Shown one piece after another: positions 1 through 47,915 of a stretch of DNA of 47,915 nt. Every line of letters begins with the position of its first letter. The stretch's first letter is position 1. The position numbers and the translations under genes are program-made. The notes under the pieces are model-generated. The model saw only the letters and a program-made list of their open reading frames with translations. It did not search any database and had not been told where the DNA came from. The stretch is from Armatimonadota bacterium (GTDB lineage Bacteria > Armatimonadota > Hebobacteria > GCA-020354555 > CP070648): NCBI GenBank assembly GCA_020354555.1, contig CP070648.1, positions 4,417,033-4,464,947 on the forward strand, read 5' to 3'.

Positions 1-58
1 GCCGCAGCACGCCGGAAGAGGTGCGTTCGCACGGGAGTCGAATCCACAACGGCGTTCC

Positions 59-77
59 GGCAAGCGCGGCGCTTGCC
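59..77. repeat. Short GC-rich inverted repeat before ThuA gene
   Basis: A near-perfect hairpin: nine bases GGCAAGCGC and their complement GCGCTTGCC separated by one base. There is no T-tract, so a standard intrinsic terminator is not shown. It may close the transcript of a gene lying left of the window. Bases 1-58 hold no coding start or recognisable gene end that I can support. Confidence 0.35.
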
Positions 78-100
78 GCAATCCAGCAAGGGAGAATGAG

Positions 101-772
101 ATGGCAGGAAGTACGATTCGCGCTCTGGCCTGGTCCGAGATGTCGGAGCCGGCCAACGTCTATCCCAACGGTATCAACGGCGCCTTGGCGGAGCACCTGA
201 ATACGTGCCAGGGCATCACCGCGAAAACGGCGCAGATCGGCGACCCGGATCAGGGCGTCCCCGAGGATGCGCTGGCCGAGACCGACGTGCTGTTGTGGTT
301 CGGGCACGTCAAGCACGGCGACGTCACCGACGAGACCGTGGCCCGCGTCGTGAAACACGTCAAGGAGCGCGGCATGGGCTATCTCGCGCTGCACTCCAGC
401 CACTTCGCCAAGCCCCTCAAGGCGCTCCTCGGCACCGCCTGCTCGTTTCGCGCCTACGTCCATGACGGCAAACCCGGCCGCATCCTCGTCGCCGCGCCCG
501 ATCACCCCATCGCGAAGGGAGTCGCGGACTTCGTCATCCCCAACGAAGAGTGGTACGGCGAGCCGTTCGAAGTGCCGACCCCGGAGGCGATCGTGATCGC
601 AGGCGTCTACAACGATGACACGGAACTCACGCGCGACGGCCTGGTGTGGACGGTCGAGAAGGGCCGCGTGTTTTACTTCCGGCCGGGGCACGAAACCTAC
701 CCCATCTTCGTCATGCCGCAGGTGCAGAAGATCGTGGAGAACGGCGTGCGGTGGCTGGCCGGTAAAGCGTAA
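101..772 (+). CDS. ThuA-like domain protein
   Basis: A 223-residue protein resembling the ThuA (trehalose-utilisation A) family, which has a class I glutamine-amidotransferase-like fold. The N-terminus gives a beta strand (IRALAWSE) followed by a helix. The middle has the DVLLWFGH and YLALHSSHF segments. The end has RPGHETYPIF, the pattern typical of this family near its putative active region. The ATG is preceded by AAGGGAG at a spacing of 6. Family members are often found with Gfo/Idh/MocA dehydrogenases and sugar epimerases, both of which lie a few kilobases away. The true reaction of the family is poorly defined, so a keto-sugar or disaccharide role is inference. No signal peptide, so probably cytoplasmic. 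Confidence 0.85.
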   Translation: MAGSTIRALAWSEMSEPANVYPNGINGALAEHLNTCQGITAKTAQIGDPDQGVPEDALAETDVLLWFGHVKHGDVTDETVARVVKHVKERGMGYLALHSSHFAKPLKALLGTACSFRAYVHDGKPGRILVAAPDHPIAKGVADFVIPNEEWYGEPFEVPTPEAIVIAGVYNDDTELTRDGLVWTVEKGRVFYFRPGHETYPIFVMPQVQKIVENGVRWLAGKA

Positions 773-877
773 GCCGGAGCGGCCGGTTCCCAAGGCGCGC
801 CACAGAGTCGCACAACCGTTCGGCGAACAGCGGCGGGGGCGCTTGTGACCAGACACGAGCCCCCCGCCGCGCGTTAA

Positions 878-906
878 TTGACACCCCCCTGCGGGTCTGC
901 TAGAAT
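878..906 (+). promoter_or_regulatory. Sigma-70-type promoter, extended -10
   Basis: TTGACA (878-883), a 17-base spacer, then TAGAAT (901-906) preceded by TGC, an extended -10. The predicted start is near 913, about 68 bases before the TTG start of the next gene. It lies in the 208-base gap after the ThuA-like gene, which otherwise holds nothing I recognise. Confidence 0.8.
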
Positions 907-980
907 GCACGCGCGCTCGGATGTGACGCGGCGCGCGTAGCCCAAATGCGCGCGCTGCAATCCCGATCGAGGACCGACCA

Positions 981-1481
981 TTGCGACGGCGTTCATGCGG
1001 ATGCGCTTGTGGGCGAGCCCCCGGCAAGGCCCGACTCCCGGTGGTGATCGGGCTTGTCATCCTCGCCGTCGTAATCGTACTCGCCGCCGTGCTGATCGCC
1101 GGACGCGACCGGACGCCGCCTCCGCCCCCCGTGCCGCCGCCACCGCCCGGACCGACTCAGAGCGCCCCGGACGCGGCGCGCGAGGCCGTGGTCACCTACA
1201 TGCAGCACCTCCAGCACGGCGAATACGCCGAGGCCCACGCCCTGCTTTCCAAGGAGTCGCGCGAGCGCCATCCCCTGGATAAGTTCCAGCGCCAGGCGGA
1301 GCAGAGCGTCACCTTCTATGATCTGTCCTCCGCCCGCGTCAAGCTCACCAAGCCGGGGCGGGCCGAGGTGACCCTCCGCCAGGAGGAAGACCCGGCATCG
1401 GCGACGGTCATCGCGGTCCGAGAGGATGACGCGTGGCGCGTCGTGTACCTCGGCGGACGCCCAAGCCAACCGTATCCCTAG
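981..1481 (+). CDS. Membrane-anchored protein, NTF2/DUF4878-like
   Basis: A 166-residue protein with a TTG start. GAGG ends 8 bases upstream and a strong promoter lies at 878-906, which together decide this start. Residues about 18-42 form one hydrophobic segment (VVIGLVILAVVIVLAAVLIA) after a short Arg/Cys-rich N-terminus, so it is anchored with the rest outside. A proline run (about 46-57) links to a globular domain (about 65-160) with AVVTYMQHLQHGEYAEAHALL and a closing DDAWRVVYLGG. That pattern is typical of NTF2-like or DUF4878 'lumazine-binding-like' modules, which are usually small ligand-binding or scaffold domains. No catalytic residues can be named. It is 18 bases from the YihY gene and is probably co-transcribed with it. 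Confidence 0.75.
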   Translation: MRRRSCGCACGRAPGKARLPVVIGLVILAVVIVLAAVLIAGRDRTPPPPPVPPPPPGPTQSAPDAAREAVVTYMQHLQHGEYAEAHALLSKESRERHPLDKFQRQAEQSVTFYDLSSARVKLTKPGRAEVTLRQEEDPASATVIAVREDDAWRVVYLGGRPSQPYP

Positions 1482-1499
1482 CGCGTTCCCGCAAAGGCT

Positions 1500-2444
1500 A
1501 TGACGCGTATCTCCAACCCGATCCGTGGGCTCATCGGTTCGACCTTCAGGCCCGTCGTGCAGGTCTTCGACTTCCTGCGGGCGGTTGCCCGCGACTATTC
1601 CGCAAAACGGCTGTCCATCATCGCTGCCGGGCTGGCGTACTACACGTTCCTCGCGTTCTTCCCCTTCGTGCTCGTCATGTTGGCGGCGGCCGGGTACGCG
1701 CTCGGCTCCTCGGAGCAGCAGTACCAGGTGGTGGAGAACGCGCTGACCAGGGCGATGCCCACCGCCGGTCTCCGGATCCGGGAGCAGCTCGACACCATCG
1801 TCGCCAACCGCGCCGTGGTGGGCGGACTGGGGCTGCTCGCTCTGGTGTGGACCGCCTCCAACGCCTTCGCGATCATCATCCAGGCGCTGCGGATCGTGTG
1901 GGAGGTGAAGGTGCCGTCGAGGTTCGTCGTCATGCGCCTGCGCGCCCTGGCGCTCCTCGCCATCGCCGTGGTCTTCCTCCTGCTCTCCGTGCTCGCCAGT
2001 TCGGCGATGCCTGTCGTAGCGCACCTTCCCATGGCAGGAGTTGTGCGGCGGCTGGGTGAATTACCATTACTGTGGTGGCTCGCGTCGGCGGCGCTGTCGC
2101 TCGCGATAAGCTTTCTCGCCGTTCTCGTCCTGTATCGGATCGTACCGACGCCGCAGATCAAGCTGCGCCACGAGGCGGCGGGGGCGGCCTTCGCCGCGGT
2201 TTCGTGGGAGCTTGCCAAGAGCGGATTCGCCTGGTACCTGCAGAGGTTCGCCAATTTCGACCGCGTCTATGGCCCCGTCGGCGCCATCGTCATTCTGCTG
2301 CTGTGGATCTACATATCGGCGGTCATCGTGCTCGTCGGAGCTGAGATTGCAGCGGTCTACGCGGTGCGCGAGCGGGGCCCCGGCCCCGACCAAGCCGCAC
2401 GATCCGCGCGATTGATGGAGATCCTGGGGGAGACCGAGCGGTGA
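1500..2444 (+). CDS. YihY/BrkB family inner-membrane protein
   Basis: A 314-residue multi-pass membrane protein of the YihY/virulence factor BrkB family (formerly misnamed ribonuclease BN). Family hallmarks seen are the N-terminal KRLSIIAAGLAYYTFLAFFP helix, the central VWTASNAFAIIIQALRIVWEV, and the C-terminal FDRVYGPVGAIVILLLWIYI segment. About six hydrophobic segments are visible. Function in the family is unsettled (transport or envelope-related). It follows the anchored protein by 18 bases and has only a weak ribosome-binding site (AAAGG very close to the ATG), consistent with translation coupled to the upstream gene. The frame stays open beyond its TGA stop as far as rplI (see findings). 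Confidence 0.9.
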   Translation: MTRISNPIRGLIGSTFRPVVQVFDFLRAVARDYSAKRLSIIAAGLAYYTFLAFFPFVLVMLAAAGYALGSSEQQYQVVENALTRAMPTAGLRIREQLDTIVANRAVVGGLGLLALVWTASNAFAIIIQALRIVWEVKVPSRFVVMRLRALALLAIAVVFLLLSVLASSAMPVVAHLPMAGVVRRLGELPLLWWLASAALSLAISFLAVLVLYRIVPTPQIKLRHEAAGAAFAAVSWELAKSGFAWYLQRFANFDRVYGPVGAIVILLLWIYISAVIVLVGAEIAAVYAVRERGPGPDQAARSARLMEILGETER

Positions 2445-2609
2445 TCGGCGGACGGGACGTCCCGGGCCGCCATCGAGGAAAGCATCACGGCGCCGCCGGA
2501 ACCGCCACCGGCCGACGCGGCGCCGAGTGTCACGCTGAAAGGAAAGAGACCTGCGCCGCCAGCGCCGCGACGAGCGGACCTGGCGCCGGCGCGAACCGTT
2601 GAGGGAGGG

Positions 2610-3278
2610 ATGATGAGAGTAATACTCACCGAGGAAGTGCCCAACGTGGGCATGCCTGGCGAGCTGGTTGATGTTGCCGCGGGCTATGCGCGCAATTACC
2701 TGTTGCCGCGCAAGCTCGCGATTGCGGCGACCAAAGGCAGCGTCAAAGCACTCGATCACCACCGGCGCGGCATCGAGTCGCACCAGAAGAAGAGGGCCCA
2801 GAGCGCGGCCGCGGTTGGCGAGCGCGTGAGCGCAACGCCGATCACTATCTCCGCCAAGGCCGGGGAAACGGGCCGGCTCTACGGGTCTATCACCAGTGCC
2901 GCCATCGCCGAGGAAGTGCATCGCACCCTCGGCCTGGAATTGGACAAGCGCAAGATCGAGATTCCGGAGCCGATCAAGGTGCTCGGCGACCACGAGGTGA
3001 AGGTGCGCCTGCACCGCGATGTTCAGGTGCCGTTGACGGTCACCGTCGTGGCTGAGAGCGCGCCCGAGGAGGCCGCAGCGCCTCCGGCCGAGGGCGAGCC
3101 CTCGGCGACGGAGGACGCTGCACAGGCGCCCGAAGCTGCAGCCGCTGAAGCGCCGGCTCCTGCGCCTCCTGCCGAGCAGCCGCCCGCAGCCGCGCCATCG
3201 GCGGAGGATGACAGTGGCGCGGAGGCTGGGCAGGAACCCGCCGCGTCGGCCGGCGAACAGGAATCTACGCCGGAGTGA
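2610..3278 (+). CDS. rplI: 50S ribosomal protein L9, with long acidic tail
   Basis: Residues 1-150 are a complete bL9: the N-terminal RNA-binding domain (VILTEEVPNVG..., GYARNYLLPRKLA), the connecting helix, and the C-terminal domain ending in VPLTVTVVAE. bL9 is usually about 148 residues. Here a further ~72 residues follow, almost entirely Ala, Pro, Glu, Gly and Ser, acidic and probably disordered. Two adjacent ATG codons (2610 and 2613) follow GAGGGAGGG. The conserved bL9 start suggests the second may be used. It sits directly before dnaB, the common bacterial order. rpsF, ssb and rpsR, often next to it, are absent here, and a YihY gene takes their place. Confidence 0.95.
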   Translation: MMRVILTEEVPNVGMPGELVDVAAGYARNYLLPRKLAIAATKGSVKALDHHRRGIESHQKKRAQSAAAVGERVSATPITISAKAGETGRLYGSITSAAIAEEVHRTLGLELDKRKIEIPEPIKVLGDHEVKVRLHRDVQVPLTVTVVAESAPEEAAAPPAEGEPSATEDAAQAPEAAAAEAPAPAPPAEQPPAAAPSAEDDSGAEAGQEPAASAGEQESTPE

Positions 3279-3410
3279 TCTCGGCGGCCGGGTAGGTGGA
3301 GGGATGCGCCGGCGGGCCGTCCGTCGGGAACATCACGAGCCCGGCACGCCTGCCCGTGCCCGGGGATGCACCAATCGCGGGCACGCGCCGTAGTCCCGGG
3401 GGAGCGTCAC

Positions 3411-4835
3411 ATGGATACCACATCTGGCGGGCCCGCTCCGCGCTCTGGAGCGGCCGCCGCCGCGGATAGTGCCACAATCCTAGATCGAGTGCCGCCGCGC
3501 AGCGAGGAGGCTGAGCAAGCCACGCTCGGCGCCATGCTGCTCGAGCGCGAGGCCATCGCGCGCATCGTCAACATCGTTCAGCCCGGCGACTTCTACACCG
3601 ACGCCCACCGCAATGTGTTCAACTGCGTCGTCGAACTCTTCAACGAGGGGCAGCCGGTGGACGTGGTCACCCTGGCCGAGCGGCTGCGGGTGCGCGACCT
3701 GCTGGAGCAAGTCGGTGGGCAGGCGTACCTGGCGCGCCTGCTCGACGCCGTGCCCACCGCGGCGAGCGCCGAGCGCTACGCCAACATCGTGCGGGACAAG
3801 GCGATCCTGCGCGACATGATCGGCGCCGCAAACCGCGTGCTCGCCAAGTGCTACGAGGACAGCGACGACATCCCCGAGCTGGTGGATACGTGCGAGCGAG
3901 TCATCTTCGAGGCCGGCGAGCGCACCGTCGCCTCCGCCTTCACCTCCCTCAAGCCGCTGCTCAGCGAGACCTACGACCGCATCGAGAAGATGAGCCAGAC
4001 CGGCCTGCCCGGCACCGGCCTGCTGACCGGCTTTGCCGAGATAGACCTCATCACTTCCGGGCTTCAGCCCGCCGATATGGTGATCCTTGCCGCGCGCCCT
4101 TCGATGGGCAAGACGGCGCTCTCCCTTAACATCGCCACGCACGTCGCCCTGCGCCACAATCTGCCGGTGGCTTTCTTCAGCCTCGAAATGGCGAAGGAGC
4201 AGTTGGCCTTGCGCACGCTGTGCTCCGAGGCTTCCGTGGATCAGCAGCGCATCCGCCAGGGCGAGGTGGACGACGACGAGATGGAGCGCTTGGTGCGCGC
4301 GACCGAGACTCTCTACCACGCCCCCATCTTCATTGACGACACCGCAAGCATGAGCGTGCTGGAAATGCGCGGCAAGGCGCGGCGGCTGCAGGCGGAACTC
4401 GGCGGGCTCGGCCTCATCGTCGTTGACTACCTCCAGCTCATGCACGGCCACGGGCGATACGAGAACCGCACCCAGGAGATATCGCAAATTGCCCGCGGCC
4501 TCAAGACGCTCGCGCGCGAGTTGCGCGTACCGGTGCTCGCGCTGAGCCAGCTCAGCCGCGCGGTCGAGCTGCGGCAGGTGCGCCGGCCCATGCTCTCCGA
4601 CCTGCGCGAGAGCGGTTCCATCGAGGCGGAAGCCGACGTCGTAAGCTTCATCTACCGCCCATCATACTACGGCGCGGACGAGTTGAAGCGCGCGGACTAC
4701 AGCTCCGATGACCAGAGCGTCACCGAGGTCATCATCGCGAAGCAGCGCAACGGCCCCATCGGCACCGCGCGGCTTGCCTGGATCGGGAAGTACATTCGCT
4801 TCCGCCCGCTGGAGGAACTGCACCCGGTCGAATAG
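3411..4835 (+). CDS. dnaB: Replicative DNA helicase DnaB
   Basis: 474 residues with the standard DnaB layout. The N-terminal helical collar (about 27-130) begins PPRSEEAEQATLGAMLLE. A linker follows, then a RecA-like motor domain from about 200. The Walker A is ARPSMGKTA (about 228-236), the Walker B region is LIVVDYLQLM, and LSDLRESGSIEAEADV is the conserved C-terminal signature. It unwinds the template strand at the replication fork as a hexamer. A longer frame opens at 3366, but the ATG at 3411 has GGGGGAG 7 bases upstream and fits the family. No intein or insertion is present. The 131-base gap after rplI holds only a small GGCACG/CGTGCC hairpin. Confidence 0.97.
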   Translation: MDTTSGGPAPRSGAAAAADSATILDRVPPRSEEAEQATLGAMLLEREAIARIVNIVQPGDFYTDAHRNVFNCVVELFNEGQPVDVVTLAERLRVRDLLEQVGGQAYLARLLDAVPTAASAERYANIVRDKAILRDMIGAANRVLAKCYEDSDDIPELVDTCERVIFEAGERTVASAFTSLKPLLSETYDRIEKMSQTGLPGTGLLTGFAEIDLITSGLQPADMVILAARPSMGKTALSLNIATHVALRHNLPVAFFSLEMAKEQLALRTLCSEASVDQQRIRQGEVDDDEMERLVRATETLYHAPIFIDDTASMSVLEMRGKARRLQAELGGLGLIVVDYLQLMHGHGRYENRTQEISQIARGLKTLARELRVPVLALSQLSRAVELRQVRRPMLSDLRESGSIEAEADVVSFIYRPSYYGADELKRADYSSDDQSVTEVIIAKQRNGPIGTARLAWIGKYIRFRPLEELHPVE

Positions 4836-4971
4836 CATCCCGGCCCGGAAGCGTTGGCGGAGGTAGGCGCGTCACGCCACCCGCGCCGATGCGCCGGGCG
4901 TCCGGCGCTGTCACTACATAACCGGGAAAGGCCCGCTGGCGGCGGCGCCTCCCGTGGGAGAGTGACTGACA

Positions 4972-5403
4972 ATGGAGCATTATCGCATCGCCGCGGCGGC
5001 CGTCACCGGTCTTCTCGGCCTGTGCTTCCTGATCGGTTTCTTCAAGGCCTTCCTCGAGCGCATCTACCTCGGCCTGCTCGGGTTCAGCTTCATTGCCCTC
5101 GCGGCGGCGTTTCTCATAGCGGCGCCCGCCCTGGCGTGGCTCAAGATCGTGCTCCTCGTGGTTGCCGGGCTTCTCTTCGTTAGCGCGGCGTTCTTCGCGG
5201 TCGTTCAGACCATGGCACAGATGCGCCTCATTCAGGAGCGCCGCAAGGGCCTCGAGCGGGAGATGTGGGAGTACCTGGAGCAGCTCAAGCAGCGCGCCGC
5301 AGAGGAAGCGGCGGCCGCGGATACGGGGCAACCCGCCGAGTCGGCGGAGGCGAGCGACGGCGACACCGAGCCAGGTGATGCGGGCAGCGAGACCCAGGAG
5401 TAA
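4972..5403 (+). CDS. Small three-helix membrane protein with coiled-coil tail
   Basis: 143 residues, family not recognised. Three hydrophobic segments occupy about residues 5-25, 31-52 and 55-80. A charged, probably coiled-coil stretch (MAQMRLIQERRKGLEREMWE, about 83-102) and an acidic Ala/Glu/Gly/Asp tail follow. The ATG has GGGAGAG upstream. It follows dnaB by 136 bases on the same strand and may be in the same transcript. There is no evidence of a catalytic function, and a scaffold or envelope role would be a guess. Confidence 0.7.
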   Translation: MEHYRIAAAAVTGLLGLCFLIGFFKAFLERIYLGLLGFSFIALAAAFLIAAPALAWLKIVLLVVAGLLFVSAAFFAVVQTMAQMRLIQERRKGLEREMWEYLEQLKQRAAEEAAAADTGQPAESAEASDGDTEPGDAGSETQE

Positions 5404-5579
5404 TCCCGATGCGCGTCGTGCTCGACCCGCATGCACCTGATTCCGTTTGCAGCGGGACGAGTCGGCCCTCGGCGGCTGCGGAGCCTGCCGAGCATGACTG
5501 CCGGGAGACGCGTTCGCTTCGCTCGGCGGTGGCGCGCGGGCGCGGGCCTGCGGTGTTATTCTGTCAGGAGAGGTGAGCG

Positions 5580-6449
5580 ATGTTCAGGCTTGGCGTAATG
5601 ACGGACGAGATCTCGCAGGATTTCGCGTATGCGGTGCGCGTGTGCCAGGAGTACAAGCTGCAGACCGTCGAGATCAGATCGGCGTGGGATAAGCCGCCCC
5701 AGGAGTTGGCCGACAAGGACGTCGCCGAGATCGCGCGCATCCTCGAGCCGACGGGGATGAAGGTCTCCAACATCGCCTCGCCGTTCTACAAGTGCGACAT
5801 CGACGACGAGGCCGCAGTCAAGGAGCACCACCGGATTCTCGCCCGGTGCATTGAGGTCGGGCGCAAGCTGGGCAGCAACATTATCCGGGGATTCACGTTC
5901 TGGAATACCGGGCGCACCGAGGAAGTGTGGGGCAAGATACTGGAGCTCTACGAGAAGCCGGTGCAGATTGCCGCGGAAGCGGACGCCATCATCGCCATCG
6001 AAAACGAAGCCGCGACCAGCCTTGCCACCGCGCGGCTGCTCCAGCGCTTCCTCGCCGACCTCGACGCCCCCAACGTCAAAGCCCTGTGGGATCCGGCGAA
6101 CGAGGTCTTTGCCGACGGCGGCGAGCGGCCGTTCCCCGAGGCCTTCCGCCGCATCGAAAAGGAGATGGTGCATTTCCACCTCAAGGACGCCCGCCGCAAT
6201 GAGGACACCGGGCAGCCCGAGTGCACCCCGGTCGGCGAGGGTGTCATTGACTGGCAGGGGCAACTCGCCGACCTGCTCGCGTCAGGCTATGCCGGCGCCG
6301 TTTCGCTCGAAACCCACTGGCGCCCGCAGGCGCTGACTGAGGAGCAGTTGAACCGCCCCGGAGGCGCCGCGTTCTCCGAGTCCGGCGAATACGCCTCGCG
6401 CCTGTGCCTCGACAACCTGATGCGGATCATGAAGCAGGTCGCGGGGTAG
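5580..6449 (+). CDS. Sugar phosphate isomerase/epimerase (TIM barrel)
   Basis: 289 residues of the AP-endonuclease-2-like xylose isomerase superfamily. Metal-ligand-type motifs run in order along the barrel: an Asp/Glu early strand (QTVEIRSAW), AIIAIENEA (Glu), LWDPANEVF (Asp), MVHFHLKDA (His) and AVSLETHW (Glu). These enzymes interconvert keto and aldo sugars or epimerise them using a divalent metal. The substrate cannot be told from sequence. GGAGAGGTGAGCG precedes the ATG. It stands alone on the plus strand facing the convergent Gfo/Idh/MocA gene. The 176 bases upstream show no clear promoter. Confidence 0.88.
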   Translation: MFRLGVMTDEISQDFAYAVRVCQEYKLQTVEIRSAWDKPPQELADKDVAEIARILEPTGMKVSNIASPFYKCDIDDEAAVKEHHRILARCIEVGRKLGSNIIRGFTFWNTGRTEEVWGKILELYEKPVQIAAEADAIIAIENEAATSLATARLLQRFLADLDAPNVKALWDPANEVFADGGERPFPEAFRRIEKEMVHFHLKDARRNEDTGQPECTPVGEGVIDWQGQLADLLASGYAGAVSLETHWRPQALTEEQLNRPGGAAFSESGEYASRLCLDNLMRIMKQVAG

Positions 6450-6583
6450 CAAACAGCCGCCGTTCGCCGCGGGTGAATGCCGATTCGGGGTCCGACGACA
6501 TCCCATCGTCAGCCCGGCAGGCATTTGCCCTGAACCGGCGTCGAAAGGCCCTCGCCTGCCAACTCCATCTGCCGCGCCGGCCC

Positions 6584-7615
6584 TCAGGTCTGCCAGGAGA
6601 TGTCCACCGGCTCGCCCGAATCCGCGGACTGCTCCATCGCCTGAATGACGCGCGTCGCGGCGAGACCATCCTCGCCGGTCACCAGCGGCTCGCCGTCGTT
6701 GACCACACAGTCCACGAAGTGCCGGATACTCTCAACCGCGAACCCCAGCGGCTTGCCGTACACCGTGGGCTGAATGAACGTGTCGGGGAAAGCCGCTTCG
6801 TTCTGCGTGTAACGCTCCAGCATGCGGTGGTGGCTGCCGTCCACGTACAGCGCGCCCTGGTCGCCGACAATCTCGAACTTCAGGTCAATGATGTTCGGCG
6901 TCGTCTCGGGCAGGATCCACCCGTTCTCCATGAGCGCCGTCGCGCCGCTCGGGAACTCGAGGGCGGTCTGGTAGAAATCGGGAGTCTCGATACCGCGCGC
7001 GGTGAGGGTGCGCGCGCGCCGCATGCAGTAGACCCGATGCGGCCTCTCGCCGAGTAGCCAGTGCATCGTGTCCACGCTGTGGCTCGACAGGAACCACGCG
7101 ACGGTGGACTTGCCCGCCCAGCTCAGCATCTGCGTCGGCACCCAGATCGTGTCGCTCAGCCGGTAGTACATGTACATCGGCGCGCCGATCTCGCCCGCTT
7201 CAATCGCCGCCTTCGCCTTGAAGAACGGCGGGCTCCACCGATTGTGGAAGTCCACCATCAGCTTGACCTTGGCTTGTTTCGCCGCGGCGATGATCTCCTC
7301 GCAGTCCGCGACGGTGAACGCGAGGGGCTTCTCGACCAGCAGGTGCTTGCCCGCGCGCAGCACCGCAAGCGCCGGCTCGACGTGCGCGAAGTCGGGCGTC
7401 GCGATGCCCACCGCGGCAATCGAATCATCGCCGGCGATCTCGTTGAAGTCGGTGCACCAGCGCTGCGCCCTCGCGCTCTGCGCGACCTCCTTCGCCCGCC
7501 CTTCGTTGGCATCGCACACCGCCGCCAACTCCACGTGTGGATGCTCCGCAAATATCCGCGCGTGGGTGCTTCCCCACGTCCCCGCGCCGATTACCGCAAA
7601 CCGTATTCGCTTCAT
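6584..7615 (-). CDS. Gfo/Idh/MocA family oxidoreductase
   Basis: 343 residues. An N-terminal Rossmann domain (AVIGAGTWGSTHARIF) is followed by the conserved lysine motif HLLVEKPLA, then a GFO-type alpha/beta domain with FHNRWSPPF and HSVDTMHWLLGE. Such enzymes oxidise or reduce sugars, cyclitols or their derivatives with NAD(P). The frame is open back to 7858, but the ATG at 7615 has GGAGG 6 bases upstream and begins exactly at the conserved MKRIRFAVIGAG, so the earlier part is not coding. It is the last gene of the minus-strand run that starts at 14161. A 239-base repeat-bearing gap separates it from the D-aminoacylase-like gene, so it may have its own promoter. Confidence 0.9.
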   Translation of the reverse strand: MKRIRFAVIGAGTWGSTHARIFAEHPHVELAAVCDANEGRAKEVAQSARAQRWCTDFNEIAGDDSIAAVGIATPDFAHVEPALAVLRAGKHLLVEKPLAFTVADCEEIIAAAKQAKVKLMVDFHNRWSPPFFKAKAAIEAGEIGAPMYMYYRLSDTIWVPTQMLSWAGKSTVAWFLSSHSVDTMHWLLGERPHRVYCMRRARTLTARGIETPDFYQTALEFPSGATALMENGWILPETTPNIIDLKFEIVGDQGALYVDGSHHRMLERYTQNEAAFPDTFIQPTVYGKPLGFAVESIRHFVDCVVNDGEPLVTGEDGLAATRVIQAMEQSADSGEPVDISWQT

Positions 7616-7671
7616 CGCTTCCTCCGTCTTACGTCGTCCGCGGCGCACGTCGTTCCGTGACACAAGCCCCA

Positions 7672-7823
7672 TGTCATTCCGAGCCGCAGGCGGCGCTTGC
7701 CCGCCGGTGGCGAGGAATCTCGGCGGCGCATGACGCCCCCGCCCCACGCTGCCCTGCGATCCGCGCCGGGATCCCTGCCCGAGGCAGGTGAGCTTCGCTC
7801 GCTGTACGCGCCCTGAATGACAG
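7672..7823. repeat. Inverted pair of interspersed GTCATTC-type repeats
   Basis: The left arm begins TGTCATTCCGAGC (7672) and ends GAGGAATCTC (7721). The right arm, read on the minus strand from 7823, begins CTGTCATTC and contains GCGAGCGAAG before a GGATCC end. This matches the general look of the short 'GTCATTCnGAGCGAAGCGAnGAATC' elements dispersed between genes in many environmental bacterial genomes. Two copies face each other here in a 239-base intergenic gap. The assignment to that repeat class rests on resemblance only. Confidence 0.5.
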
Positions 7824-7854
7824 ACCGATGCGCCCTGCCGTTCCACGCTTTCGC

Positions 7855-9462
7855 TCACGGTGACGCGATACCTGCGCCGCGCCCCCGCAGCACCCGGCCC
7901 GGCAGCGCGCCGGTCAGCGCGCCGTCGCGCGCGACGATGCGCCCGTTGACCCAGACCCCCTTGATCCCCTGCGGCGGCTGGATCGGATCCTCGTACGTCG
8001 CCCGGTCCGCGATGCTCTCGGGGTCGAAGAGCACCAGATCCGCGTGCGCGCCCCGGCGCAGCACCCCGCGATCCGTCAGCCCCAGCCGCCGCGCGGGCAG
8101 CCAGGTCATCTTCCGTATCGCTTCGCCGAGCCCGATGACTTTCCGCTCGCGGACGTAATGGCCGAGCACGCGCGGGAACGTCCCGAACGCGCGCGGGTGG
8201 GGCTTGCCCCGCGCCCGCGGGCCGGCCGTCGCGCGCGCGGACGCGTCGCTGCCGACCATGACCGCGGGATGTTTCATCACCCGCTCGATATCCTTCTCAC
8301 ACATCGCGAAGCGCACCATGGACACGTGCCCGCGCTCGCGCACGATGAGTTCGATGACCGCCTCGGGTTCGCTCATCTCCAGCTGCCGCGCCGCCTGCGG
8401 CACGGTCAGCCCCTCGGCCCAACGATTCCCGTCGGCCTTGACCTGGGCGATGCGGACCTGCTCCCATGCCTCGGGCGGCAAGCCTTGGAAGTCCGCCGCG
8501 GCGCGCCGCCGCGTGTCCGCATCGAGCAAGCGGCGGCCCGCCGCCTCCGCCCCACCCTCCTGCGCCCACTCCGGCAGCAGCACGTACAGGCCGGTGCTCG
8601 TCGCGGTGTAGGGATACTGATCGGCGGCGACGTCCATGCCCGCCTGCCGCGCGAAGTCGAGCAGCGCCAGGCTGTGTTCGACCAGGCCCCAATTCGCCTC
8701 GCCGCACACCTTGTGGTGCGCGAGCTGTACCGCGCACCCGCTGCGACGGCCGACTTCGAGCGCTTCCCCGACCGCGTCGAGCAGTTGTCCCCTCTCGTCG
8801 CGCAGGTGGGTGGCGTAGAAGCCGCCCACCGCTCCCGCCGCGCGGCATACCTCGCCGATTTCGGCCGCGTCTGCAGACGTCTGCGGCGGGTAGATGAGCC
8901 CGCTCGACACGCCCACCGCGCCGGCACTCATGGCCGCGGCCACCTCGGCCTGCATGACACGGATCTCCTGCTGCGACGCCGGGCGCTGCTCGTAGCCCAT
9001 CACCGCCGCCCGCACATTGCCGTATCCGACCAGGCATGCGAAGTTGAGCCCAATCCCGCCGGCTTCCAGGAGCGCCAAGAACTCCGCCAGCGTCTCCCAC
9101 GTCACCGCCATGCCGAAGTCCGCCAGCTCGGCTTCGGCCTCGGCGCGTACCGCGTCCACCATCGGCGCGGGCGACCCCCCGCAGTTGCCGCCGACCTCCG
9201 TCGTCACCCCCTGCAGCACTTTGCTTTCGGCATGCGGCGCCGCGAGGAGCAGGTAGTCGGAGTGGCCGTGGATATCAATGAACCCGGGCGCCAGTGCAAG
9301 CCCCTCGCAGTCAATGACCTCATGCGCGCGCGCCCCCTCGGCGTCGCCGACGAACGCGATGCGGTCACCGGCCACGCCGACATCGGCCGAGAACGGGGTG
9401 GTGGCCGTGCCGTCGATCACCCTGGTCTTGCGAAAAAGGAATGTGAGTTCTGATGCTGCCAT
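7855..9462 (-). CDS. N-acyl-D-amino-acid deacylase (D-aminoacylase) family
   Basis: 535 residues of the amidohydrolase superfamily. H65-G-H67 sits in FIDIHGHSDY. The cysteine of VGGNCGGSPAP (C94) matches the metal-bridging Cys of D-aminoacylases. Later segments ATHLRDERGQ, VQLAHHK and VMVGSDAS supply the remaining His and Asp. The C-terminal composite beta domain contains HADLVLFDP. It hydrolyses an N-acyl or similar amide (D-amino acid, or in some relatives a dihydropyrimidine-like substrate). The family does not fix the substrate. There is no strong ribosome-binding site before the ATG. It lies 58 bases after the sulfatase in the same minus-strand run. Cytoplasmic, no signal peptide. Confidence 0.85.
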   Translation of the reverse strand: MAASELTFLFRKTRVIDGTATTPFSADVGVAGDRIAFVGDAEGARAHEVIDCEGLALAPGFIDIHGHSDYLLLAAPHAESKVLQGVTTEVGGNCGGSPAPMVDAVRAEAEAELADFGMAVTWETLAEFLALLEAGGIGLNFACLVGYGNVRAAVMGYEQRPASQQEIRVMQAEVAAAMSAGAVGVSSGLIYPPQTSADAAEIGEVCRAAGAVGGFYATHLRDERGQLLDAVGEALEVGRRSGCAVQLAHHKVCGEANWGLVEHSLALLDFARQAGMDVAADQYPYTATSTGLYVLLPEWAQEGGAEAAGRRLLDADTRRRAAADFQGLPPEAWEQVRIAQVKADGNRWAEGLTVPQAARQLEMSEPEAVIELIVRERGHVSMVRFAMCEKDIERVMKHPAVMVGSDASARATAGPRARGKPHPRAFGTFPRVLGHYVRERKVIGLGEAIRKMTWLPARRLGLTDRGVLRRGAHADLVLFDPESIADRATYEDPIQPPQGIKGVWVNGRIVARDGALTGALPGRVLRGRGAGIASP

Positions 9463-9520
9463 GGGTGCGTCGCGCGTCTGACACCGGGCCGCGCTGCCTG
9501 CTGCCAGCCGCGCGGATGAT

Positions 9521-10924
9521 TCACCTCAAGTCGAAGTTCCAGCGCAGCAGCGGGTCGCCGACCCGCTCCATCCACTCCGCCAGTCTATCCTTCATCTGCC
9601 GCAGCGGGTCGGCGTAGTCCGCGTCCTCCGCCAGGTTGCGCAGCTCGAATGGATCCGCGCGCTCGTCGTACAGTTCGTCCAGACCATCGGGGTAATAGAC
9701 GTACTTCCAGTCGTCGTCACGCACCATGCGCAGCGAGCACAGCGAGTACTCGTCCCCGTGGAACTGCGAGTAGATGCTGTCCGGCCAGTCGGGCTGCTCC
9801 CCGCACAGCCATGACGCGAGGGATCTCCCGTCACGCGAGCCGAGCGCCTCGACGCCCGCCGCCTCCAGCAGCGTCGCGGGCACATCAATCGCGCTCACGT
9901 ACGCCTCGCACACCGCGCCTTGCTGCGACACACCCGGCCAGCGCATCACGAGCGGGATGCGATACAGCTCCTCGTACATGATCGCGCCCTTGTTGAAAAT
10001 CTTGTGGCTGCCGGAGAGGTCGCCGTGGTCCGTGGTGAAGACGACCAGGGTATCGTCGCTCATGCCGAGGCCGTCCAGGGCTGCCAGTATGCGCCCGATC
10101 TCGTGGTCTATCAAGCTGGTCAGCGCAAAGTACCGCGCGACGTACACGCGCCACTGCTCCCACGGCGCGTCAATCCCGTTGCGCAGCACCGCGTAGCGCC
10201 AGTGCGAGCGCGGCTTGCCCTCGAATGTCTCGTCGAAGTTGCCCCACGGCGGGATCGTTTCGGGATCGTACCTCGCCGCCCACTCCGGCGGCACGTAGCA
10301 CGGGAAGTGCGGCCCTTCGAACGAGCAGACCAGAAAGAATGGCTGCGCATCATCTCGCTTGTAGCGTTCGAGCGCCTCGATCGTGCGCGAGGCGAGGAAC
10401 GCGGGCCGCAGTTGATCCCCGCGCGCGTTGGTGATCGCGGCCCAGGGCATGTCGCGGCCGCGCCGCACGCGGCCGACCGGGTCGGTCAGCTCCTGCCCGA
10501 AGCCGGTGCTGCGCAAGTACTCGCCGAAGCCGCGGCCTTCGATGTACTCCGTGTCCGCGAAGCCGCGCTCGGCCGCCTTCGCGGCCGACCCGATGTGCCA
10601 TTTCCCGATGTACCCGCAGCGGTAGCCGCCGCGCGACAAGGCCTCGCTGATCGTCGGCACCTCGTCGCGCAGCTCCGGGCATACCGAGTCCTTGGCGTGC
10701 GTGTTATTGAGCATGCGATGGTTGTGCGCCCACAGGCCGGTGAGCAGCGACGCGCGCGCCGGCGAGCAGATGCCGACGGAGGAATAGTGCTTGACGAAGT
10801 TGACGCCGGATTCCGCCAGCGCGTCGGTGTGCGGCGTCCGGGAGATCTCGCTGCCGCAGCAGCCGGTGGCGTCGAACCGCTGCTGATCGGTCATGATGAA
10901 CAGGATGTTCGGTCGGTCGGGCAT
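9521..10924 (-). CDS. Sulfatase, formylglycine (CxPxR) type
   Basis: 467 residues of the alkaline-phosphatase-like sulfatase family. The N-terminal metal motif is NILFIMTDQQRFDAT. The activation motif is C53-S-P-A-R57 within GICSPARASLLTG, where the Cys is converted to formylglycine in active enzymes. A later metal site is VVFTTDHGDLSGSH. It should remove sulfate esters from a sugar or other conjugate. No formylglycine-generating enzyme or rSAM maturase is in the window. There is no signal peptide, so it is probably cytoplasmic and acts on imported small substrates. This fits the MFS transporter upstream in the same run. It starts 24 bases after the PHP gene stop. Confidence 0.92.
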   Translation of the reverse strand: MPDRPNILFIMTDQQRFDATGCCGSEISRTPHTDALAESGVNFVKHYSSVGICSPARASLLTGLWAHNHRMLNNTHAKDSVCPELRDEVPTISEALSRGGYRCGYIGKWHIGSAAKAAERGFADTEYIEGRGFGEYLRSTGFGQELTDPVGRVRRGRDMPWAAITNARGDQLRPAFLASRTIEALERYKRDDAQPFFLVCSFEGPHFPCYVPPEWAARYDPETIPPWGNFDETFEGKPRSHWRYAVLRNGIDAPWEQWRVYVARYFALTSLIDHEIGRILAALDGLGMSDDTLVVFTTDHGDLSGSHKIFNKGAIMYEELYRIPLVMRWPGVSQQGAVCEAYVSAIDVPATLLEAAGVEALGSRDGRSLASWLCGEQPDWPDSIYSQFHGDEYSLCSLRMVRDDDWKYVYYPDGLDELYDERADPFELRNLAEDADYADPLRQMKDRLAEWMERVGDPLLRWNFDLR

Positions 10925-10948
10925 TGTCGCGAAATCCGGGTCGGCAAT

Positions 10949-11866
10949 CTACTTATCCGAGCCCACCATCACCGGCTGGGTGTACACCTTGCGCCCGTCG
11001 GCGTCCTCGACCTCCGCGCGGACGTAGATCTCGTCTCCGCGCACCGCGTACGACGCCTCGCCGCTCCCGCGATTGGCGCGCGCCAGTTGCTCCCCGCCGC
11101 GGCCGATGAAGCGGATCACCCTCGCGCCGTCGGCGGCGACTCGGTATTCGCTCCCCGCCTTCCCCTCCCCCCGGTTGACGTCCAGCACGAGAGCCGCGCA
11201 GCCCTCCTGCACCGCGATGAATTCGCCCCGGCGCAGCGCCTCCAGCACCGGCCACTGCTCCAACTTCCCGGCACGCACCTCGACGTAGCCGAAGCGCCCG
11301 AGGTGGCTGATGTGGTGGATGTCGGTCGCCTTCGAGCCGTAGAGCACCATCCCCTCCGCGAGCGCCTGGTCCCACAGCCGCACGGCGAAGACGACCTCCT
11401 CCGCCTTGCGCTCCTCCTCGTTGGCGTGGATCTCGATGATCCGCGCTCCCCGCGCGACGGCGTCGCGGATGTCATCCATCTCCCAGCGCCGGTCGGCGGG
11501 GTGGTTGATGCGAATCAGCGCCTTCGGAATCCGCTCGTTGATCTTGTCGAAGCCCTCGGGGACATGCCAGTAATCGGTTTCCGTGTCGGGGAACGGGATA
11601 TGATTCGGCGCGATGCTGAGGTGGGCGTACTTGTCGGCACGCGAGAGGAACGCCTGCTCCGAGCCGTGGATGACCAGGAAGTCCGGCCGAGTCAGCGACC
11701 CCTGCGGCGGGATTATCTCCACCGGCTCCATGTCCTTGTACTCCAGGATCACGAAGTCATACCCCAGCTCCTGCAGCATGGGGATCGTGTCCGCCACCGG
11801 CACCTGCTTGACCCAGTGGTAGTGAATGTCGCCCTTGTACCAGGTGGAACCTCCGGCTGTGCGCAT
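10949..11866 (-). CDS. PHP-domain metal-dependent phosphoesterase-like
   Basis: 305 residues. PHP-type motifs are visible: KGDIHYHW near the N-terminus, a central IHGSE, RINHPADRRW, and a late GSKATDIHH. These would supply a multi-metal site. The last ~80 residues form a separate beta-rich region (VIRFIGRGGE, EIYVRAEVEDADGRKVYTQP) of the kind often appended to PHP proteins. The substrate could be a phosphoester, or the domain may act as a general hydrolase. The frame starts with GTG at 11872, but the ATG at 11866 has GGA 7 bases upstream and is preferred. It sits between the MFS transporter gene (127 bases upstream) and the sulfatase in one direction. Confidence 0.8.
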   Translation of the reverse strand: MRTAGGSTWYKGDIHYHWVKQVPVADTIPMLQELGYDFVILEYKDMEPVEIIPPQGSLTRPDFLVIHGSEQAFLSRADKYAHLSIAPNHIPFPDTETDYWHVPEGFDKINERIPKALIRINHPADRRWEMDDIRDAVARGARIIEIHANEEERKAEEVVFAVRLWDQALAEGMVLYGSKATDIHHISHLGRFGYVEVRAGKLEQWPVLEALRRGEFIAVQEGCAALVLDVNRGEGKAGSEYRVAADGARVIRFIGRGGEQLARANRGSGEASYAVRGDEIYVRAEVEDADGRKVYTQPVMVGSDK

Positions 11867-11993
11867 CAACACGTCCTTTCGCTTGGTTTGCTCATCATCC
11901 CCAGCGGGTTTGACTTTGACGGCGCGAGCACGGGCTCCTGCACCAGCGGGCGCGTGGCTTGACGCATTCCAGGGAAGGCAGCGCGCGGATCCC

Positions 11994-13244
11994 TCACGTT
12001 GCGCCCGGCTGCTCGACTCGAGCGCGGAACGCGATCAGATACACGACGGCGGACGAGACCACGGAGGCGGCGGCGACGAGGTACGCCGATGCAAGGCCCC
12101 ACGCGGCCGCGATTGCGAGCCCGACCAGCGGGCCGCACGCTGACCCGAGGTCGAGCAGCGTCACGTAGGTGCTGACGAATCGGGCCCGGTCGCGATCGGT
12201 CGTCAGGTCCCTCACCGTTGCATCGAGCGCGGGCGCGACCGCCGCCGCGGCGACCGCCAGCAGCAACACCGCGCCGACGATCAGCGCCAGGTGCGTCGTT
12301 CCCGCGAGCAGCACGTGGCACGCGATCGCGACCAGCAACGCCGCCACGATGACGAGCCGCCTGCCCAAGACATCCGAGGCGTGCCCGAACACGGGCGAGA
12401 GCACCAGCGACAATCCCGGCCGCACGCCGATCAGGATGCCGGTCAGCGACGCTACGCCAAGCGTGAGGCCGAGCACCGGGATCGTCGCCCCGAGGCGCAC
12501 CAGCAGGAGCCGGCCAAGGGTGGCGACGACGATGCTGCTGATCGCGAACAGGCTGCAGAAGCCGACCCAGCAGACCGCGACGCGGCGCGCTCGCAGCAGC
12601 CGCGCGTGGGCAGGCGGGTCGTCCGTCGCATACTCCGCGATATCCCCGTCGGCGATCGCGTCCGGGTCCGCGATTGCGCTCGTCGGTTCGCAGCGGGCGC
12701 CGCGCGGCGGCGGACGGCGTGCGGCAACGGCGGCGCCGGTGAGGCCGATCGCCGCGAACGCAAACAGCGCGCGGCTGAAGCCGATCGCATCCGTCAGCAC
12801 ACCGCCAAGGACGCTGCCGGCGAGGGTCCCGATGCGAACGATGGACTGCGAGGTGCCCATCACGCGGCCGATGTTGGAGGAAGACGAGGTCTCGTACGCG
12901 GTCTGGTACCATTCCAGCCGCAGGAACGACCAGCAGAAACCCCATAGGATGCGCAGCATGAGGAAGGCGAAAAAGCCCCGCGCGACGCCGTAGCCCGCCG
13001 TGATCGCCGCGCCGACGATCAGCGCGGCGAAGAACGGGATGCGCCGCCCGTGCTTGTCGCAGATGCGGCCCGCCCACGTGTTGGTCAGCAAGCGCACGAA
13101 GCGGTTGGCGGAGAGGATGACGCCGAGCAGACCCACACTCACCCCCACCGATTCCGCGCGCGACGGGAGCACCGCGTACATCGTGGCATCGCCCAACAGC
13201 GACAGCGCCACCGCCGCCGCCACCGCGAGCAGCCGCGCTTCCAT
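11994..13244 (-). CDS. MFS transporter
   Basis: About 416 residues with 12 hydrophobic segments. The motif-A-like loop NTWAGRICDKHGRR between helices 2 and 3 and the RLEWYQTAYE region fit the Major Facilitator Superfamily. An internal hydrophilic stretch (about residues 185-225, rich in Arg, Asp and Glu) is the usual central loop between the two six-helix bundles. The longer frame to 13343 would overlap the epimerase gene. The ATG at 13244 is 17 bases past that gene's stop and begins the first helix. Its ribosome-binding site (GAGG, short spacing) is weak, consistent with coupled translation. It probably imports or exports the small molecule handled by the neighbouring hydrolases; direction and substrate are unknown. 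Confidence 0.88.
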   Translation of the reverse strand: MEARLLAVAAAVALSLLGDATMYAVLPSRAESVGVSVGLLGVILSANRFVRLLTNTWAGRICDKHGRRIPFFAALIVGAAITAGYGVARGFFAFLMLRILWGFCWSFLRLEWYQTAYETSSSSNIGRVMGTSQSIVRIGTLAGSVLGGVLTDAIGFSRALFAFAAIGLTGAAVAARRPPPRGARCEPTSAIADPDAIADGDIAEYATDDPPAHARLLRARRVAVCWVGFCSLFAISSIVVATLGRLLLVRLGATIPVLGLTLGVASLTGILIGVRPGLSLVLSPVFGHASDVLGRRLVIVAALLVAIACHVLLAGTTHLALIVGAVLLLAVAAAAVAPALDATVRDLTTDRDRARFVSTYVTLLDLGSACGPLVGLAIAAAWGLASAYLVAAASVVSSAVVYLIAFRARVEQPGAT

Positions 13245-13261
13245 GCCCTCGACCAGCGCCG

Positions 13262-14161
13262 CTAATCGCCGACGTACCACCGCTGCTCCATCGTCAGCGT
13301 TCCGCCCCACAGCCCGCGCAGCATCTCGCGCGCCTCCGCGCACACCGCGATCACCTGCGCGATGTCATTGCCCTGCAGCTCGAACACGATCGGTCCGCGA
13401 AAACCCACCTTGCGTACCGCCGCCGCCACCGCCGGATAGTCAATCACATTGTTGCGGTTCACCGGCACGTGCTCCATGAACCCGCCCCAGTAGTGAACGA
13501 CCCCGTTGAAGTGGATCTCCACGAGCCGGTCGGCGAATTCCTCGATCAGCGCCGCCGGGTCAACACCCTGCATCGCCGTATGACCGAGGTCAATGTTGAC
13601 GCCCATGTCCGGCACTTCCGCGAACACGCGGCGCAGCCGCCCGACCGCGCCGGTCTCGTACCCCACGCGCAGAGCGCGCCGCTCCGCGTACTCGACCGCC
13701 CGCCGCGCAAACGAAACCTCGTGCGCGAGCAGCTCCTCCTCGGGCCGAATGAAGCCCGGCGTCGCGTGGCCGGAATGAAAGGTGACGATCTCGACCCCCA
13801 GGTCTATGGCGAGGTCCATGCACTCGAAGTACTGGCGCACGGACTCCTCGCGGATGCCGCGATTCGCCGACGCGATGTTGAGGTCGAGATGCGGCGCGTG
13901 AACCGTGCTGAAGCGGAATCCCGCCAGGCGCTGCCGCAGCACCTGGCGCTGCTCGGGGAGAAACTCGCGCGGCCACAGGCCGACGTTGGGGATGTTGTGC
14001 GGGTGGCCGATTTGCGCCTGCGCATCGGCGGGCACGATCTCGAATCCGGCAAATCCCGCGTCGAGCACCGCGTCCGCCGCCTGCTCGAGCGTCTCGCCGT
14101 GGGTCGCCGGCATGAAGTGCGTCGAAATGCCGAACTGCTCCTCGATACTCTGGTCTGCCAT
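13262..14161 (-). CDS. Sugar phosphate isomerase/epimerase (TIM barrel)
   Basis: 299 residues of the xylose-isomerase-like TIM-barrel family. Barrel motifs in order are AGFEIVPAD, FSTVHAPHLDLN, VEIVTFHSGHATPG, MGVNIDLGHTAM, VEIHFNGVVHYWGGF and GPIVFELQGND. The acidic and His residues are placed as expected for one divalent metal. It is the first gene of the minus-strand run down to 6584, so it probably heads the operon. GAGAG lies upstream of the ATG. It is clearly different from the epimerases at 5580 and 37089, so it is a divergent paralogue rather than a recent copy. Confidence 0.87.
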   Translation of the reverse strand: MADQSIEEQFGISTHFMPATHGETLEQAADAVLDAGFAGFEIVPADAQAQIGHPHNIPNVGLWPREFLPEQRQVLRQRLAGFRFSTVHAPHLDLNIASANRGIREESVRQYFECMDLAIDLGVEIVTFHSGHATPGFIRPEEELLAHEVSFARRAVEYAERRALRVGYETGAVGRLRRVFAEVPDMGVNIDLGHTAMQGVDPAALIEEFADRLVEIHFNGVVHYWGGFMEHVPVNRNNVIDYPAVAAAVRKVGFRGPIVFELQGNDIAQVIAVCAEAREMLRGLWGGTLTMEQRWYVGD

Positions 14162-14255
14162 GCCGCTCTCTTTGCTGTCTGACGCTCCGAGGTCCTTTCG
14201 ACCGGGTTCACCGCCGCTCCTGCGGACGCCGGGTTACCCACACCCGCGGGTGGTC

Positions 14256-14264
14256 TGCTATAAT
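14256..14264 (+). promoter_or_regulatory. Extended -10 promoter, leaderless
   Basis: TGCTATAAT, a perfect extended -10, ends 9 bases before the ATG at 14274. The predicted start point is about 14271, so the transcript would have almost no leader. No good -35 is seen (TTACCC at 14234 is weak, spacer 19), as expected for an extended -10. Confidence 0.65.
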
Positions 14265-14273
14265 CGGGGGGCT

Positions 14274-14618
14274 ATGGATGGCAGTGCAAACCGCCGCGAG
14301 CCGCATGACGTCACGCTGCACGACGTGCGGCAACTCGTCCACCGCCGCATCGAGCGCTACCTGCGGCGCAGCCCGTATCGCTTGTTCCCCGACGAGACAG
14401 TCGTGCGTAGCCTCGTCACCCGCCTCGCGCGCAACCTCGTCGCGCACGGCCGCCAGTACTGCCCGTGCCGCAAAGTCACCGGCGACCGCGCCGCGGACCG
14501 CCCCAACATCTGCCCCTGCCGCACCCACCGCGCCGAGATCGCCCGCGACGGCCACTGTGAATGTCGGTTGTTCGTCAGCCAGGAATTCATCGAGCGCCGG
14601 TCAAACGATAAGCCGTAG
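14274..14618 (+). CDS. Ferredoxin:thioredoxin reductase catalytic-type protein
   Basis: 114 residues. Six cysteines occur in three pairs: C63-P-C65, C80-P-C82 and C95-E-C97, giving CPC-X14-CPC-X12-CEC. The classical plant and cyanobacterial enzyme has CPC-X16-CPC-X8-CHC, with a [4Fe-4S] cluster next to a redox disulfide. By that mapping C63, C80, C82 and C95 would bind the cluster and C65/C97 would form the disulfide. The catalytic-subunit identity is well supported, but the usual His of CHC is Glu96 here. No variable subunit gene is nearby. It probably passes electrons from ferredoxin to a thioredoxin-like protein; the gene 28 bases downstream encodes such a partner. There is no usable Shine-Dalgarno, and it is probably leaderless. 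Confidence 0.85.
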   Translation: MDGSANRREPHDVTLHDVRQLVHRRIERYLRRSPYRLFPDETVVRSLVTRLARNLVAHGRQYCPCRKVTGDRAADRPNICPCRTHRAEIARDGHCECRLFVSQEFIERRSNDKP

Positions 14619-14646
14619 GCAATCTCGGGCGAAGGGAGGAGAAACG

Positions 14647-15177
14647 ATGTCACTCGCGATCGGAGATCAAGCGCCGGACTTCGAACTGCCGGGAGTGGAC
14701 GGACGCAACTACACACTCGCCGACTTCGCGGATATCCCCGTCTTGGCCGTCATCTGGTCGTGCAACCACTGCCCGTACGTCGTCGCTTACGAGGACCGCA
14801 TGGTGCAGCTCCAGCGCGACTACGCCGACAATGGCGTGCAGTTCGTGGCGGTCAATTCCAACGACGAGCGCCGCTACCCGGAGGACGATTTCGATCACAT
14901 GGTCGAGCGCGCCCGCAGCAGGGACTTCAACTTCCCGTATCTGCGCGACGAGGCCCAGACGGCGGCGGAAGCCTACGGCCCGGCCGTGACCCCCGAGGTA
15001 TTCCTCTTCAACGTGGACCGCGAGCTCGTCTATCGCGGGCGCATAGACGACAACCCCGACAACGCGGCGGCGGTGAAGAAGCACGACCTGCGCGAGGCGC
15101 TCGACGCGCTGCTCGCAGGCGAGGCGATACCGACGCCCCAGACCGATGCCGTCGGCTGCAGCGTGAAGTGGAAGTAG
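14647..15177 (+). CDS. Thioredoxin-fold (AhpC/TSA-like redoxin) protein
   Basis: 176 residues. It begins IGDQAPDFELPGVDGRNYTL, the start typical of peroxiredoxin and redoxin folds. It has a C39-N-H-C42 motif in WSCNHCPYV and the conserved FVAVNSNDERRYPEDDF stretch. The CNHCPYV group is a widespread 'thioredoxin family protein' rather than a proven peroxidase. AGGGAGG lies upstream of the ATG. The gene is 28 bases after the FTR-like gene, so the two form an operon in which this protein is the likely electron acceptor or partner. Cys171 in VGCSVKW near the C-terminus is also conserved-looking. Confidence 0.88.
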   Translation: MSLAIGDQAPDFELPGVDGRNYTLADFADIPVLAVIWSCNHCPYVVAYEDRMVQLQRDYADNGVQFVAVNSNDERRYPEDDFDHMVERARSRDFNFPYLRDEAQTAAEAYGPAVTPEVFLFNVDRELVYRGRIDDNPDNAAAVKKHDLREALDALLAGEAIPTPQTDAVGCSVKWK

Positions 15178-15290
15178 GCGGGGTCAACTCAGGCTGAGCA
15201 CAGACGGAAGCAGCTCCTCGCCCCCGACTCGGTGCGACGGAACGGCCTTACGGCGGTGAGCATGGCACGAGGTCTAATGCGGGAGGCGGG

Positions 15291-15312
15291 CGCGCCGCGG
15301 GAGCGCGGCGCG
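15291..15312. terminator. Strong GC hairpin between convergent genes
   Basis: CGCGCCGCG, loop GGAG, CGCGGCGCG: a perfect nine-base-pair all-GC stem. It lies between the stop of the redoxin gene (plus, 15177) and the stop of the small minus-strand gene (15343), so it could end transcription from either side. It has no T-run, so it is not a textbook intrinsic terminator. Confidence 0.5.
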
Positions 15313-15342
15313 GGCTCGGCCGATGCGGGGGCGGCGATCGCC

Positions 15343-15546
15343 TCAGGCGGCTGCCTGAATGATGCTCTGCAGGCCGGAAACGGACTCCTCGATCTCGCTG
15401 ATCTTGTCATTGCAGCGCGCGATAAGCCGATTCGCCTGCGCCAGAGGGTCGGTCCGCTTGCGCCGGATCACCTCAATGGCGACGACCAGGCTCGCGGCGA
15501 ACGCCAGCCCGCCGAGGATCAGCCACTTCTCACCATTCTTTGACAT
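15343..15546 (-). CDS. Small membrane-anchored coiled-coil protein
   Basis: 67 residues, family not recognised. One transmembrane helix (about residues 8-26, WLILGGLAFAASLVVAIEVI) is followed by a basic patch (RRKR) and an amphipathic, probably coiled-coil segment (DPLAQANRLIARCNDKISEI). The ATG has GGAG 8 bases upstream. A possible promoter with TATAAA lies about 65 bases upstream. It is probably an inner-membrane protein with a cytoplasmic helical tail. Codon pattern and start context both support it as a real gene despite its size. Confidence 0.65.
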   Translation of the reverse strand: MSKNGEKWLILGGLAFAASLVVAIEVIRRKRTDPLAQANRLIARCNDKISEIEESVSGLQSIIQAAA

Positions 15547-15611
15547 CGGAGTCGCTCCGCTGTGCAGCCCCCAGACAGAAAACGTCCGCGCAAAGCAACT
15601 GCGCCGACGGT

Positions 15612-15617
15612 TTTATA
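15612..15617 (-). promoter_or_regulatory. Possible -10 element (TATAAA)
   Basis: On the minus strand, TATAAA lies in a locally AT-rich patch 66 bases upstream of the small membrane protein's ATG. The matching -35 (TTAGGG, spacer 16) is poor, so this is a weak call. Confidence 0.35.
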
Positions 15618-15740
15618 CCCGAAACCAGCCCCGCCCTAACATTGTCCGGGCAGCGCTGTGAGCCTCGCGCGCGCTATTCATGCACGCCGCGCCTACCGCC
15701 GGACTGGGTGGCGCGCCAGAGCATCATGAATGAATCCAAG

Positions 15741-16151
15741 CTAGACTTCGTAGGTATTGTCGTCGCCGCCCTCGTCGTAGCTCTCGAAGATCCGCTTGAC
15801 GAACGTCAACAGCTCGAGCGGGTTGAATGGCTTGGTGAGATAGCAGTCAACGCCCGATGCCCACCCGCGGAAGACGTCGGCGTCCTGCGCCTTGGCGGTC
15901 AGCATCACGACCGGGATGTTCTTCGTCTTGTCGTCCGACTTGAGGCGCTTCAGCACCTCGAACCCGTCCATGTGCGGCATCATGACGTCGAGCACGATCA
16001 GGTCCGGCTTGTCCGATGCCACCTTCTTTAACGCCTCTTTCCCGTCGAAGGCAGACACCACCTGGTACCCCGCGCGCTCCAGGTTGACCTGCACCAAACG
16101 CACGATGTGACGCTCGTCATCTACCGCGAGAATCTTCTTCTGCTTGGGCAT
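15741..16151 (-). CDS. Single-domain response regulator (receiver)
   Basis: 136 residues and only one receiver domain, with no output domain. The acidic pair is D11/D12 (ILAVDDERH), the phospho-acceptor is D55 in LIVLDVMMPHMDG, T85 is in VVMLTAKA and K107 is in YLTKPF. All key residues are present, so it can be phosphorylated. A short tail (YDEGGDDNTYEV) follows. No histidine kinase is in the window, so its partner is unknown. It could act by protein contact, like CheY-type or phosphorelay proteins. It is transcribed from its own strong promoter at 16181-16209. Confidence 0.93.
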   Translation of the reverse strand: MPKQKKILAVDDERHIVRLVQVNLERAGYQVVSAFDGKEALKKVASDKPDLIVLDVMMPHMDGFEVLKRLKSDDKTKNIPVVMLTAKAQDADVFRGWASGVDCYLTKPFNPLELLTFVKRIFESYDEGGDDNTYEV

Positions 16152-16180
16152 CTAGCTCAGCCTCCTGCACCCCCGGCGCG

Positions 16181-16209
16181 AGTATAGCACAGCCCCTTGC
16201 CAGTGTCAA
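16181..16209 (-). promoter_or_regulatory. Sigma-70-type promoter of response regulator
   Basis: On the minus strand, TTGACA (16209-16204), a 17-base spacer, then TATACT (16186-16181) preceded by TGC. This is nearly consensus and lies about 30 bases upstream of the ATG at 16151. Confidence 0.85.
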
Positions 16210-16210
16210 C

Positions 16211-16239
16211 GCGACCCCCTCCAGAGCGAAGGGGGTCGC
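16211..16239. terminator. Ten-base-pair hairpin abutting a promoter
   Basis: GCGACCCCCT, a nine-base loop, AGGGGGTCGC: a perfect 10 bp stem. On the minus strand it lies downstream of the YjbH-like gene (stop 16352), and its last base is followed within 2 bases by the TTGACA of the response-regulator promoter. It probably ends the upstream transcript and insulates the promoter. It lacks a T-tract. Confidence 0.6.
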
Positions 16240-16351
16240 GAAACGGGATTCCGTCTTCGATTCATCACCTGCGCCCCGATCACGCCGCGCCGCCGCCCCC
16301 GTACCCGGCCGGCGCCGACAGCTCTCTCGCGCCGCCTCGGCGCGCCGGCCG

Positions 16352-16996
16352 CTAGAACATCTTGTTGTAGCTGACCCCAAGGCCGAGGTCGTCAAGATCG
16401 TTGAGCCACGCCGCATGCGCGCGGAAACCATAGCCGATGTTCAGTCGCGCGCCCAGATTGACGTCTGCGGTATCGTACTCGGCGATCAGGAACAGGCGAT
16501 CGCCGAGCGCCGCCGACGCGGCGAGGAATATGCCGTCGAGGGCGCCGCCGGCGCCGCCGATGTGCGCCCGCAACCCCGTAACTTCGCCGTCGAACACGCG
16601 CGCGCGACCCGCCACGACTTTGCTCGCGACCACGTACACCGTGCTCTCGATCTCATCCGTCGGGTCGAGCACACCGACCGCCACTGCCGCGTGCGCCTCG
16701 GTTTCCGGCCGGATGCGGTACTTGGCATTGAGCACGGTCTCGCTTTCCGCCAGCTCGACCCTCGTCCGCAGCACGCCGATCTCGAGGTTGTCGCGCAGTC
16801 CCATGTTGGCCGCGTATGCCGTCTCGTCCCCGTCGGTGAGATCAACATTGAACCACGCGAGATTGAACTCGTTCAGGTTCAGGGTATCCGCGTCCGGCAC
16901 CCGCAGCAACCCCGTGAACCCGAGGAATGACGGCGCCGCCGCAACCGTCTGCGCGACCAGTAGGGTTACGATAAACACTATCGCCAGTCGAGCCAT
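16352..16996 (-). CDS. YjbH-like outer-membrane beta-barrel protein
   Basis: 214 residues. A signal peptide (about 1-21, ending TVAAA) precedes LGFTGLLRVPDADTLNLNE, which resembles the 'GLIxxPxAxxLxxGxF' start of YjbH-type exopolysaccharide-associated barrels. Alternating hydrophobic strands with Tyr and Asp turns follow, and the protein ends in YNKMF, an aromatic C-terminus typical of outer-membrane barrels. It is shorter than YjbH itself, so only a general family link is claimed. AAGGAGG lies 6 bases before the ATG. Its presence implies an outer membrane. The small membrane ORF ahead overlaps its 5' end. Confidence 0.7.
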   Translation of the reverse strand: MARLAIVFIVTLLVAQTVAAAPSFLGFTGLLRVPDADTLNLNEFNLAWFNVDLTDGDETAYAANMGLRDNLEIGVLRTRVELAESETVLNAKYRIRPETEAHAAVAVGVLDPTDEIESTVYVVASKVVAGRARVFDGEVTGLRAHIGGAGGALDGIFLAASAALGDRLFLIAEYDTADVNLGARLNIGYGFRAHAAWLNDLDDLGLGVSYNKMF

Positions 16997-17327
16997 AAAG
17001 ACCTCCTTCCGACCGCTTTCCGCTGAAGCAGGCGGTTGTCCCAGGCGAATGCAAGCACCATATTCTCAAGCTCTGCACCTTATCCTCTTGCCCCAACGTC
17101 GGAAAACCCGCCCAAAGCGGCACAACTACGAAATGCTCGTCTTGCCGGTCCAGCGGAATCTGATCCGGCCCCAGCGGTGCCTCATAGTGCCGCTTGATCG
17201 TCCCGAACCGGTACGCCAGCGCCGAGCCGATGCGCCACACGGAGTACGCGACGACGATTGCCAGGAACGCCCACGCCGCTATCTTGAGCCAGCGATCCGT
17301 TCCCGGCTCGGACCACCGCTTTCGCAT
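16842..17327 (-). CDS. Possible small membrane protein, 3' end uncertain
   Basis: The frame starts at an ATG overlapping the end of the flavoprotein gene by 49 bases. Residues 1-~90 look coding: one transmembrane helix (about 13-31, WLKIAAWAFLAIVVAYSVW) then a polar region (FGTIKRHYEAPLGPDQIPLD) and HFVVVPLWAGFP. After that the frame runs through an AT-richer stretch and the ribosome-binding site of the YjbH-like gene, and ends 155 bases inside it. Either the 3' part is noise after a lost stop, or there is a frameshift near 17080. No family recognised. The first ~80 residues are the supported part. Confidence 0.45.
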   Translation of the reverse strand: MRKRWSEPGTDRWLKIAAWAFLAIVVAYSVWRIGSALAYRFGTIKRHYEAPLGPDQIPLDRQDEHFVVVPLWAGFPTLGQEDKVQSLRIWCLHSPGTTACFSGKRSEGGLYGSTGDSVYRNPTGRADGCGGAVIPRVHGVAAGAGRGYPEPERVQSRVVQC

Positions 17328-17944
17328 GCTACACCTTGCTCCCGCAGCCCTGCGACCGCTGATTCCCCGAGCGTCTGCGCTTCCTCGATGAGGTCTTCCC
17401 GCGACTGCGCGGCCCCCGCCTCGCGCAGCCGGGCGCCGACCAGCGATCCCGCGGTCTCCGCCCCCGCGGCCCACAGCACCTTCTCCAGGTACGCGGCGAC
17501 CTCGCGCCCCTCGTCATCCGTTTCCGCCTCTTGTACGACCACCGCGAGCCCGCGCCGGTCGCCGGTCAGGCGCCGGTGATAGTCTCCGTCGAAGCTAAAG
17601 AACGCATAAAGGCGATCGATTAACGACTTCAAGTGCGCGCTGACGTGGAACCAGTACACCGGCGTCCCAAACACCCATACCTCCGCCCGCTCCAGCTTGC
17701 GGTACAGCGCCTGCATGTCGTCCTGAATCGCGCACCGCTTCGTCCGCGGTGCCTTGCACGCGTCACACCCCAGGCAGCCCTTCACGTCCAGCTCTGACAC
17801 GAACACCAACTCGGTCGCCGCGCCGGCCTTCTCCGCGCCCTCGAGCACCTTGGTCAGCAGAAACGCCGTGTTGCCGTCGCGCCGCGCGCTGCCGCATATC
17901 GCCAGCGCCCGGATGCGCCCGCGCCCCTTACGCTTGACCGCCAT
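17279..17944 (-). CDS. Iron-sulfur flavoprotein (NADPH-dependent FMN reductase-like)
   Basis: 221 residues with a flavodoxin-like fold. The FMN phosphate loop is ICGSARRDGNT, and VFGTPVYWFHVSAHLKSLID is the second FMN-contact region. C57-X2-C60-X2-C63-X7-C71 (GCLGCDACKAPRTKRC) matches the compact cysteine motif CX2CX2CX4-7C of the Isf iron-sulfur flavoproteins, where it binds a [4Fe-4S] cluster. It therefore probably couples ferredoxin or NAD(P)H electrons to FMN. GGAGG sits 9 bases before the ATG, and the start overlaps the end of the MBL gene by 17 bases, so translation is coupled. Confidence 0.85.
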   Translation of the reverse strand: MAVKRKGRGRIRALAICGSARRDGNTAFLLTKVLEGAEKAGAATELVFVSELDVKGCLGCDACKAPRTKRCAIQDDMQALYRKLERAEVWVFGTPVYWFHVSAHLKSLIDRLYAFFSFDGDYHRRLTGDRRGLAVVVQEAETDDEGREVAAYLEKVLWAAGAETAGSLVGARLREAGAAQSREDLIEEAQTLGESAVAGLREQGVACESGGPSRERIAGSR

Positions 17945-18746
17945 CGAGCTTCACCTCCATCCCGTCGTATGCCGCCTCGACCCCGCGCTCCCGCAGCAGC
18001 TCCCCAAGCTCGTCGTGCGCCGGATTGTTGCGGTGCGAGAAATGGGTCGCGATAAACCGCCCGCCCGGCTTGAGCAGCCCCTCCTTCTCCGCTCGCGCCC
18101 GGTGCGCCGCGATTTCCTCCAGGTTGGTGTGCCCGGGCGACCGCTCCGAGCCCATCGTTTCCTCCATAATGATCGCGTCGAACTCGTGCTCCGCCAGCGC
18201 CTCCCACACCTCGTCCAATGGCTCACCGGTGTCGCACGCATAGAGGATCTTCCGTCCGCCGCGCGCCACCGCGTAGACCATCGGCGCTTCAGTCCCGTGC
18301 CGTGCCGGGAACGTCCACACCTCCGCGTCGCCCGCGGAGAACCGTTCGCCCGGGCCCACGGCGGCCGGCGTGACGACGAGTTCCTCGAAGCGCTCGAACG
18401 CCTCGATCTCGCGCGCCACCTCGGCCGGGCCGTAGATCGTGAGCAGCGGCAGCTCGCCGACCCGGAAGTGCGGATGCCGCCAGCGCAGCACGTCGAGGTC
18501 GAAGTGATCCGCGTGCGCGTGGGTGATGAGAACGGTGCGTAGGTGATGCAGGCGCAGACCGTAGGTGAGAGCCGCGTGGATCACATCCGGTCCCAGGTCA
18601 ATCAGCAGATCGTCGTCAATCAGCAGCGACGAGCGGCACCGCACGCTGTGCCCGCCGATCTGCCGTGCGCGCTCGCAGTTCTCGCAGCCGCAAAACACCG
18701 CCGGGTACGCCTCCGCCGCGGCGGTGCCCAGGAACAGGAGCCTCAT
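17928..18746 (-). CDS. PhnP-like MBL-fold metal-dependent hydrolase
   Basis: 272 residues of the metallo-beta-lactamase fold. The metal motif is H76-A-H78-A-D80-H81 (LITHAHADHFD), with later YACDTGEPLD and IATHFSHRNNP. The N-terminus LFLGTAAAEAYPAVFCGCENCERAR carries C19, C21 and C24, matching the extra zinc site of PhnP/PqqB-type members. PhnP cleaves phosphoribosyl cyclic phosphates, but no phosphonate (phn) genes are nearby, so the substrate is unknown. The frame extends back to 18890, but the ATG at 18746 has GAGG at a good distance and begins the conserved sequence. It is first in the minus-strand operon with the flavoprotein. Confidence 0.85.
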   Translation of the reverse strand: MRLLFLGTAAAEAYPAVFCGCENCERARQIGGHSVRCRSSLLIDDDLLIDLGPDVIHAALTYGLRLHHLRTVLITHAHADHFDLDVLRWRHPHFRVGELPLLTIYGPAEVAREIEAFERFEELVVTPAAVGPGERFSAGDAEVWTFPARHGTEAPMVYAVARGGRKILYACDTGEPLDEVWEALAEHEFDAIIMEETMGSERSPGHTNLEEIAAHRARAEKEGLLKPGGRFIATHFSHRNNPAHDELGELLRERGVEAAYDGMEVKLDGGQA

Positions 18747-18850
18747 CACCGCACCTCGCTGTTGCACTTCGCCTGCAACAGATGCTCTCCTTCCGCCTCG
18801 CCCGTGGTTCCCCGCCTCCCCGAAAGCCTCCGGCGCGCCCCGCCTGTCGC

Positions 18851-18880
18851 TTGACGCATGCGTCGCACCCTGCGTAGAAT
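18851..18880 (+). promoter_or_regulatory. Sigma-70-type promoter of DUF2079 gene
   Basis: TTGACG (18851-18856), an 18-base spacer, TAGAAT (18875-18880). The predicted start near 18887 leaves a short 17-base leader containing GGAG before the TTG start at 18904. This also argues against the longer frame reading. Confidence 0.75.
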
Positions 18881-18903
18881 CATCTCGCACACGGAGCTCG
18901 ATC

Positions 18904-20745
18904 TTGTCAGACCACGTCAGCCCTCAACGGCGCAGCCCGCTCGTGGCTTTGCGCGAGACGCTGCTGCCGGACGGCCTTGGTGTCGCGGACCGGTGGGTCT
19001 GCGCGCTCGTCGTGGTCTGTTTCTGCTGGCCCGCCCTGGTTATCTTCGTCGAGCAGACGATTATCGCCGTCTCCACCATCACCCAGTCGCTCGGCATCGC
19101 CGTGGGCGCGGTGGCGTTCGGCGCGATCTACGCCGTCATCGCGTATCCCCTGCTGCGCAGCGTCCCGCGCTCGCTGCGCGCGGTGTCGGCAATCGCCCTT
19201 GCGCTCGTGATTCCGGTGTGCATCCGTTTCGCCTTGACCGGTGTGTTCCTCCCCGGCCTGCGCCCCAGCGCCGGTTGGCTGCTGCGCGTCGTCCTTAGTA
19301 CCGCGGCGCTCTATGCGACCGCGCGCTGGCTCCGGCGGCGCCACCTCTTCTACGTGGTAGGACTGTTCGTCATCATCACCACCGCGATCGCCTGGCACCA
19401 CTACTATCGCGGCGACTGGATCGTGGATCTGTTCACGTTCCGCCAGGCGCTGTGGACGACGCTGCACGGGCAGGGCTTCTTCTACGCGTCCGACGAGGGC
19501 GGCTCTCACTTCGGCACGCACAACTCGCCGATGTTCTTCCTCCTGCTGCCGCTGTATGCGATCTGGGATTCCGGCGCTCTGTTGATGCTCGTGCAGAGCG
19601 TCGCCGTCGGCCTGTCCGCCTATCCCGTGTACGGCCTCGCGCGCGACCGCCTCGACGAAAAGCCGGCGCTCGTCCTCACCGTCGGCTTCCTCCTGCTCCC
19701 GCCCGTCATCGGGCCGACGCTGACGATGTTCAAGGAGTTCCCGTTCGCCCTGCCGCTGTTCCTCGCGGCGTTGCTCGCGTTCGAGCGGGGCCGGTTGAAG
19801 GCTTTCACGGCGTGGGCCGCCGCGTTGCTGCTGGTGCGCGAGACCCTGGTGATAACCGTCATCCTGTTCGCCCTCTACGCGTTGCTGCGCCGCCGCTCGT
19901 GGCGCTGGGTGGTCATACCTGCGGCGATCGGCCTCGCGTGGGGCGCGTTTTCGTTCGGCGTCGTCATGCCGCACTTCTTCGTCCCCGGGAAGTCGGATCG
20001 CCCCTTCCTCGCGCTCTACGGCGAACTCGGCTCCAGCATGCAGGAGGTCGCCGTCAACGTCGTCAGGCATCCCGCCGCCGCCGCGGACCGGCTGTACAGG
20101 CGCGAGAACATGGACTACGTGGAGCATCTCACCCGCCCGTTCGGCAGGTTCCTGCCCTTGGGCAGCGTCGTCACCGCCTTCGCCGTGCCCGACGCGGTCA
20201 TGGTCGGCCTGTCCCGGCATCGCGGCTGGCCGACTCACGATGTCTCCGCGAATTATCACGTTATCATCGCCGCCGCGCTCGCGGCCGCGATGCTCTACGC
20301 TCTGCTTGGGCTCACGCGGCGACTGCGATTGACCCACCTCCCGACGTATCTCGCCCTCGGGCTGTTTTTCGTCACCGCGCTTGCGGACGCCCTGCCCATC
20401 ATCTGGGATCCGCCGCGCGCCGGCATCCTGCCGGACCGCGACGTGCGCGCGCGGCAGGAGATCGTCGCCATGATCCCGCCCGAGGCGTCCGTCAACGCGA
20501 CCTATCGCATGCTCACCCAGCTCGCGCATCGGCGCGAGGTCTATCCCGTCATCCCCTTCACCAAGCACGCTCAGCGCTGGGTGTCCACGGACTACGTCAT
20601 CATGGCCGACGAGGTGGGCAACCAAGTGCTGATGGATCGGCTGCGTGCGGAGGGTTACCGACTGGTGGCGACCAGAGGCTCGTTCGTGGTCTATCAGAAG
20701 CCCGGCGCGCCGCCGCTGGGGAGCGGCGGCGGCGCGCGCGACTAA
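18904..20745 (+). CDS. DUF2079 multi-pass membrane protein
   Basis: 613 residues with a TTG start: GGAG lies 7 bases upstream and the promoter at 18851-18880 excludes earlier codons of the same open frame. About 11-12 hydrophobic segments. The DUF2079 signature is seen in FRQALWTTLHGQGFFYASDE followed by SHFGTHNSPMFFLLLPLYA and the Tyr/Arg-rich AYPVYGLARDRL. The C-terminal domain (from about 505) is soluble with RDVRARQEIVAMIPPEASVN. The family resembles GT-C glycosyltransferases in outline, with unknown substrate, and is thought to work in the envelope. The tail GSGGGARD is low-complexity. It stands before the UroD-like pair. Confidence 0.9.
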   Translation: MSDHVSPQRRSPLVALRETLLPDGLGVADRWVCALVVVCFCWPALVIFVEQTIIAVSTITQSLGIAVGAVAFGAIYAVIAYPLLRSVPRSLRAVSAIALALVIPVCIRFALTGVFLPGLRPSAGWLLRVVLSTAALYATARWLRRRHLFYVVGLFVIITTAIAWHHYYRGDWIVDLFTFRQALWTTLHGQGFFYASDEGGSHFGTHNSPMFFLLLPLYAIWDSGALLMLVQSVAVGLSAYPVYGLARDRLDEKPALVLTVGFLLLPPVIGPTLTMFKEFPFALPLFLAALLAFERGRLKAFTAWAAALLLVRETLVITVILFALYALLRRRSWRWVVIPAAIGLAWGAFSFGVVMPHFFVPGKSDRPFLALYGELGSSMQEVAVNVVRHPAAAADRLYRRENMDYVEHLTRPFGRFLPLGSVVTAFAVPDAVMVGLSRHRGWPTHDVSANYHVIIAAALAAAMLYALLGLTRRLRLTHLPTYLALGLFFVTALADALPIIWDPPRAGILPDRDVRARQEIVAMIPPEASVNATYRMLTQLAHRREVYPVIPFTKHAQRWVSTDYVIMADEVGNQVLMDRLRAEGYRLVATRGSFVVYQKPGAPPLGSGGGARD

Positions 20746-20750
20746 GCCCG

Positions 20751-20773
20751 GGGCAGGAGAGACGCCCCTGCCC
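20751..20773 (+). terminator. Hairpin after DUF2079 gene
   Basis: GGGCAGG (20751-20757) and CCTGCCC (20767-20773) form a seven-base-pair stem five bases past the stop of the DUF2079 gene. There is no clear T-run, so termination is plausible rather than shown. Confidence 0.4.
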
Positions 20774-20835
20774 TGCGAAGTTCTTGTTCTCGCGGCGCAG
20801 CCCAGAATACATCGTGCCGCACATGGAGACCAGCT

Positions 20836-21909
20836 TTGACCCATCGCGAGCGCTTCGTGCGCACTATGCACTACGAACCCGTGGACCGCATCCCGGTCTG
20901 GGATTTCGGCTTCTGGGAGCAGACCATCGCCGAGTGGCGCAAGCAGGGGCTGCCCGAGGGCGTGTCAACCGACGAGTTTTTCGGCATGGACAAGCAGTGG
21001 CACGGCGTCCCCGTCAGCCTCGGCATGATCCCCGGGTTCGAGGAAATCATCTACGAGGAGGACGAGGAAACCCAACTCGTGCGCGACGGCGGCGGCGTCG
21101 TCTGCCGCCGCTCCAAGAGCGGCACCAGCATCCCGACTTTCGTCGAGTTCCCGGTCAAGAATCGCGCCGACTTCGAGGCGATGAAGGAGCGCTACGACCC
21201 CGACGACCCGCGCCGCTATCCCGCGGATTGGGACGAGCGCGTCAAGCAGTATCGCGATCGCGACTACGCCCTCGGCATCGGCGGCGGCGGCTTCTTCGGC
21301 TGGGTGCGCGGCTGGATGGGCGTGGAAAACACCTGCATGTGCTTCCACGACGACCCGCAGCTCATGCACGACATGATGCACTTCGTCGCCGACTTCGTGT
21401 GCCGCGTCATCGAGCGCGCCCTCGCCGAGGTCGAGATAGACTACGCGTCGTTCTGGGAGGACATGGCGTACAACAAGACGTCGCTGATATCCCCCGCGAT
21501 GTTCCGCGAGTTCATGGTGCCGCGCTACCAGAAGATCACGGGCTTGCTTGCCGCCCACGGCGTTGACGTGAATGTCGTGGACTGCGACGGCAACATCGAG
21601 GAGCTGATCCCGCTGTGGCTCGAGGGCGGAGTCAACTGCATGTTCCCGCTCGAGGTCGGCGTGTGGGGCGCCAACGCCGTCGAGTATGCGCAGCAGTACG
21701 GCCGCGAGTTGCTGATGATCGGCAACATCAGCAAGCGCGCCCTGTCGGGCAGTCGCGCCGACGTCGAGCGCGAGGTGATGTCGAAAGTCCCCCCGCTCGT
21801 CAAGCGCGGCGGCTACATTCCAACGCCCGACCACCGCGTCCCGCCCGACGTCCCGCTCGCGAACTACCAGTACTACCTCGAGTTGATACGGCAAGTGGCG
21901 GTGGGGTAG
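20836..21909 (+). CDS. Uroporphyrinogen decarboxylase (URO-D) family protein
   Basis: 357 residues with a TTG start, GGAG 8 bases upstream, beginning at the family-typical THRERFVRTMHYEPVDRIPV. The TIM-barrel URO-D fold has FEEIIYEEDEET, SFWEDMAYNKTSLISPAMF, and a C-terminal VVDCDGNIEELIPLWLEGG. Members of this subfamily are thought to be corrinoid or methyl-transfer related or uncharacterised; there are no haem genes near. Canonical MtaA/MtbA-type metal ligands (HxC...C) are not seen: the positions read D-C-D-G and, at the end, P-D-H. It is followed by a close paralogue 21 bases on, so the pair forms an operon. Cytoplasmic. Confidence 0.85.
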   Translation: MTHRERFVRTMHYEPVDRIPVWDFGFWEQTIAEWRKQGLPEGVSTDEFFGMDKQWHGVPVSLGMIPGFEEIIYEEDEETQLVRDGGGVVCRRSKSGTSIPTFVEFPVKNRADFEAMKERYDPDDPRRYPADWDERVKQYRDRDYALGIGGGGFFGWVRGWMGVENTCMCFHDDPQLMHDMMHFVADFVCRVIERALAEVEIDYASFWEDMAYNKTSLISPAMFREFMVPRYQKITGLLAAHGVDVNVVDCDGNIEELIPLWLEGGVNCMFPLEVGVWGANAVEYAQQYGRELLMIGNISKRALSGSRADVEREVMSKVPPLVKRGGYIPTPDHRVPPDVPLANYQYYLELIRQVAVG

Positions 21910-21930
21910 TCAATCCATCGGGCTGCAGCG

Positions 21931-23037
21931 ATGACACCCGGCCAACGCTTACGTGCGACATATGAGTTCCAGCCGATAGATCGCCTCTACCGCACCGAGT
22001 TCTACATCTGGGAAGAGGCCATCGCGCGCTGGAAAGCCGAGGGCCTGCCGGACGACTGGGCCGAACGGAACTTCTTCGACTTCGATCCCGCCGGCAGATT
22101 CGACACCGGCGTCAACCTCGGTTGGTGCGAGCCGCCCTTCATCCCCGCCTTCGAGGACAAGGTCGTCGAAGCCCACGGCGACTACGAGATCATCCAGGAC
22201 GTCGCCGGCAGGCTGCTCAAGGTCTTTACCGGCAGAAGGCACGGCTTCATGCCGGTCTACCTCAACCACGTCGTCACCGGCATGGCCGATTGGGAAGCGG
22301 TAGCCCCGCGGCTCGATCCGGGCAATCCGACGCGCTGGCATGGCCTGGCCGACACCGTCCGCGCGCGCCGCGAGGAGGCCGATGAAGCGGGCGGCCTGCT
22401 CACCCAGCGCGTCATCGGCGGCTACATGTATCTGCGTTCGCTGATCGGGCCCGAGGATCTGCTCTACATGATTCACGACCAGCCCGACGTGATCCGCGCC
22501 GCGATGCGGGGGTGGCTCGACCTGATGGATGCCGCGCTGGCGTTCGTCCAGGCGGAAGTCGAACTCGACGAGGTGTTCATCGCCGAGGATATCTGCTACA
22601 ACCACGGGCTGCTTATCTCACCCGCGAGCATGCGCGAGTTCCTGCTGCGCTACTACGACGAACTGCTGACCAAGGCGAGATCGCGACAGACGCGCCCGCT
22701 GCATTTCCAGGTGGACACCGACGGTGACTGCCGCCCCGCGATTCCGCTCTACCGCGAGGTCGGCATGACGGCAATGTCGCCGTTCGAGGTCGCCGCCGGG
22801 TGCGACGTCGTCGAGATCGCGAAGCAGTACCCCGATTTGGTCATCCTGGGCGGCATTGACAAACGCGTGCTCGCGGCGGGGAAGGGTGCGATCGAATCGG
22901 AACTGCGGCGCATCATCCCGTTCATGCTCGACCGCGGCGGGTATTACCCGACCTGCGACCACGGCGTGCCGGACAACGTCAGCCTGGAGAGCTACCTCTA
23001 CTACCGCCGCCGTGTCTGCGAGCTGGATCACGGGTGA
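21931..23037 (+). CDS. Uroporphyrinogen decarboxylase (URO-D) family protein, paralogue
   Basis: 368 residues, paralogous to the gene just upstream. Shared features are an N-terminal ATYEFQPIDRLYRTEFYIWE, the barrel segment FIAEDICYNHGLLISPASMR, FQVDTDGDCRPAIPLYREVG, and the final YYPTCDHGVPDNVSLESY. Where the first has D-C-D-G-N, this has D-T-D-G-D; the final D-H is kept. Both lack the HxC motif of methylcobamide:coenzyme M methyltransferases. It may form a heterodimer with its neighbour, or the two may have different substrates. No close ribosome-binding site is visible before the ATG, and translation may be coupled to the preceding gene. Confidence 0.85.
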   Translation: MTPGQRLRATYEFQPIDRLYRTEFYIWEEAIARWKAEGLPDDWAERNFFDFDPAGRFDTGVNLGWCEPPFIPAFEDKVVEAHGDYEIIQDVAGRLLKVFTGRRHGFMPVYLNHVVTGMADWEAVAPRLDPGNPTRWHGLADTVRARREEADEAGGLLTQRVIGGYMYLRSLIGPEDLLYMIHDQPDVIRAAMRGWLDLMDAALAFVQAEVELDEVFIAEDICYNHGLLISPASMREFLLRYYDELLTKARSRQTRPLHFQVDTDGDCRPAIPLYREVGMTAMSPFEVAAGCDVVEIAKQYPDLVILGGIDKRVLAAGKGAIESELRRIIPFMLDRGGYYPTCDHGVPDNVSLESYLYYRRRVCELDHG

Positions 23038-23093
23038 CGCGGTCTGCCGTCACAACGCTGTAGGGCGGGCATGCCGATAGTCGCCGAGCCGCC

Positions 23094-23744
23094 TCATACC
23101 TGCCGCTTGCGCGCCACGACATACCAGTGCCAGATGCCGGTGGGCTCGCCGTCCATCTCACGTTCCGCGAGCGACTCGATCTCCAGACCGGCAAGCAGGT
23201 CTCTGATCTCCTGCTCCGTGCAGTAGTGATGCGGCACCGGACCTTCGCGATGGTTGTCATCCACCCACGTGCCCGGCTCGATCTCGCGCCCCTTGCCGCA
23301 TTCGCGGTGGCGCGGGGTCGGCGTCGCCCAGACGAGCACGCCGCCGGGCGACAGCTTGCGCTCGATGCAGTGGATGATCCGCGCGAGCGTCGAGCGCTCG
23401 GAGTGGTGGATGACCTGGGTCGAGATCACGAGGTCAAAGCAGCCGTCGGCGAAGGGGAATTCCGTCATGTCAATCCCCAGCAGGTTGGCGTGCAGCCCCG
23501 CCTCATCGAGGTTCTTGCGGCAGGCGGCTATCGCCGCCGGCGCGTTGTCCGTCGCGGTGACCTCGAAGCCCCGGTGCGCCAGGTACACCGTGTGCCGCCC
23601 TAGGCCACAGCCGATATCCAGGACGCGCGTGCGGCCTTCCGCCGCCAGCGCGTCCGCTGCAGCGACCACTTCCGGCAGCGGCGGCCTTTCCCGCCACCGC
23701 TTCGCGATGTCCGGATCCTGCCACAGCCTCTGCCATCCGCTCAC
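23094..23744 (-). CDS. SAM-dependent methyltransferase, class I
   Basis: 216 residues with a GTG start preceded by GGAGG at a spacing of 7. SAM-binding motif I is VLDIGCGLGRHTVYLA, motif II is VTATDNAPAAIAAC, and the acidic loop is FDLVISTQVIHHSE. The general class resembles TehB/ubiquinone-type methyltransferases; the substrate is unknown. It comes 24 bases after the large glycosidase-like gene on the same strand, so it is probably in that operon. The intervening stretch to the UroD-like gene (57 bases, convergent) holds only a short GGGCGGGC-type sequence. Confidence 0.87.
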   Translation of the reverse strand: MSGWQRLWQDPDIAKRWRERPPLPEVVAAADALAAEGRTRVLDIGCGLGRHTVYLAHRGFEVTATDNAPAAIAACRKNLDEAGLHANLLGIDMTEFPFADGCFDLVISTQVIHHSERSTLARIIHCIERKLSPGGVLVWATPTPRHRECGKGREIEPGTWVDDNHREGPVPHHYCTEQEIRDLLAGLEIESLAEREMDGEPTGIWHWYVVARKRQV

Positions 23745-23768
23745 TGCGCTCCTCCGTGCGGTCTCAGC

Positions 23769-25889
23769 TCATTCGTCGGGCGGCGTCGGCGACCAACCCA
23801 ACTCGCCCTCGGGATCGTACAGCCGCAGGTACACGCCCCACGCGCCATGCGCGCGCGTGACCTTGACCAGCATCCAGTTCCACCCCTGACGGAAGTGCGC
23901 GCGCGGCTTGTCCTCATCACGCTGGGGCGAGCGGCCGATGGCCTCACCCCAGACGAGTTCCCCGTTGACCCACAGCTTCCCGCCGTCGCCGGTGCCCAGG
24001 AGCACCGTGCGCATGCCGTCGTCCGGCACATTGACGTACGTCAGGCAGTACGCCACCGCGTCGCGCTCCGCGAACGCCGACAGCAGATCGAGGTAGCCGT
24101 TCGCCTCGGCCTGCACCCGCCGCCAGCGCACCCGCTCGCCGCGCTTGCCCTGGTACACCGCGTCCAGCCTGATCTCTCGCTCCGGCGGATAGGCCGCGTC
24201 GTATCCCGGCATGTCATCCCCGGTGTTGTCGAACGGCCCGATTACCGACCACGCCTGCGGCGGATACCCCACGTCATCTGTCCACAGCGCCCGCAATCCG
24301 ATGCCATACCCGGTCGCGCGCTCGTTTCTCCCGACCGCGACGAACTTGTACGTGCGCATTCCGCGTGGCAGGTCCATGACGCCCACCCGCACCATATCGC
24401 CCGGTACGGTCACCGCGCTGTATAGATCAACCGGCTCGCCGACCGGCTCGTCGTCCACGTAGAGCTGCGCGATGCCGCGGTCGGGGCCGGTGGTCAGCCA
24501 CGCCTGGATCTCCTCGCGCTCCGGGCGCCCCATGCGGCACTCGAAGGAAAACCAGTCACCCTCCTTGCTGCCCGTCATGACCAGCTCTCCGCCCTCCCAC
24601 GGCAGGCCGATCTCCGACCACGGCCGCACCCACGCCCTGGCGCCCGGCGCGTGCTTCACGTTGTACAGCTCGCTCAGTGTCCAATGATCCCCGAGCGGCG
24701 GCAGGGGCAGCGGGGTCGTCCTTGTCGTCCCCTGGGAAGTGATCGCCTTGTTGAGAGCCGTCACGGACTCCACCCACTGCCGCGCGGTCCCGCCGAACGT
24801 GTACGTCGGTTCGCGCCCGCCGGGCATGTACAGCAGGGGCCACGCGCCCAGGAAGAACCAGTAACCGTCCGAGCGCCGGCACGCCCAGTAAGCGCTGTCC
24901 GCCATCTCGCGGGGATACCACACCCGCTCGGCGGGGACGAGATTGAAGCCCGTGACCGCGACGAAGTCCAGACCGAGCGCATCGTAATCCGCCTGCTGGC
25001 GCTCGATCTGCGGCCCGTAGCCCCAGATGTACGTGGTCTCGTCGAGGAGCATGAACGGCGTCGCCGGTGTGCCAAGGCCGCGCGCGAAACGGATGTCCCA
25101 GTCAATGCGGGAATCGCGCTCCTGCGGCGCCACGTAGATCCAGGGGTAACTGGCGAACACGAACCCGGGTGCGGTCGCGTCAATCTGCCTGCGGATCCCC
25201 GCGAGGATGGCGACCACCGCGTCGTCCTGGAACTCGCGATAGCGGCTCCACAGGTTATTCTCGACGATCCACCCCAGCCGCTCGGCGGCGGGCCGAGACG
25301 CGCTCTCCTTGCCGACGGATTTCACGAACGCGGCAAAGCAGTCGTCGCAGAAGCAGTACGTCATCGGGCCGACGGACGTGTCGCGCAGATTCGGGTAGTC
25401 CTCGATGTCGAACAGCAGCCCGGTGACGGCAGGATGGCGCGCGCGCAAGCGCGCCGCCGCGAGCGCCTGCGTGCCCAGGGTCGCCTGCCAGTAGCGCTCG
25501 TCCGTAGGGCACGGTGCGACGGGGATGAGCATGCCGTCTGATCCGACGTAGCGGCGCGGATCGTCGGAGTGCTTGAGGTAATCGTCGGTCTTGAAGTACG
25601 TCACGAGCATAAGCCGCAGGCCCGCGTCGTCGGCTGCCCTGAGGAGCGGCGCGAGGGCCCTTAGCGGCGCGCCGCCCCATTGGACGAGCGCGGAGTTGAA
25701 GCCCATCGCGCGGAGCTGCGGGATGGATTTGACGATCAGCTCGCTTGCATCGAGGTACGCAATGCACCGCACTTTCTCGCGCCGGTACCACGCGTCGTCG
25801 TCGGCACGGCCCACTGCCGCGGCGCCCGCGAGCAGCGGCACGAACGTCAACCAACCCAGCGCAATCCAACATTGCCTGGCACCATGCAT
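23769..25889 (-). CDS. Secreted glycoside-hydrolase-like protein
   Basis: 706 residues. A signal peptide (about 1-29, hydrophobic ALGWLTFVPLLAGAAAVG) is followed by a putative TIM-barrel region. Features there include CIAYLDASELIV, FDIEDYPNLRD (acidic pair in a strand end, plausible catalytic site) and FCDDCFAAFVKSV, plus a Trp/Tyr-rich segment (YWACRRSDGYWFFLGAW). The C-terminal ~240 residues are beta-sandwich-like, with VLLGTGDGGKLWVNGELVWG and YLRLYDPEGELGW, as in carbohydrate-binding or jelly-roll modules. No named GH family can be fixed. The ATG at 25889 is chosen because the signal peptide begins there. The frame to 25979 has no ribosome-binding site. It probably acts outside the cell on a polysaccharide. 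Confidence 0.7.
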   Translation of the reverse strand: MHGARQCWIALGWLTFVPLLAGAAAVGRADDDAWYRREKVRCIAYLDASELIVKSIPQLRAMGFNSALVQWGGAPLRALAPLLRAADDAGLRLMLVTYFKTDDYLKHSDDPRRYVGSDGMLIPVAPCPTDERYWQATLGTQALAAARLRARHPAVTGLLFDIEDYPNLRDTSVGPMTYCFCDDCFAAFVKSVGKESASRPAAERLGWIVENNLWSRYREFQDDAVVAILAGIRRQIDATAPGFVFASYPWIYVAPQERDSRIDWDIRFARGLGTPATPFMLLDETTYIWGYGPQIERQQADYDALGLDFVAVTGFNLVPAERVWYPREMADSAYWACRRSDGYWFFLGAWPLLYMPGGREPTYTFGGTARQWVESVTALNKAITSQGTTRTTPLPLPPLGDHWTLSELYNVKHAPGARAWVRPWSEIGLPWEGGELVMTGSKEGDWFSFECRMGRPEREEIQAWLTTGPDRGIAQLYVDDEPVGEPVDLYSAVTVPGDMVRVGVMDLPRGMRTYKFVAVGRNERATGYGIGLRALWTDDVGYPPQAWSVIGPFDNTGDDMPGYDAAYPPEREIRLDAVYQGKRGERVRWRRVQAEANGYLDLLSAFAERDAVAYCLTYVNVPDDGMRTVLLGTGDGGKLWVNGELVWGEAIGRSPQRDEDKPRAHFRQGWNWMLVKVTRAHGAWGVYLRLYDPEGELGWSPTPPDE

Positions 25890-25941
25890 CTCCGGGCTTA
25901 CTCCTTGTCTCATGAGTGGCGGTGGTCGCCGCTCGGGATAA

Positions 25942-25980
25942 GGTGAAGGGTACATGTCCTTGCCGCAGCGCGCCTTCACC
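25942..25980 (-). repeat. Inverted repeat upstream of glycosidase-like gene
   Basis: GGTGAAGG (25942-25949) and CCTTCACC (25973-25980) can form an 8 bp stem with a 23-base loop in the 165-base gap ahead of the glycosidase-like gene. It could be an operator or a leader structure. No promoter is clear around it. Confidence 0.35.
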
Positions 25981-26054
25981 GCCGCATCCGGGCAAGGCGT
26001 TCTCTGTTCCCGCAGCCAGACCGACCTCGAACGGGTGACTGCCTCCGCTCTCCG

Positions 26055-28205
26055 CTAGTCGGCAGTATACCCGAGGCTGCGCAGCCGCTCGCGCATGTCC
26101 GGCGTCAGCTGCACCTCGCCCGGGCGCGCGCCGCCACCTCTCGCCTCCTGCGTGATCCACGTCTTCAGCATTTGGCGCTCGCGCGGCGCAACCTTTCCGT
26201 CGCCGCCCAGGTCGCGCCGCTCCATCGGATCGCGCCCTACGTCATAGACCTCCGTTCGCCCCGTCGCGGCGTGATAGATCACCTTGTACCGCTCGGTCCT
26301 CAGGCATTTCTGCTCGTCCCCGTACAGCAGCCCTTCCGCGAACAGCGGGCGCTCCGCGTCGCTCGCGCTCAGTGCCGCCATAAGCGAGCGCCCCCGCATG
26401 GGCCCGTGGTAGCGTACGCCGCCGACATCGAGCACCGTCGGCGCCAGGTCAATCAAACGCACCTGCCGCTTGACGCGCCGCGGCGATGACGCGTCGGGCA
26501 GTTTGACCATGAGCGGCACCCGCAAGATCTCATCGTGCAGCGCGTGCCCGTGCCCGAGATGCCCGTGATCCCACAGCTCTTCCCCATGATCGGCGGTGAT
26601 GACGATCAGCGCCGGCTCGTACAGCCCCGCCTCACGCAGATAGTCGAGCAGCGCTCCCGCCGAGCGATCGGCATAGCGCACCTCGTAGTCGTACAGCGTT
26701 CGCACCGCGGCGCGCACCGCCTCCGAAAGCTGCGGCTCCGGCTTCCCTTCGTCCATCCAGGAGCCCGTGCAGCGCAGCGGCACGCCGCGCAGCGGAGGCA
26801 GGCTCGCCCGCACCGCCGCGGGAATCCCCGGCGGTAGATACGGCTCGTGCGGGTCCATGTAGTGCACCCACAGGAACTTCGGCGCGCGTGACTCCCGCTC
26901 CCGGAGCCACCTCGTCGCGGCGGCGGTCAGCCAGCGCCCCCCCTCTCGACCGGGCGCGCCGCGGTGGAGCACGGTCTCTCTCGTCGGCCTCACGTACGGG
27001 CGCCGCGCGAACCACCCCGCCAGGCTCGCGTGCCGCCAGCCGAGCAGCGCGCGCGTCGGCGACGGCCGCCGCCAGGGCGGCTCCGGCGGCGCGCTCTGCT
27101 CGTTGCGAAAGTAGTCGAAGCCCCGGCACCAGCCAAGCCGCCGGTCGAGGTATGGGTTTGCGATTTCCGCAGCGGTCTCGTACCCCGCCTCGGCGAGGAT
27201 CTCCGCCAGCAGCGCAGGCGCGTGCCCGACACCTCGCAGACGGTAGTCGCGCATCGGCGTGGGGCGCGGGGGATCGGGCGCGGCCGGCGCCATCCCCAGT
27301 TCCCTCGGATAGCGCCCGGCGAAGATTGCGGCGAACGAGTCGGCGGTCCACGGCGCCGCTGCGAACGCCTCCTCGAAGACGATCGCTTCGCGCGCGAACG
27401 CGTCGAGGTTGGGAGTAAGCCCGTCGTCCGCTCCGTAGCACCCGAGCCGATCCGTGCGCAGCGCGTCAATCGTTATCAGCACCACCGGCGGCCGCGACCG
27501 CGCATCCAACGCGCCAACGGCGAGCCACGCCGCCAGCCCCGGCGCCGGGAGAACAGCGGCCACCATGCGCCACCACCGCGCGCGCTCCCCCGTTGCCGCG
27601 AGCCATCGCCCGACTATCGCGAGCACGGCGATCAGCGCCAGAAGCCCCGCCCCGGTCGCCGTCGCGCGCAGCCACAGCGCCTCGTTGCCCCAGCGCGCAT
27701 AAGCGGCACCCCACGCGGCGCCGATGGCGAGCGGCACAATCAAGACGACGCCCGGGCCCGGCTGCGCCAGACGCGGCAGTCTCCTGGAGATGCGCGGCAC
27801 GACGACGAACGCGCCCACCGCCGCCGCTGCCCCCAGACATGCAGACCCCGCCCACGCGACGGCCGTCGGCGGGCCGGGGTTCAGCCAGACGCGCGCGATG
27901 AGCGCAAAGGCAATCGCGCCTACCGCTAGAGAGGAATACACGTGAGGACGACTGAATACGCGCACTCGCCTGCGGATAACGAGTGCCGTGACCGCGACCG
28001 CGGCGCCGCACAGACCCAGCAGAAGCCACAGCGCGGCAGCGTCCACCGCTGCCGCCTGTGTGATCCCGAGGATGAGCCCGCCGGGCGCCTCCAGTGTGTC
28101 CCGCGTCGCCCCGAAGAGCGCGCCGGCGTGAATCGCGCCGGCGGTCGCGCCCCACCCAAGCCCGGCAAGCGCTCCATGCCTTAGCTGTGACACCACCTCA
28201 CGCAT
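26055..28205 (-). CDS. Membrane-anchored sulfatase-fold protein lacking CxPxR
   Basis: 716 residues. The first ~240 carry six to seven hydrophobic segments. A periplasmic sulfatase or phosphatase-fold domain follows: VLITIDALRTDRLGCYG (metal Asp), then PWTADSFAAIFAGRYP at the usual nucleophile position, LWVHYMDPHEPYLPP, and IVITADHGEELWDHGH. The formylglycine motif C/S-x-P-x-R is absent; the equivalent stretch begins with T/S residues as in membrane phosphoglycerol-type transferases or inactive relatives. So hydrolysis of sulfate is not assured; transfer or phosphate chemistry is possible. The C-terminus DMRERLRSLGYTAD is family-typical. The ATG at 28205 has only a weak ribosome-binding site. 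Confidence 0.8.
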   Translation of the reverse strand: MREVVSQLRHGALAGLGWGATAGAIHAGALFGATRDTLEAPGGLILGITQAAAVDAAALWLLLGLCGAAVAVTALVIRRRVRVFSRPHVYSSLAVGAIAFALIARVWLNPGPPTAVAWAGSACLGAAAAVGAFVVVPRISRRLPRLAQPGPGVVLIVPLAIGAAWGAAYARWGNEALWLRATATGAGLLALIAVLAIVGRWLAATGERARWWRMVAAVLPAPGLAAWLAVGALDARSRPPVVLITIDALRTDRLGCYGADDGLTPNLDAFAREAIVFEEAFAAAPWTADSFAAIFAGRYPRELGMAPAAPDPPRPTPMRDYRLRGVGHAPALLAEILAEAGYETAAEIANPYLDRRLGWCRGFDYFRNEQSAPPEPPWRRPSPTRALLGWRHASLAGWFARRPYVRPTRETVLHRGAPGREGGRWLTAAATRWLRERESRAPKFLWVHYMDPHEPYLPPGIPAAVRASLPPLRGVPLRCTGSWMDEGKPEPQLSEAVRAAVRTLYDYEVRYADRSAGALLDYLREAGLYEPALIVITADHGEELWDHGHLGHGHALHDEILRVPLMVKLPDASSPRRVKRQVRLIDLAPTVLDVGGVRYHGPMRGRSLMAALSASDAERPLFAEGLLYGDEQKCLRTERYKVIYHAATGRTEVYDVGRDPMERRDLGGDGKVAPRERQMLKTWITQEARGGGARPGEVQLTPDMRERLRSLGYTAD

Positions 28206-28291
28206 CTATCGCAAGCCGGACGGCGCGCTGCGCAGGCCGCTCGCTGTCGCGGAGCCGGTGGTCGCGAGGACAACCGGCGGCGGGGTCGCCT

Positions 28292-28489
28292 TCAGCCATT
28301 GTCCTCGGCGCTCGCCTCAGGCGGCGGATTCGCCTCAGGCTGCGGGACGCTCGTCCTCGACCGCAGCCACAGCCAGAACTCCGGCTTTCTCGCCAACCGC
28401 AGCCCGAGCGCCACCATCCACACCAGCCCCATGAGCAGGATCGGCGCGTATGCCAGCAGCAGCACCAAGCTCACCAGGTTCTCGCTCAT
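28292..28489 (-). CDS. Small single-pass membrane protein
   Basis: 65 residues. A hydrophobic segment (about 4-28, LVSLVLLLAYAPILLMGLVW) is followed by a basic and Pro/Glu-rich tail (PQPEANPPPEASAEDNG). No family recognised. It follows the ferredoxin gene by 10 bases. An alternative ATG six codons earlier overlaps the ferredoxin stop as ATGA, which would mean coupled translation. GAGG precedes the internal ATG at a spacing of 5. It may anchor or accompany the ferredoxin. Confidence 0.6.
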   Translation of the reverse strand: MSENLVSLVLLLAYAPILLMGLVWMVALGLRLARKPEFWLWLRSRTSVPQPEANPPPEASAEDNG

Positions 28490-28499
28490 CTTGCCTCGC

Positions 28500-28673
28500 T
28501 CACTCATCCGCCGGCAGTGCCGCGTCCGCCGGGCACACTTGCGCGCACAGCCCGCAGTCGGTACACAGCTCGGGGTCTATCGTGAACACCTCCCCCTCGC
28601 TGATCGCGTCGGCCGGACATTCGTTGAGGCACGTTCCGCATCCCGTGCACTCGTTGGTTATGGTATGAGGCAT
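28500..28673 (-). CDS. 2[4Fe-4S] ferredoxin
   Basis: 57 residues with two complete cluster motifs: C9-X2-C12-X2-C15-X3-C19-P and C37-X2-C40-X2-C43-X3-C47-P. The size is that of clostridial-type bacterial ferredoxins. It carries low-potential electrons to soluble reductases; the FTR-like protein and the iron-sulfur flavoprotein in this window are possible partners. The ATG at 28673 has GGAGG 7 bases upstream and excludes the longer frame to 28703. The ORF ends adjacent to a small membrane protein gene, so the pair forms an operon. Confidence 0.93.
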   Translation of the reverse strand: MPHTITNECTGCGTCLNECPADAISEGEVFTIDPELCTDCGLCAQVCPADAALPADE

Positions 28674-28757
28674 TGCCGTACCTCCAGACCACCCGGCGCC
28701 CATCGCAGCGACGCCCGCAATCTCCCCCCACTGATTGATTCTTTGACGGCTCGCATC

Positions 28758-28790
28758 GTCATCCCTGCCGCCTGCGGCGCACGGCAGGAC
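28758..28790. repeat. Interspersed repeat-like hairpin
   Basis: GTCATCCCTGCCG ... CGGCAGGAC: CCTGCCG (28764-28770) and CGGCAGG (28782-28788) pair over 7 bp. The GTCAT start resembles the repeat arms at 7672-7823. It lies in the 287-base divergent gap between the ferredoxin gene and the anchored protein gene. The rest of the gap shows no clear promoter. Confidence 0.4.
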
Positions 28791-28960
28791 ATTGCCCCGC
28801 CGAGCCGAACACCTCAGCTATCACCTCGCGCGAGCGAATGATTGCCGCCCTGCGCCGACCCGGGGCGGCAGCCCGCCGACGCAACCATGGTGGCCGATGA
28901 CCGCGCACGAGCCTGCGATGCTCGCTGGTGCGCGCGCAGCGGCTCCGAAGGCCAACGAAG

Positions 28961-30301
28961 GTGTCCGGGACAGACGCCCGTCGTACGAGTACCACGCGAT
29001 TTGCCATGACGCTTGGGGTCGTCCTCCTCGTCGTGGTCGTCGCGGTGTACCTGCTGCTGGTCGCCGACCTGCGCAGAACCCTCAACCAGCGGCTCGCGGA
29101 TCTGCGCGCCGCGGGCATCCCCACCAGCCTGGCGGAAGCAGCCCCGCCGCCGGCGCCCGACGCCGACAACGCGGCGCTGCTCTACGAACAGGCCATCGCG
29201 CGGCTCGACCTCTCCATCCAGGACAGCGACGCCGTGCGCGCGGTGCTGGTGACCGGCAAGCCTGTTGATCGCGCCGCTCTTGCGCGCGTGGAAGGGATCC
29301 TGCGCCGCAATCGCATCGTGCTCGACCTCCTCGCGCAGGCCGCCCGCAAGTCGAGTTGCCGGTTCTCCATTGACTGGGATGTCAATGCGCCCGGCGAGCT
29401 GCAACAGGCCTACCTGCGCGACATGCGGCCGATGGCCAGGCTCCTCGCCGCCGACGCCCGCGTCGCTGTCTATCACGGCGACTTCGGCCGCGCTGCCGAG
29501 TCCTGCCGCAACGGGCTCAGCATGGCAGGCCACGTCGCCGCCGAGCCCACTCTGTTCTCTTTCCTGTCGAGCGTTGCGGTCAACGCGATCATGCTGCGCC
29601 CTCTGGAGGAGACGCTTGCGAGCGGCGACTTGGATCACGAGACCTGCGCCGCCCTCTTCCGCGAGCTGGAGCGGCCTGATATGCACCGCGCTCTGCGTCG
29701 AGCCCTGGAGTTGGAAGCCACCGGCGCATTCTGGCTCTTCGAGGCGGCGGAGCAACGGCCCCGGGATGCCCGCGCAGGCCTCGAGCACATGACGGGTTCG
29801 CGGGTGCCGGTCGTCCTCTACCTGAACCCCGTCGCAAAGCCCGTGCGGATGAGCGACGAGATCGCATACATCGCCAGCGTCGAGAAGAACCTTATACTGG
29901 CTGAGAAGCCGTACCGCGAAGCGGCCGCCCTCTACGCGCAAGCGAGGGCCACGAACAGAACTCCCATCTATCATCTGGTGAGCCTGATGTTTCGTGGGCC
30001 CTCCGAGCGTGCCGTCGTCGCGCGCGATCGCGTCATCGCCATGCGCGGCGGGATGCAGGTCGCCCTCGCGCTCGAGGCCTACCACACCAAGCGCGGCACC
30101 TATCCGAACACCCTCGACTCGCTGCGCGACTACCCGGGCTGGGAACTGCCGCCTGACCCATTCTCCGGCGAGCCGCTCATGTATCAGCGCCACGGCGAGG
30201 GGTACGTGCTCTACAGTTGGGGCTATGACCTCGATGACGACGGCGGGCGCCCAGCCCGGGCCGGCGGCGAAGGCGACCTGGTCTGGCAGTTCGACAGGTA
30301 A
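28961..30301 (+). CDS. Membrane-anchored protein of unknown function
   Basis: 446 residues from a GTG start with GAAGG 9 bases upstream; a longer GTG frame from 28928 and an ATG at 29006 are alternatives, so the start is uncertain. One transmembrane helix (about 16-37, MTLGVVLLVVVVAVYLLLVA) is followed by a large helical extracytoplasmic region containing repeat-like amphipathic helices (DADNAALLYEQAIARLDLS). The end resembles the C-terminal part of prepilin-associated proteins: AYHTKRGTYPNTLDSLRDYP, DPFSGEPLMYQ and LYSWGYDLDDDGG. This end block recurs in pilin-like or DUF1559-type secreted proteins. Function unknown; cell-envelope location is inferred. Confidence 0.72.
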   Translation: MSGTDARRTSTTRFAMTLGVVLLVVVVAVYLLLVADLRRTLNQRLADLRAAGIPTSLAEAAPPPAPDADNAALLYEQAIARLDLSIQDSDAVRAVLVTGKPVDRAALARVEGILRRNRIVLDLLAQAARKSSCRFSIDWDVNAPGELQQAYLRDMRPMARLLAADARVAVYHGDFGRAAESCRNGLSMAGHVAAEPTLFSFLSSVAVNAIMLRPLEETLASGDLDHETCAALFRELERPDMHRALRRALELEATGAFWLFEAAEQRPRDARAGLEHMTGSRVPVVLYLNPVAKPVRMSDEIAYIASVEKNLILAEKPYREAAALYAQARATNRTPIYHLVSLMFRGPSERAVVARDRVIAMRGGMQVALALEAYHTKRGTYPNTLDSLRDYPGWELPPDPFSGEPLMYQRHGEGYVLYSWGYDLDDDGGRPARAGGEGDLVWQFDR

Positions 30302-30721
30302 GGGGCAAGGGGCTGAGATCCGCGGCCTACGCACTGCGGCCCCCTTGGCCTGAACCAGGCGAGAGAGCGCGGCGGCGCGCGGGAGTCGGACCGAGCCTGC
30401 ACAGCCGGCCTGCGAGAGCAAGGGCGCCCTTCGCCCCGGCGTTAGCAGCAAACCTATGTTTTCTTTAATTCGAAAAAATGCCGCCTCGCGAGGAAGGAGG
30501 AGCACGTCGAAGGCAGAAGCGTTGTCTCGGTGGTCCGAGATCTTGCCCCGAGCATCGCCCGTCTGACGGGCTCGTTCGGCAAGGACTTGTCCGGACAGTC
30601 CGTCGAGCAGGCTTCTTCGACTTTGCTCGCGGCGGGTTAGGACAAGCTGGTCGGGCACGTTCGCGGCAGGCAGCCCTCGGGCCGGGTCGAAGCAACAGTC
30701 GCAGCCAAAGGAGGTGAAGCG
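30302..30721 (+). other. 420-base gap: coding-like frame and hairpins
   Basis: No gene of usual size. It holds an AAGGGCGCCCTT palindrome (30420-30431), then an AT-rich patch (30448-30479) unusual for the window. Three hairpins follow: TCTCGG/CCGAGA (30525-30540), GCCCGT/ACGGGC (30557-30571) and a TGTCCGGACA palindrome near 30588. The frame of the DUF5679 gene is open and coding-like from 30446 to an in-frame TAG at 30638-30640. It contains SIARLTGSFGKDLSGQS but has no good start codon. This may be a decayed small gene, a regulatory RNA or a leader. Confidence 0.4.
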
Positions 30722-30883
30722 ATGGAAGCCTATTGCGTCAAGTGCAAGGCGAAGAGAGAGATGCAGAACCCGCAGCAGGTCACGATGAAGAACGGGAAGC
30801 CCGCCACCCAGGGCATATGCCCGACGTGTGGCACCAAGATGTTCAAGATCGGCGGCGCGAAGAGCAGTTGCTGCAGCGGCTAG
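30722..30883 (+). CDS. Small zinc-ribbon protein (DUF5679-like)
   Basis: 53 residues, too short to be caught by a 60-residue cut-off. Two CxxC knuckles (C5/C8 in AYCVKCK and C33/C36 in GICPTCGTKM) flank the NGKPATQG turn, the pattern of DUF5679 zinc-ribbon proteins. C50/C51 lie near the end (SSCCSG). It probably binds one zinc ion; role unknown. AAAGGAGG ends 7 bases before the ATG, one of the best ribosome-binding sites in the window, so high expression is likely. The region upstream is structured (see gap entry). Confidence 0.85.
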   Translation: MEAYCVKCKAKREMQNPQQVTMKNGKPATQGICPTCGTKMFKIGGAKSSCCSG

Positions 30884-30994
30884 CCGCACGGACAGGGAGT
30901 AATCTACTGGGGCGCGGATGCCTTCCGCGCCCTGTTTCTTTGATCGGCTGAGCGCGGAGGCCCTGGCGGCAGAGGGGCTATCCGCTCTCCTCCC

Positions 30995-31810
30995 TCACAA
31001 CAGGCGCAGCAGAAACGCGGCGTTCCCGCCCAGAATCGCGTCGCGCTCCGCAGCGGGCAGCTCCGAGGCGTGGACCTTGGCCACCGCCGGCAGGGGGTAT
31101 TGCAGCGGCGCGCCCGTGCCCATGAGGAGCCGCTCGGCCCCAAAGTGCTCGGCGAGCACATCAACGCACCCCACCGGGCCTTGGACGCCCGAGAGGTCGA
31201 GCCAGACGTTGTCCGCCGCCAGCAGCGCCTCCGCCTCGGCATAGCGGGCCATGCACGCGATGATGCGCGCCTCGGGCACGGCCCGCGCCAAGTCGGCGAC
31301 CTCATCGGCGGGCACGGCTGGCGCCATCATCCGCGGATGGTGGTGGCGCTCGTCCTGCATCCGCAGGGAGATGAAGACGGCGAGCCCGGATGCGGCCGCC
31401 TGGGTGACCGCCGCGCGCGCCTCGATATCGCCGAGCGAGTACGCGTGGTAGTTCGGGAACAGGCGCATGCCCGGCGCGGAGGCTCCCAGCGCCGCCTCCA
31501 GGTCGCGCTCCCAGCCGGGGAAGGCGGGATTGACGGCGGGGATGGGAACGAAGAACCCGCCGGTCCGCTTGAGCGCGCGCAGCAGTTCGCAGTTCGCTGC
31601 TTCGCACTCCTGGCGGAAGATCGCGGCGAGCGGCGACACGAGCGCCCGCGTGATGCTGACCCCTTCCAGAGCGCCCCGCAGGGCCGTCGCAGTGCGGTGG
31701 CGCTGCGGCCGAAACGGCCACTCCCCGAGATACGCATTCGCGTCAACGACGAGGGCTGGCGTCGAAGCACGGGCTCCCTGTGGCGCAGTAGGGCCGTTGC
31801 AGGAAAGCAT
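30995..31810 (-). CDS. Amidohydrolase-family protein lacking HxH motif
   Basis: 271 residues, TIM-barrel amidohydrolase fold. The first strand reads VVDANAYLGEWPFR where a canonical family member has DxHxH, so the usual binuclear metal ligands are not all present. Later features remain: MRLFPNYHAYSLGD, HHHPRMMAPAVP, RIIACMARYAEAEALLAADN, and the C-terminal ERDAILGGNAAFLLRL. It may use a single metal or be non-catalytic, perhaps regulating its neighbour. The ATG overlaps the upstream gene's TGA by one base (TGATG), with GGGGGAG upstream, so expression is coupled. It is the last gene of the methyltransferase operon. Confidence 0.8.
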   Translation of the reverse strand: MLSCNGPTAPQGARASTPALVVDANAYLGEWPFRPQRHRTATALRGALEGVSITRALVSPLAAIFRQECEAANCELLRALKRTGGFFVPIPAVNPAFPGWERDLEAALGASAPGMRLFPNYHAYSLGDIEARAAVTQAAASGLAVFISLRMQDERHHHPRMMAPAVPADEVADLARAVPEARIIACMARYAEAEALLAADNVWLDLSGVQGPVGCVDVLAEHFGAERLLMGTGAPLQYPLPAVAKVHASELPAAERDAILGGNAAFLLRLL

Positions 31811-32559
31811 CAGCTCCCCCGTCCCGCAAGCCGCGCCAGGCGCGCGAAGTTCCCGCCCAGCACGAGGCGCCGCGCACGCACCGGTATGCGCGCATCGGTC
31901 ACCTTCGCCAGGTTCACGGCCAAGTCGCCGCCGTGCGCGTCTGAGCCGAACAGCACGCGCCGAGCGCCGAGCTCCTTCACCGCGGCCTCGATCATCCCGT
32001 CCTCCACCACGCTGCCCGAGGTGTCCACGCTGACATTGGGCTGATCGCGCACGGCGCGAATGCCGCGCACCCAATTGCCGCCGATGTGCGCCATGATGAA
32101 TTGAACGTCAGGGAAATCGGCCGCCGCGCGGGCCACATCTTCGGGGTAGGACTCATGCGGCAGGTTGCCCGTTATCTTGTGCCAGGCATGATGCAGCACC
32201 GGCACGCGCAGCTCCCGCGCCTTCTCCAGCACCGGCCGCACGCGTTCGTCGGTGGCGCGGCAGGCAACCCACAGCTTCAGCCCTACGAACCCCCACTCCG
32301 CCACACACCGCTCGAACTCCTCCACCGCCTGGGGATAGCACGGGCTGACGTACGCGAGCCCCAGGACCAGCCCCGGGTATTCCTCCATGAGCCGCCGCAC
32401 GTCCCGGTTCCCCTGCTCGCACTCCTCGTGGGACGGCTCGTACGCCCACGAGCCCAGCGAGCTGACGACCAGGCGATCCACCCCCAGGCGCTCCGCCTGC
32501 CGCACGAGGCGCGGGTCGAGCCCTGCCCCCTGCGGGTGAACGTGGCAGTCTATGATCAC
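31810..32559 (-). CDS. Amidohydrolase-family metal hydrolase
   Basis: 249 residues. A canonical metal motif DCHVHPQG starts the first strand. Later strands supply LKLWVACRATDERV, HHAWHKITG, IMAHIGGNW and LFGSDAHGGDLA, so an active binuclear or mononuclear hydrolase is likely. The substrate is not identifiable; relatives include decarboxylases of aromatic acids and lactonases. It starts with GTG, and its start overlaps the methyltransferase stop (GTGA). GGGAG sits 8 bases upstream. The frame upstream belongs to the methyltransferase. Paired with a degenerate paralogue downstream. Confidence 0.83.
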   Translation of the reverse strand: MIIDCHVHPQGAGLDPRLVRQAERLGVDRLVVSSLGSWAYEPSHEECEQGNRDVRRLMEEYPGLVLGLAYVSPCYPQAVEEFERCVAEWGFVGLKLWVACRATDERVRPVLEKARELRVPVLHHAWHKITGNLPHESYPEDVARAAADFPDVQFIMAHIGGNWVRGIRAVRDQPNVSVDTSGSVVEDGMIEAAVKELGARRVLFGSDAHGGDLAVNLAKVTDARIPVRARRLVLGGNFARLARLAGRGS

Positions 32560-33167
32560 GCGACCTTCTCCCGTCGCTGCGAGCGATACACGCGGTAGCC
32601 CGCCTTCTTCTTGACCTCGGTAACGTCGCCGAACGTTCGCTCCATGCGCCGGGCGAACGTTGCGACCCCGCGCCGCATCCGCCCAACGAGGTAGAACCAC
32701 CCTCCCGCCAGCAGCGTGCGGTGCGCGGCCTCGATGAAGCCGAACACCGCGCGGTTTCCCGCATGAACCGGTGGGTTGGTCACCACGACATGGAATAGAT
32801 TATCAGCAAGACAGTCGGCGCTGTCGGCGAGCACTGTGTGGGCGTTGGCGATGCCGTTGAGGGCGATGTTGGCTCGGGCCAGCTCGATCGCGCGCGCGTT
32901 GCGGTCGAGCAGGACGGCCATCCCCTCTGGCGCCAACCCCGCTGCAACGATGCCGAGCACCCCGTAGCCGCAGCCGAGGTCGAGCACATGGTCGGAGACG
33001 CGGATCTCCATCACCTCGGCGAGCAGGCGTGTCCCCGGGTCCACCCGCGTCGCGGAGAACACGCCGGCGTCGCTGCGGAAGCGAAAGCTCCGGCCGCGGA
33101 TCTCGGCTGCGATGTCTATCGGTCGTCGGGTGCTCGTCGGCTTGCGCGCAAAGTAATGGTCGGTCAT
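32556..33167 (-). CDS. RsmC-like small SAM methyltransferase
   Basis: 203 residues of the methyltransferase-small family. Motif I is VLDLGCGYGVLGIVAAG, motif II is VLLDRNARAIELARANIALN, and the NPP motif is VVTNPPVHAG. RsmC/RlmG-type enzymes methylate the N2 of a guanine in rRNA. This is the single C-terminal catalytic domain, without the N-terminal half of E. coli RsmC, a common form in bacteria. The ATG at 33167 is chosen because it begins TDHYFARKP, typical for these proteins. It faces the SpoIID gene with starts only 3 bases apart. It leads the operon with two amidohydrolases. Confidence 0.85.
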   Translation of the reverse strand: MTDHYFARKPTSTRRPIDIAAEIRGRSFRFRSDAGVFSATRVDPGTRLLAEVMEIRVSDHVLDLGCGYGVLGIVAAGLAPEGMAVLLDRNARAIELARANIALNGIANAHTVLADSADCLADNLFHVVVTNPPVHAGNRAVFGFIEAAHRTLLAGGWFYLVGRMRRGVATFARRMERTFGDVTEVKKKAGYRVYRSQRREKVA

Positions 33168-33170
33168 GAC

Positions 33171-34466
33171 ATGATGCCTAACGTCGAACGGAAACTTCCA
33201 GCACCAGCGGGGAGGCACCTGCCTCCGCTGGCGCGGCTCGCCGCACCCGGCGCGGCCGCGCTGGCCATCGCCCTATGCCTCGGAGCGCTTCTCGCTCCGG
33301 CCCGTGCGGCCGGTGAATCGGTGCTCCGCGTCGGGCTGCTGGGCGCCGCATCTGCCAACCAGTGCCGGGTGACAGTCGCGCCGAGTGGCCCGCAGGCGGG
33401 GGAAATCGAGCTGGAGTTCCGTGCCGGCGACGGCGGCCTGCTGCTGGCGCTGCGCGGGAACGACGTGGCGCGCGTCGCTCCGGCGGGCGACGGCGTCGTG
33501 GTACGTGACGGGCGGGGGCGCGACAAGCGCGCGCTCATGCTCGTCGCGCGCGCGCGCGGCGGTTTTGTCGCCGTGACCAAGGATTCGACCCAGCCGCTGC
33601 CCTACCGCGGCGAGTTGGAGTTCACGGCGTCCGGCGGCCGGCTGCGCATCGTCAACACGGTCGAGTTGGAGGGCTACCTGCGCAGCGTCGTGCCGGCGGA
33701 GATGCCGCGGCTGTTCCACGAAGAGGCGCTCCGGGCACAGGCGATCGTTGCGCGGACGTACGCGCTGCGCGCCGGCGCGAGGCACGCCGCCGACGGCTTC
33801 GACGTGTGCGACAGCTCTCACTGCCAGGAGTACCGCGGCGCCCTGGCGGAGGCGCCGGAGACCGACGCCGCGGTGATCAGCACGCGCGGCCGGGTGCTGA
33901 TATTCGATCGAGCCCTCGCCGACATCAGCTACCACTCCAGCTGCGGTGGGCACACTGCGGCTGCGGGCGATGTGTGGAACGGCGGCCGCCGGCTGCCCTA
34001 CCTCGCCGGGGTCCGCGACAGCATCGGCGGCAGCCCCGCGTGCGCGCATGCCCCGCAGTTCTGGTGGAGCGCCGACATATCGCGCGATCAACTCGGCCGC
34101 ATCGCGGGCGGCAATGGCGCGGCCGCCGCAGTCGGTGGCCTCGCCGTCACGCGGAGGTCGCCCGAGGGGCGCGTGTTGGAGGTGCAGATCGGCTCGGGCG
34201 GCGGCGGGCACACGATGAGCGGGTACGAGTTCTACCGTCGCTGCGCGGGTGTGCTCGGATGGGGCAAGATGAGAAGCGCCTGGTTCGACGTGAAACCCGG
34301 CAGCGGCGGGTGGCGCGTGATCGGGCGAGGCGCGGGTCACGGCGTGGGCATGTGCCAGTGGGGGGCGCAGGGCCGCGCGGAATCGGGCGCCTCGGCGCGC
34401 GGGATCCTGCAGGCGTACTTCCCGGGAACGGAACTGCACCCGCTGGACACGCTCGCTGCAAGGTAA
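33171..34466 (+). CDS. SpoIID/LytB domain protein
   Basis: 431 residues. A signal peptide (about 15-45, LARLAAPGAAALAIALCLGA) is followed by a beta-rich N-terminal part, then the SpoIID/LytB core: VNTVELEGYLRSVVPAEMP, EALRAQAIVARTYAL, SYHSSCGGHTAAAGDVWNGG, and RVIGRGAGHGVGMCQWGAQG. SpoIID acts as a lytic transglycosylase on peptidoglycan during engulfment in spore formers; LytB-type relatives work in ordinary cell-wall remodelling, and no spore genes are seen. The exact start is uncertain: ATG at 33171, the next codon at 33174, or ATG at 33156. No clear ribosome-binding site. Confidence 0.87.
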   Translation: MMPNVERKLPAPAGRHLPPLARLAAPGAAALAIALCLGALLAPARAAGESVLRVGLLGAASANQCRVTVAPSGPQAGEIELEFRAGDGGLLLALRGNDVARVAPAGDGVVVRDGRGRDKRALMLVARARGGFVAVTKDSTQPLPYRGELEFTASGGRLRIVNTVELEGYLRSVVPAEMPRLFHEEALRAQAIVARTYALRAGARHAADGFDVCDSSHCQEYRGALAEAPETDAAVISTRGRVLIFDRALADISYHSSCGGHTAAAGDVWNGGRRLPYLAGVRDSIGGSPACAHAPQFWWSADISRDQLGRIAGGNGAAAAVGGLAVTRRSPEGRVLEVQIGSGGGGHTMSGYEFYRRCAGVLGWGKMRSAWFDVKPGSGGWRVIGRGAGHGVGMCQWGAQGRAESGASARGILQAYFPGTELHPLDTLAAR

Positions 34467-34528
34467 ACGGCTTGCGATTCTCCGGGTGCTGCTCGCGCAG
34501 CCGCGTGCTTCCCAGAGGCGGCGAGGGG

Positions 34529-36037
34529 CTACGCTTCGACGTACACCGCGCGCAGGATCTCCTCTACCGTGGTAATGCCCTCGCGGGCCTTCTGTATGCC
34601 ATCGTCGCGCAGGCTGCGGCAGCCAAGTTCGCGCGCGAGATGCCGGATCTCGGTCGCTGACGCCTTGCGCACGACGGCGGAGCGGACGCTGTCCTCGACG
34701 ACGACGATCTCGAACACCGCGACCATGCCGTGATACCCCGTGCCCCGGCACTCGTTGCAGCCGCGCCCGCGGTAGAACACCGGGTTGGGATCGGTGATCC
34801 CGAGGCGCCCGAGGATGGCGGGCGACGGCCGGTGCTCCTGCTTGCACGCTTTGCAGACGCGGCGCACCAGGCGCTGCGCGATGATCGCGCACAACGAGGA
34901 CGCCACGAGGAACGGCTCGGCGCCCATGTCAATCAATCGGATCGGCGCGCCCGCGGCATCGTTCGCGTGCAGGGTGCTGAACAGCAGGTGCCCGGTGAGC
35001 GCCGACTGGATCGCCATCTGCACCGTCTCCAGGTCGCGAATCTCGCCGACCATGATGACATCCGGGTCCTGGCGCAGGATGTGGCGCAGGCCGGCGGCGA
35101 ACGTCAGCCCGATCTTCGGGTGCACCTGGATCTGCGTCACGCGCGGCAGTTGGTACTCGACCGGCTCCTCGATGGTGATGACGTTCTTGCTGATGCGGTC
35201 CATCTTCATCAGGCCCGCATACAGCGTCGTCGTCTTGCCGCTCCCGGTGGGCCCGGTCGCCAGCACCATCCCGTACGGCCGCCGCAGGATGTCCTCCATC
35301 GTCTCCAGGTGATCCGGGCCCAGGCCGAGATCCTTGAGCCGGCGCATCCCGGAGTACTTCGGCAGCAGCCGCAACACCACGGTCTCGCCGAACACCGACG
35401 GCACCGTGGAGACCCGCACGTCGTACGCCTGACCGTTGAAGCGCCCCTCGAAGCGTCCGTCCTGGGGCAGGCGCTTCTCCGCGATGTTGAGCCGGGCGAG
35501 GATCTTGAGGCGCGACACGATCGAGGCGTGGTAGTCAATCGGCAGCGTCATGTTATCGTACATGACGCTGTCGACACGGAAGCGCACCATCAGTTTGCGC
35601 GGATGGGGCTCGACGTGGATGTCGCTCGCCCGCTCGGCGGTCGCCGCTTCGAGGAGCCGGTTAACCGCGCTGACCGCGGGCGCTTGCTCGACGAGATCGG
35701 CAAAACCGTCGGGCACCTCGGCTGCCTCCGGGGCCGTCGGCAGCACCGCCTCCATCTCCTCCATCTCGTCGCTGTAGTAGCGCAGAATGCCGCGCTTGAT
35801 GACGTCCGCCGCGGCCTTCGCGGGCTTGACCTTCAGCCCCGTGACGCGCGTCACCTCGTCTATCACCCACAGGTTCTCCGTGTCCGGCATCGCCACCACG
35901 AGGTGGCCTTGCTCCTCGCGCACCGGGAACACTCCCAGCCGCTCGCAGAACTGCCTGGGCAGGAGCCCTAAGGCCTCACCGTCGCCGTACAACTCGTGTT
36001 CGGAGTAGATCTCCTCGACTTCTTCCATTTGCCGCAT
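34529..36037 (-). CDS. Type II/IV secretion assembly ATPase (GspE/PilB)
   Basis: 502 residues. An N-terminal GspE_N-type domain (about 15-90) precedes the ATPase core. Walker A is GPTGSGKTT (about 262-270), Asp-box-type YDVRVSTVPS precedes it, Walker B is DVIMVGEIRD and the His box is FSTLHANDA. A tetra-cysteine zinc site has C395/C398 (CKAC) and C427/C430 (CNEC). It powers pilus or pseudopilus assembly from the cytoplasmic side. No pilT, pilC or other pilus genes lie beside it; a prepilin-like gene is about 8 kb away. Start candidates: GTG 36046, ATG 36037 or ATG 36028. A promoter lies at 36138-36146. Confidence 0.93.
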   Translation of the reverse strand: MRQMEEVEEIYSEHELYGDGEALGLLPRQFCERLGVFPVREEQGHLVVAMPDTENLWVIDEVTRVTGLKVKPAKAAADVIKRGILRYYSDEMEEMEAVLPTAPEAAEVPDGFADLVEQAPAVSAVNRLLEAATAERASDIHVEPHPRKLMVRFRVDSVMYDNMTLPIDYHASIVSRLKILARLNIAEKRLPQDGRFEGRFNGQAYDVRVSTVPSVFGETVVLRLLPKYSGMRRLKDLGLGPDHLETMEDILRRPYGMVLATGPTGSGKTTTLYAGLMKMDRISKNVITIEEPVEYQLPRVTQIQVHPKIGLTFAAGLRHILRQDPDVIMVGEIRDLETVQMAIQSALTGHLLFSTLHANDAAGAPIRLIDMGAEPFLVASSLCAIIAQRLVRRVCKACKQEHRPSPAILGRLGITDPNPVFYRGRGCNECRGTGYHGMVAVFEIVVVEDSVRSAVVRKASATEIRHLARELGCRSLRDDGIQKAREGITTVEEILRAVYVEA

Positions 36038-36086
36038 CCCACCCACCGGCGCACTGCGTCATTGCGCCGCGCCGTACAGGCCACAA

Positions 36087-36111
36087 AGCCCGCGGCTTCG
36101 CGGCCCGGGCT
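36087..36111 (-). promoter_or_regulatory. Leader hairpin of the PilB-type gene
   Basis: AGCCCG (36087-36092) pairs with CGGGCT (36106-36111), and GGC/GCC pair inside around a TTCGCG loop, giving about nine base pairs with one bulge. It lies between the promoter and the start codon on the minus strand, in the 5' leader. It could affect mRNA stability or translation; no riboswitch family is recognised. Confidence 0.4.
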
Positions 36112-36137
36112 GGTGTCCTGTGCTGTTGTCAACCGCC

Positions 36138-36146
36138 ATTATACCA
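36138..36146 (-). promoter_or_regulatory. Extended -10 promoter of the PilB-type gene
   Basis: On the minus strand, TGGTATAAT (36146-36138), an extended -10 with perfect TATAAT. The -35 position reads GAGCGC, which is poor. The predicted start point near 36131 gives a leader of about 95 bases. Confidence 0.6.
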
Positions 36147-36329
36147 TAACTCGAACACATGCGCTCCGCGCCCGCCGGCTCGCGCGGGAACCGCGACTAG
36201 TTTCCAGGCGCGGCGCCGCCCATCATCGGACATTGCGGAACCGTCTTTTCGACGTGCCGCCCGCCCGCTGGGTTCCGTGCGATGTGGCTCCGCTCGTCAG
36301 TTGTGAATGCCGAGCGCGTGTGCGGCGGG

Positions 36330-36358
36330 TTGACGGCGCGCGCCGCCGGTGGTACATT
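36330..36358 (+). promoter_or_regulatory. Sigma-70-type promoter of YkvA gene
   Basis: TTGACG (36330-36335), 17 bases, TACATT (36353-36358) preceded by TGG, an extended -10. It lies 59 bases upstream of the ATG at 36418. Confidence 0.7.
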
Positions 36359-36417
36359 CCAGTTGAGGGCGTGCTCGCGTTCACCCCGACGATATATTGA
36401 GCTTCGAGGAAAGGCGC

Positions 36418-36855
36418 ATGTCCGAGGAGAAATCGGCGACGACAGAAGAGACCACACCCGCGATCCCGGAACCACGCGCGCGGGCCAAGCGCCAGCTTCG
36501 CGAGTTGCTCCTCATGCTGCCCAACCTCGCCAAGCTCCTCGGCCGGCTTGCGGTGCACCCCGATGTGCCGGCGCAGGAGAAGGCGCTCCTCGCCGCGACT
36601 ATCGCCTACCTCGCGATGCCGATAGACATCATCCCCGATTTCGTGCCCGGTCTCGGCCAGGTGGACGACATCTTTCTCGTCGCCGTCGTGCTCCAGCGGC
36701 TCATCAACTCGGCGGGCGAGGACTTGGTGCTGCAGAACTGGGACGGCGATCCGAAGCTCCTGTCCATCATTCAGCAAATCCTCGAGGTCTCGACTTACTT
36801 CCTGCCCAAACCCATGCGCGAGAAGCTCGTCGGACATGTGAGCGCGAATCGGTAA
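36418..36855 (+). CDS. YkvA/DUF1232 membrane protein
   Basis: 145 residues. The DUF1232 signature is IAYLAMPIDIIPDFVPGLGQVDDI, with LLAATIAYLA as the hydrophobic lead. It is a membrane-associated protein widespread in bacteria, with no known enzymatic role. An N-terminal ~25 acidic and polar residues precede it. The ATG at 36418 has GAGG 8 bases upstream; an earlier frame to 36397 has no support. It is transcribed from the promoter at 36330 and stands alone, with the next gene running the same way. Confidence 0.85.
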   Translation: MSEEKSATTEETTPAIPEPRARAKRQLRELLLMLPNLAKLLGRLAVHPDVPAQEKALLAATIAYLAMPIDIIPDFVPGLGQVDDIFLVAVVLQRLINSAGEDLVLQNWDGDPKLLSIIQQILEVSTYFLPKPMREKLVGHVSANR

Positions 36856-37001
36856 AGGCGCCGTCATCCGCGCCGCCGCTCGGCAGGGCCTATCCGCGAC
36901 TGTCTCCCGGCAAACTCCTCAGCGGGCATCCTTAATGTGGTCGTCCGCCGGTCTCCGCCACCGGCGGTTCATCGCGCAACCCGACGGTCACACCTCCCAC
37001 C

Positions 37002-37030
37002 TTGGCAAAAGCCTGTGGACAGTATAGAAT
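37002..37030 (+). promoter_or_regulatory. Sigma-70-type promoter of epimerase operon
   Basis: TTGGCA (37002-37007), 17 bases, TAGAAT (37025-37030). The predicted start is about 37037, some 50 bases before the ATG at 37089. Confidence 0.7.
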
Positions 37031-37088
37031 ATGCCCGTGAGGCTCGGAGGTGTGGAGGCCGCCGGGCCGTTTCCGTCTCGGAACAACT

Positions 37089-37994
37089 ATGGCCCGCTTC
37101 CGCCTGGCAATCAACGCCGGTTTCGCGATCAATCGCTTCCCCGAGCCGGAGGTATGGTTGCGCATCGTCGGGCAGGAACTCGGCGTGCGCTGCGTGCAGT
37201 TCGTCGCGGATCTGCTCAATCCGTTTCTGCCGCCGGTCGTGGTTGAAGAACAGCTCGCTCTCCTCAGCGAGCACGCCGATCGCAACGGCGTCACCATCGA
37301 AACCGCGTTCACCAGCGCGTTCACCCGCGTGAATCATGTCCTGCATCCGGATCCCTCGGTGCGTGAGGCATGGGTGCAGTGGTTCGAGCACTTCCTTGGG
37401 ATCGCGCGGCGCCTCGGCGCGCGCGGCGTCGGAAGCCACTTCGGGATTCTCTCTGTGCGCGATTTCGAGGATGACGCCCGTCGCCGCGAGCGCGTCGAGC
37501 AAGGCATCGCCGCCTGGCAGCGCCTCAGCCGGCGCGCCGCTGACCTCGGGCTCGAGTTCCTCATGTTCGAGCCGATGAGCGTGCCGCGCGAGATGGCATC
37601 CACCATACCCGAGACCCGCGACCTGCTCGAGCGCGTCAACGACGGCGCGGCGGTGCCCATGCTGCTGTGCCTCGACGTGGATCACGGCGATGTCTCGCAC
37701 CCCAATGCGACCGACCCCTACGTCTGGCTGCGCGAGTTCGCGGTGCACGCCCCGGTGGTGCACATCAAGCAGAGCAAGGCCGACAAGTCCGGGCACTGGC
37801 CTTTCACCACGGAGCATAACAAGGAAGGCATCATCACCGGCCCGAAGGTGCTGGAGGCGCTCGAGCACGGCGGCGCGACGGATGTCTCGCTCGCGCTGGA
37901 ACTCTCGCACCGCGAGCGCTACCCGCACGAGTACCGGGTGCTCGATGATTTCCGCGAGTCCGTGGCATACTGGCGGCAGTACGTGAGCGAATGA
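37089..37994 (+). CDS. TIM-barrel sugar-phosphate epimerase, erythrulose-phosphate-epimerase-like
   Basis: 301 residues. The barrel motifs include FLMFEPMSVPRE, LLCLDVDHGD, VVHIKQSKADKSGHWPFT and SLALELSHRERYPHE. The HIKQ...HWPFT segment resembles the HxQQ...RHWPFT of erythrulose-1-phosphate 3-epimerase-type proteins, which suggests a four-carbon or other keto-sugar phosphate substrate. This is a tentative reading. The ATG at 37089 has GGA upstream; a GTG at 37050 opens the same frame but begins a non-conserved stretch. It overlaps the next gene's start by four bases (ATGA), so it is in one operon with two zinc dehydrogenases. Confidence 0.83.
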   Translation: MARFRLAINAGFAINRFPEPEVWLRIVGQELGVRCVQFVADLLNPFLPPVVVEEQLALLSEHADRNGVTIETAFTSAFTRVNHVLHPDPSVREAWVQWFEHFLGIARRLGARGVGSHFGILSVRDFEDDARRRERVEQGIAAWQRLSRRAADLGLEFLMFEPMSVPREMASTIPETRDLLERVNDGAAVPMLLCLDVDHGDVSHPNATDPYVWLREFAVHAPVVHIKQSKADKSGHWPFTTEHNKEGIITGPKVLEALEHGGATDVSLALELSHRERYPHEYRVLDDFRESVAYWRQYVSE

Positions 37995-39028
37995 TGCTGG
38001 CAGCGGTTCTGCATGCGATAGGCGATCTGCGCGTCGAGCATGTGCCCGACCCGGAGCCGGGCCCTGGCGAGGTGCGCCTGCGCGTGCATGCCTGCGGCAT
38101 TTGCGCCTCCGACGTCCCGCGCATATTCGAGACCGGCGCGTACACGCTTCCGCTCATCCCCGGCCACGAACTGGCGGGCGAGGTGGATTGCCTCGGCCCC
38201 GAGGCTCACGGCCTGGAACCCGGCATGCGCTGCGCGGTCTATCCGCTGATCCCGTGCGGGGGATGCGATAGCTGCCGCGCGGGGTTGACCAACCTGTGCG
38301 ATGCCTACGACTACCTCGGTTCGCGCGCGAACGGCGGGTTCGCGGAGTATGTGCTCGCGCCGGCAGCGAACTGCGTTCCGTTGCCGGACGGCGTCAGCTT
38401 CGCGGCGGGTGCGTTGACCGAGCCGTGCGCGGTGGCGCTGCACGCGGTGCGCCGCGCGCAACTCGCGGTGGGCGATTCGGCGGCGGTGTTCGGCGCGGGA
38501 GCGATCGGGGTCGTCATCGGCCTGCTGTGCCGGATGGCGGGCGCGCGAGTTCTCATGGTTGACGTGGACGAGCGGAAGCTCGCAGCCGCCGCCGAGTTCG
38601 GTTTGGGCGACGGGCTCGATGCGCGCGGCGAAGCGGCGCAGCGGCTGCGGGAGGAAACGGACGGCGCGGGCGTCACGGTCGCGTTCGAGGCGGCAGGCGC
38701 CCCGGCGGCGTTTCGCGATGCGGCGGCGTCCGTCGCCAAGCGCGGGACGCTGGCGCTGGTGGGCAACATGGCGGGTGACGTGACGATCCCCCAGGACGAG
38801 TATTCGAGTCTCCTGCGCCGCGAAGTGCGCGTCTTGGGCAACTGGAACTCCATTGCGCGCGGCCTGGCACAAGGCGATTGGGCAGTCGTGCTGGAATTGA
38901 TGAATACTGGAGATGTGCCGGCGGAGAAGCTCGTCACCCATCGCTTCCCGCTCGCACGGGTCGGCGAAGCGCTGGCGCTGATGCGATCCGGGGAGTTCCA
39001 CCACCGCGTGGTGCTGGAGACGGGATGA
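37991..39028 (+). CDS. Zinc-dependent alcohol dehydrogenase (GatD-like)
   Basis: 345 residues, MDR family. The catalytic zinc region has GICASD and PGHELAGEVD, and the structural zinc cysteines lie in CGGCDSCRAGLTNLC. The NAD-binding GAGAIGVVIG follows. It most resembles galactitol-1-phosphate or sorbitol-type dehydrogenases, with VLGNWNS near the end. It would oxidise a polyol or polyol phosphate to the keto form that the epimerase just upstream would then use. It begins with an ATGA overlap with the epimerase stop (two adjacent ATG codons), so translation is coupled. Confidence 0.88.
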   Translation: MMLAAVLHAIGDLRVEHVPDPEPGPGEVRLRVHACGICASDVPRIFETGAYTLPLIPGHELAGEVDCLGPEAHGLEPGMRCAVYPLIPCGGCDSCRAGLTNLCDAYDYLGSRANGGFAEYVLAPAANCVPLPDGVSFAAGALTEPCAVALHAVRRAQLAVGDSAAVFGAGAIGVVIGLLCRMAGARVLMVDVDERKLAAAAEFGLGDGLDARGEAAQRLREETDGAGVTVAFEAAGAPAAFRDAAASVAKRGTLALVGNMAGDVTIPQDEYSSLLRREVRVLGNWNSIARGLAQGDWAVVLELMNTGDVPAEKLVTHRFPLARVGEALALMRSGEFHHRVVLETG

Positions 39029-39098
39029 CGGGACGCCCGGTGTGGGAGCGCACGGCGGCGCCCTGATTGAGCCGGCGGGTGATAGCGGAGACACGTTG

Positions 39099-40136
39099 AT
39101 GCGAGCGGCGGTACTCGAGGACTTGGACAGAATGGTTGTCACGGAGGTTCCGGACCCGGAGATCGGCCCGGGCGAGATCCTCGTCCGCGTTCGCGCGTGC
39201 GCCGTCTGCGGCTCGGATGTCCGCATCTATCATTACGGCAACCCGCGTGTCGGGCCGCCGCAGATCCTCGGTCACGAGATCGCGGGCGACGTGGTCGCGG
39301 TCGGCGCAGGCGTCGAGAAGTTCAAGGTCGGCGACCGCGTCGCGACCGCCGCCGACGTGCCGTGCGGCGTGTGCGAGTTCTGCCGCAGCGGCATGGGCAA
39401 CAACTGCGCCATTAACTACGCCCTCGGCTACCAGTTCCAGGGCGGCTTCGCGGAGCTGCTCCCGCTCAACCAGATAACCGTCAACTACGGCCCGGTGCAC
39501 CACATCCCTGAGGGCATGAGCTACGAGACGGCGACGCTCGCCGAGCCGCTGGCGTGCTGCCTCAACGGCCTCGAGCGCAGCTTCCTTCAACCCGGTGACA
39601 GCATCCTCATTATCGGCGCGGGCCCGGCGGGCATCCTGCTCTGCGAGGCCGCCAAGGCTTTCGGGGCGACGCTGGTGATTCTCGCTCAGCGCTCGCGCGG
39701 GCGGCTCGAACTGGCGCAGAACTTCCGCGCCGACGCCTTTGTCGCCACCGCGGAACAGGATCTGGTCGAGGCGGTCATGGGCCTCACCGACGGGCACGGC
39801 GTGGATATCGCCATCACCGCCTGTGCCTCGCCGGAGGCTCAAGAGCAGGCGCTGGCGGCGGTACGCCCGCGCGGGCGGGTGAATTACTTCGGAGGATTGC
39901 CCCGCGGAAGCCGGAACATCAGCCTGGACAGCAACATCATACATTACAAGGAGTGCTACGTTCACGGCTCTCACGGCAGCGTTCCCAGGCAGCATCGCGT
40001 GGCGCTCGACCTGATCGCCAACCAGCAGGTGCGCGTGGAAGGCCTGATCACGCACCGCTTTGCGCTCGACCGGATCGCGGACGCCTTCGCCGCGCAGGAG
40101 CACAGGGACGGGCTCAAGGCCGTGGTTGAGCCATAG
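39099..40136 (+). CDS. Zinc-dependent alcohol dehydrogenase (MDR family)
   Basis: 345 residues from the ATG at 39099, with GGAG 8 bases upstream; the in-frame region back to 39042 is outside the family. The zinc-binding AVCGSDVRIYHYGN and GHEIAGDVVAVG, the structural cysteines of CGVCEFCRSGMGNNC and the Rossmann GAGPAGILL are all present. It ends PRQHRVALDLIANQQVRVEG and LITHRFALDRIADAF, typical of sorbitol/threonine-type dehydrogenases. It is the second dehydrogenase of the polyol operon and follows the first by 70 bases. The substrate could be the same sugar alcohol or its isomer. Confidence 0.88.
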   Translation: MRAAVLEDLDRMVVTEVPDPEIGPGEILVRVRACAVCGSDVRIYHYGNPRVGPPQILGHEIAGDVVAVGAGVEKFKVGDRVATAADVPCGVCEFCRSGMGNNCAINYALGYQFQGGFAELLPLNQITVNYGPVHHIPEGMSYETATLAEPLACCLNGLERSFLQPGDSILIIGAGPAGILLCEAAKAFGATLVILAQRSRGRLELAQNFRADAFVATAEQDLVEAVMGLTDGHGVDIAITACASPEAQEQALAAVRPRGRVNYFGGLPRGSRNISLDSNIIHYKECYVHGSHGSVPRQHRVALDLIANQQVRVEGLITHRFALDRIADAFAAQEHRDGLKAVVEP

Positions 40137-40148
40137 GAGCATGCTAAA

Positions 40149-41663
40149 GTGAAACGAGGACTGCGCATCGCCCTGTTCGTCATCATCCCGCTGGCACTGC
40201 TCGCGGGGGGCGGACTCTATCTTCGCCATCGGCTGCGCAAGCCGCCGCCTAAGCCGGAGACGGCCACCGTCGAACGCGGGCGCCTGGTGGTCAAGGTGTC
40301 GGAGACCGGCGCCGTTGAGCCGCTCACCAAGGTTGAGGTGAAATCCAAGGTCAGCGGGCGCATCAAGAACATGTACGTCGAGGAGGGCGACACCGTCACC
40401 GAAGGGCAAATCATCGCCGTGCTCGAGGTGCCCGAGTTGGAGTCGCAGGCGGAGCAGATCCGGGCGAGCCTCAAGGCGTCCGACCGCCGGGTGGAGCAGG
40501 CGAGCGAAAGCTACGAGGTGCAGGTCCTCCGCAACAAGCGGGAACTGGAGCGAGCGCACGCCGCCGTGAGCGAAGCGGATGCGCGCCTGAAGGAACTCAC
40601 GGCCGGGGCGCGGCCCCAGGAAATCGCCCAGGCGCAGGCGGACGTCGACCAGGCGCGGGCGCGGGTGGATGAGACGAAGCTCATCCTCGACCGCAAGCGC
40701 GAGCTGCTGGCCAAGGGATTTATCGCCGCCCAAGAAGTGGACAGCGCGCGCACCCAGTACGACACCGCTCAGGCGGCGCACGAGAGCGCGCAGCAGCGTC
40801 TGGCATTGGTCAAGGAGGGTCCACGGGTCGAGCAGATCCGCGCCGCCGAGATGCAGTTGGAGCAGACGCGAACGGCGGTCGCCCTCGCCGAGGCGGAGCG
40901 CCAGCGCGAGCGCGTGCAACTCGCGCAAATCGAAGAGGCCAAGGCCGCACGCGAGCAGATCGCCAAGGTCCTTGAAGAGCTGGAAACCAAGCTCGGCGAC
41001 GCCATCGTTACCGCCCCGCGCTCGGGGCAGGTGATTCAGGCCAATATCCGCGCGGGCGAGCTCATCACCTCCGGCGTCGCGACGTTCACCAGCGGCATGA
41101 CCATCTGCACCATCGGCGACATGTCGAAGATGATCGTGCGCGTCTACGTCAATGAGGTGGACATCAGCGAGCTGCGCCTCGGCATGCCGGTCGAGATCAC
41201 GCTCGATTCGCTCAAGGGCGAGGAGTTCCACGGCACGGTGACGCGGATCGCGCCGGCCGCGTACGGCAGCGCCACGGCCCAGCCCGCGCCGCCGGGACAG
41301 GCCCAGGTGGTGCGGTTCTCAGTTGAGATCGAGATCACCGACGCGACGCCCGCCGTGCGCCCGGGAATGACCGCCGCCGTTGATATGATTTCGGCGGACC
41401 GTAAGAACACCTTGTACGTGCCCAACGAGGCCATCCGCCGGCAAGGCAAGCGGAGGTTCGTGCGGCGCATGGCAAGCGACAAGTCGGCGAAGGTCTTTGT
41501 GACGACGGGCCTCAGCAACGACGCGTTCACGGAGGTCCTCTCCGGGCTTCGCAAGGGAGACGAGGTGCTGCTGTTCAAGGCCGACGATATACCGTCGCGC
41601 AAGACCATCGACATCGAGCCCGGCCCGCACGGCGGGGGCGGCGGCGGAGGCAGGCGGCGCTAG
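40149..41663 (+). CDS. MacA-like periplasmic adaptor (HlyD family)
   Basis: 504 residues with a GTG start, GGAG 9 bases upstream. N-terminal membrane anchor (about 5-24, IALFVIIPLALLAGGGLYL), a lipoyl half (VETGAVEPLTKVEVKSKVSG region), a very long coiled-coil hairpin (about 95-290, many repeats of Ala/Glu/Arg heptads), the returning lipoyl half (DAIVTAPRSGQVIQANIRAG), a beta barrel and a membrane-proximal part. The Gly-rich end is HGGGGGGGRRR. It would link an inner-membrane transporter to an outer-membrane channel. It is followed 36 bases later by the MacB-like permease; no TolC-like gene is in the window. Confidence 0.9.
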   Translation: MKRGLRIALFVIIPLALLAGGGLYLRHRLRKPPPKPETATVERGRLVVKVSETGAVEPLTKVEVKSKVSGRIKNMYVEEGDTVTEGQIIAVLEVPELESQAEQIRASLKASDRRVEQASESYEVQVLRNKRELERAHAAVSEADARLKELTAGARPQEIAQAQADVDQARARVDETKLILDRKRELLAKGFIAAQEVDSARTQYDTAQAAHESAQQRLALVKEGPRVEQIRAAEMQLEQTRTAVALAEAERQRERVQLAQIEEAKAAREQIAKVLEELETKLGDAIVTAPRSGQVIQANIRAGELITSGVATFTSGMTICTIGDMSKMIVRVYVNEVDISELRLGMPVEITLDSLKGEEFHGTVTRIAPAAYGSATAQPAPPGQAQVVRFSVEIEITDATPAVRPGMTAAVDMISADRKNTLYVPNEAIRRQGKRRFVRRMASDKSAKVFVTTGLSNDAFTEVLSGLRKGDEVLLFKADDIPSRKTIDIEPGPHGGGGGGGRRR

Positions 41664-41699
41664 GTCGCCGCGAGTCGTTGACAACATCGGTAACTGCGA

Positions 41700-42902
41700 A
41701 TGGTCTGGTTCGAAAGCCTTAAGGTCGCCCTGGCCTGTCTCTGGGCCAATAAGCTTCGCTCCGCGCTGACCATGCTCGGCGTCATCTTCGGCGTCTGCTC
41801 GGTGATCGTCATGGTGGCGATCGTCGAGGGCGCGCGCGCCGAGGTGGTCAGCCAATTCTCGGCTCTCGGATCGCGCCTCATCATCGTCTTCTTCAGCCCC
41901 GAGCGCGGCCAGCGCGAGCGTATCACCGTCAGCGGGCTCCGCCTCGAGGACGCCGACGCGATCCGCGAGAAATGCCGCGACGTGGCCGCCGTATCGCCCG
42001 AGACGCCTCCGCTCAACGTCGATATCCACTACGGCGCGCGCGAGGTGCGCGCCAGCGTCGTCGGCGCCCAGCGTGAGTGCATGCTCGTCCGCGATCTCGC
42101 GGTCGCCCGCGGGCGCTTCATCAACCGCGAGGACGAGGAGGACTGGCGCAAGGTCTGTGTCCTCGGCTCCGCGCTGCCCAGCGAGCTGTTCGGCAGCGAA
42201 GACCCCCTGGGCAAGGAGATCGAGATCGAGAAGATCCGGGTCACCGTGATCGGCGTGCTCGAAGAGAAAGGCCGCGCCTTCGGCGAGGAACTCGACGAGC
42301 GCGTATACGTCCCCATCACCACCGTGCAGAAGCGCGTCATGGGCTCCGTCCAGCTCGGCGTTATCTTCGCGCTGGCCCGCAGCGACGAGCGCAGCGAAGC
42401 CGCTGCGGATCAGATCTGGGAAGTGCTCATGAAGCGCTACGACAACCAGCGCGTTTTCACCGTTGACACGCAGTCGCGCATCCTCGACGCGCTGGGCCAG
42501 GTGTTGATCGTCTTCGAAATCGTCCTCGGCGGCATTGGTGGGCTGTCGCTCCTCGTCGGCGGCATCGGCATCATGAACATCATGCTCGTCAGCGTCACCG
42601 AGCGCACCCGCGAAATCGGCCTGCGCAAGGCCCTCGGCGCCAAACGGCGCCATATCCTGTGGCAGTTCCTCACCGAATCGGCCACGCTCAGCGGCGTCGG
42701 GGGGCTGTTCGGCATCGCCCTCGGGGCGCTGCTGAGCTGGCTCGTCGGGCACTTCGCCAAGGACTACCTGCCGACCGCGGTGCCCCTGTGGGCGGCGGCG
42801 CTCGGCTTCTTCTTCGCGGCCGCCGTCGGCCTGTTCTTCGGCATCTACCCCGCGTTCCGCGCCGCCCGCCTCGACCCGATTGAGGCCCTGCGCCACGAGT
42901 GA
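41700..42902 (+). CDS. MacB-like ABC permease (MacB_PCD/FtsX)
   Basis: 400 residues. N-terminal transmembrane segment with KLRSALTMLGVIFGVCSVIV (family start), a periplasmic MacB core domain (about 45-260, SGLRLEDADAIREKCRDVAA), then three C-terminal helices beginning GGIGIMNIMLVSVTERTREI and including GLRKALGAKRRHILWQF. E. coli MacB carries its ATPase domain in front; here it is missing and no ATPase gene is next to it, so the motor must be encoded elsewhere or the complex is unusual. No strong ribosome-binding site before the ATG. It probably exports a peptide, lipid or macrolide-like molecule with the adaptor upstream. Confidence 0.88.
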   Translation: MVWFESLKVALACLWANKLRSALTMLGVIFGVCSVIVMVAIVEGARAEVVSQFSALGSRLIIVFFSPERGQRERITVSGLRLEDADAIREKCRDVAAVSPETPPLNVDIHYGAREVRASVVGAQRECMLVRDLAVARGRFINREDEEDWRKVCVLGSALPSELFGSEDPLGKEIEIEKIRVTVIGVLEEKGRAFGEELDERVYVPITTVQKRVMGSVQLGVIFALARSDERSEAAADQIWEVLMKRYDNQRVFTVDTQSRILDALGQVLIVFEIVLGGIGGLSLLVGGIGIMNIMLVSVTERTREIGLRKALGAKRRHILWQFLTESATLSGVGGLFGIALGALLSWLVGHFAKDYLPTAVPLWAAALGFFFAAAVGLFFGIYPAFRAARLDPIEALRHE

Positions 42903-42985
42903 CGGGCATCCGCCGCGCGCGGCGCAGCGGCGATCCGCAGCAGCCGGCCGAGCGCGGATTCAAGTCTTGACCAGGAGGCCGTTCC

Positions 42986-43417
42986 GTGACCACACCGGAG
43001 ATCGTGCAAGCCACGCAGGAGATGATCCGCGCCGACAAGCCGTTCGTGCTCGCGACCGTGGACGCCGGCGGCGTCCCGCAAATGCGCTGGATGGGCGCGG
43101 CGATGCTCGACGAGCCGCTGACGGTCTTTATGGCCGCAGGCGCGAACTCGCGCAAGATGGACCAGATGCGCGCCCACCCGCAGTCGCAGCTCATGTTCCA
43201 GGACGAGGACTTCACGCGGGTCGCGACCCTGAGCGGGACGTGCGAGGTCGTGGGGGATATCGAGACTAAGCGCCGCGTGTGGCAGGGCATCCCCGCCGCC
43301 GCGCACTACCACTCCGCGCCGGAGGACCCGACCTTCGGCGTCATCAAGTTCGTCTGCCGCCGCGTCGAACTGCTCAACATCAAGGAGAGCCATACCCCGG
43401 CCGTGGTCGAACTGTGA
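42986..43417 (+). CDS. Pyridoxamine 5'-phosphate oxidase-like (PPOX) flavin protein
   Basis: 143 residues with a GTG start and AGGAGG 7 bases upstream. The fold is the split-barrel FMN-binding domain: KPFVLATVDAGGVPQMRWMG, LTVFMAAGANSRKMDQMRAH, SGTCEVVGDIETKRRVW and VIKFVCRRVELLN. Such small proteins are close to general stress protein 26; they bind FMN or F420 but rarely make PLP. The substrate is unknown. It follows the permease gene by 83 bases and may be independently expressed. Confidence 0.85.
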   Translation: MTTPEIVQATQEMIRADKPFVLATVDAGGVPQMRWMGAAMLDEPLTVFMAAGANSRKMDQMRAHPQSQLMFQDEDFTRVATLSGTCEVVGDIETKRRVWQGIPAAAHYHSAPEDPTFGVIKFVCRRVELLNIKESHTPAVVEL

Positions 43418-43435
43418 CCTCCGCCGGGTCGAACT

Positions 43436-43469
43436 CCTCCCCCTCTCGGGGGGAGGTTGGGAGAGGGTC
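43436..43469. repeat. Interspersed hairpin repeat (CCTCCCCC/GGGGGAGG)
   Basis: CCTCCCCC, loop TCTCG, GGGGGAGG (43436-43456), then TTGGGAGAGGGTC. This style of C/G-rich palindrome with a 'GGGAGAGGG' tail looks like dispersed repeats seen between genes in many environmental genomes; it also could act as a terminator for the PPOX gene. No second copy was noted elsewhere in this window. Confidence 0.45.
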
Positions 43470-43598
43470 AAACGTCACGCCTCTTATCCCCGGCTGGCCC
43501 TTCGTGCGCGGCGCCATCAGGCCGCCATCACTTGGAGCCTCCACGTGCAGTGGAGAGGCCTACTCTTCTCCCGATCCGTGCGTCCGCCACTCGCCGCC

Positions 43599-44243
43599 CT
43601 ACTCGCACAGTACGCGCAGCACTTCCTGGGCGATGAGCAGATGCCCGGTGCGATACGGATGCACCGGCTCGGGGCAGAAGACATCCGGCGCGCGGAACTC
43701 CAACTGCCGCTCGAACATCGGCTGAAGCCGCACCAGCCGCGCGCTGAGCTTCTCAGCCATCTCCTCCACGGTCGCGATGTACTCCGGCAGAATCTCCAGC
43801 ACCTGGGTGCGGAATGACTGCCGCGAATCATCGGTGCTGACATAGAACGGGGTGATGAGGACAAGCTCCGCCTTCATCTTCTCCGCCGCGCGCGCGAGAA
43901 TCTCCTCGTACACCTCGCGAAAGATCGCGGGGGAGACGCCGCCGGGATCGCCGCGCAGGTGCGTGTGCAGGTCGTTGATCCCGATCTTGATGCTCAGCCA
44001 GTCGGGCTGCTCGCGGATGACGTCGTCCTCCCACCGCAACTGCAGGTCGGTGACCTTGTTGCCGCCGATGCCCTTGTTGACCCACGTGATGTTCCGCTCC
44101 GGCCAGCCCCCGATCACGAGATCGTGCAGCAGGCTGACGTAGCCGTCGCCCAGCGGCGCGGCCTGCGCGCGCCGCCCGCAGTCGGTGATGCTGTCGCCAA
44201 TGAACAGGACCTTCTCCCCGTCCTGGAAACACAAATCGCCCAT
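43599..44243 (-). CDS. SGNH/GDSL-type hydrolase
   Basis: 214 residues. The catalytic Ser18 lies in VLFIGDSITDCG (block I), IGGNKVTDL supplies block II Gly, IKIGINDLH block III Asn, and PEPVHPYRTGH the catalytic His (block V). The usual Asp three residues before this His is Glu here. Enzymes of this family hydrolyse esters such as acetyl groups on polysaccharides. No signal peptide, so probably cytoplasmic. Start at the ATG 44243 has GGAGG further upstream (spacing about 13), so it is only moderately supported. Confidence 0.87.
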   Translation of the reverse strand: MGDLCFQDGEKVLFIGDSITDCGRRAQAAPLGDGYVSLLHDLVIGGWPERNITWVNKGIGGNKVTDLQLRWEDDVIREQPDWLSIKIGINDLHTHLRGDPGGVSPAIFREVYEEILARAAEKMKAELVLITPFYVSTDDSRQSFRTQVLEILPEYIATVEEMAEKLSARLVRLQPMFERQLEFRAPDVFCPEPVHPYRTGHLLIAQEVLRVLCE

Positions 44244-44364
44244 GCTCTGGTGAATCCTCCGTGCCGGTGAACGTCAGAAATGCCCGGTCGCGAAGAAGAT
44301 TCGCCAGGTTAAGGGAATTCACCCCCATCGGCGGTGCATCGTACGGGATGCGCCCGGTTTACTA

Positions 44365-44390
44365 GCCGAGCGCAGTGCGAGGAATCTGGG
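44365..44390. repeat. Degenerate GAGCG..GAGGAATC repeat
   Basis: GCCGAGCGCAGTGCGAGGAA, followed by TCTGGG, resembles the inner part of the GTCATTC-type repeat at 7672. The outer GTCATT arm is missing. It sits in the 252-base stretch between the SGNH gene and the prepilin gene, where no other gene is seen. Confidence 0.35.
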
Positions 44391-44495
44391 CCAGTTCTGA
44401 CCCACGTGCCGGCGCCGGCAAACCGTAGGGCAGCCCCTCTGCGGGCTCCCCAGGTAGATAACCGCGCGGCTTCCCAGTCTTCGTTCGGTTCCGCG

Positions 44496-45560
<1,065 letters not shown>

Positions 45561-45921
45561 GGCAGAGCCCTCCCTTCTCTACCCACGGGCTCACGCCGGC
45601 CCCGCGCGTGAGGCCCCGCAAGCAGTCGCAAACACACGATTCCCTGCGGATGCTGGCCCATCCTCTTCGTCGCGGCCGACAACTCGGGCGGCACCGTGTG
45701 GCGCACGCGCCCGTCCGCGGTCTGCGCGGCCCGGCGCGAAACAGACGCGCCCACGCATCGCCAGCCAAGGAACCCGGCCCGCCTCCGATGCCCGCCTTAA
45801 CCGCGCCTCCCTGTGTGCTCCATCGGCCTTGGTCACGGTTGACGCCATATGGGCTTTGTGCTAGCATACCTTGGTTCTATGGCGGCAGCAGCCGCCGAGT
45901 CGTCCAGCAGGAGGGAGACCC
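45561..45921. other. Divergent intergenic region with one promoter
   Basis: 361 bases between the prepilin gene (minus) and the LysM gene (plus). The only feature I can support is the promoter at 45839-45867. No clear minus-strand promoter for the prepilin gene was found. Confidence 0.55.
45839..45867 (+). promoter_or_regulatory. Sigma-70-type promoter of LysM protein
   Basis: TTGACG (45839-45844), 17 bases, TAGCAT (45862-45867) preceded by TGC. Predicted start about 45874, leaving a 48-base leader before the GTG at 45922. Confidence 0.7.
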
Positions 45922-47915
45922 GTGCGCAAGGCCGCGTTCTTCATCACCGCGCTCAGCTTCGCACTCATCGCCGCGAGCCTGCCGACCGCCCTCGCGGCCG
46001 CACAAGACACCGGCCCCGCCGCCGCCATTTCCAGCCCCGCCCATTCCGCCGTGATCAGCGGCGACACGGCCACCGTCACCGTCCTGTTCGACGCCGGCGA
46101 GGACGCCGAGGTCATCGCCGCCGAACTCTACGTTGACGGCGAGTTGCACGCGACCGCTCCCGTGTCGCCCCCCGCATCATCCGGCAGCGCCAAGCTGACG
46201 TGGGGCTGCGGCGAGTTCGACGAAGGGCGACACACGCTCACCGCGCGCGTCTACGATTCGCTGGGCCACAGCCGCGCGGTTGACGTGGAGGTTGTCCTGC
46301 AGGCGGTGACAAGCGGCGGCGACGCCGAACGCGTGCGCGTCGAGATCATCGCCCCGCGCGGCGGACAGGAAATCTCCGGCAAGGCGCAGGTTCGCGTGGC
46401 TGCGGACGAAAGCCGCGTGCGCTACGTCATGCTGCTGATTGACGACGTCTTCGTCGCGCTGACCAACATGCCGCCGTTTACTTTCTCACTCAACACGACG
46501 CGCTACCTCAACGGCTTACACGTCCTGCGCGCGACCGCATTCGATTTCAGCGATAACCCGACAGACTCCGATCCGGTCAACGTGATGATCAACAACCCCG
46601 GCGGCCGGACCGAGATGCGCACCGAATCCCCGGCCGAGACTGCACAGCCCGCGCCGTCGCCCGAGCCTGCAGTCGTCGCAGCCGAAGCGCTGCCTGCGGA
46701 AACAGTTGCGCCGCCCGCAGCGCCCGCGTCCGCGCCGCAGTCCGCGAGCACATCGGCGCCTGCCGCGCCTATCGGCACGCCTGCCGGCGCGTCGACTCCC
46801 ATAACTGCGGCCGCCGGACTGGAACAAGCGATCGGCCAGGGAGGCACTCCGGCCGAAGCAACAATCGCGACACCGAGCGGAACGGTTCAGCCGACCGCGG
46901 CGGCGCAAGCCGTGGCTCCGCCGCGGGCGACACCGGCCGCAGCGGAAGTGATCGTGCCGGACGCGTCCGCAGCGCCCACCCCCGCGCAGCCGGCGCTCGC
47001 CGCCTCAGCGGCGCAGCCCTCAGTTGATGCGCGTTCCTCCGCGGCTGCCGGTGCCGACGTCGCAGCGGCGTCGCACGGTCCCGCCGCCGCGACCGCCGCG
47101 ACCGAGGCAGCCGCGCCGCTCGGCACGCTGCCTCCACAGGCGGTGCAGATCGCCATGGCGCGCACGTCACCTGCCGTCGGCGTCGGACCCGTCGCAGTCA
47201 TGGCCGCGCCCGAGGCCCGCGCTCCGGTAACGAGCGGGAGCGCCATTGAGGCGAGCCCTGGGATCACGACCGAGGCGACAGTTGCGCCCTCAGAGGAGGC
47301 ACCCGCCGAGCCCGCGCAGCAGGTCGCCGCTCTGCCGCCGCAGCTTGAGCCGGCCGTAGTCGCGGCCGTTCCGGAGCCGATGCCGGCGGATGCGGCATTG
47401 ACCGCCGCCGAGGCCGGCGTCCAGGTCGCGGCGCTCGCGCCGGAAATGAGCATGAGCGCGGACAGCGCGGCGATGGCCGAGATCACCACGACTCCACCGC
47501 CCGCACCAGTGCACATCGCGCGCGCGCCGTCTCCGCCGATTGTCGTCTCGGCGACGCGGAGCGAACGCGGGGATGTCATCCTGCACACCGTCAGGCCGGG
47601 CGAGCAGTTGGGCACGATCTCCGCGCGCTACAGCGTGCCGACCGAGGCGATCGCGCGCCTCAACGGGCTGCATGCCAACGCCGAACTCGCCGCCGGCCGC
47701 ACGCTGCGCATCCCGTGGCAATCCTCGCTCGTGCTCAACGGTGAATCCGTGTACACCGACGTGCCGGTTCTGACTGAGGGCGGTATCTCCCTCGCGCCGT
47801 TCCGCGCCATCGTCGAGCACGCCGGCGGCGCGGTTCACTGGATACCCGCAAGCAGGCAAGTGCGGGCTAAGGCCTTCGCGCGCGACATCTGGGTCACCAT
47901 CGGCAGCCGGGCCGC
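45922..47915 (+). CDS. Secreted LysM/stalk-domain protein, cut by window end
   Basis: At least 664 residues with no stop before the right edge, so it is partial. GTG start with GAGGGAG 4 bases upstream. A signal peptide (about 1-26, ending TALA), then two Ig-like modules (about 35-125 and 135-225; AELYVDGELH and VMLLIDDVFVALT are strand motifs). A ~320-residue Ala/Pro/Thr/Val-rich linker follows. Then comes a LysM repeat (about 552-598, LHTVRPGEQLGTISARYSVP and ARLNGLHANAEL) that binds peptidoglycan or chitin-like glycans. Next is a copper-amine-oxidase-N-like stalk module (LAPFRAIVEHAGGAVHW). It probably attaches to the cell wall. Its 3' end lies beyond the window. Confidence 0.87.
   Translation, partial: MRKAAFFITALSFALIAASLPTALAAAQDTGPAAAISSPAHSAVISGDTATVTVLFDAGEDAEVIAAELYVDGELHATAPVSPPASSGSAKLTWGCGEFDEGRHTLTARVYDSLGHSRAVDVEVVLQAVTSGGDAERVRVEIIAPRGGQEISGKAQVRVAADESRVRYVMLLIDDVFVALTNMPPFTFSLNTTRYLNGLHVLRATAFDFSDNPTDSDPVNVMINNPGGRTEMRTESPAETAQPAPSPEPAVVAAEALPAETVAPPAAPASAPQSASTSAPAAPIGTPAGASTPITAAAGLEQAIGQGGTPAEATIATPSGTVQPTAAAQAVAPPRATPAAAEVIVPDASAAPTPAQPALAASAAQPSVDARSSAAAGADVAAASHGPAAATAATEAAAPLGTLPPQAVQIAMARTSPAVGVGPVAVMAAPEARAPVTSGSAIEASPGITTEATVAPSEEAPAEPAQQVAALPPQLEPAVVAAVPEPMPADAALTAAEAGVQVAALAPEMSMSADSAAMAEITTTPPPAPVHIARAPSPPIVVSATRSERGDVILHTVRPGEQLGTISARYSVPTEAIARLNGLHANAELAAGRTLRIPWQSSLVLNGESVYTDVPVLTEGGISLAPFRAIVEHAGGAVHWIPASRQVRAKAFARDIWVTIGSRA

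Follow-up and report, generated by a model that had tools for sequence, protein, structure and literature searches.

An uncultured sediment bacterium of the phylum Armatimonadota, whose genome is a single 4.88 Mb contig, carries two adjacent genes that probably encode a two-protein relay, in which electrons would pass from ferredoxin to a small FTR-type protein and from there to a redoxin with a CNHC active pair, the first gene probably being transcribed nearly without a leader. The genes lie in the 47,915-nucleotide stretch of contig CP070648.1 that was analysed here (the window), and positions given below without a locus number refer to it. The path from ferredoxin through the FTR to the redoxin, put forward in a first-pass annotation of this DNA, is well supported by comparisons of sequences and gene neighbourhoods. 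The best reading is that it represents a third variant beside plant-type FTR, which has histidine in the last Cys-x-Cys motif, and ferredoxin:disulfide reductase (FDR), which has tyrosine there. FTR relatives that lack a variable subunit and have redoxin partners are already known; what appears to be new is the glutamate type and its pairing with a redoxin of the PRX_like1 family, and no description of either was found in the literature searched.

The FTR-type protein

The first gene (14274–14618, forward strand) encodes a predicted FTR/FDR catalytic-type [4Fe-4S] disulfide reductase of 114 amino acids with the pattern CPC-x14-CPC-x12-CEC. The first-pass annotation had already recognised it as an FTR catalytic-type protein, in agreement with the score of the Pfam model FeThRed_B (PF02943), 68 bits against a curated cutoff of 22, and with the six-cysteine pattern C63-P-C65, C80-P-C82 and C95-E-C97, which aligns with 1dj7 and 4tpu. 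It is the only FTR-type gene in the genome. A search of the PDB with a profile of eight close FTRs retrieved only FTR and FDR chains (4tpu, 7pwe, 1dj7, 2pu9, 7bzk and their relatives), with all six cysteines aligned. Likewise, every structure matched by the AlphaFold model (pLDDT 85.6) at E≤0.001 was an FTR or FDR, the best matches being a glutaredoxin/FDR fusion (7pwe) and the FDR of Methanosarcina (4tpu).

By homology to plant-type FTR, we take C63, C80, C82 and C95 to hold the cluster and C65 and C97 to form the redox disulfide. The first CPC (codons at 14460–14468), which is aligned with the CPC of 1dj7 and 4tpu, would thereby provide a predicted cluster ligand, C63, and one half of the active-site disulfide, C65. 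C80 and C82, predicted to be further ligands, belong to the second CPC (14511–14519), aligned with its counterpart in the same two structures, and C97 is the predicted second half of the disulfide. The last motif, C95-E96-C97 (14556–14564), has glutamate at the place of histidine in the plant-type CHC and of tyrosine in the CYC of FDR. In FDR, tyrosine replaces histidine, in agreement with the CYC motif in the alignments with 4tpu and 7pwe. The CEC motif is invariant in all eight FTRs of alignment A1. The glutamate, which the first-pass annotation overlooked, is the feature that sets the variant apart, and its presence in place of histidine or tyrosine puts to the test what is accepted about the part this residue plays in the FTR mechanism.

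The CNHC redoxin

The second gene (14647–15177, forward strand) encodes a PRX_like1-type redoxin of 176 amino acids with a thioredoxin fold. As the first-pass annotation had it, the gap between the FTR stop codon, which ends at 14618, and the redoxin ATG at 14647 is exactly 28 bases, and the protein carries the pair C39-N-H-C42 (codons at 14761–14772), an N-terminal CxxC followed by P43. A ribosome-binding site, GGAGG (14635–14639), lies 7 bases 5' of the ATG. The CNHC motif, a TP turn at residues 115–116 and a C-terminal cysteine, Cys171 (codon at 15157–15159, in a VGCSVKW tail), are invariant in all 12 FTR-linked redoxins of alignment A2. Cys171 is also present in three solved homologues. 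In Pfam, the protein matches Redoxin (71 bits) and AhpC-TSA (66 bits), both over the cutoff. Its solved relatives 2cvb/2ywo and 2ywi share 43% identity with it, and the AlphaFold model (pLDDT 92.9) matches 2cvb/2ywo, 2ywi and 3u5r with TM scores of 0.92–0.95. These solved PRX_like1 redoxins, from Thermus (2cvb/2ywo), Geobacillus (2ywi) and Sinorhizobium (3u5r), share the fold and the C-terminal GC[STN]xKW motif with the window redoxin, and 2cvb and 2ywi have CNHC as well, but no FTR link is known for any of them. A second close homologue of the window redoxin was not found in the genome, which contains one weak partial match.

Since the best families are Redoxin and AhpC-TSA, the weaker structural matches include true peroxiredoxins, and a cyanobacterial survey put PRX_like1 among the peroxiredoxins (PMC3514251), the protein could be thought to destroy peroxides, with the FTR as its dedicated reductase and with oxygen defence of an anaerobe as the role of this ferredoxin-dependent peroxidase. 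We consider such a role unlikely because the TxxC peroxidatic motif of typical peroxiredoxins is absent: the residue three before C42 is C39, so that the threonine position is occupied by the first cysteine of a thioredoxin-type CxxC. According to the same survey, the site lacks the other catalytic residues, and no activity has been proven (PMC3514251). Moreover, the cysteine of the AACTPDF sequence of other PRX_like1 proteins is absent here, with TPEVF in its place, and the folds that come next after the solved PRX_like1 proteins are those of ResA-type thiol oxidoreductases.

Directly downstream of the redoxin gene, the reverse strand (15343–15546) encodes a predicted protein of 67 amino acids with an N-terminal hydrophobic stretch and without a Pfam match. 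Farther along the window, two genes of the URO-D family stand in tandem (20836–21906 and 21931–23034); such genes often encode corrinoid methyltransferases and not enzymes of haem synthesis.

Conservation of the gene pair

A CEC-type FTR is encoded in 10 of 291 Armatimonadota genomes, and in all ten the redoxin gene lies directly downstream; the record CSMAG_2722 belongs to one of these genomes, G282. Across 16 related FTR loci from Armatimonadota, unclassified bacteria, Planctomycetota and Bathyarchaeota, a redoxin adjoins the FTR in 13, and the flanks differ. A search for the same pair in other genomes, which the first-pass annotation had suggested as a check, therefore gave a clear answer: the two genes stay together as a unit in different phyla, and the genes around them change. 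Clustering of the gene families around the loci revealed no third conserved gene, and the remaining shared neighbours are confined to close relatives. Adjacency extends to L028 and L030, both from MAGs of Planctomycetota, and to L029, from a Bathyarchaeota MAG in which the two genes are divergently oriented. The junction varies, as several FTR and redoxin genes overlap by a few bases (TGATGG) and others are spaced. In the bathyarchaeal FTR (L029, 3962–4291), tyrosine replaces the first cluster cysteine (YPC, not CPC); either a ligand has truly been lost or the sequence contains an error.

Divergent CEC FTRs of two Planctomycetota loci (L056 and L062) have no adjacent redoxin, and a redoxin that nests within the FTR-linked set is encoded elsewhere in the genome. 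For L062, this redoxin and the FTR share a contig and are about 5 kb apart, separated by a long reading frame on the reverse strand. In the planctomycete genome G463, a reading frame of 1375 codons (L200, 2501–6628, reverse strand) separates the redoxin from the CEC FTR, and the pair looks as if it had been split by an insertion. The only genome with a CEC FTR that yielded no such redoxin at E 1e-20 is the fragmentary bathyarchaeal G294 (L031).

Distances among the FTRs are correlated with those among the redoxins (Mantel r of 0.70 for 13 pairs and 0.67 for 15 pairs, reached in none of 20,000 permutations), a correlation from which joint inheritance and a common species history cannot be told apart.

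Partner redoxins of the FTR subtypes

We compared 73 FTR-type proteins and their neighbours from Armatimonadota, Planctomycetota, Bathyarchaeia and other groups; the identities of the partner redoxins were spot-checked by Pfam. The CEC sequences form one side of a branch in the tree (SH-aLRT 93). Where a redoxin was recognised, the CHC types adjoin a thioredoxin in 22 of 22 cases, the CYC types are immediately preceded by a glutaredoxin, usually with an overlap, in 22 of 23, and the CEC types adjoin a CNHC redoxin in 13 of 13, counts that are not independent because the members within each group are related. The thioredoxins have WCGPC, except for WCPPC in a locus of Paceibacterota (L033), and the remaining CYC case, a Nanohalarchaeota locus, has a thioredoxin-fold protein with SHCPHC. 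No crossed pair of FTR subtype and redoxin occurs among those of the 73 proteins that have a recognisable adjacent redoxin; because the best-scoring 30 loci per group were sampled, this partner rule is a strong tendency in the sample and not a census. A well-supported subgroup of Planctomycetota FTRs (L071, L073, L076, L077 and L084) has CCC, CSC or CNC as its last motif, and no redoxin was recognisable next to its genes.

It is mainly because of this switching of partners among FTR types that we believe in direct contact between FTR and redoxin. The pattern suggests that FTR-type enzymes diversified by swapping the redoxin partner and one active-site residue in step; the plant chloroplast system, the FDRs of methanogens and the anaerobic bacterial form would then belong to one series. 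Whether the CEC proteins constitute a third, glutamate-type class of [4Fe-4S] ferredoxin:disulfide reductases dedicated to CNHC PRX_like1 redoxins is an evenly balanced question; in such a scheme, the residue in the last CxC motif would mark the partner (histidine for thioredoxin, tyrosine for glutaredoxin, glutamate for PRX_like1), and the FTR would be the first electron donor assigned to the orphan PRX_like1 family. The PRX_like1 family is widespread and includes several solved structures, and the literature searched assigns it neither a function nor a reductant. The gene pair provides these redoxins with a candidate electron donor that is directly testable.

PRX_like1 proteins are encoded in 127 of the 291 Armatimonadota genomes, of which 117 have no CEC-type FTR; the family must therefore have other reductants elsewhere. 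Given such a wide distribution, plain co-occurrence of FTR and PRX_like1 was rejected as evidence, and weight was placed on adjacency and on a subfamily score. Full-length FTR-linked redoxins score 311–337 bits for the subfamily, as compared to at most 278 bits for the rest, and the match of the G008 redoxin is partial, with 251 bits. Four residues, Q56, N95, R100 and I133, are common to the FTR-linked redoxins and uncommon in others, and are candidates for contact residues. The FTR-linked redoxins were not found to form one clade, as four label changes are needed on the tree. The closest redoxin without an FTR, in the Armatimonadota genome G250 (L123, 1154–1471 and 1381–2031), follows a small CxxC protein that weakly resembles DUF2703 and is possibly a substitute partner.

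Several observations count against the relay: PRX_like1 mostly occurs without a CEC FTR, the FTR-linked redoxins do not group as one clade, G294 yielded no such redoxin, the L029 FTR has tyrosine for its first cluster cysteine, and a regular thioredoxin reductase, which could reduce the redoxin, is encoded elsewhere in the window genome. The first and the last would also fit a shared thiol regulon without electron exchange between the two proteins, in which the FTR reduces a general thioredoxin and TrxB/Trx reduces the redoxin. We regard this arrangement as quite improbable, because only the FTR and redoxin genes stay together across phyla and because each FTR subtype adjoins its own redoxin family, a regularity that is hard to explain without contact.

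Relation to known systems

FTR-type enzymes that function without a variable subunit, on redoxins other than or besides thioredoxin, have precedents (PMC6262447, PMC7278568). The first-pass annotation, which compared the pair with the systems of plants and cyanobacteria, missed these known FDRs (4tpu, 7pwe). The window FTR shares the fold, the six-cysteine pattern and the lack of a variable subunit with the FDR of Methanosarcina (4tpu) and with the Desulfotalea psychrophila fusion (7pwe), at 35% and 28% identity, respectively, in structural alignments. As a glutaredoxin/FDR fusion, 7pwe is also a precedent for the coupling of an FDR to a redoxin without a variable subunit. However, FDR has tyrosine (CYC) where the window FTR has Glu96 (CEC), and the partner here is a CNHC PRX_like1 redoxin and not a glutaredoxin. 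In contrast to archaeal FDR, the window FTR has no C-terminal rubredoxin domain: it ends 17 residues past the last cysteine, and FeThRed_B is its only Pfam match.

Another related arrangement is that of the CHC-type FTRs of Planctomycetota and their thioredoxins (L055, L063), where the order is likewise FTR and then redoxin. Their junction is often short or overlapping, and in the tree they share a side with the CEC group. They differ from the window pair in having histidine instead of glutamate and a WCGPC thioredoxin instead of a CNHC redoxin.

The nearest NCBIfam model, NF041072, scores 102 bits with the window FTR, up to 119 with other CEC types and 60 with a CYC type. This model describes an FtrB with CxU twice (PMC13188914), and selenoprotein lists contain the double-selenocysteine FtrB and, separately, a UxxC redoxin (PMC13188914, PMC9312934). 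Membership of the window FTR in this double-selenoprotein family was rejected, as its score is below the curated cutoff of 160 and all six positions have cysteine codons and no selenocysteine codons.

The fold of the catalytic subunit and the aligned CPC/CPC/CxC cysteines are shared with plant and cyanobacterial FTR (1dj7, 2pu9, 7bzk), but a plant-type system with an unrecognised variable subunit is hardly credible, because PF02941 has no match in the whole 4.88 Mb genome (with a positive Synechococcus elongatus control), which extends to the genome what the first-pass annotation had said of the neighbourhood, because the window FTR is closer to the variable-subunit-free FDRs 4tpu and 7pwe than to plant FTR, and because its motif is CEC, not CHC. 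Plant and cyanobacterial FTR is a heterodimer with a variable subunit, has histidine in CHC and works with a WCGPC thioredoxin, none of which applies to the window FTR.

Proposed electron transfer

In the proposed relay, reduced ferredoxin would supply single electrons to the [4Fe-4S] cluster predicted for the small FTR-type protein, where this cluster and the C65–C97 disulfide, with Glu96 in place of histidine or tyrosine, would combine two such electrons in a single two-electron reduction. Once reduced, C65 and C97 would in turn reduce the C39–C42 disulfide of the CNHC redoxin encoded next to the FTR, and the redoxin may then serve protein targets as a thiol-disulfide oxidoreductase. A low-potential ferredoxin is a plausible donor because the class to which the window genome belongs is described as anaerobic and as having ferredoxin-dependent enzymes, Rnf and the Wood-Ljungdahl pathway (PMC10290634). 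Transcription of the pair would begin at the first ATG or at most about 3 bases from it, and the redoxin would be translated from its own GGAGG site.

Transcription start of the FTR gene

An extended -10 promoter element, TGCTATAAT (14256–14264, forward strand), ends 9 bases before the FTR ATG at 14274, exactly as stated in the first-pass annotation. The 9-base stretch between them, CGGGGGGCT (14265–14273), contains no usable ribosome-binding site. From the usual distance between a -10 element and the start site, the transcript is predicted to start within 14265–14273 or at the ATG itself, with a leader of about 0–3 bases. Both strands of 848 kb of the window genome (66% GC) contain only 47 copies of TATAAT and 13 of TGnTATAAT, too few for the occurrence of TGCTATAAT at the FTR gene to be due to chance. 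The site is missing from the output of a generic sigma-70 scan, since it lacks a good -35; the TG extension is present, and the element is an extended -10.

The position of the element relative to the ATG recurs in homologues. A TAnnnT sequence ends 9 bases before the FTR ATG in L005, L006, L008 and L009 and 10 bases before it in L003, and four of these five members of the class with the conserved spacing have TTGACG 17–18 bases further up. Because the spacing recurs upstream of these five homologues, near-leaderless transcription of the FTR gene is likely. The arrangement is confined to the class of the window genome, being absent in L004, L007, L022 and L043 and in the planctomycete L028 and L030, and therefore the leaderless spacing is a trait of the class and not a part of the relay. 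The leaderless reading of the first-pass annotation thus gains from a 9–10-base spacing seen in six genomes and does not carry over to the other pairs.

Across the 848 kb, -10 elements show no overall enrichment 6–10 bases before all possible start codons. Of the 47 sites with exact TATAAT, 5 are placed 7–9 bases before a coding-like start, as opposed to 8 at all remaining distances between 0 and 20. The window genome seems to contain a minority of leaderless genes, so support for the leaderless start of the FTR gene comes mainly from its homologues. Other TATAAT sites located 7–9 bases before a likely start are found in L166 (9711, reverse strand), L167 (7132, forward), L186 (10995, forward) and L190 (14922, reverse), with reverse-strand positions counted along the reverse complement; the genes behind these sites are candidates for leaderless transcripts.
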